From assembly GCA_016777565.1 (NCBI GenBank), contig JADHRF010000007.1, forward strand, positions 1 to 35,840: a DNA stretch of 35,840 nucleotides, given 5' to 3'. Of this stretch, positions 1-35,840 are shown in pieces. Position 1 is the first letter of the stretch, and every line of letters begins with the position of its first letter. The notes beneath the pieces are model-generated. The model worked only from the letters and a program-made list of their open reading frames with translations. It was not told the DNA's origin and searched no databases. The DNA comes from Pelagibacteraceae bacterium (GTDB lineage: Bacteria; Pseudomonadota; Alphaproteobacteria; Pelagibacterales; Pelagibacteraceae). A program made the translations under genes and the position numbers.

Positions 1-6
1 TTAGGT

Positions 7-81
7 TGGCGGTCCCAAGGGGAATCGAACCCCTCTTTGCAGGATGAAAACCAGCTGTCCTAACCGATAGACGATGGGACC
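7..81 (-). tRNA. tRNA-Glu (anticodon UUC)
   Basis: Read on the minus strand, this is a full cloverleaf. The 7-bp acceptor stem GGTCCCA/TGGGACC is perfect. The T arm carries GGTTCGATTCC, and the anticodon loop TTTTCAT (positions 44-50) gives anticodon UUC (46-48), which decodes GAA/GAG. Discriminator G and an encoded CCA (7-9) close the 3' end. The anticodon stem has one apparent T-T mismatch. It lies about 10 bp downstream of the recJ stop on the same strand and may be co-transcribed with that operon. Confidence 0.95.
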
Positions 82-91
82 TAATTTTTTG

Positions 92-1843
92 CTATTTAAT
101 AACAGATATATCATCAATAATAAACTCTACATTTTTTTGGCCTCTCCACTCATTAAGACTTAGTTTTCCAACGATGTTGAAGTTTTTTGTATTTTTTTTT
201 AATAAATAAGAGCTTAAATCAGTTTCTGTAGAGTTAAAGCTGATTGTTTTTATAGTGGAAGAATCAGATCCTAATAATAAAGATTTTATATGTTTTTCAC
301 CCACAATTTTAGAGTTCAATACCTTTACATCCTGTATCAAGAATCTTGGCTCAGCATTGCCTGAACCAAAAGGTGAAAGTAAATTTATTTTATCATAAAA
401 ATCTAAGTTTAAAGCAGAAGGTGCTATCTCTGCATCAAATAAATATATTTTTTTTTTATTTAGGTTAACATTTACTGTTTTAAATTTTTTAAAAACAAAT
501 TTTTTGAATTCATCAAGTTTTTTCATATTAATTGTAAAGCCACCTGCCATCTTATGCCCTCCTCCTCTAACTAGTAATCCAGCTTGGACACCTCCCAGTA
601 TAGTAGAGCCCATATCAAAATCATAAATAGATCTTGCAGATCCTTTACCAACACCCGAGGTAACAGAAATAATAATAGTTGGTTTGTTATATTTTTCCTT
701 AATTCTTGCTGCTATAATTCCAATAATACCCTCGTGCCAATCTTCTCCATGTAATATAATTACTGGATCAGATTTATTCTCAAAATTAGTATTCATTATT
801 TTGTTCAATAAACTAGTCTCAAGAATCTGTCTTTCTTTATTGTAATTGTTAAGTTCGATTGTTAATCTAAATGCTTCCTGAGGATTGCCATTTAATAGCA
901 GATTTGCACCATGTGATGATTTACCAACTCTACCACCCGCATTAATCCTTGGTCCCAGTACATAACCTAGATGATATGCTGTAATATTGTTTCCTATATC
1001 GTTTTGTTCAATAAGAGTTTTTAATCCTAAATTTTTTTTTTTTTTAAGAATTTTTAAACCTTGTTTAACAATAGCTCTATTAAGTCCTATTAATGGAACT
1101 ACGTCACAAACAGTGCCCAAAGAGACTAAATCTAATATTTTTATTAAGTCAGGTTCAACAAAATTATTTAATTTAAACCAGTTTTGGTCTCTTAATCTTT
1201 TATTTAAAGCAATTAAGAATAAAAAACATACACCTGCTGCACAGAGATAATTAAGTTCGGATCTATCATCGAAACGATTAGGATTAACTATAGAGTGAGC
1301 ACTAGGTAAAGATATTTCTGATTGATGATGATCAAGAATAATGACATCCACATTTTTACTTTTTGCGAAACTCATAGGTTTAAAGGATAAAGTTCCACAA
1401 TCAACAGTAAAAATTAAACTAACTTTTTTATTAATAAAATCTAAAAAAGCTTTTTGATTAGGACCAAAGCCTTCCGTTTTTCTATCTGGTATGTGAATTT
1501 CAAATTTGATATTTAAAGATCTGAAGTATTGACCTAGAACAGCAGTAGATGTTGCTCCGTCTACATCATAATCGCCAAATATACCTACTTTTTCATTTTT
1601 TACTATTGCGCTTACAGTTCTCTCAATTGCTTTATCCATATCTTTTAAAATAAACGGATTTGGCAATATATTTTTTATAGATGGATTGAGAAAAAATTTA
1701 ACGTCTTCTTTCTTGATTTTTCTTATTGATAATAATCTAGCAACTATTTCATCTAAAAGATAATTTGATTTTAAAAAATCTACATAATCGCTACTAAATT
1801 CTTTTAAAATCCAATTTTTACCACTTACAGAAAGGGCGCTCAT
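92..1843 (-). CDS. recJ: Single-stranded-DNA-specific exonuclease RecJ
   Basis: A 583-residue 5'-3' single-strand exonuclease of the DHH phosphoesterase superfamily, acting in RecF-type recombination and mismatch/base-excision repair. Visible motifs in order: metal-binding DYDVDG (91-96), VDCG (147-150), DHH (171-173), SLGTVCD (241-247), GPRINAGGR (297-305), then the DHHA1 domain with HEGIIGI (370-376) and GGGHKMAGG (427-435). A C-terminal OB-like region follows. Length matches the family. It is last in the hom-glpX-recJ run, and its ATG overlaps the glpX stop (ATGA), suggesting translational coupling. A run of 14 A on the coding strand (about 1032-1045) encodes lysines near residue 270 and could be prone to slippage. 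RecO lies elsewhere in the window, so two RecF-pathway proteins are present. Confidence 0.97.
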   Translation of the reverse strand: MSALSVSGKNWILKEFSSDYVDFLKSNYLLDEIVARLLSIRKIKKEDVKFFLNPSIKNILPNPFILKDMDKAIERTVSAIVKNEKVGIFGDYDVDGATSTAVLGQYFRSLNIKFEIHIPDRKTEGFGPNQKAFLDFINKKVSLIFTVDCGTLSFKPMSFAKSKNVDVIILDHHQSEISLPSAHSIVNPNRFDDRSELNYLCAAGVCFLFLIALNKRLRDQNWFKLNNFVEPDLIKILDLVSLGTVCDVVPLIGLNRAIVKQGLKILKKKKNLGLKTLIEQNDIGNNITAYHLGYVLGPRINAGGRVGKSSHGANLLLNGNPQEAFRLTIELNNYNKERQILETSLLNKIMNTNFENKSDPVIILHGEDWHEGIIGIIAARIKEKYNKPTIIISVTSGVGKGSARSIYDFDMGSTILGGVQAGLLVRGGGHKMAGGFTINMKKLDEFKKFVFKKFKTVNVNLNKKKIYLFDAEIAPSALNLDFYDKINLLSPFGSGNAEPRFLIQDVKVLNSKIVGEKHIKSLLLGSDSSTIKTISFNSTETDLSSYLLKKNTKNFNIVGKLSLNEWRGQKNVEFIIDDISVIK

Positions 1844-2781
1844 CTATTGTAAGTATTTGTAATTATTTTCTTAATATTTTGACTTTTGTGTAAAACTAAT
1901 GTGTTTACTTCAAATGTCTCTTCAGTTACCAGAATTCCTTTAACAAGATCGCCATTAGTTACACCAGTTGCACAAAATATTACATCGCCTTTTACCATAT
2001 CAATAAGGTTATATTTTTTATTTAAATCTTTTATTCCAAGTTTTTTTGCTCTAGTAATTTCCTTTTTGTCCAATACCAGCCTGCCTTGAATTTGACCACC
2101 GAAGCACGAAAGGGCTCCAGCAGTTATTACGCCTTCTGGCCCACCGCCAGTTCCTAGATAGATATCATTTTTAGGGTTTTCACCTAAAACAGACATTGCT
2201 CCAGCAATATCTCCATCAGTTATATAATTTATTTTAACTTTCAGTTTATTTAAAGTATCAATAATTTCTTTATGCCTGGGTCTATTTAATACACACGCAT
2301 TTAGTTCAGATATTGGTTTTTTTTTAGCTTTAGATAATAAATTGATATTAGTTTCCACAGAATTATCTAAATCTAATAAATTATCAGGTAAATTTGATCC
2401 AATAACAATCTTTTCCATATAGGTATCTGGTGCTGAAAGTAAATTTCCTTTTTCTGCAACTACTAAAACAGAAAAAGCTCCTGGTAAATTTTTAGCTGTA
2501 AAATTTGTTCCCTCTAATGGATCGAGTGCAATATCTAATTGTGAACCTTTTTTTGTTCCGACCTTTTCACCAATAAACAGCATTGGTGCTTTGTCCATCT
2601 CTCCCTCACCTATTACAACTGTGCCCTCCATATCTATTTTATTTAATTCATTTCTCATTTTATCTACAGCCCCTTTATCTGCAGCATTTTTATCTCCTTT
2701 ACCAATAAATGAAGATGCTCCATATGCAGCGAATTCAGTGGTTCTGATGAATTGGTCTAAATAGCTTTTGTTTAAGCTCAT
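1840..2781 (-). CDS. glpX: Class II fructose-1,6-bisphosphatase
   Basis: A 313-residue GlpX-type phosphatase that hydrolyses fructose 1,6-bisphosphate to fructose 6-phosphate in gluconeogenesis. It belongs to the lithium-sensitive phosphatase superfamily, with GEGEMDKAPML (58-68) and the metal-binding DPLEGT (87-92). Length is close to other GlpX proteins. The neighbours hom and recJ are its usual alphaproteobacterial partners. Its ATG overlaps the hom stop (TAATG), and its TGA overlaps the recJ start. SAR11 bacteria generally lack a standard glycolytic phosphofructokinase (family knowledge), so this enzyme would serve the gluconeogenic direction. A sedoheptulose-bisphosphatase side activity is possible but cannot be read from sequence. 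Confidence 0.95.
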   Translation of the reverse strand: MSLNKSYLDQFIRTTEFAAYGASSFIGKGDKNAADKGAVDKMRNELNKIDMEGTVVIGEGEMDKAPMLFIGEKVGTKKGSQLDIALDPLEGTNFTAKNLPGAFSVLVVAEKGNLLSAPDTYMEKIVIGSNLPDNLLDLDNSVETNINLLSKAKKKPISELNACVLNRPRHKEIIDTLNKLKVKINYITDGDIAGAMSVLGENPKNDIYLGTGGGPEGVITAGALSCFGGQIQGRLVLDKKEITRAKKLGIKDLNKKYNLIDMVKGDVIFCATGVTNGDLVKGILVTEETFEVNTLVLHKSQNIKKIITNTYNR

Positions 2782-4073
2782 TAAATTTCTTCTATCCTAA
2801 TAAGTTTAGGTTTGCTCACAGTGTATTTTTTATTTTTTAAAGTTTGTACGACCTTAACTAAAGACAAACTTTTTGCATGATGCGTAATAATAACAATTGA
2901 TGAATTTTTTTTATTTTCAGTGGGATTTTGAATTAATCTTTTTATAGATACTTTGTTTTTTGCCATAACTTTAGCTATATCTGATAATATTCCATGCTTA
3001 TCTTTAACATCTAAGCGTAAATACACAGAAAACTTTTTATTATTGATAGTCTCAAATAAAGCTATCTTTCTTTTTATGTTAGATATTACAAATGGAAATT
3101 TAATATTGCCTCTAAGCACAGAACATAAGTCTGATATCAAAGATGATGTTGTGGGCCCTGCTCCAGCTCCTTCACCTTGTAACACAGTTTGTCCCACAGG
3201 TTTAGACTCTGCAATAACAGCATTTAAAACACCATTTATTTTAGCAATATATAAATTATTTTTAATGAGTGCTGGATGAACTCTTTGTATAATTTTATTG
3301 TTTAAAAGCTCAGCGATACCAATTAATTTAATTTTATATCCTAATTGATTAGCATTATTAATATCTGTTTGATCTATGTCTTTAATTCCTTCTATATGAA
3401 TAGATTTATTATTAATAAAGGAATTAAATGAAAGTGCAGTTAAAATTTTTAGTTTAGAGGCAACGTCTTCTCCGTTTATATCGGACGCAGGATTGGACTC
3501 AGCATATCCGAGTTCTTTAGCTCTTGATAAGGCATCTTTGTATTCAAGTTTATCTTTGTCCATTGAAGTTAGAATGTAATTTGACGTACCATTCAAAATC
3601 CCGTAAATTTTACTGATATTATTCGCTATAAGTCCTTCTTTTATTGAACGTATAATAGGAATTCCTCCACAAACAGCAGCTTCAAACTCAAAATTTACTC
3701 TATTTTTTTCTGCTATTTTTGCTAATTGATTTCCGTACTTGGCAACGAGAGCTTTATTAGCAGTGATTACATGTTTTTTATTACTAAGAGCTTGGACAAC
3801 TAATTTTTTTGCTATTCCATCAGCACCACCAATTAATTCAATAATTATATCAACATTTTTCATTTTAGTTGCTGATAAACAATTTTTTAGCCATAATTTT
3901 TTAGGTATTTTTAAATTCCTTTTTTTTCCTAATGATTTTGCTGACACGTAGACAATATTAGGCTCTGTATTTGTTTTATTAAATAAAATCTTTTTATTTT
4001 TTCTTAAATAATTATAGAAATAAGATCCTATGTTACCAAGCCCAACAACTACAATATTCATTTTTTTTTTCAT
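2781..4073 (-). CDS. hom: Homoserine dehydrogenase
   Basis: A 430-residue enzyme reducing aspartate semialdehyde to homoserine with NAD(P)H, the branch point to threonine and methionine. The Rossmann nucleotide-binding loop GLGNIG is at 11-16. The catalytic domain contains the typical KALVAKYG, GGIPIIRSI and LNGTSNYIL segments. A C-terminal ACT domain (about 350-425, beginning near YLRLDVKDKHGIL) suggests allosteric control by threonine or a related amino acid. It is a stand-alone enzyme, with no aspartokinase fused. Met5 is an alternative start, but Met1 gives a normal N-terminus. The gene begins 6 bp downstream of the lipoprotein gene and runs into glpX with a 1-bp overlap. Confidence 0.96.
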   Translation of the reverse strand: MKKKMNIVVVGLGNIGSYFYNYLRKNKKILFNKTNTEPNIVYVSAKSLGKKRNLKIPKKLWLKNCLSATKMKNVDIIIELIGGADGIAKKLVVQALSNKKHVITANKALVAKYGNQLAKIAEKNRVNFEFEAAVCGGIPIIRSIKEGLIANNISKIYGILNGTSNYILTSMDKDKLEYKDALSRAKELGYAESNPASDINGEDVASKLKILTALSFNSFINNKSIHIEGIKDIDQTDINNANQLGYKIKLIGIAELLNNKIIQRVHPALIKNNLYIAKINGVLNAVIAESKPVGQTVLQGEGAGAGPTTSSLISDLCSVLRGNIKFPFVISNIKRKIALFETINNKKFSVYLRLDVKDKHGILSDIAKVMAKNKVSIKRLIQNPTENKKNSSIVIITHHAKSLSLVKVVQTLKNKKYTVSKPKLIRIEEI

Positions 4074-4079
4074 GTATAA

Positions 4080-4706
4080 TTAATTTGATGCAATATTTGG
4101 AAAGGGTTTGTTTTTACCTTTTTTTGTTAATATTTCAGAAATTGTATCAATGTCACAATCTTCAATTTTATCACAAACACTTTTTATATTTTTATTAACA
4201 AGGGTGTTGTTAGTTATTTCCTCTTTAGTGAGATATTTGTCATTTTTTTTGATCAACTCTTTATTGCTTGATCTTTTATTTTGTTGAGTTGTTGTTTGAA
4301 ATTTATCCTTTTTTTTTACAATTTTATTAGATTTCATATCTTTAATACGTTTTTTTTCTTCTTTTCTTTTTAACTTAAGTTTTGCTTTCTTAATTTTTCT
4401 TTCTTGTAACAATCTCTTTTTTTCCATTCTAAGTTTCTCTTTCTCACCTTGATTATCTAAAATATCATTTGGTTTAAACAAACTATTTTTTTTTTTTGGA
4501 GTGCGTTTTTCAGTGTTCAATTTTACCAAATCAATTGTTTTTTTTGACTTTTTATTATTAGACATCAATTCTACGCTTAAGTTTTCTGAAAAATATTCAT
4601 TGAATTCTTTTTTATCTAAACATTCTCTGTTGCCACATAGATAAGTCTTTTTTGTAGATACACATGACACTAACAAAAAAAAAGCTAATAGATAAAAAAA
4701 TTTCAT
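4080..4706 (-). CDS. Lysine-rich predicted lipoprotein of unknown function
   Basis: I do not recognise a family. The 208-residue product starts with a short hydrophobic signal and the lipobox LVSC, with the acceptor Cys at 15, so a lipidated, membrane-anchored envelope protein is expected. After it come two cysteines in LCGNREC (about 24-29), then a long Lys/Arg/Glu-rich stretch (about 50-160) that looks helical or coiled-coil. A short C-terminal segment carries another cysteine pair (CDKIEDC). The two spaced pairs could form disulfides. Its TGA overlaps-by-ATGA style with argC upstream (4703-4706) and hom follows after 6 bp, so it sits inside an amino-acid biosynthesis operon without obvious functional logic. 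Real coding is supported by the tight overlap, signal peptide and lipobox; function is open. Confidence 0.75.
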   Translation of the reverse strand: MKFFYLLAFFLLVSCVSTKKTYLCGNRECLDKKEFNEYFSENLSVELMSNNKKSKKTIDLVKLNTEKRTPKKKNSLFKPNDILDNQGEKEKLRMEKKRLLQERKIKKAKLKLKRKEEKKRIKDMKSNKIVKKKDKFQTTTQQNKRSSNKELIKKNDKYLTKEEITNNTLVNKNIKSVCDKIEDCDIDTISEILTKKGKNKPFPNIASN

Positions 4707-5734
4707 TTTAAGCCTAAGTATTCCTCATAATTGTATAATAAATTCATATTTTGAATTGCTTGACCAGATGCACCTTTTACTAAATTATCAATTGCTGAAA
4801 AAATAACTAATTTATTTGGAACTCTTGTTTTACAAACCGAAATTTCACAATTATTAGTATTCAGAACATCTCCATTACCTATTGCTGAATTAATTTTCTT
4901 TAAAATAACAAATTTATTTTTATAGTGAAATTTTTTAAGGACAGAATGCACTTTTTTAATGTTAAATTTTTTTTTAGTTTCGATATATATGGAGGAAAGA
5001 ATGCCTCTAAACGTAGGTAGTAAATGAGGATTAAACGTATATTGAACATCTTTTTTTGTATTTTTTTTAAATTCTTGATCAAGTTCTGACATGTGTCTAT
5101 GTTTTTCAATACCGTAAGCAAAAATAGAATTGTAGAAATTTTTATGTGAAAATTTTAACTTAAAATTTTTACCGGCACCCGAATATCCAGATTTAGAGTC
5201 GATTGTAATATTTTTTGAGTTTATTAAAGAACTTTTTAAAAGAGGGTTCATAACTAATTGAATAGATGTCGGATAACACCCTGGATTTGAAACAATTCTA
5301 TATTTTTTAATTTTTTCTTTTGTGAATTCTGGGATTGAATAAATAGATTCAGAAATTAAATTTTTAGCTTTATGATTTATTGAATACCATTTTTTATATA
5401 TTTTAGAATTTTCAATTCTAAAATCTGCTGATAAATCTATAAATTTAAGATGTTTATAGCCATACAAATCTTTAATTATTTTTTGGGCTTCTCCATTTGG
5501 AAGTGATAAAAAAAGTAGATCTACATCTTTCCAATCAACTTCTTTTAGATTTGTAATTTTAGGTAGTTTGTTTTTTATTCTTTTGTCAAAAAATTTAATT
5601 TTTTTTCCTAAATTCTTTTGCGCACATAAATATTTGATACTAACATAAGGATGTTTAGATAATAAATACACTAAATCTAAACCAACATAACCTGTTGCAC
5701 CTGCTACAACTACATTAATTTTTTTTTGTGACAT
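4703..5734 (-). CDS. argC: N-acetyl-gamma-glutamyl-phosphate reductase
   Basis: A 343-residue enzyme for the third step of arginine synthesis, the NADPH-dependent reduction of N-acetylglutamyl phosphate to the semialdehyde. The N-terminal nucleotide-binding motif AGATGYVG is at 11-18. The catalytic cysteine lies in SNPGCYPTS (C153), with GYSGAGK (183-189) and a later EKHRHMSE segment typical of ArgC. Length matches the family's long form. It follows rpsI on the same strand with a 44-bp gap, the standard alphaproteobacterial rplM-rpsI-argC order. Its end overlaps the start of the lipoprotein gene by 4 bp. Confidence 0.97.
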   Translation of the reverse strand: MSQKKINVVVAGATGYVGLDLVYLLSKHPYVSIKYLCAQKNLGKKIKFFDKRIKNKLPKITNLKEVDWKDVDLLFLSLPNGEAQKIIKDLYGYKHLKFIDLSADFRIENSKIYKKWYSINHKAKNLISESIYSIPEFTKEKIKKYRIVSNPGCYPTSIQLVMNPLLKSSLINSKNITIDSKSGYSGAGKNFKLKFSHKNFYNSIFAYGIEKHRHMSELDQEFKKNTKKDVQYTFNPHLLPTFRGILSSIYIETKKKFNIKKVHSVLKKFHYKNKFVILKKINSAIGNGDVLNTNNCEISVCKTRVPNKLVIFSAIDNLVKGASGQAIQNMNLLYNYEEYLGLK

Positions 5735-5778
5735 AAAATATTTATATCACTGATAGATTTAATAAGAAATTAAATGAT

Positions 5779-6222
5779 TTACCTTTTCGAGAATTGGAAG
5801 CTTCTTCTGGCTTTTTTGTGTCCGTATTTTTTTCTTTCCACAACTCTTGAATCACGAGTAGTTAATTTTTCTTTCTTCAACGTAGTTTTTAAATTTAAGT
5901 CATGTAATACCAGTGCTCTTGATATACCGTGAATTATAGCACCTGCTTGACCGGACAGACCCCCACCTTTGACTGAAGCTCTTACGTCATAAGCAGAAGC
6001 AACATTCGACAATTCTAATGGACGTAACACTATAATCTGATGAACAGGTCGTTTAAAATATTCTTGCATTTTTTTTCCATTTACATGAATTAACCCTGTA
6101 CCTTTTTTTATCCAAACCTTTGCTATAGATCTTTTTCTTCGACCAGTCGCATATTTGCTTTCTTTAAAATCAAGTTTAATTTTTTTAGCTGCAGTATTTT
6201 TTAAAGAAGTCTGTAATTCCAT
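5779..6222 (-). CDS. rpsI: 30S ribosomal protein S9
   Basis: A 147-residue small-subunit protein. The conserved core begins at [14 protein letters not shown] and includes the YFKRPVHQ region and [11 protein letters not shown]. The hallmark basic C-terminus ends in RRSFQFSKR, which reaches the P-site tRNA in the 30S subunit. A non-conserved lysine-rich N-terminal extension of about 20 residues precedes the core. It is directly downstream of rplM with a 1-bp stop/start overlap, as is usual for this pair. Confidence 0.98.
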
Positions 6223-6683
6223 TAAATTCTTATTAAATTTTTCTTATTAAGTTTGTTAAAATTTACAATTTTTGGTTTTTGAACATCATGAGGGTGGTTT
6301 TCACCTTTATAGATTTTTAATTTTGATAATTGTTTTCTAGCTAGAGGTCCTATAGGAAGCATTCTTTTTACTGCAAGTTTGAGTATTTCGTCGGTTTTAT
6401 CTTTACCATTAAGTCTTTCTGGTGTTGTTTCCTTTATGCCCCCAGGATGGCCAGTGTGTCTATAATAAATTTTATTTGAGTATTTTTTGCCAGTGAATTT
6501 TAATTTTTCTATATTTGTAACTATTACAAAGTCACCATTATCTATATGTGGATTATATGTTGCTTTATTTTTCCCTCTTAAAACTTTTGATATGTAAGAA
6601 GCAAGTCTTCCCACAACAGCGTTTTCGGCATTGATAATATACCAATCGTTTTTAATTTCTTTTTTTTTAATAAATGGTGTCAT
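6222..6683 (-). CDS. rplM: 50S ribosomal protein L13
   Basis: A 153-residue large-subunit protein. Recognisable segments are [16 protein letters not shown] near the N-terminus, [19 protein letters not shown] and the [20 protein letters not shown] block. It heads the rplM-rpsI-argC run. A good sigma-70-like promoter lies immediately upstream (6698-6726), leaving a very short leader of roughly ten nucleotides before the ATG. Confidence 0.98.
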
Positions 6684-6697
6684 TTAAATTACGGCGA

Positions 6698-6726
6698 TAA
6701 TTACTAACAAAGACCCATAAAGTCAA
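6698..6726 (-). promoter_or_regulatory. Probable sigma-70 promoter of rplM-rpsI
   Basis: On the minus strand a TTGACT -35 (6721-6726) is followed by a 17-bp spacer and a TAATTA -10 (6698-6703). The predicted start falls about 8-10 nt before the rplM ATG. It occupies most of the 86-bp gap between ctaA and rplM. The -35 and spacing are good; the -10 is one of several AT-rich possibilities. Confidence 0.45.
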
Positions 6727-6769
6727 TTAAATTTCCAGCTGATTAAGGAAAAAAACTTTTAAAATTAAG

Positions 6770-7789
6770 CTAAATACTTCTGATTGATCGAAAATATAGA
6801 TTAAGTATTGAAACTGTCAAAATTATGCTTGATATTTGATGCAACGATGCAATGTAAATGTTGACATCTGAATATAAAACAAAAATACCAAGCAAAATTT
6901 GTATTAATATAATAGAGATGAAAATTAAATATGGATAATTTAAATATGTTACTTTATTCTTATAAATAAATATTCCAAAGTAAACACTCAGTATAAAAAT
7001 AATATAAGCAATATTTCTATGTAGAAATTGTATAAAACTAGGGTCATTAAAATTAAATAAATTAATTAAAAAATTATCATTTGGAAAATATCCACCATTC
7101 ATTAGTGGCCAAGTTTGGTATATCTTTCCTGCATCAAGGCCAGAGACAAAAGCACCAATAATTATTTGAACATATATTAAAAATAACAAAATTTTTATAA
7201 CTACAAAACTTGAGTTAATTTGAAAAAATTTTTTATTTGAATTATTTTTATGATTAATAAATATCCAAAATAAAGAGGATAAAATAAAAAAAGCTGTTAA
7301 TAAGTGTATAGATAAACGATAATGACTAACTGAAACATTTTCAGTTAATCCACTTCTGACCATATACCAGCCAAGAAATCCTTGAAGTAAAATTAACAAA
7401 GATACACTAACTAAATTTAAAGTTAAATGACTATTCAAAATTTTTTTATAAACAAAAAATATAAAGGGTATAAAAAAAAATAAACCTATTATTCTTCCAA
7501 GAAGTCTATGAAAATATTCCCAATAATAAATAAACTTAAACTCTTGTAAAGTCATGCTTGAATTTAAAAATATATATTGTGGGATTAACTTGTATTCTAA
7601 AAAATACCTTTCCCATTGATCCTGGTTAATTGGTGGAAAAATACCTGAAAAAACTTCCCATTCGGTAATTGATAAGCCTGAGTCAGTTAATCTTGTAAGA
7701 CCACCTACAATTATTATAAGAATTACTAAAAATATAAGACTTATTAACCAAAATGAAAATAGATTGTTATATTTTTCGTTTTTAATCAT
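6770..7789 (-). CDS. ctaA: Heme A synthase (COX15/CtaA type)
   Basis: A 339-residue, very hydrophobic inner-membrane protein with about eight membrane segments. It oxidises heme O to heme A for aa3-type cytochrome c oxidase. The N-terminal GGLTRLTDSGLSITEW signature is characteristic. Four histidine-bearing helices supply the heme ligands, at EYFHRLLGR, SVSHYRLSIH, FLHRNIAYI and SLHQISSI. The long form without an extracytoplasmic cysteine pair matches the alphaproteobacterial/mitochondrial COX15 class. Transcription runs toward rplM but a separate promoter seems to drive rplM. It diverges from the chorismate-mutase-like gene across 54 bp. Confidence 0.95.
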   Translation of the reverse strand: MIKNEKYNNLFSFWLISLIFLVILIIIVGGLTRLTDSGLSITEWEVFSGIFPPINQDQWERYFLEYKLIPQYIFLNSSMTLQEFKFIYYWEYFHRLLGRIIGLFFFIPFIFFVYKKILNSHLTLNLVSVSLLILLQGFLGWYMVRSGLTENVSVSHYRLSIHLLTAFFILSSLFWIFINHKNNSNKKFFQINSSFVVIKILLFLIYVQIIIGAFVSGLDAGKIYQTWPLMNGGYFPNDNFLINLFNFNDPSFIQFLHRNIAYIIFILSVYFGIFIYKNKVTYLNYPYLIFISIILIQILLGIFVLYSDVNIYIASLHQISSIILTVSILNLYFRSIRSI

Positions 7790-7807
7790 ACGTTAATTTA
7801 ATATATA

Positions 7808-7826
7808 ATTTAATTAGCAATTAAAT
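7808..7826. repeat. Perfect 8-bp inverted repeat in the ctaA / chorismate mutase intergenic gap
   Basis: ATTTAATT-AGC-AATTAAAT: two 8-bp arms around 3 bp, centred in the 54-bp divergent spacer. It could be an operator shared by both promoters, but an AT-only palindrome in DNA this AT-rich can arise by chance. Confidence 0.3.
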
Positions 7827-7843
7827 CTGATTTAAATGTCGCT

Positions 7844-8122
7844 ATGGAAAAAAAAAATATAAGTAAAATTAGAAAAAAACTTGATAAAATTGATATTAGA
7901 CTTTTAAAAACGATAAAAAAAAGATCCTTACTTGTAGATCAGATTTTAAAACATAAAAAAAAGAAAAAGGAAATAATTGATCAAAAAAGAATAAATTTCA
8001 TTTTAAAAAGAATTAAAGAATACTCAAAAAAAATAAAATTAGATCCTAATATTTCTCTTAATATATGGAGAGCTATGATTAAAGGTTTTATAAATTATGA
8101 GTATAAAAAATTTAAGAAATAA
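7844..8122 (+). CDS. Small AroQ-type chorismate mutase-like protein
   Basis: A 92-residue, all-helical, lysine-rich protein that fits the AroQ/CM_2 family, whose members convert chorismate to prephenate for Phe/Tyr synthesis as intertwined dimers. The pattern IRKKLDKIDIRLLKTIKKR (from residue 9) matches helix 1, with basic residues R10 and R27 where the family binds the substrate carboxylates; NIWRAMI near the end matches the alphaproteobacterial last helix. However, the segment normally reading R-E-x-x-[IV]-L reads RINFIL (49-54), so the glutamate assisting catalysis appears replaced by Ile50. Activity is therefore uncertain. It stands alone on the plus strand between ctaA (divergent) and rpmG (tail to tail, 4 bp apart). 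Confidence 0.7.
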   Translation: MEKKNISKIRKKLDKIDIRLLKTIKKRSLLVDQILKHKKKKKEIIDQKRINFILKRIKEYSKKIKLDPNISLNIWRAMIKGFINYEYKKFKK

Positions 8123-8126
8123 ATAT

Positions 8127-8318
8127 CTATTTGCTGTGTGGAGGCAATTTTTTTTCCACAAAAATTTCATGTTTCCTAGATGATGGATTGTATTTACTTA
8201 CTTTTAATTTTTCTTTTGCTTTTTCGCCTTTGGTTGGTTTCCTAGTGTAATAAAAAAAAGAACTATCAGGATTTGATTCTGGGACTAGTCTTACTTTTAT
8301 ATGTGTTTTTTTAGCCAT
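8127..8318 (-). CDS. rpmG: 50S ribosomal protein L33
   Basis: A 63-residue basic protein with the L33 pattern: MAKKTHIKVRLVPES, then FFYYTRKPTK, and a C-terminal KYNPSSRKHEIFVEKK. No CxxC zinc knuckles are present, so this is the cysteine-free form common in alphaproteobacteria. It is the last gene of the rpmF-plsX-ihfA-merR run, and its start overlaps the merR end by 8 bp. It ends 4 bp from the converging chorismate mutase-like gene. Confidence 0.93.
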   Translation of the reverse strand: MAKKTHIKVRLVPESNPDSSFFYYTRKPTKGEKAKEKLKVSKYNPSSRKHEIFVEKKLPPHSK

Positions 8319-8685
8319 TTATTTTTTTTATTTTATCTAAAATTTTTTTCGATCTTAGCTTTATATTCTTTATGTAGTATTCTGCTTTTATACTTGATAA
8401 CTTTGATACGTCAAGATCTTTGGGCTTCTCATTCATTACTTTTATAGCACCTTTTATTGTTAAACGACGATCTTTTAACAAAAAGATAATAAGTTTAAGA
8501 ACTTCTATATTTTTTTTTGAATAATAACGCCTACTACCAGATAAAATTGTCGGTTTAAGTTGTTTGAATTTACCCTCCCAGAACCTAAGTGTATGAGTGG
8601 AAATTTTGTTTACTTTTGTTTTTTGTAAATTAAATAATTCTACCACTTCTGAAATTGTGAGTAATTCTTTTTTACTGTCCAACAT
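8311..8685 (-). CDS. MerR-family transcriptional regulator
   Basis: A 124-residue protein with an N-terminal winged helix-turn-helix of the MerR type: LLTISEVVELF, then THTLRFWEGKF, and SGSRRYYSKKNIEVL (about 8-70). A short C-terminal helix follows in place of a metal-sensing domain. MerR-like genes directly after ihfA are a constant alphaproteobacterial feature, so it is orthologous to that conserved but poorly characterised regulator. No metal-binding cysteines are visible. It overlaps ihfA by 14 bp and rpmG by 8 bp. Confidence 0.88.
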   Translation of the reverse strand: MLDSKKELLTISEVVELFNLQKTKVNKISTHTLRFWEGKFKQLKPTILSGSRRYYSKKNIEVLKLIIFLLKDRRLTIKGAIKVMNEKPKDLDVSKLSSIKAEYYIKNIKLRSKKILDKIKKING

Positions 8686-8983
8686 GAATATTTAATTTTT
8701 TTTTTAATAATTCTGATGGTTTAAAAATTACAACATTTCTCTCTGAAATCTCATGATCAATTTTTTTATTCTTAGGATTTCTACCAACTCTTTTACTTTT
8801 TTTTTTAAGATAAAAAGTACCAAAATTTTTAATCTTAATAATTTTTTTTGTTATGATATTTAAAGTTAAAATATTAATAATATCGTTAAGAATTTGCGCA
8901 GCATAAGTATTTGGTAAACCGATTTTTCTATAAATATTTTTAATTATATCTTTTTTATGTGTATTTTCTCTAATTACTTTCAT
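8672..8983 (-). CDS. ihfA: Integration host factor alpha subunit (HU/IHF family)
   Basis: A 103-residue DNA-bending protein. The family core is clear: an N-terminal two-helix body, NFGTFYLKKK, then the beta-arm with the intercalating proline in RVGRNPKN (about 66-73), and the C-terminal VVIFKPSELLKKKLN. Position after plsX and before merR is the IHF-alpha context in alphaproteobacteria, which is why I call ihfA rather than HU. The ATG overlaps the plsX end by 14 bp. No fabH is found between plsX and this gene. Confidence 0.88.
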   Translation of the reverse strand: MKVIRENTHKKDIIKNIYRKIGLPNTYAAQILNDIINILTLNIITKKIIKIKNFGTFYLKKKSKRVGRNPKNKKIDHEISERNVVIFKPSELLKKKLNIHVGQ

Positions 8984-10010
8984 TATTTATATGACTTAAA
9001 TTATTTTTGATTTTATTCATTAAATCACCTTTTATAATACGATAGCACAGATCTATTGAATAATAGAAACCTATAGCGTCTGTTGATCCGTGGCTTTTAA
9101 CAACAGGACCTTTTAGTCCTAAGAAAATTGCACCATTAAATTTTCGCGGATCAAGTTTACTTTTAAATTTTTTAAGTGCAAAAAACGAAAATATAACAGA
9201 AATCTTAGCAAAAATAGTTGAGCTGAGGGATTTTTTAAGCGAGTCTGTTATAAATTTTGCAGTTCCTTCAGCAGTTTTAAGGGCTATATTTCCTGTAAAG
9301 CCATCAGTCACTATTACGTTTGATTTACCATCCGTAATTTTGTTCCCTTCTATAAAGCCATTAAATTCAAAATCACCGTGTTTACTTATATCTTTAAGTT
9401 TAGCAAAAGCTTTTTTAAGAACTTCTGTTCCTTTAATTTCTTCAGATCCAATATTTAATAAAGCAACTTTTGGGTTGTCATCTGGAAATAGTGCTTTATA
9501 TAAAGCAGCACCCATTTCAGAGAAATCTACTAAATTTTTATCATCACACTCCACATTAGCTCCGAGATCTAGCACTACATTTGTATTTTTTTCGTTTGGC
9601 CACAATCCTGCTAAAGCAGGTTTGCTAACAGTTTCGATTGTTTTGAGTAACATTCTCGAAACAACAAATAAAACACCCGTGTTACCTGCTGACAAAGTAA
9701 TATTTGAATTTGATATTATTTGTGAGTTTATAGAATTCCACATACTGCTATCTTTTGAGTTTTTAATTGCAGTTAGTGGGGTTTCTTCGTCTGACACAAT
9801 TGTACTAGAGGGAAAAATTTTATAATAATCAGATGAAATGTTGTATTTATCTAATTCTCTTTTAATTAAAATTTCATCACCATAAAGATTAAAGTAAACA
9901 TCCTTTTGTTTATTGTTCATGTTTAAATAAATTGAAACACCCTCGATATTCTTCGATGGAGCATTTTCACCGCCCATTGCATCGATTGCAATTATAATTT
10001 TATTATTCAT
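8970..10010 (-). CDS. plsX: Phosphate acyltransferase PlsX
   Basis: A 346-residue peripheral enzyme making acyl-phosphate from acyl-ACP for the PlsX-PlsY route of phosphatidic acid synthesis. It starts with the signature AIDAMGGENAP (8-18) and shows SAGNTGVL, LDLGANVE, LLNIGSEEIKGTE and VTDGFTGNIALKTAEG, all typical. Length matches the family. rpmF precedes it by 20 bp, the classic rpmF-plsX pair. The usual next gene, fabH, is absent; ihfA overlaps its end instead. Confidence 0.97.
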   Translation of the reverse strand: MNNKIIIAIDAMGGENAPSKNIEGVSIYLNMNNKQKDVYFNLYGDEILIKRELDKYNISSDYYKIFPSSTIVSDEETPLTAIKNSKDSSMWNSINSQIISNSNITLSAGNTGVLFVVSRMLLKTIETVSKPALAGLWPNEKNTNVVLDLGANVECDDKNLVDFSEMGAALYKALFPDDNPKVALLNIGSEEIKGTEVLKKAFAKLKDISKHGDFEFNGFIEGNKITDGKSNVIVTDGFTGNIALKTAEGTAKFITDSLKKSLSSTIFAKISVIFSFFALKKFKSKLDPRKFNGAIFLGLKGPVVKSHGSTDAIGFYYSIDLCYRIIKGDLMNKIKNNLSHINNESN

Positions 10011-10030
10011 GATATTTGTATTTTGTTAGA

Positions 10031-10204
10031 CTATATGTCTAAAATTTTTTTGCCGTTGTAATAACCTGTTTTCAAATCAATGTGATGAGACAATCTATAT
10101 TCACCACTTTTTTTATCCTCAACAATATTTATTGACTTAACCCTATGATGCGAGCGTCTCATATTTCTCTTGGATGGTGTTGTCTTACGTTTTGGTACTG
10201 CCAT
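10031..10204 (-). CDS. rpmF: 50S ribosomal protein L32
   Basis: A short gene of 57 codons. It begins [20 protein letters not shown], the unmistakable L32 N-terminus, and ends [17 protein letters not shown] with a TAG stop at 10031-10033. The zinc cysteines of some L32 proteins are absent, as in other alphaproteobacteria. It sits between CBP3 (6-bp gap) and plsX (20-bp gap) on the same strand. Confidence 0.96.
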
Positions 10205-10210
10205 TTTGTT

Positions 10211-10708
10211 TTAATGTTTAAAATTAATTTGACCTTTTAACATATTATTTGTCTCTAATTCAAAACAAAAATTGTAAAAATTATTCAGATAATTACTTAA
10301 ATTCTCTATTAATATGGAGCTATTTCCACTATCTAGCTCAAAATAAGTTTTCAAAATTTCTTTATTCATTACAAAGCCTTCAGATTTTGATTTGTTTATT
10401 TTTATAAGAATATCATAAAAATTTCTAGATAGGTCTTTCATTTTTTTATTTACAGTTACATCGCCATAACCAAGTTCTCTTATGTGGTATTCAATATTAA
10501 GAAAAATGTTGTCAAAAATTTCTTGCGGAAATTCTTTTTTTTTATTTCTAAAAACTAACAGCAATAAAGAAAAATGAATAAAAATAAGATTTATACGAGT
10601 TTCAAAATCATCTTTTAAAAGGATTTTTTTGTAAAAGAAAATATTTCGTGATAAATCAATTAATTTATTGTAAAGATCATTATAATGACTTTTATAATTA
10701 GAAAACAT
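10211..10708 (-). CDS. Ubiquinol-cytochrome c chaperone (CBP3/UQCC1 family)
   Basis: A 165-residue, mostly helical protein related to mitochondrial CBP3, which assists cytochrome b maturation for the bc1 complex. The most diagnostic stretch is HIRELGYGDVTVNKKMKDLS followed by NFYDIL (about 93-118), matching the family's REMG-GD-x-V--K-M--A--FYGR pattern. Context agrees: alphaproteobacterial CBP3 genes sit between bamE and rpmF/plsX. The DUF177/YceD gene usually found between CBP3 and rpmF is missing. Its start overlaps head-to-head with the divergent bamE start by 24 bp. Confidence 0.82.
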   Translation of the reverse strand: MFSNYKSHYNDLYNKLIDLSRNIFFYKKILLKDDFETRINLIFIHFSLLLLVFRNKKKEFPQEIFDNIFLNIEYHIRELGYGDVTVNKKMKDLSRNFYDILIKINKSKSEGFVMNKEILKTYFELDSGNSSILIENLSNYLNNFYNFCFELETNNMLKGQINFKH

Positions 10709-11158
10709 TTTAAAAAAATATATATCATACTTTTTTTAATTCTTTTAAATAACTGTCAATTAAAAGAGCCAAAAAAAGCCCATGGATTAAATTTTTTAGA
10801 AAATAGAGAAAAAATATTAGTAATTGGAAAAACTAATCAAAATGATGTTGTGCGATTAATGGGTCAACCCCATTCTAAATCCCTTACAACAGATGCTACA
10901 TGGATTTATGTTGAAAGGACAATTACAAAAGGAAAACTTGTTAAGTTAGGGCAAAATGTTTTGAAAACAAACAACATTTTAGCATTAGATTTTAATGAAT
11001 ATGGAATTTTACAAAATAAAAAAATTTATACTAAAGAAGAAATGAATAAAATAGTTTACTCAGATAATGAAACTAAAAATGATGTGGCGCAATCGAGTTT
11101 TGTAACAAGATTTCTTTCTAGTATTAGACAAAAAATGTATGGAAAAAATAAATTCTAG
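10685..11158 (+). CDS. bamE: Outer membrane protein assembly factor BamE (SmpA/OmlA)
   Basis: A 157-residue lipoprotein of the outer-membrane beta-barrel assembly complex. It has a hydrophobic signal with the lipidation Cys at 24 (LLNNC, an imperfect lipobox). The SmpA/OmlA core contains [28 protein letters not shown] and a later [12 protein letters not shown] strand, in the usual order. Context with CBP3 is the standard one. I see no later in-frame ATG, so the start inside the CBP3 reading frame is taken as real. It ends sharing 4 bp with the converging hppA. Confidence 0.88.
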
Positions 11159-13269
11159 TGCGCTATCACAGCTAATAATAATAAAGCAACTATATTTGTA
11201 ATTTTAATCATTGGGTTTACGGCAGGTCCAGCAGTATCTTTATAAGGATCACCGACGGTATCACCGGTTACTGCAGCCTTATGAGCCTCGGAACCTTTAC
11301 CTCCAAAATTACCATCTTCAATATATTTTTTTGCATTATCCCAAGCTCCTCCACCAGCCGTCATTGATATTGCAACAAATAAACCGGTTACAATTACACC
11401 TAATAGCATTGCTCCTAATGTTGATAAGGCTGCACCTATTCCACCTATTTGCAAAATAATAAAGTATAAAATTATTGGAGATAATACTGGCAGCAAAGAA
11501 GGAATAATCATTTCTTTGATTGCAGCTTTTGTTAATAAATCAACTAGTCTACCATAATCAGGTTTTCTAGTTCCTTTCATTATTCCTGGAATTTTTTTAA
11601 ATTGTCTTCTAACTTCAACTACTACTGCGCCTCCAGCTCTACCTACAGCTTGCATCCCCATTGAACCAAAAAGATAAGGCAACATTCCACCAACTAATAA
11701 CCCAACAACAACAAATGGATTTGATAAATCAAAATTAACTTTTACTCCCTCTAGAGCAGAACCACTTACTGTAGAAAAGAACTTAATATCTTCGGTGTAA
11801 GCAGCAAACAGTACTAATGCACCCAAACCAGCTGAGCCAATTGCATAACCTTTAGTAACAGCTTTTGTAGTATTTCCTACTGCATCAAGAGCATCTGTAG
11901 TTTTTCTGACGCTTTTGGGTAAATTTGCCATTTGTGCAATACCACCAGCATTATCTGTAACTGGACCGTATGCATCCAAGGCAACAACCATACCTGTTAA
12001 TGCTAGCATGGACGTCACTGCAATAGCAATTCCAAATAAACCAGCTAAACTATTTGTGTAAAGAATTCCGACTACTATTATTATAGCTGGTATAGCTGTA
12101 GCTTCCATTGATACTGCTAAACCTTGAATAACATTTGTACCATGACCTGTTGTAGATGATTGTGCTATTGATTTAACTGGCCTGTAATCTGTTCCAGTAT
12201 AATATTCTGTTATCCAAATTAATAAACCCGTAATAACTAAACCAGCAACACCACAAATATACAAATCTAAACCTGTAAAACTTTTACCAGAAGATTTAAA
12301 TATCGTCTCTAAACCTAAAATTCCATCTGTAACTGGATATAAAATTATTAAAGATAAAACAGCTGTAACTACAAACCCTTTGTACAAAGCATTCATAATA
12401 TTTTTTGATTTTCCTAATTTAACGAACCAAGTCCCAACGATGGAAGTTAAAATACACGATCCACCGATTGCTAACGGATAAATCATCATGAAAGGATTAT
12501 TTGAGAAGAATATTGATGCTAAAACCATCGTTGCAACAATTGTAACTGCGTAAGTTTCGAATAAATCCGCAGCCATACCAGCGCAATCACCAACATTATC
12601 TCCAACATTGTCAGCAATTACAGCGGGGTTTCTTGGATCGTCTTCAGGTATACCAGCTTCTACTTTTCCCACTAGGTCTGCACCAACATCAGCTCCTTTT
12701 GTAAAAATTCCACCACCTAATCTTGCAAAAATAGAAATTAAAGAAGCGCCAAAACCTAAAGCAACTAAGGCATCTATAATTTCTCTTTTATCAACTTTTA
12801 ATTCTATTAAAATATAATAATAAATGGCTATAGCTAATAAAGCTAAGCCAGCAACTAACAAACCAGTGATTGCTCCTGATTTAAATGCCATTGTTAAACC
12901 AGATTGTAAACTTTTTCTAGATGCTTCAGCTGTTCGAACATTAGCCTCAACAGAAATTAACATTCCAATATAGCCTGCAAGACCTGAAAGTGCTGCTCCA
13001 ATAAAATATCCTAATCCTACAAGAGGACTAAAAAAATAACTCACAATAACTAGCACGACTAAACCAACAATAGCGATTGTTGTGTATTGTCTTTTTAAAT
13101 ATGCCTTGGCTCCAATTTGAATTGCTTCCGCAATATCTTTCATTTTAGAATTTCCAGAGCTTGAGCCTAAAATCTGTGTAGACAGTAAATAACTGTACAC
13201 AACAGCTATTAGACCTATAAAAATAATTAAATATAGAATTTCGTTTACTGGATTCATAAAGATGTGCAT
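11155..13269 (-). CDS. hppA: K+-independent H+-translocating membrane pyrophosphatase
   Basis: A large polytopic inner-membrane pump (about 16 helices) that couples PPi hydrolysis to proton export. Substrate motifs are intact: [11 protein letters not shown] and DNVGDNVGD (about 220-228), plus the late [15 protein letters not shown] loop. At the K+-specificity site the sequence reads [10 protein letters not shown]. The lysine there marks K+-independent, Mg2+-only proton pumps, unlike the alanine of K+-dependent enzymes. The frame opens with TTG at 13278 and has ATGs at 13269 and 13257; none has a clear Shine-Dalgarno, and I use the first ATG. It follows nusB in the riboflavin run, where alphaproteobacteria more often have thiL. 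It ends overlapping bamE tail to tail. Confidence 0.96.
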
Positions 13270-13334
13270 AAATGCCAAATTAATTACATAAAGGCAAGAA
13301 ATAGTTTTAAAATAATAAAGTTTTTGAGGATATT

Positions 13335-13733
13335 TTAATTAGTTTTTCTTATATTTTTAGCTATTTTATCCAATACAGCATTAAGAAATTTAATTTGTGC
13401 TTTTTCTAAAAAAAACTCTGAAGTTTTAACGTATTCATTGATTATTACTTTCGTGGGATTGTTATGCTTAAACATCAGTTCAAATACGGCAGCATATATA
13501 ATAATTTTTAACAATTTATCTGTTCTTTTCAAGTCTAGATCTGACCCTAGATATTTTGCAATCATCTCCTCTATTAAATCATTTCTTTCAATAGTCCCTT
13601 GGACTACATCTTTAATAAATTTTTTATACTGACTTTTTGGGTATTCAATTTCTGCGTCAGAGTTAATAGAATTACCATAAAGTTTTTGTATAACTCTCAC
13701 TCTAGGACTTACACTTTGTTTGTTATTTGACAT
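13335..13733 (-). CDS. nusB: Transcription antitermination factor NusB
   Basis: A 132-residue all-helical RNA-binding protein that with NusE (S10) loads on boxA for rRNA antitermination. It has [12 protein letters not shown] at the N-terminus, and the C-terminal [34 protein letters not shown] signature is diagnostic. It follows ribH with an 11-bp overlap, the widespread ribH-nusB pairing. Confidence 0.96.
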
Positions 13734-14115
13734 TTAAGACTTCACTAACAGCAACAGCCGCCTCATAACCTTTGTTGGCTCTAAGTTTGGCTTGTTTTTC
13801 ATTTAAACAAGTAAGTATTGCATTACCAATAGGTTTTTTATGTAAAATAGACAATTGAATAAGCCCATTTGTTATTGTTAAAGATATAAAATTGAAATTA
13901 GGTGTTTTTCCTTTTATTATTGAACCTAAGGCTATGAAACCATCAAACATTTTAATATTCCTAGCAATGACAACAGGTATTTCAAAAGCCCCTGGAACTT
14001 CCAAAATTTTATAAGCTATTTTTCTCTTTGAAAGTTCTTTAGTGGCACTTTTCAAAAGAAGATTGGTTTCATTATACTTAGATCTTACAATGCAAATTTT
14101 AATTTTTTTTATCAT
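13723..14115 (-). CDS. ribH: 6,7-dimethyl-8-ribityllumazine synthase
   Basis: A 130-residue enzyme condensing the ribityl-aminouracil intermediate with 3,4-dihydroxy-2-butanone 4-phosphate, the penultimate riboflavin step. VPGAFEIP (40-47), FIALGSIIKG and the C-terminal KLRANKGYEAA are typical. The usual RG-x-T-x-H block reads KGKTPNF (68-74), so the conserved active-site histidine is replaced by Asn73 and the preceding arginine by lysine. In characterised enzymes the histidine assists proton transfer but is not absolutely required (family knowledge). Overlaps ribBA by 4 bp and nusB by 11 bp. Confidence 0.93.
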   Translation of the reverse strand: MIKKIKICIVRSKYNETNLLLKSATKELSKRKIAYKILEVPGAFEIPVVIARNIKMFDGFIALGSIIKGKTPNFNFISLTITNGLIQLSILHKKPIGNAILTCLNEKQAKLRANKGYEAAVAVSEVLNVK

Positions 14116-15182
14116 TTAATTATTTCTTGTTTGGTAATTTTAATACCATAACCATCAAGGCCTATTATCTTTTTTTTAGTTCTAGACACTAGTATCATAT
14201 TTTTAATTTTAAGATCTTTAATTATTTGAGCCCCAATTCCATAATATCTTAAAATATTAGTGCTTTTAATTGAGTCTTCTTTATTTTTTTTAGATATTTG
14301 GTTGTTTATTACTATGAGAATAAAGTTATTGTACTTAGAAAGATATTTAATTGATTTAAAGAATAAGTGATCACTTATTTTTTCAATACCTTTTAAAATC
14401 TTAATTGAAATTACTCTAACTCTAACAGATTTTTTTTTGTCAGGTATTCCTTTACTTAAAGAGTAGTGTTCTAAACCATCTAACTTATTCTTAAAAATAC
14501 TTAACTTTAAAAGTCCAACTTTCTTAATTTTAATAGATTTATTTGAAGTATTAAAAATAAATTTTTCATTCTTTAATCTATAAGAAATTAAGTCTTCTAT
14601 ACTTGCAATTTTTAAATTATGTTTTTTTGCAAATTGTAAAAGATCATCATATCTAGCCATTCTTCCATCTTCATTCATAACTTCACATATAACTGAACTT
14701 GGATTTAACTTAGCTAACTTAGAGATGTCGACAGAAGCTTCTGTGTGACCTGCTCTTTCTAATACACCACCACTCCTAGCAACAAGCGGAAAAACATGAC
14801 CTGGCGAAACAATATCTTTTTTTTTAGAATTTTTTTTTATAGCAACTTTAATTGTTTTTGCTCTATCAAACGCAGATATCCCTGTTGTTATTCCTTTTTT
14901 TGCCTCGATTGAAACTGTAAAAGCAGTTTGCATACGAGCTTTATTTATAGCTGACATTAATGGAAGAGATAATTTATCGACTTGTTTTTTTGTTAGTGCT
15001 AAACAGATAAGACCTCTGCCATGTTTAGCCATAAAATTAATACTTTTTGAGTTTGCTTTGGAAGCTGGAATAACCAAATCACCTTCATTTTCTCTGTTTT
15101 TATTGTCTACTAAAATAAATATCTTACCTCTTTTGGCATCTTTAACTATTTCGTTGATAGGTGATAAAGAAATTTTTTTCAT
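14112..15182 (-). CDS. ribBA: RibB with degenerate GTP cyclohydrolase II domain (RibBX-like)
   Basis: A 356-residue two-domain protein. The N-terminal DHBP synthase domain (1-205) is intact, with the acidic loop RENEGDL (30-36), SPGHVFPL (126-133) and GHTEA (145-149). It makes 3,4-dihydroxy-2-butanone 4-phosphate from ribulose 5-phosphate. The C-terminal half (about 207-356) aligns with GTP cyclohydrolase II at its ends: LDGLEHYSL, VRVRV, and LRYYGIGAQIIKDL near 311. It contains no cysteine at all in this half, so the zinc motif (normally SxRCDCG) is gone, and the GRGIGL-type loop is missing. I infer that only DHBP synthase is active and that GTP cyclohydrolase II must come from another locus. 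The reading frame is unbroken. Confidence 0.92.
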   Translation of the reverse strand: MKKISLSPINEIVKDAKRGKIFILVDNKNRENEGDLVIPASKANSKSINFMAKHGRGLICLALTKKQVDKLSLPLMSAINKARMQTAFTVSIEAKKGITTGISAFDRAKTIKVAIKKNSKKKDIVSPGHVFPLVARSGGVLERAGHTEASVDISKLAKLNPSSVICEVMNEDGRMARYDDLLQFAKKHNLKIASIEDLISYRLKNEKFIFNTSNKSIKIKKVGLLKLSIFKNKLDGLEHYSLSKGIPDKKKSVRVRVISIKILKGIEKISDHLFFKSIKYLSKYNNFILIVINNQISKKNKEDSIKSTNILRYYGIGAQIIKDLKIKNMILVSRTKKKIIGLDGYGIKITKQEIIK

Positions 15183-15184
15183 AG

Positions 15185-15769
15185 TTATTTATTAAGATTT
15201 ATTAGATATTTGCTAAAAATATCAAATTCAATATTTACAAGATCTTTTTCTTTTAATCTTTGTAAATTAGTTAATTTAAGAGTGTGTGGAATTATATTTA
15301 TTTCAAATTGATTTTTTGTTTTTTTAGAAATGGTCAAAGATACACCATTAATAGCTATTGAACCTTTTTCTATTAAATATTTAGAAAAATTTTTACCAAC
15401 CACAAAATTAATAATCCAAGTTTTGTCTTTAATGGTGATTTTTTGAATTTTAGCTGTTGTGTCTACATGTCCTTGCACATAATGACCCGAAATTTTCGAG
15501 CCATGTGACAGAGATTTTTCAATATTTATAATATGCCCTTTTTTAATAAATCTAAAATTAGTTTTTTTAAGAGTTTCTTTTGATAAATAAAAGCTAGTAA
15601 GATTACCCTTGATTTTAGTTAAGGTTAAGCAAACGCCGTTGCAACAAATAGAACTGCCTATTTCATTTTTCTGAAATAACAATTTTGTTTTCAAAATAAT
15701 CTCAATAGAATTTTTTGCCCTCAACACTTTTTCCACTGTGCTCGAATTATAAATAATTCCATTAAACAT
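15185..15769 (-). CDS. ribE: Riboflavin synthase, alpha subunit
   Basis: A 194-residue enzyme dismutating two lumazine molecules to riboflavin. It shows the internal duplication of the family. Repeat 1 starts MFNGII and contains GSSICCNGVCLTL; repeat 2 starts near HYVQGHVDTTAKI and contains KGSIAINGVSLTI. The N-terminal MF-x-GI motif, where the active site forms, is kept with Asn instead of the usual Thr. It lies between ribD (1-bp overlap) and ribBA (2-bp gap). Confidence 0.96.
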   Translation of the reverse strand: MFNGIIYNSSTVEKVLRAKNSIEIILKTKLLFQKNEIGSSICCNGVCLTLTKIKGNLTSFYLSKETLKKTNFRFIKKGHIINIEKSLSHGSKISGHYVQGHVDTTAKIQKITIKDKTWIINFVVGKNFSKYLIEKGSIAINGVSLTISKKTKNQFEINIIPHTLKLTNLQRLKEKDLVNIEFDIFSKYLINLNK

Positions 15770-16854
15770 TATAAATTAACCTTGTATAAACTATCTCCAT
15801 AAAGATTTACTTTAATTTTATCTTTTTTTTGAATCTTTATTTTTTTAATTTGTAAAAGACTAGAGTTATTCTGACCAATGGATAAAAGCTTTTGGGATGA
15901 TTTAAATAAGTATAAATTTTTAACTAAATCATTCCTTAATAATTGACTTAAAAAGGTGCTCCCTGATTCTACAAATATCCTGCCTAAGCCTAATGTTTTA
16001 ATTTTATATATCATTTTTTTTAAAATCAAATCATCATTATTTGTACTAGAAAATTTTATAATTTTAACACCTTTTTTTTTGAAGAAATTTTCTTTTGATG
16101 AATTATAAACAGTTGTGAAAATAAAAATTTTTCTATTATCTTCTTTTAGGATTTTTATATTTTTGTTAATTTTAAAATTACGATCAAATATTATTAAGCT
16201 AGGTGTTTTTTTTTCTAACCCTTCTATTCTACAACTTAATAAAGGGTTATCTTTATTTATTGTTTCAGATGTTGTTAATAAACAATCATACTTAGAACGA
16301 AGAAAATTTCCTAAATTTCTGGACTTCTTATTTGTAATCCATTTATTTTTTTTATTGATTGTAAAATAGTCTTTTGAAATTGCTAGCTTGGCATCGATAA
16401 AAGGTAATTTATTTGACGATTGTAAAAAATAGCTTTGATAAAATTTTTCTGCTACTTTTTTAAAAATAAATTTTTTAACTAATATTTTTTTATCATTTAA
16501 ATATTTTTGAGCTTTATTTTTTGAACGAAGATCTACATCAGCAACAGAAAATACAACTTTTTTAATTTTTTTTTCAATTATTTTTTTTATACAAGGTGGA
16601 GTTTTTCCATAATGACTACAAGGCTCTAGGGTCACATATAAGTCTGAATCTGTATAATCTATTTTTTTTATTAATGCGTTTGCTTCCGCATGAGGTCTGC
16701 CATTTAATGAAGTTCGACCAGATGAAATTACTGAGTCATTCTTAACGACTATACAACCAACAGACGGATTAATTTTAGTTGAACCTAAATTAATATTTGC
16801 CTGCTGAAAGGCCAGTTTAGTATAAAATAAATCTCTATTCTGATTTGTAGACAT
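15769..16854 (-). CDS. ribD: Bifunctional pyrimidine deaminase/reductase RibD
   Basis: A 361-residue enzyme for the second and third steps after GTP cyclohydrolase II. The N-terminal deaminase (about 1-145) has the zinc site HAEAN (H55, E57) and [12 protein letters not shown] (C79, C88). The C-terminal reductase (about 150-355) has [11 protein letters not shown] and an [13 protein letters not shown] segment, typical of the NADPH-binding RibD C-domain. It overlaps nrdR by 20 bp, and nrdR-ribD is a common arrangement. Confidence 0.96.
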
Positions 16855-17299
16855 TTAAGTTACCAACAAATTGTTCAAAATCTTTTGCTTCTTTAAAGTT
16901 TTTGTACACAGAAGCAAAACGAACGTAGGCAACTTGATCTAATGAAGAAAGGCCTTCCATAATAACTTTTCCAATAGTAGAAGTTGGTATTTCACTTTCA
17001 CCAAGGCCTTCTAAGTTTCTTACTATCTTTGAAATAAATTTTTCAACACTGTCACTATCAATCGGTCTTTTTCTTAAAGCTATACGGATTGATTTTGAGA
17101 TTTTATCTCGATCAAATGGTGCTCTTTTTCCGCTTCCCTTAATTACAGTGAGTTCTTGAAACTGTACTCTTTCAAAAGTAGTAAATCTCTCTTTTCTCTC
17201 ACACCCGCACAATCTTCTTCGTCTAATAGCGGTACCGTCTTCAGTTGGCCTAGAGTCAACTACTGAGGTATCTTTTTCTTTACAAAATGGACAAAGCAT
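16835..17299 (-). CDS. nrdR: Transcriptional repressor NrdR
   Basis: A 154-residue nucleotide-sensing repressor of ribonucleotide reductase genes. An N-terminal zinc ribbon (MLCPFC, C3 and C6) precedes the DNA-contact RRRR segment (27-30?), and an ATP-cone (about 49-139) begins after [12 protein letters not shown]. The second zinc knuckle is unusual. It reads [14 protein letters not shown], i.e. C31-x-C33 instead of C-x-x-C, with one extra residue before RFTTFE. Zinc binding may still work with this geometry. It lies between glyA (13-bp gap) and ribD (20-bp overlap), the usual order glyA-nrdR-rib. Confidence 0.94.
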
Positions 17300-17312
17300 A
17301 GTTATTTTTTAT

Positions 17313-18602
17313 TTACAGCCTACTATATATAGGAAAAGAACCACAAAGATCAATTACCTCTTTTTTAACCTCATTCTCAATTTTAGAATTATTTTCGGGG
17401 CTTTTTGCAAGTTCTTTTAGTGTTTTTGAAATTAACTGCCCAACTAATACAAATTCTTTTTTCCCAAAACCTCTTGTTGTTGAGGCGGGCGTACCAAGTC
17501 TAATACCTGACGTAATCATAGGACTTTCTGTATCAAATGGAATTGAATTTTTATTAGTTGTAATGTTTGCTTTTCCAAGACTTTCCATAGCTAGCTTACC
17601 TGTTAGTTTAAAATTTCTTAAATCTAACAACATCAAATGTGTGTCTGTTCCACCGGAAAATATTTTAAAACCATTATTAATTAAAGTTTCTGAAAGCGTC
17701 TTAGCATTTTCAACTACTTTTTTTGCATAATCTTTAAATCTTTGATCCAAAGCTTCTCTAAAGCACACTGCTTTAGCGGCAACAACATGCATTAAAGGAC
17801 CGCCTTGTAAACCTGGAAATATCGCTGAATTTAATTTCTTAATTAATTCTTCCTTATTAGTTAAAATTATGCCTCCTCTAGGACCTCTTAAAACTTTGTG
17901 GGTGGTAGAGGTAACAACATCCGCATAGTCAACTGGATTAGGATAAACGCCACCTGCAACAAGACCAGAAAAATGTGCCATGTCAACTAAAAGGTAGGCT
18001 TTAACTTTATCTGCAATCTGTCTAAATTTTTTAAAGTCTATAATTCTTGAGTAAGCACTCCCTCCTGCTATAATAATTTTTGGATTATTTTCTACGGCAA
18101 GTTTTTCAACTTGTTCATAATCTATCAGTCCGGTTTTTTGACTTACTTCATAATGAACTGCATTAAACCACTTACCTGATTGTGCAGGCTTAGCACCATG
18201 AGTTAAGTGCCCACCTGAATTTAAACTCATTGCTAATATTGTATCACCTGGTTTTATGAGTGCTAAATATACAGCACCATTTGCCTGAGCACCAGAGTGT
18301 GGTTGAACATTTGCAAACTTACAATTAAAAAGTTTAGTTGCTCTTTCTATCGCTAAATTTTCTGCTACATCAACGTGTTCGCATCCACCATAATACCTTT
18401 TTCCAGAATAACCTTCTGCATATTTGTTTGTTAATACTGAGCCTTGAGCATCCAATACAGCTCTTGAAACCATATTTTCAGAAGCAATTAGCTCTATGTG
18501 ATTTATTTGTCTATCGTATTCTTTATTAATAGACTGAAAAAGATCTTGATCACTACCAGATAGATCTTTATTAAAAAAATTATTTAAATCTTCTTTGTTC
18601 AT
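17313..18602 (-). CDS. glyA: Serine hydroxymethyltransferase
   Basis: A 429-residue PLP enzyme interconverting serine and glycine with tetrahydrofolate, the main source of one-carbon units. [12 protein letters not shown] (35-46), [13 protein letters not shown] (66-78) and the PLP lysine K236 in [13 protein letters not shown] are all present. Length is normal. SAR11 cells rely heavily on glycine/serine balance (general knowledge), but no glycine riboswitch can precede it: its start overlaps the rpiB end by 4 bp. Confidence 0.98.
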
Positions 18603-19036
18603 TTGTTAATTTTATTAACTCTCTTTTGATGCCTACCACCTTCAAATTTAGTCTTAAAAAAATAATTAATAAGACTAATAGCTTCTTTATTTTTTATCAT
18701 TCTCGAACCTACACAAATCACATTAGCATTATTGTGTTGTCTGGAAAGTATAGTACTCTTCTTACTATAACATTGTGCGGCACGTATACCCTTAAATTTA
18801 TTGGCAGTTATGGCCATCCCTGTACCAGATCCACATATCAGAATTCCTGAATCACTTTTTTTTAAAAGTAGTCTTTTTGCTAATTTCTTAGCATAATCTG
18901 GGTAGTCTACCGAAATGGTTGACTTCGGTCCAAGGTCTATTACTGGTATGCTCTTATTGATTAAATAACCTTTAATTTTTTCCTTTAAATCATAACCTGC
19001 GTGATCAGAAGCTATACAAATTTTTGTAAATATCAT
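18599..19036 (-). CDS. rpiB: Ribose-5-phosphate isomerase B
   Basis: A 145-residue enzyme interconverting ribose 5-phosphate and ribulose 5-phosphate. Signature segments are [15 protein letters not shown] near the N-terminus, [17 protein letters not shown] with the catalytic cysteine, and the [15 protein letters not shown] stretch. Ribulose 5-phosphate is the substrate of the DHBP synthase encoded downstream. It is first in the nine-gene run that ends with hppA, and diverges from hemB over 90 bp of very AT-rich DNA. Confidence 0.95.
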
Positions 19037-19126
19037 TTATATGAATATTCTTTAATTATTAAATTACTTTTATATATACTAATAATATTATATTTGTCGC
19101 AGAAGATAAAACTTGTAAACATAAAT

Positions 19127-20119
19127 ATGAAAAATATAGGCAGATTTCCAAGTCTAAGAATGAGGCGAAATAGAAAAGCAGATTGGATTAGGAGGCTTGT
19201 TTCTGAGCACAACTTGTCTGCGAATGATTTAATTTTGCCACTATTTGTTAAGGAAGGGATCAAAAAAAAAGAAAATATTGATTCAATGCCAAATGTTTTT
19301 CGTTACTCTATAGATGAATTGGCTCGAGTAGTAGAAAGAGCTTGTAAGTTAGGAATTCCTTTAATTGCTCTTTTTCCATATACTGATCAAAAGAAAAAGG
19401 ACCCAAAAGGAAAAGAAGCGGTAAATAAAAATAATCTAATTTGCAAAGCGCTAAGATATTTAAAAAAAGAATTTAAAAATGACATCGGCATCATGTGCGA
19501 TGTTGCGCTTGATCCATATACAAATCACGGTCATGATGGAATTATAAAAGACAATAAGATTGATAATGATTTAACAATTGAAATATTGATAAAGCAGTCC
19601 TTACTACAAGCAGAAATGAAATGTGATATCATAGCTCCTTCAGACATGATGGATGGAAGGATCGGAAAAATTAGAACAGCATTAGACAGCAAAGGTTTCA
19701 AAGATACTCAACTTGTTTCCTATGCTGTTAAATATGCTTCAAATTTTTATGGTCCATTTAGAGATGCCGTTGGATCAAAAAAAAAATTAAAGGGGGATAA
19801 AAAAACCTATCAAATGGATTTTCGAAATACAAATGAAGCTTTAAGAGAAGTTGCGTTAGATGTTAATGAAGGTGCAGATATTGTCATGGTTAAACCTGGA
19901 TTACCATATTTAGACATAATAAGAGTAGTAAAAGATAATTTTAAATTGCCAGTTTTTTCTTACCAAGTGTCCGGTGAGTATGCGCTGATCAAAAATGGAA
20001 TTAAAAAAGGAATTATAAGTGAAGAGGCTATTTTAGAAAGCTTAATATCTTTAAAGAGAAGTGGATCTAATGCAATTGTAAGTTATTTTTCTATAGATGT
20101 AGCAAATCAATTAAAATAG
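19127..20119 (+). CDS. hemB: Delta-aminolevulinic acid dehydratase (porphobilinogen synthase)
   Basis: A 330-residue enzyme joining two 5-aminolevulinates to porphobilinogen in heme synthesis. The frame is open from 19001, but the conserved N-terminus (RFPSLRMRRNR) makes the ATG at 19127 the right start. The two active-site lysines are K202 (SYAVKYAS) and K256 (VMVKPGLPY). The metal loop reads DVALDPYTNHGHDG (125-138), with D/A/D where zinc enzymes have three cysteines, so this is a Mg2+-type, cysteine-free enzyme. It is monocistronic and ends overlapping recO by 13 bp tail to tail. Confidence 0.97.
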   Translation: MKNIGRFPSLRMRRNRKADWIRRLVSEHNLSANDLILPLFVKEGIKKKENIDSMPNVFRYSIDELARVVERACKLGIPLIALFPYTDQKKKDPKGKEAVNKNNLICKALRYLKKEFKNDIGIMCDVALDPYTNHGHDGIIKDNKIDNDLTIEILIKQSLLQAEMKCDIIAPSDMMDGRIGKIRTALDSKGFKDTQLVSYAVKYASNFYGPFRDAVGSKKKLKGDKKTYQMDFRNTNEALREVALDVNEGADIVMVKPGLPYLDIIRVVKDNFKLPVFSYQVSGEYALIKNGIKKGIISEEAILESLISLKRSGSNAIVSYFSIDVANQLK

Positions 20120-20787
20120 TTTTCAAATATTTTTCTTGATTTGGGTAAAAGCAGGTTGTTTGGAAAAAAAAACTTATTAGTTAAAACACTTCTAGTAAAA
20201 TTTAATGCCATTAATATTTCTTTTTTCTCTAAATAATTTTTTTGTTTTTTTAATAATAAAAAAGTAGGAATCTGATAGGATACTTTATCAATTTCAATTT
20301 CTTTATGATCTGAATTTTGTTTACCATCGAGTTTGAATTGGTCAAGATATGGATCAAAACCAAGTTCTTTTAATAAATTAAGCTCCCAGTTTATATAGTA
20401 TCTCAACCAATCTGTTTGCTCAAAATTTTTTAACAATAAGTTTAACGAAAGATATAAATTTTTATATGGTTGTGAGTCTGGAAGTAAAAGGTTTAGAATA
20501 GATGCTATAGACAGTAAGGCTGAAATTTTTTTTTTATCATTAAAATATCTTGGAGATATAGCCTCAACTAGTTCTGTTTTAAAATAACCTAATTTATTTT
20601 CTGATTTCGATGAATAAATAATAAATAATTTATTTGTTATTTGAAGAAAGTTTCTAATTTTTCTAGAATTGCCGCCATAAACAATGCCACTTACTTTACC
20701 TCTGGTGCTTGTAAATACGTTAATAATATTAGCATTTTCTCTAAATTTTATTTTTGAAAGTAAAAAACCCTCGTCTTGCCAATTCAT
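20107..20787 (-). CDS. recO: DNA repair protein RecO
   Basis: A 226-residue mediator that anneals complementary strands and helps RecR load RecA. The N-terminal OB fold is recognisable from MNWQDEGFLLSKIKFREN and VFTSTRGKVSGIVYGGNS, followed by a helical C-domain with LLPDSQPYKNLY and ELGFDPYLDQF. The zinc-finger cysteines of many RecO proteins are absent. It follows rnc after 2 bp; era, which normally separates the two, is not here. Confidence 0.93.
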   Translation of the reverse strand: MNWQDEGFLLSKIKFRENANIINVFTSTRGKVSGIVYGGNSRKIRNFLQITNKLFIIYSSKSENKLGYFKTELVEAISPRYFNDKKKISALLSIASILNLLLPDSQPYKNLYLSLNLLLKNFEQTDWLRYYINWELNLLKELGFDPYLDQFKLDGKQNSDHKEIEIDKVSYQIPTFLLLKKQKNYLEKKEILMALNFTRSVLTNKFFFPNNLLLPKSRKIFENYFN

Positions 20788-20789
20788 TC

Positions 20790-21452
20790 TTAAAGTTTTA
20801 GATCAGTTAATAGCTTTTGAGCTGCGTTTTGTTGAGCGTCTTTTTTAGACGTTCCAGTTGCGTAAAATTTTTTTGAGTTTTTAATAAAGACTTCTACTTT
20901 AAAAACTGGACTGTGTTGAGGTCCCGATTGTTTCTGAAATGTATAAACTGGAAGCATCTTGAATTTTTTTAAACTATACTCTTGCAATTGAGTTTTAGCA
21001 TCTATTTTAGTCTCAACAGATTTATCTAAAAATTCTCCCCAAATACTTAATATAAATTTTTCAACAACGTGCATTCCTTGATCTAAGAAAATAGCTCCTA
21101 ACAAAGCTTCTAAGCCGTCACTAATAATTTTGTCTTCTGATCTATTTAAACCTTTATATGAAGTGCCTGTAGTAATGAATTTTGTTAAGTTAAGTTTTTT
21201 TGCAACTAATAAGCAAGTTTTTTTATTTACTAAATTGGCAAATTTTTTATCAATTACACCTTCTTTTTCATTAGGATAGATTTTTAAAAGTGCTTTCGCA
21301 AAAACTAACCCCAGTACTCTGTCCCCTAAAAATTCTAATTTTTCATTATTTTCAATATTGTTGTGACTTTTGTGTATCAGACTTTTAATTAATAATTTTT
21401 TATCTTTAAACTTAATACCAATTTTTTGTTCTAATTTATTTATATTCTCCAT
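20790..21452 (-). CDS. rnc: Ribonuclease III
   Basis: A 220-residue dsRNA endonuclease for rRNA processing. The catalytic domain carries NEKLEFLGDRVLG (E40, D44) and SDGLEALLGAIFLD (D112, E115), the four metal-binding acids. A C-terminal dsRNA-binding domain (about 150-220) starts at DAKTQLQEYSLKKF and ends GTSKKDAQQNAAQKLL. It overlaps lepB by 1 bp, the usual lepB-rnc pair. Confidence 0.97.
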   Translation of the reverse strand: MENINKLEQKIGIKFKDKKLLIKSLIHKSHNNIENNEKLEFLGDRVLGLVFAKALLKIYPNEKEGVIDKKFANLVNKKTCLLVAKKLNLTKFITTGTSYKGLNRSEDKIISDGLEALLGAIFLDQGMHVVEKFILSIWGEFLDKSVETKIDAKTQLQEYSLKKFKMLPVYTFQKQSGPQHSPVFKVEVFIKNSKKFYATGTSKKDAQQNAAQKLLTDLKL

Positions 21453-22192
21453 TATCTTAATAAATTAAAAAACCTTTCAATTCGCAATGAGTTTTCCCAA
21501 TTCCAAAATTTTAAAATACTTCCAGAAATGGTATCATTAGAAAAAAAAATGATTGATGCTTTACCTACTAGATTTTCATTAGAAACATAACCAACACTTG
21601 ATAGATATCGACTATCCTTGGAGCAATCTCTATTATCTCCTAAAAAAAAATAATGGTCTTTTGGTACTTTGTATTCATCTGTATTTTGCATAGTGCCTAA
21701 TTTATTATAAACTGCAATATATTCTTTACCGTTTGGAAGTCTCTCACTGTATGCATTGACTTCTTGAGTGTTTATCCCGCACCTTATTAAATAATTATTG
21801 ATAATTTTAGTTCTATAAATTTCTTCTTTATTTAAGAGTAATTTTCCATTTTTAAATTGGATAGTGTCGCCAGGTAAGCCAATTAATCTTTTAATATAGT
21901 CAGTTCTGTTATCGTTTGGAGTTTTAAAAACTACTAAATCTCCATACTTAGGTTTTTGTTTGAAAAAGCGACCTGAAAAAAAAGGGGGACTAAACGGAAA
22001 TGAATGTTTGCTGTAACCATATTCAAATTTTTTTACGAAAATTCGATCTCCGATTAAAAGAGTTGGTTCCATTGATGAAGACGGAATATAAAATGGCTGG
22101 AAAAACAAAGATCTAATTAATACAGCAATTATCAAAGCGTAAAATAAAGTTTTCACATTATCTAAAATAATTATTAAGTAATTTTTTTTCAT
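21452..22192 (-). CDS. lepB: Signal peptidase I
   Basis: A 246-residue membrane protease that removes signal peptides on the periplasmic face. One N-terminal membrane segment (about 15-30) is followed by the catalytic Ser40 in PSSSMEPTLLIGDR, Lys101 in DYIKRLIGLPGD, and the late GDNRDCSKDSR box. Only one clear membrane helix is seen, as in many alphaproteobacterial enzymes. Stop/start overlaps of 1 bp link it to acpS and rnc. Confidence 0.97.
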   Translation of the reverse strand: MKKNYLIIILDNVKTLFYALIIAVLIRSLFFQPFYIPSSSMEPTLLIGDRIFVKKFEYGYSKHSFPFSPPFFSGRFFKQKPKYGDLVVFKTPNDNRTDYIKRLIGLPGDTIQFKNGKLLLNKEEIYRTKIINNYLIRCGINTQEVNAYSERLPNGKEYIAVYNKLGTMQNTDEYKVPKDHYFFLGDNRDCSKDSRYLSSVGYVSNENLVGKASIIFFSNDTISGSILKFWNWENSLRIERFFNLLR

Positions 22193-22572
22193 TAAAAAGT
22201 TATAATTACGGTTGCAAAAGCATATCTTTGCTCATCTGTTATAGTAAGAAAGATTTTGTAATTTTTTTTTATAATTTTTTTCACTACTTTATTAGTATTT
22301 CCTAGTAAGGCTACCTCTGGTTTCCCGTTTTTGTCATTATTTATTGATATTTCATTAAAAGATATTCCACCTGATATACCAGTACCTAATGCTTTAGAAA
22401 AAGCTTCTTTAGCTGCAAATTTTTTAGCATAACTGGGTATTTTATTGGTATTATTTTCAATATATTTTATTTCACTAGATGAAAATATTCTTTTTTTAAA
22501 ATTTTTTTTTTTTAAAGCTTTTTTGATTCTTATTACGTCAACGATATCTGATCCTATTCCATGAATTAACAT
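22192..22572 (-). CDS. acpS: Holo-[acyl-carrier-protein] synthase
   Basis: A 126-residue phosphopantetheinyl transferase charging acyl carrier protein. GIGSDIVDVIRIKKAL (5-20) holds the metal-binding Asp, and FAAKEAFSKALGTGI (about 48-62) holds the second motif. A lysine-rich stretch near 21-28 is encoded by a 12-A run. It lies 1 bp after pdxJ and overlaps lepB by 1 bp, the standard pdxJ-acpS-lepB order. Confidence 0.96.
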   Translation of the reverse strand: MLIHGIGSDIVDVIRIKKALKKKNFKKRIFSSSEIKYIENNTNKIPSYAKKFAAKEAFSKALGTGISGGISFNEISINNDKNGKPEVALLGNTNKVVKKIIKKNYKIFLTITDEQRYAFATVIITF

Positions 22573-22573
22573 A

Positions 22574-23299
22574 CTAAATTATAATTTTTTTAAATTGTTT
22601 TATAACTGTATTTAGACCAAAAAAAATAGACTCTCCTATTAAAAAATGTCCAATATTAAATTCTTTAATCTTTTTTATTTTTGCATTAATTATTTTAGTT
22701 GACTGATAATTTAGACCATGACCAGCGTGTATTTCTAAACCTAATTTAGAAGCAAAATCAACAGCAAACTCAATTCTCTTTAATTCATTACCGTATTTTT
22801 TTTTTTTATTTATTAAATTGCAAATTTTTCCAGTATGAAATTCAACACAATCAGCATTTAGTTCTTTAGCAATTTTTATATCTCTAATTTTAGCCTCAAT
22901 AAACAAACTAACACGCGATCCATTTTTTTTTAATTTATCAATAATTTTTTTAAGAAATTTTTTTTTATAATTAAGGTTCAAGCCTCCTTCAGTTGTAATT
23001 TCTTTTCTTTTCTCTGGCACTATACAAACAAAATTTGGTTTATGCTTTAATGCAATCTTCAACATTTCGTTAGTAGCTGCAATTTCAAGATTTAAAGGAA
23101 TTTTCAATTTAGATTTAATTTCTTTTAAATCAGAATCATTTATATGCCTTCTATCTTCTCTTAAATGTATTGTAACTGAATGTGCACCAGATTTTTGGGC
23201 AATTATTGCAGCACGTAATGGACTAGGATATTTTTCACCTCTTGCATTTCTTACGGTCGCTACATGATCAATGTTTACACCTAATCTTGTTTTGCTCAT
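22574..23299 (-). CDS. pdxJ: Pyridoxine 5'-phosphate synthase
   Basis: A 241-residue TIM-barrel enzyme forming pyridoxine 5'-phosphate from deoxyxylulose 5-phosphate and aminoacetone phosphate. It begins RLGVNIDHVATVRNARG (5-21), with HLREDRRHI, CVEFHTG, HAGHGLNY and GHFLIGES downstream, all hallmarks. Its product PLP feeds glyA. The start overlaps the pyrE end by 4 bp. Confidence 0.97.
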   Translation of the reverse strand: MSKTRLGVNIDHVATVRNARGEKYPSPLRAAIIAQKSGAHSVTIHLREDRRHINDSDLKEIKSKLKIPLNLEIAATNEMLKIALKHKPNFVCIVPEKRKEITTEGGLNLNYKKKFLKKIIDKLKKNGSRVSLFIEAKIRDIKIAKELNADCVEFHTGKICNLINKKKKYGNELKRIEFAVDFASKLGLEIHAGHGLNYQSTKIINAKIKKIKEFNIGHFLIGESIFFGLNTVIKQFKKIII

Positions 23300-23880
23300 T
23301 TAATATCCCTGCTACCTGGCTTAGTTGCTGGTATAGATATTAGGTTTGCTGGAAGTTCTCTTTCATTGTATGTTGGAATATTAATTTGAACTTGTGATAT
23401 AATTTTTTTACTTATTTTTGATTTTCCATTTGACCTATCAATTAAACAAGCAAAACCTAAAAGACTGCCTTCGGATGCTTTAACTAATTCTGAACATTCT
23501 AAGCAAGATTTACCAGTAGTAATAACATCCTCAACAATTAAGACGTTTGATCCCTTAAGTATTTGAAATCCTCTTCTTAGCTCAAATTTTTTATTCACTC
23601 TTTCTGAAAATATTGTTTCTTTTTTCAAAATTCTACCTAGTTCATATCCTATAACTATCCCCCCCATTGCGGGAGAAAGTATTAAATCTATATTTTTAAA
23701 TTCTTTAACAATTTTTTCAGCAAGTGAATTACAAAATTTTTCTGCTTTATATGGCTTGCTTAATAATTGAGCGCATTGAACATACTGGGGACTTCGCAAA
23801 CCAGAAGAAAGAATAAAATGTCCGTCTAGTAATGCATTAGTCTCTTTTAAAATTTTTAAAGAATCTTTGTATGAAAGCAT
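23296..23880 (-). CDS. pyrE: Orotate phosphoribosyltransferase
   Basis: A 194-residue enzyme making OMP from orotate and PRPP. GHFILSSGLRSPQYVQCAQLL near the N-terminus is the typical orotate-site block of the long-form enzyme, and the PRPP loop is NVLIVEDVITTGKS (about 112-125). The start codon at 23880 is supported by the conserved spacing to ALLDGHF. It therefore overlaps the end of the RSH gene by 44 bp in another frame, the longest same-strand overlap in the window. Confidence 0.95.
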   Translation of the reverse strand: MLSYKDSLKILKETNALLDGHFILSSGLRSPQYVQCAQLLSKPYKAEKFCNSLAEKIVKEFKNIDLILSPAMGGIVIGYELGRILKKETIFSERVNKKFELRRGFQILKGSNVLIVEDVITTGKSCLECSELVKASEGSLLGFACLIDRSNGKSKISKKIISQVQINIPTYNERELPANLISIPATKPGSRDIK

Positions 23881-25585
23881 TTTTTTTCTCTTTATGTCTT
23901 ATGATCTTAAATATTAAGTTTTTTTGCTTGATTTGACTTATCAAGTTTGTAAAGTTTTTCAAATCATTTATTTGTAAATCAAATGAAAATTGAAGAAATT
24001 TATTTTTTTTCTTCACTAACTCAACGTTCAAAATATTGCTTCCATTTAAACCAATCAAGGTGCTTACTTCACCCAAAACACCCGGTTGATCAGGCAAATC
24101 TATTAACAAAGTGCTTGTGTATTTTTTTCCTTTTTTAGAACTTTGATCCTCTGATCTGTCTTGCCAATATCTTCGAATAGCAGCTCTTGCTTTTCCTGTT
24201 TTTGAGGATGAAATCCAATGAAGTGAAGGAGAAACATTTTTCGAATTTACCACTTCAACTGTATCACCATTATACAAATGAGTTTGTAAGGCAGAGTCAC
24301 GGCCATTAATTCTACATCCAATCGCTGTGTTACCTATATTTGTGTGTACAGCATAAGCAAAATCGATAGGTGTTGCATCTTTTGGTAGCTTTATAACAGC
24401 TCCTTTTGGAGTAAAGCAAAAAACATTCTCTTGAAACATCTGTAATTTAGTAAATTCATAATAATGTTCAGGGCTAGTACCTGTCTCCATAATCTCAACT
24501 AAATCTCTTAACCAGTCGTACTCTTTCCAAGATAAATCAGATAATTTTTCGGAAGATTTATATTTCCAATGTGATGCGATTCCTCTCTCAGCAAAATCAT
24601 GCATTTGATGTGTTCTTATTTGAATTTCGATTCTTTGCTTTTTTGGGCCTATGATTGCGGTATGTATAGATTGATATTTATTTATTTTTGGTGTTGAAAT
24701 ATAATCTTTAAATTTAAATGGTATAGCTGAATATTTACTATGTAAAATACCAAGAGTTTTGTAACAATCCTCTATAGATTGAACTATTACTCTAAAACCA
24801 ATGATATCAGTTAAATGCTCTAAAGAAATTTTTTTGTTTTGAATTTTTCTCCAAATTGAAAACGGTGTTTTTTCTCGTCCAGCCAATAAAGCAGTAATTC
24901 CGTTATCTTTTAATATAGATATAAGTTCTTCTGAAATGGTTTTAAAATTATTAGTACGATTATCTTTTATAAATTTTAATCTTTCTATTATTAAATTTCT
25001 TGCTTGATCGTTTAAAATCGAAAAGGATAAATCTTCTAATTCATCTCTTATTAAATTCATACCCATTCTATCAGCTAAAGGGGCATAGATTTCCATTGTT
25101 TCCTTTGCAATTCTTTTTTTTTTATCTACTGAAGAAAAAGCAGTAATTGTTCTCATATTATGTAATCGATCAGCTAATTTTACTAGGAGCACTCTTATAT
25201 CTTTAGAAGTGGCTAGAATTAATTTCCGAAAATTTTCTGCTTGAGAGTTTTCGCCAGCCTTTTCTTCTAAAGCTGATATCTTTGTTACACCATCAACTAG
25301 ATCAGCAACTTCTTTACCAAATTCTTTTAAAACAACATCATACGTTGCTTTGGTGTCTTCTATTGTGTCATGTAATAATCCAGTTATGATTGTTGCACTA
25401 TCAAGTTTCAATTCAGCTAAAATATCAGCAACAGCAATAGGATGAACTATATAAGGAAGACCTGAAACCCTTTTTTGGTGTTTGTGAGCCTCTAAAGCAA
25501 AATTATAGGCTTTGCTTAGCGGTCCAGTATTTGAGAATTTATTATAAGACTGAATTTTACTTAAAAGTTGATCAGAATTATTCAT
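23837..25585 (-). CDS. Bifunctional (p)ppGpp synthetase/hydrolase (RSH), shortened
   Basis: A 582-residue stringent-response enzyme. The hydrolase domain has HP at 48-49 and HD at 72-73 (LLHDTIEDT). The synthetase domain (about 235-345) has IIGFRVIV, KDYISTPKINKYQSIHT and EIQIRT. TGS (about 387-449) follows, with the FCFTPKG and YAVHTNIG patterns, then KTGKARAAIRRYW, and an ACT domain (about 489-565). From TGS to ACT there are only about 40 residues, so most of the helical and zinc-finger/RIS middle region found in full-length (700+) proteins is missing. The RxKD synthetase motif reads KFKD (291-294). I expect both catalytic activities but altered ribosome-linked control. Confidence 0.94.
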   Translation of the reverse strand: MNNSDQLLSKIQSYNKFSNTGPLSKAYNFALEAHKHQKRVSGLPYIVHPIAVADILAELKLDSATIITGLLHDTIEDTKATYDVVLKEFGKEVADLVDGVTKISALEEKAGENSQAENFRKLILATSKDIRVLLVKLADRLHNMRTITAFSSVDKKKRIAKETMEIYAPLADRMGMNLIRDELEDLSFSILNDQARNLIIERLKFIKDNRTNNFKTISEELISILKDNGITALLAGREKTPFSIWRKIQNKKISLEHLTDIIGFRVIVQSIEDCYKTLGILHSKYSAIPFKFKDYISTPKINKYQSIHTAIIGPKKQRIEIQIRTHQMHDFAERGIASHWKYKSSEKLSDLSWKEYDWLRDLVEIMETGTSPEHYYEFTKLQMFQENVFCFTPKGAVIKLPKDATPIDFAYAVHTNIGNTAIGCRINGRDSALQTHLYNGDTVEVVNSKNVSPSLHWISSSKTGKARAAIRRYWQDRSEDQSSKKGKKYTSTLLIDLPDQPGVLGEVSTLIGLNGSNILNVELVKKKNKFLQFSFDLQINDLKNFTNLISQIKQKNLIFKIIRHKEKKNAFIQRFFKNFKRD

Positions 25586-26097
25586 TACACAACTATAACA
25601 CTTTCATTTAATCTTGTAATCTCATTCCTCAGTTTAAAACTAAGTTTTTTTATTAAAAATTCAATTTTTTTGTTAAATATAGGATGTACCCACTCAGGTG
25701 ATATTTCTTTTAATGGATAAAGAACAAAGTTTCTTAAATGGGCTCTTGGATGGGGTATAGTTAGTTTTTTTGAATTAATAATCTTTCTTCTATAATCGAT
25801 TATATCTATATCACAAGTACGCGGTTGATTTTTAAACTCTTTTGTTCTTTGAAGTTTTTTTTCAATAGAACTAAATACTTTGATTAATAATTCAGGTGAA
25901 AGCTGACTTTTAATTGCAACGCATATATTTAAAAATTTAGGATCTTTTTCATTTGGGTATGAGGGCGTTTCATAAACTTTGGATATCTTTAGAATCTTAA
26001 TTTTTCTATTTCTTATAAGTTCAATAGATTTTTTAATATTATAGAATCTATCTCCTTTTATCGAGTTTATATTTGAACCTATATTGATATAAATCAT
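25585..26097 (-). CDS. folK: 2-amino-4-hydroxy-6-hydroxymethyldihydropteridine pyrophosphokinase
   Basis: A 170-residue folate-pathway kinase (HPPK) transferring pyrophosphate from ATP to the pterin. IYINIGSNI at the N-terminus, SKVYETPSY, and the catalytic block [10 protein letters not shown] (about 111-120) followed by [21 protein letters not shown] are clear. It stands alone, with no folB or folP fused or adjacent. It occupies the place between smpB and the RSH gene where many alphaproteobacteria carry rpoZ. 1-bp and 4-bp overlaps join it to its neighbours. Confidence 0.95.
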
Positions 26098-26567
26098 TTT
26101 TTAGAATTATTAAAAATTCTTCTTTTTTCTCGATCCCAATCTCTTTTTTTTTTAACTTGTCTTTTATCGTAGTTTTTTTTACCTTTACCTATCGCAATTT
26201 GAATTTTAGCTTTGCCTTTCTTAAAGTATAATTTTGTAGGTATTAATGTTAAACCTTCCTGGTTAATTTTGCCAATAAGTTTGTTAATTTCTTTTTTTCT
26301 AAGTAATAATTTTCGATCTCCTTTTGGGTCATGATTATTGTAGCTCGATTGTTTATATAGTGGTATGTGGGAATTTACTAAAAATATTTCACCGTTTTTA
26401 TCTAGAGCATAAGAATCTGCAATACTGGCTTTCCCATCACGTAAAGATTTAACTTCAGATCCTTTTAAAGCGATACCTGCTTCAAGAGTGTCTAAAAAAA
26501 AATAATTAAAACTTGCTTTCCTGTTAAGACAAATAATTTTTTGTCCAGGAAATTCTTTTTGTTTCAT
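26094..26567 (-). CDS. smpB: tmRNA-binding protein SmpB
   Basis: A 157-residue partner of tmRNA in ribosome rescue. The OB-fold core reads [20 protein letters not shown] then [19 protein letters not shown], and the C-terminal tail [19 protein letters not shown] is the part that probes the mRNA channel. The tmRNA gene itself is not in this window. It overlaps dapA by 1 bp and folK by 4 bp. Confidence 0.97.
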
Positions 26568-27451
26568 TAAATTAATTTTGCTTGATGTAGCGCTTCTTTA
26601 ACTATTTTTTTTGTATTATCTGTGATTTTAACGAGTGGTAACCTTACATCTTCTGGTGAGAGGCCCAGTAAAGATGCAGCATACTTCACAGGAGAAGGAT
26701 TACTTTCAATAAAAAGTGATTTATTTAAAGGTGTTAAAATTTTATTAATTTCTTCGGCTCTGGATTGAAGATTGTGGTCATTTCTAGATAGAGATGCATT
26801 TTGCATTTCAGAACATAATTTAGTGGCCACATTAGCTGTAACACTTATGCATCCTCTTCCACCTCTCTTGTTAAACTCTATTGCATTACCATCTTCACCA
26901 GTAAGCATAATAAAATCTTTACCCATAACTTTGAGTTGTTCATCAGCTCGATCTAAATTACCTGTTGCGTCTTTTACACCCACAATATTTTTCAATTCAA
27001 AAAGTCTCGCCATGGTGCCTACTGTCATATCAATTACAGATCTTGAAGGAATATTGTAGATGATTATTGGAATTCCAACATTATCATTAATTTTTTTATA
27101 ATGTTGATAAAGTCCCTCTTGAGTAGGTTTGTTGTAATAGGGCGTAACTATCAATAAGCCGTCTGCGCCAGCTTTTTCTGCAAATTTAGAAAGTTCTACG
27201 GCTTCAGCTGTTGAGTTAGATCCAGTACCGGCAATTACGGGAATTTTATTTTTACATTCTTTAACGGATAAATTTATAATTTTTCGGTGTTCATTATGAG
27301 AAAGAGTGGGTGATTCACCTGTTGTACCCCCTGGTACTAGACCATGGGAACCATTTTTTAAATGATGATGAATAAGATTTATGTAATTTTCTTCATCTAG
27401 TTTGTCATCTTTAAAAGGTGTAATTAATGCAACAATTGATCCTTTAAACAT
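26567..27451 (-). CDS. dapA: 4-hydroxy-tetrahydrodipicolinate synthase
   Basis: A 294-residue TIM-barrel aldolase condensing pyruvate with aspartate semialdehyde, the first lysine/diaminopimelate step. It has [10 protein letters not shown] (T43-T44 region), YNIPSR (Y132, R137) and the Schiff-base K160 in VGVKDATG. It competes with hom for aspartate semialdehyde. First gene of the ten-gene run down to recO, with smpB next as in most alphaproteobacteria. It diverges from the transglycosylase over only 41 bp. Confidence 0.97.
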
Positions 27452-27492
27452 ATAATAAAATAATATAATTAATTTTTTATCTTATAAACTTT

Positions 27493-29916
27493 ATGCTTTA
27501 TCTAAAAAATAGTCTAGTAAATTTAACAATAATATTATTTTTCTCGTTTTTTTTAACTGTTTCAATAGCCGATGACGGTGCTTTTATTTTTCCAAAAAAA
27601 AAAATTATCATAATAAAACCTGTTATTAAAAATCAAATAGATGTTAAAAAAAATAATGTTTTCGAACTATCTGATTTGCCTCAAAAAAAACCGATTGAAA
27701 CAAAAATAATAAAACAAAAAAATTTAACAGAAAATAATAAAAATTCTAAATTAGTAGAAGATAGTAATATTAAAAAAAAGAGTTTTTCTGCTGAATTACC
27801 ATTGAAAAAACCTACAAAAAAAAAGGTTAAAAAAGACCAAACTATTAATGCTCCATATCTTGAGACAGAAACAAAAAAAAATATTCAAAAACTAAAAAAA
27901 AAACCTACTTTAAAAGAGGTCAAGCAAGAAGCAAAGCCTAAAAGTGTTTTTATATATCCGTCTAAGAAACCTTTAAATTATTCAAATGTTTCAACTAAAG
28001 TTGAGTCTAAATCTAAAATATTAAAAGAGAAAGATTATATTAAAGCTAAAAATATATTCAATCTCATAAAAAAAGGTAAATGGATAACGGCTTTAGAAAG
28101 AACAAAGAAAGTTAAGGACAAAGAATTTAAAAATTTAGTTACTTGGCTTTATCTTAAAGAACGCGGTAATCAAGCTACATTTAATGACTATAAAAATTTT
28201 ATAAAAGAAAATTCCGATTACCCTCGAATTGGAAGATTGAGATATATGGCAGAGCACAAAATTATATTGGATAATACTTCTCCGAGAACAATAATAAATT
28301 GGTTTAGTGAAAATGAACCACTAAGTGGAACAGGAAAAATTAAACTTGGGGAAGCATATTTAAAAGTTAATGAGAATGAACTAGGAACAAATTTAATTAA
28401 GTCTGGTTGGATTAACGCAGATCTATCGTCAAGAGACGTTAAGTATTATAGAAATAAATTTAAAAAAATCTTAACAACAAAAGAACATTTAAAAAGAGTT
28501 GATTACTTAGCTTGGAATAATAAATATTGGGATTTGAAAAGAATGTTAAGATACTTACCAAAAAAAGAAAAGCTATTATACAACGCAAGATTTATACTAA
28601 TGACAAATTCATATGGTGTAGACAAGGCAATTTCAGATGTTCCACAGGAACTTAAAAATGATTTAGGCCTTCAGTATAATAGACTTAAGTGGCGGGCTAG
28701 AAGAAATAGGCTTGAAAGTTCTCTTGAAATTTTACGTATGTTTCATGGTGAAGAAACTTTAATCTATCCACAACTTTGGTGGAAACTTAGGGAAAACATT
28801 ACAAGAGATTTAATTTACGCAAAAAAATACTCACTAGCTTACGAGGTATCTAGTAATCATCATTTAAAAGAAGGTCCTGAGTTTGCAGATGCTGAATGGA
28901 TTTCAGGCTGGTTAGCACTAAGTTTTTTAAATAACAATGAGTTAGCAATAAATCACTTTAAAAATTTTTATAGTAACGTTGGTTATCCGATAAGTTTAGC
29001 AAGAGGAGCTTTTTGGCTAGGGCTTGCTTATGAAAAATCTAACAATCAGGATAAAGCTAGAAAATTTTACAAGGAAAGTTCAAGATTCACTAACACATAT
29101 TACGGTCAACTGTCTTTTAATAAAATATATTCTGGTCAAGACTTTAAATTATCATCAGAATTTAAAGTAACTAATGGTTACGAAAAAGAATTTAATAGTA
29201 ATAAATTAATACGTCATATTAAACTTTTAAAAGAAATGGATAAAACAAAATTTAGTAAGGATATACTCAAACATTTGGCTTCATTAAATGTTGAAAGAGG
29301 TAGTGAAATATTAGCGGCTAAGTTATCTAGTGAGATTGGAAGATATGATTATGCTATCCAAATTGCAAAACAAGCATCATATGAAAAAAGATTTATAAAC
29401 ACTTATAACTATCCAATTATTTCAGTACCTGAAGAAATAAATGGAAAACAAATGCCATCTCAAGAACTTGTGCTTGCTATAATAAGACAGGAGAGTGAAT
29501 TTGATGCTAGAGCTAATAGTTATGTTGGTGCTCAAGGTCTAATGCAACTTATGCCTGCTACAGCGAGATTAGTAGCGAAAAAACTTAGAATAACTTACAA
29601 CAAAAGTTCACTTAAAACTGATCCTAGTTATAATATTAAATTAGGTACATATTACTTCAATTCTTTACTAGAAGATTATGATGGTGTGTTCCCTTTTGCA
29701 GTAGGTGCATATAACGCTGGGCCTAATAGAATTAAATCTTGGGTTAGGAGATATGGAGATCCAAATATAGATGAAATAAGCTTTATTGACTGGGTGGAGT
29801 TAATTAGATTTAAAGAAACAAGAAATTACGTCCAAAGAGTTATTGAAAATATCAACGTCTATAAATATATTTTAAATAAAGACTCAATAAAAATTGATGT
29901 ATTTTTTAGAAAGTAA
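27493..29916 (+). CDS. Periplasmic soluble lytic murein transglycosylase (Slt family)
   Basis: An 807-residue exported enzyme that cleaves peptidoglycan glycan strands. The signal peptide (1-26) probably ends after VSIA. Residues about 30-175 are an extended Lys-rich region with recurring P-x-KKP motifs (62-67, 102-107, 155-160). A long alpha-helical solenoid typical of Slt70 follows (about 180-620). The C-terminal SLT domain (about 650-790) has catalytic Glu667 in RQESEF, GLMQLMPATA and AVGAYNAGP. Slt next to dapA is a conserved alphaproteobacterial pairing. The lysine-rich leader makes it longer than the usual 650-700 residues. Confidence 0.94.
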   Translation: MLYLKNSLVNLTIILFFSFFLTVSIADDGAFIFPKKKIIIIKPVIKNQIDVKKNNVFELSDLPQKKPIETKIIKQKNLTENNKNSKLVEDSNIKKKSFSAELPLKKPTKKKVKKDQTINAPYLETETKKNIQKLKKKPTLKEVKQEAKPKSVFIYPSKKPLNYSNVSTKVESKSKILKEKDYIKAKNIFNLIKKGKWITALERTKKVKDKEFKNLVTWLYLKERGNQATFNDYKNFIKENSDYPRIGRLRYMAEHKIILDNTSPRTIINWFSENEPLSGTGKIKLGEAYLKVNENELGTNLIKSGWINADLSSRDVKYYRNKFKKILTTKEHLKRVDYLAWNNKYWDLKRMLRYLPKKEKLLYNARFILMTNSYGVDKAISDVPQELKNDLGLQYNRLKWRARRNRLESSLEILRMFHGEETLIYPQLWWKLRENITRDLIYAKKYSLAYEVSSNHHLKEGPEFADAEWISGWLALSFLNNNELAINHFKNFYSNVGYPISLARGAFWLGLAYEKSNNQDKARKFYKESSRFTNTYYGQLSFNKIYSGQDFKLSSEFKVTNGYEKEFNSNKLIRHIKLLKEMDKTKFSKDILKHLASLNVERGSEILAAKLSSEIGRYDYAIQIAKQASYEKRFINTYNYPIISVPEEINGKQMPSQELVLAIIRQESEFDARANSYVGAQGLMQLMPATARLVAKKLRITYNKSSLKTDPSYNIKLGTYYFNSLLEDYDGVFPFAVGAYNAGPNRIKSWVRRYGDPNIDEISFIDWVELIRFKETRNYVQRVIENINVYKYILNKDSIKIDVFFRK

Positions 29917-29917
29917 G

Positions 29918-30010
29918 TGGCGGAAGAGATGGGATTCGAACCCATGGTAGAAATTGCTTCCTACGCCAAGTTAGCAACCTGGTGGTTTAAACCAACTCAC
30001 CCACTCTTCC
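29918..30010 (-). tRNA. tRNA-Ser (anticodon GCU)
   Basis: A class II tRNA on the minus strand. The acceptor stem GGAAGAG/CTCTTCC is perfect, with discriminator G and an encoded CCA (29918-29920). The anticodon loop TTGCTAA (29971-29977) gives GCU, decoding AGC/AGU. The long variable arm and T loop GGTTCGAATCC are as expected for serine. Its 3' end is one base past the stop codon of the converging transglycosylase gene. Confidence 0.96.
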
Positions 30011-30072
30011 ATTTCTAACAATTAAATAAACTATAATCTATTAATAATTTTTTTAAAGTAATTGTTTGAATT

Positions 30073-30762
30073 TTATTTAAATCTATTAAGTAGAATTACT
30101 AGAACAACAGAAAAAAAATCATAAAATCTTATTTTCTTACCATCTGATATACTTCTACCATTGTAGTTAATAGGTACCTCATAAAACTTTGAACCTTTTT
30201 TAATTACACTGCAAATAATCTCAGCATGTTGTCCAAAACCCATAATCTTTAAGTTTTTGGCGCTTAATAAGTCTTTTTTAAAGGCGAAATAACAAGCATA
30301 AATATCTGTAAAAGTCGTGTTGTATAAAATATTAAAAAAAGTAGTTATAAAAAAATTTCCAATTTTGTTTAGAATATTGTGAGATCGAGTATATTTATCA
30401 TAATTAAATCTTGAGCCAATCACGGCATCAGCATTAAAATTTAAAAATACTTCTTCAAATTTAAGTAGGTCTTGTGGATCGTACTCTAAATCTGAGTCAT
30501 GAAAAACTATATGAGAACCAGTTGAATTTTCAATACCTATTTTAACAGCAGATCCTTTTCCTTCATTCTTCACCTTTGTTATCATTTTTGTATATAAATT
30601 CTTGTTTGCTAATAGGAGCTCGTTCGTTTTATCTTTTGATCCATCATCAACTACAATTATTTCTTTTTCAAATTCTTTAAATTCTAATTTATTTAATTTT
30701 GTAAGTGAAGTAAGTATTGTTTTTTCTTCGTTATAAACAGGAACTATAATTGAAATTATCAT
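30073..30762 (-). CDS. Family 2 glycosyltransferase (DPM1-like)
   Basis: A 229-residue GT-A enzyme. SIIVPVYNEEKTI at the N-terminus, VVDDGSKDKT (about 37-47) and the nucleotide-metal site HDSDLEYDP (about 92-100) are clear. The C-terminal EVPINYNGRSISDGKKIRFYDF matches the polyprenyl-phosphate mannose/glucose transferase subgroup. No C-terminal membrane anchor is obvious beyond a short hydrophobic end (VVLVILLNRF). The donor sugar and acceptor cannot be read from sequence; a role in loading sugar onto a polyprenyl carrier for cell-surface glycans is inferred. It is a single gene, with no other glycan genes beside it. Confidence 0.88.
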   Translation of the reverse strand: MIISIIVPVYNEEKTILTSLTKLNKLEFKEFEKEIIVVDDGSKDKTNELLLANKNLYTKMITKVKNEGKGSAVKIGIENSTGSHIVFHDSDLEYDPQDLLKFEEVFLNFNADAVIGSRFNYDKYTRSHNILNKIGNFFITTFFNILYNTTFTDIYACYFAFKKDLLSAKNLKIMGFGQHAEIICSVIKKGSKFYEVPINYNGRSISDGKKIRFYDFFSVVLVILLNRFK

Positions 30763-30828
30763 TAATTTATCTATTTTTAGATTAAATTAAATATATAATA
30801 AATCCTTTAATTAAAAAATATAAAAATT

Positions 30829-31701
30829 TTGAAAAAATCAATTACACAAGGCTTAACTTTAACTGTTGGAGCATCATTATGGTGGGGAATAATTGGGGTT
30901 ATCTATTTTAAATTTGTTTCTTTTGCTAATCCAGTCGAACTAACAATTCATAGAACTTTATGGACAGCACTATTACTTATAATATCAACATTCTTTCTCT
31001 CAAAATGGAATATTTTTTTTAAATTAATTAAAAATATTAGAATAATTATTCTTTTATTCATTTCTGGATTTCTAATATTGATCAATTGGTTTACTTGGCT
31101 GTATGCAATCTCGATTGATAGGCTGATTGATGCAAGCTTTGGTTATTACATATTTCCAATTTTTAGTGTTTTTTTTGGGATTGTTTTTTTAAAAGAAACT
31201 TGCAATAGAAATAAAATTATTTCTGTATGCCTGGTGTTTATTTCAATCTTATATTTGCTCTTTCAACATAATGTAATCCCCTGGATTGGTCTTACTGTTG
31301 CAATAACTTTTAGTGCCTATGGGCTAATTAGAAAAAAAATTAATGTGGATACAGACATTGGTTTACTAATAGAAACCTTGCTACTTTCTCCTTTCGCAGT
31401 AATAGCATTTTTGTACCTGATAAAATTAAATCTAAATATTTTTTCTTTTGACGAACTAGAACTTTCCTTTTATCTCTTGCTTGCAGGACCCATAACTTTG
31501 ATACCTCTTTATTTGTATACAAAAGGTTTTCATCTTGTTGGAATTGGACCAGCTAGTATGATTTTCTTTGCTACACCCACATCTCAATTTTTATTAGGTA
31601 CACTTATTTATGGTGAGAACCTTGATACTGATAAATTAATAAGCTTTATTTTTGTTTGGCTCGCAGTCTTTATTTACCTCAACGAATTAAGAAAAGAATA
31701 A
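30829..31701 (+). CDS. rarD: RarD-type EamA/DMT transporter
   Basis: A 290-residue inner-membrane protein with about ten hydrophobic segments, of the drug/metabolite transporter superfamily. The N-terminus (TQGLTLTVGASLWWGIIGVIYFK) and the ELTIHRTLW and NWFTWLYAI motifs identify the RarD subfamily. Substrate is not established for the family. The start codon is TTG at 30829: no in-frame ATG lies between it and the upstream stop, and the next conserved residues follow immediately. It converges on the symporter gene with 5 bp between stop codons. Confidence 0.9.
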   Translation: MKKSITQGLTLTVGASLWWGIIGVIYFKFVSFANPVELTIHRTLWTALLLIISTFFLSKWNIFFKLIKNIRIIILLFISGFLILINWFTWLYAISIDRLIDASFGYYIFPIFSVFFGIVFLKETCNRNKIISVCLVFISILYLLFQHNVIPWIGLTVAITFSAYGLIRKKINVDTDIGLLIETLLLSPFAVIAFLYLIKLNLNIFSFDELELSFYLLLAGPITLIPLYLYTKGFHLVGIGPASMIFFATPTSQFLLGTLIYGENLDTDKLISFIFVWLAVFIYLNELRKE

Positions 31702-31706
31702 AATTA

Positions 31707-33206
31707 TTATTTAAATTTGTTTACTTCTTTATTTATTTTTCTAAAATCAAAAATCTTTTCTTTCTTATTAAAGAAAAAAATAACAATCATTGGTACAAAT
31801 GTTGCTAGAGCAAAAGACCAGAAAAGAAGTGCTGTAGATATCCAGCCTGGAAAATAATTTGTAGGTAGAATATTTCCAATTAATATACTTTTTTCAAAAG
31901 TTTGATTTGGAAATAAAGCTAAACCTGATATTAAACCAGTTGTTACAGAATAAAGACCTAATTTTTTTGAAATATTTTTGTTAAACATTCCGTAGAAAAT
32001 CGTAAATGCAGCCGCGCAACACAGTAAGTCAGCAAATAAAAACATAAAAAGTACACTGAAGCCTTTTGATGCAATGGCAAATACTATTGTAGATAAAATT
32101 ATAACCAAAAAGTAAGAAAACTTCCTTAAAGTCCTTGGTGTTAGTTTAAAGAATTTACCTCCATTAATTATAAAAAGACTCGATATAGCATTTATCAAAG
32201 TGTCCATGCTGCTTACAACAAGTGAAATCGCAAGAACTAATACTGATATTGTCAATATAGAATTAGACCCTGTCATAGGATTTAAGATTAAGGAAAAGAA
32301 AATAGTGCTAGGATCCTTAGCATTCCCAGTTATTACCGCAAGTATTCCAAAAAAGCCTAAAATAAAAAGGAAGGGTAATACTATAAAAAAAGCAGAGGTA
32401 AAACCTACAACTAGGTCTTTATTGCTTTTTGCGGAATAAACTCTTTGCCAAATACCTTGATCAAATAAGTTTGTAGCAAACACAGCAATAAAAAAAGTTA
32501 AACCAGCAGTATAACCATAAAAATATTTTCCACTAACTAATGTTCCTGCTTTTTCTTTGATCAACTCAATTGAAAAAGAGTTAGTTTCTATGTTGAAAAT
32601 TTGATTTATAATTATAATTAAAAAAAATAAAATTATAACAAACTGAAATTTATCTGTAAAAATTGAAGCTCTTAAGCCACCATAAAGTGTATAACTAAGT
32701 GTTGTAATTATTATTAGTAAAGATGTTTGCCATAGAGGAAAACCTGAAATTAAATTAGTAATTTTTGCAATCGCAGTTACTTCGGCGCATAAATACACAA
32801 ACATATAAAAGATACTCAGAGCAAGAACTAACTTGAACATTGCTTCCCCAAATCTTATTAAAACAAATTGTGTTAAGCTATTGCCATCAGGCATTATTTT
32901 TCTCATTCTTTTACCAATTATAATAAATGCAAGGAATGGAACAGCTTGACCAAACGCATAACCTATTACGGCACCTAATCCGCCCCAGGTTGCTGCCTCT
33001 GATGGACCTATTAGGATCCAGACTCCAAAACATGAAGCTGTTAGAGAAGCTGTTAATGATTTTCTGCCGATAGATCTATCTGCTGCTAAATATGAAGAAA
33101 TTGATATTTTTCCTTTTGAGAAAAAAAAACCTATAGCTGCAAAAATAGTGGTGGTTAATAGTAATGTTGTTATTGTTGCTGTTTGACTTAAATAAAACGT
33201 GCTCAT
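31707..33206 (-). CDS. thiV: Sodium:solute symporter under TPP control, probable HMP transporter ThiV
   Basis: A 499-residue polytopic transporter of the SSS family with about 13 membrane segments. It begins with an N-terminal helix, then AADRSIGRKSLTAS and TASCFGVWILIGPSEAATWGGLGA, the SSS helix-1/2 region. A TPP riboswitch sits directly in front of it. SSS transporters with this regulation in SAR11 have been named ThiV and linked to uptake of the thiamine pyrimidine precursor HMP (recalled from the literature). I infer the same here. Thiamine itself is the main alternative substrate. The ATG is fixed by the riboswitch-borne Shine-Dalgarno GGGAG 5 nt upstream. Confidence 0.88.
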   Translation of the reverse strand: MSTFYLSQTATITTLLLTTTIFAAIGFFFSKGKISISSYLAADRSIGRKSLTASLTASCFGVWILIGPSEAATWGGLGAVIGYAFGQAVPFLAFIIIGKRMRKIMPDGNSLTQFVLIRFGEAMFKLVLALSIFYMFVYLCAEVTAIAKITNLISGFPLWQTSLLIIITTLSYTLYGGLRASIFTDKFQFVIILFFLIIIINQIFNIETNSFSIELIKEKAGTLVSGKYFYGYTAGLTFFIAVFATNLFDQGIWQRVYSAKSNKDLVVGFTSAFFIVLPFLFILGFFGILAVITGNAKDPSTIFFSLILNPMTGSNSILTISVLVLAISLVVSSMDTLINAISSLFIINGGKFFKLTPRTLRKFSYFLVIILSTIVFAIASKGFSVLFMFLFADLLCCAAAFTIFYGMFNKNISKKLGLYSVTTGLISGLALFPNQTFEKSILIGNILPTNYFPGWISTALLFWSFALATFVPMIVIFFFNKKEKIFDFRKINKEVNKFK

Positions 33207-33208
33207 TT

Positions 33209-33277
33209 AATCTCCCTTCGTTGTAATTACACAACAGGTTCATTGGGTATATTCTCAGCTGTTAAGCACCCCAGAAT
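33209..33277 (-). promoter_or_regulatory. TPP riboswitch (THI element)
   Basis: On the minus strand the conserved TPP aptamer blocks appear in order: GGGGTGC (33266-33272), GCTGAGA pyrimidine-sensing turn, ACCC, TGAACCTG, a short GTTGT/ACAAC stem, TAAT, and CGAAGGGAGA (about 33211-33220). P3 is minimal (GCT-TAAC-AGC). The 3' P1 strand GGGAG lies 5 nt before the symporter ATG, so ligand binding should directly hide the ribosome-binding site; no separate expression platform or terminator fits. Confidence 0.93.
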
Positions 33278-33289
33278 CTGATTAACTCT

Positions 33290-33317
33290 TTTATAATTTA
33301 TTATTTATTAAAGTCAA
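33290..33317 (-). promoter_or_regulatory. Promoter of the TPP-riboswitch / symporter unit
   Basis: Minus-strand TTGACT (33312-33317), 16-bp AT-only spacer, TATAAA (33290-33295). The predicted start (about 33283) falls just ahead of the aptamer, and the -35 begins 3 bp after the umuC stop. It gives the symporter transcription independent of umuDC. Confidence 0.6.
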
Positions 33318-33319
33318 TT

Positions 33320-34609
33320 TTAAATTTTTAGCATAGGCAGATTGTTAAATGAAGCCGTGTCAATTTTTGAAAAATGTTCTCTTCTCATTTTCCAACTATT
33401 GTTCGTTCCTGCTTGAGCTATGCTAATAGAATTTCTACCATATTTTATATTTGTTTGATCTATCGCCTTCATGAGTACTTTTGATTTTGTTTCTAATAGA
33501 GGTGCTAATAAGTTAAACTCTTCTTTTTTAGCCTCTGTTAATTGACTCAGTATTATTCCAGATTTTTGATAAAAATAACCATATTTATATATTGTTTTAA
33601 GCGCTTCTGTGGCTGCGTTTATTAACTCAATACTATTGTTGGTGGCTATAGGTAAATCAATAGTTTTAGAATTAGAATAATATTCTTTGTGTCTATCAAA
33701 AGGGCTAGTTCTAATAAAAACCGTTATTGATTTAGTTACCTGGTCGTCTCCTCTAATTTTTTCTGCTGCAGAAAGGCAGTGTGTTGTTATAGATTCTTTT
33801 AACTTATCTAAACTCTCAATTTTTTTTCCAAATGATCTCGATACACAACAACTTTTTCTTTTAGTTTCTAATGTTTCTAAATTTACACAAGATATACCTC
33901 GTAATTCCATAACTGTTTTCGCACCCAAAACATTTGTACTTTTTTTAACCCAAGTGTTAGAAATATTCTTTAATTTATAAGCGGTATCAACATTATTTTT
34001 TATATACAGTTTTGAGAGTTGTTTTCCTACACCCCATACATTAGAAATGTGAAATTTTTTTAATTCTTCATCTGTATCTTTATCGTTATCTAAAACTTTT
34101 ACACCTGCTTTGTTTTTCTTGGCTATATAATTTGCCACTTTACTTAATGTCTTAGTGTTTGCTATTCCAATACTAGTTGGAATGCTTGTCCACTTTAAAA
34201 TTCTTTCTCTTATTTCTTTTCCATATTCTTCAAGTCTTTGATCCTCAATAAAAGACAAACTTAAAAAAGCTTCATCAATTGAATACACTTCCATTTTATC
34301 AGAAAATTCTTTTAGTATTTTCATAACTCTTCTAGAAATATCTCCATACAAAGCATAATTTGAAGAAAAAATATAAACTTTATTTTTCTTAACTAAATTT
34401 TTAACTTTAAAATAAGGCTCACCCATTTTAATGCCGATTTGTTTTGCTTCGGTTGATCTTGAAATTACACACCCATCATTATTTGAAAGTACGACAACTG
34501 GTTTATTTATTATTTTAGGATTAAATAATCTTTCACAAGAAACGTAAAAAGAATTACAATCAATTAAAGCAATAGTATTTTTTTTTCTACTGTAGTTTGT
34601 GTATGACAT
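33320..34609 (-). CDS. umuC: Y-family DNA polymerase V catalytic subunit UmuC
   Basis: A 429-residue translesion polymerase. IALIDCNSFYVSCERLFNP at the N-terminus, SNNDGCVISRS and VYSIDEAFLSL (the catalytic Asp-Glu pair, about 112-113) are intact; HhH and little-finger regions follow, with a UmuC-type C-terminus. The frame is open from a TTG at 34618, but the ATG at 34609 has a GGGGGG sequence 9 nt upstream and gives the expected N-terminus, so I use it. It overlaps the umuD end by 23 bp, so the two are co-expressed from the LexA-controlled promoter. Confidence 0.95.
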   Translation of the reverse strand: MSYTNYSRKKNTIALIDCNSFYVSCERLFNPKIINKPVVVLSNNDGCVISRSTEAKQIGIKMGEPYFKVKNLVKKNKVYIFSSNYALYGDISRRVMKILKEFSDKMEVYSIDEAFLSLSFIEDQRLEEYGKEIRERILKWTSIPTSIGIANTKTLSKVANYIAKKNKAGVKVLDNDKDTDEELKKFHISNVWGVGKQLSKLYIKNNVDTAYKLKNISNTWVKKSTNVLGAKTVMELRGISCVNLETLETKRKSCCVSRSFGKKIESLDKLKESITTHCLSAAEKIRGDDQVTKSITVFIRTSPFDRHKEYYSNSKTIDLPIATNNSIELINAATEALKTIYKYGYFYQKSGIILSQLTEAKKEEFNLLAPLLETKSKVLMKAIDQTNIKYGRNSISIAQAGTNNSWKMRREHFSKIDTASFNNLPMLKI

Positions 34610-34982
34610 AAGTAACAACCCCCCAAATTACAACTTCTTGATTTTCATCTAAATTAATTTTGTTGTTAATATCTTTTGACCCAGAAGTAAGATAACTAAT
34701 TTCTTTTTCCTTGATGAATGTTTTTACAACTAGTTCTTCGTTAACATTAGCTATTACTGTTGAAAAAGTTTTTGGATTAATGCTTTTATCTACAATCAAC
34801 AAATCACCATCATAGATCCCGACGTCTCTCATTGATTTGCCCTGCACTCTTATTATAAAGGTTGCCGGTGCATTGTTTATTAGATGTGTGTTTAAATCTA
34901 AATCATCCTCTATATAATCCGTTGCTGGAGAAGGGAAACCAGCTCCTGCTTTGTGTAAGTAAAATGGTATTGTTAGTTTCAT
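34587..34982 (-). CDS. umuD: UmuD, S24-family self-cleaving SOS mutagenesis protein
   Basis: A 131-residue LexA-like protein. After RecA-stimulated self-cleavage it forms UmuD' and joins UmuC in polymerase V. The cleavage site is AG|F-type: A14-G15 in GAGFPSP. The catalytic Ser50 (VQGKSM) and Lys87 (LVVKTF) are 37 residues apart, the same spacing as S60/K97 of E. coli UmuD. The N-terminal arm before the site is about 10 residues shorter than in E. coli. The ATG lies 3 bp from a LexA box, leaving no room for a normal Shine-Dalgarno. Confidence 0.95.
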   Translation of the reverse strand: MKLTIPFYLHKAGAGFPSPATDYIEDDLDLNTHLINNAPATFIIRVQGKSMRDVGIYDGDLLIVDKSINPKTFSTVIANVNEELVVKTFIKEKEISYLTSGSKDINNKINLDENQEVVIWGVVTYVIHKLQ

Positions 34983-34985
34983 AAT

Positions 34986-35000
34986 GTTCTTGTTTTGTTC
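34986..35000 (-). promoter_or_regulatory. LexA (SOS) operator of umuDC
   Basis: A perfect direct repeat GTTC-N7-GTTC (34986-34989 and 34997-35000; on the coding strand GAAC-N7-GAAC). This is the alphaproteobacterial LexA consensus, not the E. coli CTG-N10-CAG type. It sits between the -10 and the umuD ATG, over the predicted transcription start. Confidence 0.9.
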
Positions 35001-35002
35001 TT

Positions 35003-35031
35003 TTATAACCTCTATCGTGAAAGAATGTCAA
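35003..35031 (-). promoter_or_regulatory. Sigma-70 promoter of umuDC
   Basis: Minus-strand TTGACA (35026-35031), exactly 17 bp, TTATAA (35003-35008). This is the best-matching promoter I found in the window. The leader would be only about 13-15 nt, overlapped by the LexA operator. Confidence 0.8.
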
Positions 35032-35102
35032 ATTAAATTTTATGTGTACAGTGGGTCAAAAAGGCAAAAGACATTTAAAACAAAAAATGTATTAATTGAA
35101 AA

Positions 35103-35840
35103 GTGAAAAAAATTATAATCGCAACAATATTATTGCTTACTACACTGGCAGCAAACGCCGACACTAAACTTCAAAATATTTTAAAAAGCGGAGAATTGAA
35201 AGTTGGGACCACAGGTGACTGGGACCCAATGACAATGAAAGATCCAGCTACAAACAAGTATAAAGGATTTGATATTGATGTAATGAATGAATTAGCAAAA
35301 GATATGGGTGTTAAAGTTAAATTTGTTCCTACTGAGTGGAAAACAATTGTTTCTGGAATTACTGCTAAAAGATATGACATTTCAACAAGCGTAACTAAAA
35401 CTCCTAAAAGAGCTGAAGTGGCTGGTTTCACAGATACATATTATAAATATGGTACGGTTCCATTAGTCCTTAAAAAGAATATAAAAAAATTTAAAACATG
35501 GAACTCGTTAAACAATAAGAAAGTTACAATCGCAACAACACTTGGAACATCTCAAGAAGAAAAAGCGAAAGAATTTTTTCCTAAATCAAAGCTAAAATCA
35601 GTAGAAGCACCCGCAAGAGATTTTCAAGAAGTTCTTGCTGGAAGAGCTGATGGAAACATAACAAGTTCAACCGAAGCTAATAAATTAGTTATTACCTATC
35701 CTCAATTAGCAATAGTTCAGGATGGTGAAAAAAATCCAGCTTTTTTAGCCATGATGGTTAGCAAAGATGATAAAGCTTGGAATGATTATGTTAATAAATG
35801 GATCAAAAAGAAAAAAGCCTCAGGTTTTTTTGAAACTTTA
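35103..35840 (+). CDS. ABC transporter substrate-binding protein, family 3 (3'-incomplete)
   Basis: An open frame of 246 codons from a GTG at 35103, still open at the window edge. The product starts with a signal peptide ([19 protein letters not shown], cleavage probably before DTKLQ). The mature part has the SBP_bac_3 features [31 protein letters not shown] and [18 protein letters not shown]. This family binds polar amino acids or related acids; the close relation to cyclohexadienyl-dehydratase-like members leaves the ligand open. Family length suggests only a short C-terminal end is missing. It diverges from umuDC over 120 bp; permease and ATPase genes, if any, are beyond the window. Confidence 0.9.

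Follow-up and report, generated by a model that had tools for sequence, protein, structure and literature searches.

A probable TPP-lineage riboswitch of the direct type, with half of its pyrophosphate pocket lost, precedes thiV in a Pelagibacteraceae genome

The thiV-like gene of a Pelagibacteraceae bacterium is preceded by a riboswitch of the TPP lineage, which belongs to the direct type and has lost half of its pyrophosphate pocket. It lies on the minus strand of the window, the whole stretch of 35,840 nucleotides that was analysed, which is one contig of a genome of 69 contigs (86.5% complete, 6.75% contaminated). The element is homologous to the TPP aptamer and sits between umuC, which ends at 33320, and thiV; the start codon lies close to the aptamer throughout the order, and J4/5 is half deleted. 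We regard it as probable that this cis-acting element of TPP descent lowers the translation of ThiV, a symporter of the HMP/thiamin type, where we infer the ligand, the direction of control and the translational level. SAR11 bacteria are among the most abundant marine bacterial groups. A riboswitch upstream of SAR11 thiV and its overlap with the ribosome-binding site are already known; the part which looks new is the erosion of J4/5.

Passages of Meyer 2009 (PMC2704228) describe a TPP riboswitch upstream of the SAR11_0811 transporter and state that RNAs of that organism tend to be short. According to passages of PMC11452348, a putative TPP riboswitch is found before ThiV in all SAR11 phylogroups, ThiV is the likely HMP symporter, and the studied SAR11 strains depend on external HMP. 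The window element is like these riboswitches in organism family, gene type and just-upstream position, the comparison being one by description only. In the literature searched, including passages of the papers on the SAR11 thiV riboswitch, no mention of a J4/5 deletion was found. The features of the window element are as follows.

31707 to 33206, minus strand: thiV-like sodium:solute symporter of 499 aa (PF00474, 54.3 bits against a cut-off of 22.8)
33208 to 33283, minus strand: TPP-type aptamer with short 5' flank (the RF00059 match extends over 33283-33196)
33212 to 33217, minus strand: AGGGAG, comprising the P4 3' strand AGG, J2/4 GA and the first P1 base; SD-like, 5 nt upstream of the ATG
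33219 to 33220, minus strand: CG, counterpart of C77-G78 (TPP pyrophosphate/metal contact), kept here (role from passages of PMC7824784 and PMC3764141)
33221 to 33234, minus strand: P5-L5 hairpin UUGU GUAAUU ACAA (cmscan); RNAfold adds a G-C pair using the C of CG
33235 to 33241, minus strand: GAACCUG, with the P4 5' strand CCUG at 33238-33235; the AU that canonically comes next is missing (cmscan)
33253 to 33257, minus strand: UGAGA, pyrimidine-binding J3-2 motif, invariant in 29 aligned relatives (role from passages of PMC3764141 and PMC9544697)
33258 to 33267, minus strand: P3 hairpin of 3 bp (GCU/AGC) with loop UAAC, P3a absent (cmscan; covariation in relatives)
33270 to 33273, minus strand: P2 5' strand UGGG, 3' strand CCCA at 33247-33244 (cmscan alignment)
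33274 to 33278, minus strand: P1 5' strand GAUUC, partner GAUUA at 33212-33208, three of five standard pairs (cmscan alignment)
33290 to 33317, minus strand: TTGACT-16-TATAAA, a possible promoter seen by eye between the end of umuC and the aptamer

The first-pass annotation had read a TPP aptamer before the transporter and proposed a covariance search as the check. The RF00059 model (1-105) aligns end to end to 33283-33196 on the minus strand with 49.0 bits and an E-value of 1.6e-8 in a scan of 701 bases, or 6.3e-9 when the own genome is the search space. The search thus supports the reading, but the score stays under the Rfam gathering cut-off of 54.3 bits, which is a curation threshold and not a biological feature. 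This is why the TPP match is absent from the whole-window scan at gathering threshold, in which two tRNAs are the only entries. Legible in the window RNA are GGGGUGC, CUGAGA, ACCC, GAACCUG, UAAU and CGAAGGGA, so that both halves of the aptamer can be recognized: the pyrimidine-binding CUGAGA motif with the P2/P3 arm, and the P4-P5 arm with AACCUG ... AGGGA and UAAU in L5. That all conserved blocks are present, as had been claimed, is true for these six blocks but not for the 5' AU of J4/5, which is deleted, for the optional P3a, which is absent, or for P3, which has 3 bp only. Compared with RF00059 as a THI element of the direct type, the window element shares the core blocks, UGAGA, the CG, the order of the arms and an RBS-like purine strand within the aptamer; it differs in the missing AU, the reduced P3/P3a, the weak P1 and the low score.

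The blocks CUGAGA, AACCU and UAAU are invariant in 29 aligned relatives, and pair 2 of P3 covaries (C-G 33, U-A 39, G-C 2, A-U 2, U-G 2 and non-standard 5 among 83 distinct cores). Pairs were counted by script, the 3' block of the MAFFT alignment A1 being misaligned between length types. P1 is poor in the window, with three of five standard pairs in the Rfam register, and nearly absent in the nearest relative, L050 (one of five, by eye). At large the canonical register of P1 is supported: it pairs at 0.59 with the own against 0.49 with swapped strands in the order (97 sequences, z 5.3) and at 0.67 against 0.46 in the class (81 sequences, z 10), in a test which scanned 40 registers and whose shuffles ignore relatedness. 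By folding energy the region does not stand out (z -0.66, a level reached by 51 of 200 shuffles), and this measure was dropped as evidence for a riboswitch. Therefore the case rests on homology, that is on the conserved core and the relatives.

These data also bear on the idea that the element is a decayed TPP aptamer without regulatory effect before a constitutively expressed gene, which agrees with the low score, the weak P1, the predicted diatom TPP aptamers that failed to act as riboswitches in passages of PMC9544697 and the seemingly constitutive transport system of PMC11452348 (passages), but is very improbable, as a relic would hold neither the invariant blocks nor the P3 covariation, and as the length types described below cluster on the thiV tree (three changes against a shuffled mean of 13.8).

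Two observations on the 5' side may be added. Twelve nucleotides, AATCAGATTCTG, 5' of GGGG (window 33268-33283) are conserved with L034, L050 and L223, in contrast to the 3' partner strand of P1. The leader and the bases before the AUG also contain a perfect UUAAUC/GAUUAA complement, from which nothing is claimed because of the AT-rich composition.

Five nucleotides separate AGGGAG (33217-33212) from the ATG of thiV at 33206-33204, just as GGGAG had been placed from the sequence. Such closeness was found throughout the order. At E <= 0.001, RF00059 has matches in 330 of 397 order genomes (above the cut-off in 15) and in 99 of 142 genomes of the class sample (above the cut-off in 94). Parsing by regex failed for five of 121 order loci and nine of 90 class loci; removal of repeats reduced the 116 parsed order loci to 111. 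All 111 have their start codon 3-9 nt downstream of AGGN (the distance in the window is 7 nt, and L100 uses TTG), and in the five unparsed ones the ATG is, by eye, equally close. L002 is even tighter than the window: AGGGAAAATG. In the 81 class loci the start codon lies within 10 nt in 35, at 11-30 nt in 12 and beyond 30 nt in 34. Starts were called at the nearest ATG/GTG/TTG that opens a frame of 60 codons or more, a rule by which near starts may be too numerous in the class sample. By eye, two of the nine unparsed class loci have a core (L132 and L149, which were not counted) and seven have none. A start codon beside the aptamer is thus a rule of the order and not an extreme. The "extreme of riboswitch compaction" that had been proposed has to be given up also because direct translation attenuation is a named class in passages of Barrick & Breaker 2007 (PMC2258182), which find it most often among TPP, preQ1 and SAM-I riboswitches. 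The window element fits this class, as its initiation region lies within the aptamer core, AGGGAG is the putative SD and no terminator is present. The direct-attenuation riboswitches for preQ1 and SAM-I described there likewise sequester the RBS in the aptamer core, but have unrelated folds and ligands.

That the aptamer strand supplies the Shine-Dalgarno sequence is borne out only in part: an SD-like GGGAG is placed properly, but AGGGA is kept for the aptamer itself and SD motifs are rare in the genome. With the strict motif at -18 to -4, thiV stands alone among 29 window genes (background 3.9%). When 20 further stretches of the own genome were added to the window, GGAG/GAGG/AGGA was found at 25 of 203 ORF starts (12.3%) and at seven of 117 unambiguous ones (6.0%), with a background of 5.7%; in 50 kb of E. 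coli, used for comparison, 14 of 33 starts have SD motifs (background 4.8%). A 16S gene was not found in the own genome, and the 16S tails of three relatives read ACCUCCUUUCU, with CCUCC kept. SD motifs are therefore near background in the own genome although the 16S tails of relatives retain CCUCC. Pairing with the SD is possible and general SD use is weak; it is safer to speak of the initiation region being occluded as a whole. Because SD motifs are scarce, occlusion need not work via SD pairing.

In the mechanism we propose, the ligand, the likeliest being TPP which the cell makes from imported HMP, would bridge the P2-P3 arm and the P4-P5 arm. In the bound state the 3' strand AGGGAG, 5 nt from the AUG, would be locked in P4 and the J2/4 tetrads and the 30S subunit blocked; in the unbound state P1, which is weak, and the P4-P5 hairpin, which is modest, would open and translation could start. 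In solved TPP riboswitches A80 is part of P4, and A56-G83 and A53-A84 form tetrads against P2 (passages of PMC3764141). Mapped onto the window, AGG (33217-33215) falls in P4 and GA (33214-33213) in J2/4, and therefore ligand binding would bury the strand. As aptamer and initiation region coincide, there would be no room for a separate expression platform, and no terminator-like site was found in 33150-33600, both points being in line with the first-pass annotation.

Its further statement that control must be by direct occlusion goes too far. The nucleotides match those buried in solved bound cores, but in the RNAfold prediction AGGGA is partly paired even in the absence of ligand (unpaired 0.50, 0.08, 0.05, 0.78 and 0.63). 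The isolated P4-P5 hairpin has -7.5 kcal/mol in the window, compared with -11.4 kcal/mol in a class sequence and -9.0 kcal/mol in an E. coli thiM segment, and it is plausible that this weaker arm would open without ligand. A CUGA/UCAG hairpin freeing the SD in the 25-nt form is not claimed, as RNAfold prefers P4-P5 in isolated segments (-3.9 and -3.7 kcal/mol); the alternative appears in a g1 segment at -2.3 kcal/mol. In favour of the proposed mechanism as a whole are the RF00059 match with intact UGAGA and kept CG, the spacing of 3-9 nt in 111/111 loci, the lack of a terminator-like site, direct attenuation as an established mode of TPP riboswitches (passages cited above), and the fit of thiV and the HMP requirement to SAR11 biology. 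Against it are the score under the cut-off, the lost 5' strand of J4/5, a P1 which is weak here and near-absent in L050, a folding energy no better than that of shuffles, the partial pairing of AGGGA in the ligand-free ensemble, the C of CG being pulled into P5 by RNAfold, and SD use near background; in addition, passages of PMC11452348 have transcription turned off and the transport system seemingly constitutive.

The same paper proposes a transcriptional shut-off and states that ligand specificity and activity need confirming. The ligand could accordingly act chiefly on transcription, Rho-dependent termination being one example, or on the decay of mRNA that has lost its ribosomes, with the start-site overlap as a by-product of the tiny intergenic space, since the short intergenic spaces of streamlined genomes bring aptamer and gene together regardless. 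We consider this quite improbable: no intrinsic terminator was found, and in 46 of 81 class loci the start codon is more than 10 nt away, so that closeness is not forced by the aptamer. The possible promoter TTGACT-16-TATAAA is absent from a consensus promoter scan of 33150-33600.

The erosion of J4/5 can be followed by length types, defined as the segment from AACCU to AGGN. In the class 72 of 81 parsed loci have a 29-nt segment, the length of the other nine being unassigned, and nearly all 29-nt loci have AU or AA after CCUG and CG ahead of the last strand. Among the 111 distinct order loci the segment has 25 nt in 71 (AU and CG both gone), 27 in eight, 26 in three and 29 in 29, shares which are biased because loci were fetched mostly from the best-scoring matches. 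In the canonical J4/5, C77 and G78 (J5-4) and G60 (J4-5) serve the pyrophosphate or its metal ions according to passages of PMC7824784 and PMC3764141, which differ as to the direct pyrophosphate contacts (C77 and G78 in the former, G78 alone in the latter). The window, which is of the 27-nt form, has kept the CG, lost the 5' AU and has ACG in place of canonical GCG, the C being paired by RNAfold. Gaps are placed by cmscan at AU and CG in three 25-nt sequences (L002, L033, L064), at AU alone in L034, like in the window, at one 5' base plus CG in L010, and within P5, not J4/5, in the 27-nt g5 sequence L009. Therefore the 27-nt forms are not all alike. G60 of CCUG is retained in every form observed.

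The pattern with a 15-nt linker, which describes the form without AU and CG, matches 261 of 397 order genomes and five of 13 genera (reversed control 3/397); this is a pattern count, and among the matches listed one (G144) is off-core. In these genomes, riboswitches with J4/5 fully deleted and P5/L5 invariant precede thiV-type genes. In the class sample the pattern matches 16 of 289 genomes, namely two of the three family members there and 14 others; the latter have, by eye, no UAAU in the linker, the reversed control matches nine genomes, and the matches outside the family look like chance. The P5/L5 sequence CCGGUAAUUCAG is invariant in 75/75 parsed 25-nt loci, with a flanking pair of U-A in 38 and A-U in 37; among the matches listed for the order pattern two read CCGAUAAUUCAG. 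In 20 representatives with less than 80% ThiV identity the four-fold sites of thiV agree to 0.46 and the N-terminal proteins to 0.585, the P5/L5 arm to 0.92. P5 and L5 are variable in class aptamers. This suggests that the frozen arm with its C-A mismatch has a specific job.

On a thiV tree of 31 SAR11 and two haloarchaeal rows, rooted for drawing only, the length types need three changes, the minimum for four groups (shuffled mean 13.8); as the tree comprises only full-length thiV loci, genus g3 is nearly absent. It groups 27 with 29 and 25 with 26, the 27-nt type forming one branch side in 70% of bootstrap trees. Since the order on the tree differs, we do not claim one stepwise loss 29-27-26-25. 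If the 29-nt form is ancestral, there were two or more reductions, or else a return to 29 nt.

It is conceivable, and we put it forward tentatively, that deletions have removed the pyrophosphate sensor from the thiV riboswitch of the SAR11 family, in part in the 27- and 26-nt forms and altogether in the 25-nt form, where J4/5 is gone and P5/L5 frozen. This would have happened stepwise or repeatedly and produced a variant class which senses an imported pyrimidine (HMP or a near relative) and not TPP, with the start codon touching the aptamer and the window as a partly reduced form. An aptamer which is no longer pyrophosphate-dependent and reads HMP, HMP-P or thiamin, the kind of compound imported by ThiV, would agree with the loss of AU in the window and of AU and CG in the 25-nt form. 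The pyrophosphate role of C77/G78 in PMC7824784 and PMC3764141 (passages) with UGAGA retained, the invariance of CCGGUAAUUCAG despite a four-fold agreement of 0.46 in the diverged representatives, and the need to confirm specificity expressed in PMC11452348 (passages) point the same way. Such a change of ligand appears unlikely all the same: the CG is kept in the window and G60 in all forms, g5 relatives of the same length have their gap in P5, canonical J4/5 before thiV in g2 and g8 (L003, L007) tells that ThiV does not need the reduced form, and a reduced pocket may just bind TPP more weakly. TPP is therefore retained as the likeliest ligand of the window aptamer, while for the fully reduced 25-nt form TPP is one candidate ligand among others. 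A thiamin precursor is also sensed by the HMP-PP riboswitch (thiS motif, passages of PMC6478431), which would be alike under a change of ligand but has another fold inside a terminator stem, and no shared sequence blocks are claimed. If many SAR11 thiV switches do read a non-TPP ligand, models of ocean vitamin B1 exchange which assume TPP feedback need revision, and the switches would be a natural example of re-tuning by deletion of half of a two-armed binding site. If TPP is still bound, they show how little pyrophosphate pocket suffices.

The symporter assignment rests on PF00474; the NCBIfam model TIGR00813 scores 71.6 bits, below its cut-off of 184. Of 18 named loci with relatives of the transporter 13 are from SAR11 (Pelagibacteraceae, Candidatus Pelagibacter, HIMB114) and five are haloarchaeal (L224, L225, L227, L228, L229; 34-37% identity), and for the latter the regex found no upstream riboswitch. 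ThiC was found in none of the 41 genomes searched, including the own one (13 of 14 control genomes positive), and a full-length PF08543 (ThiD-type) match is found in 23 of 25 genus genomes searched, own included. The proposed link of thiV to HMP is in line with these data and with passages of PMC11452348, and is kept as an inference. In family f2 none of 16 genomes has a full-length PF08543 match (three have partial or weak ones). Eight f2 loci (L011, L012, L015, L017, L019, L022, L027, L116) have a canonical 29-nt aptamer whose 3' strand now reads GGAGG; it directly precedes a similar gene for a thiamin-type binding protein in all eight as translated. For the only product tested, that of L015, TIGR01254 gives 232 bits (cut-off 93.4) and identifies a thiamin ABC binding protein, whereas its score with the stricter thiB model TIGR01276 stays under the cut-off of that model. 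HMP use and J4/5 loss are not strictly linked, because canonical J4/5 precedes thiV in g2 and g8.

The window ThiV is 86% identical to that of G398 and 59% to that of G337, both genus members, 60-61% to four from g5 and 45-47% to four other genus members; on the tree the gene groups with g5-type and g2/g8-type genes, apart from the rest of its own genus. Riboswitch and thiV may have been moved or replaced as a unit. A mis-binned window contig was considered and rejected: GlyA is 89% and 86% identical to that of two genus members, 78-80% to four others and 70-73% to seven genomes of other genera, which speaks for the assigned genus.

The same genome bin has a second TPP-type riboswitch (L002, G000:C8:782-3871) at 1501-1590 with a thiV-like gene from 1574. 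It is of the 25-nt form with the U-A flank as in genus g3, its product is 46% identical to the window ThiV, and contig C8 is perhaps a stray in the bin, likelier so than the window contig. The strand of the window riboswitch also carries, directly upstream of it at 33320-34982, a pair of the umuD-umuC type (Peptidase_S24; IMS, IMS_C, DUF4113). In L004 and L008 a canonical TPP aptamer is found directly upstream of a gene for a short-chain dehydrogenase (the L004 protein matches PF13561), and in L009 (G109, genus g5) a Gcw_chp gene (PF09694) lies between riboswitch and thiV, which starts about 700 nt downstream.
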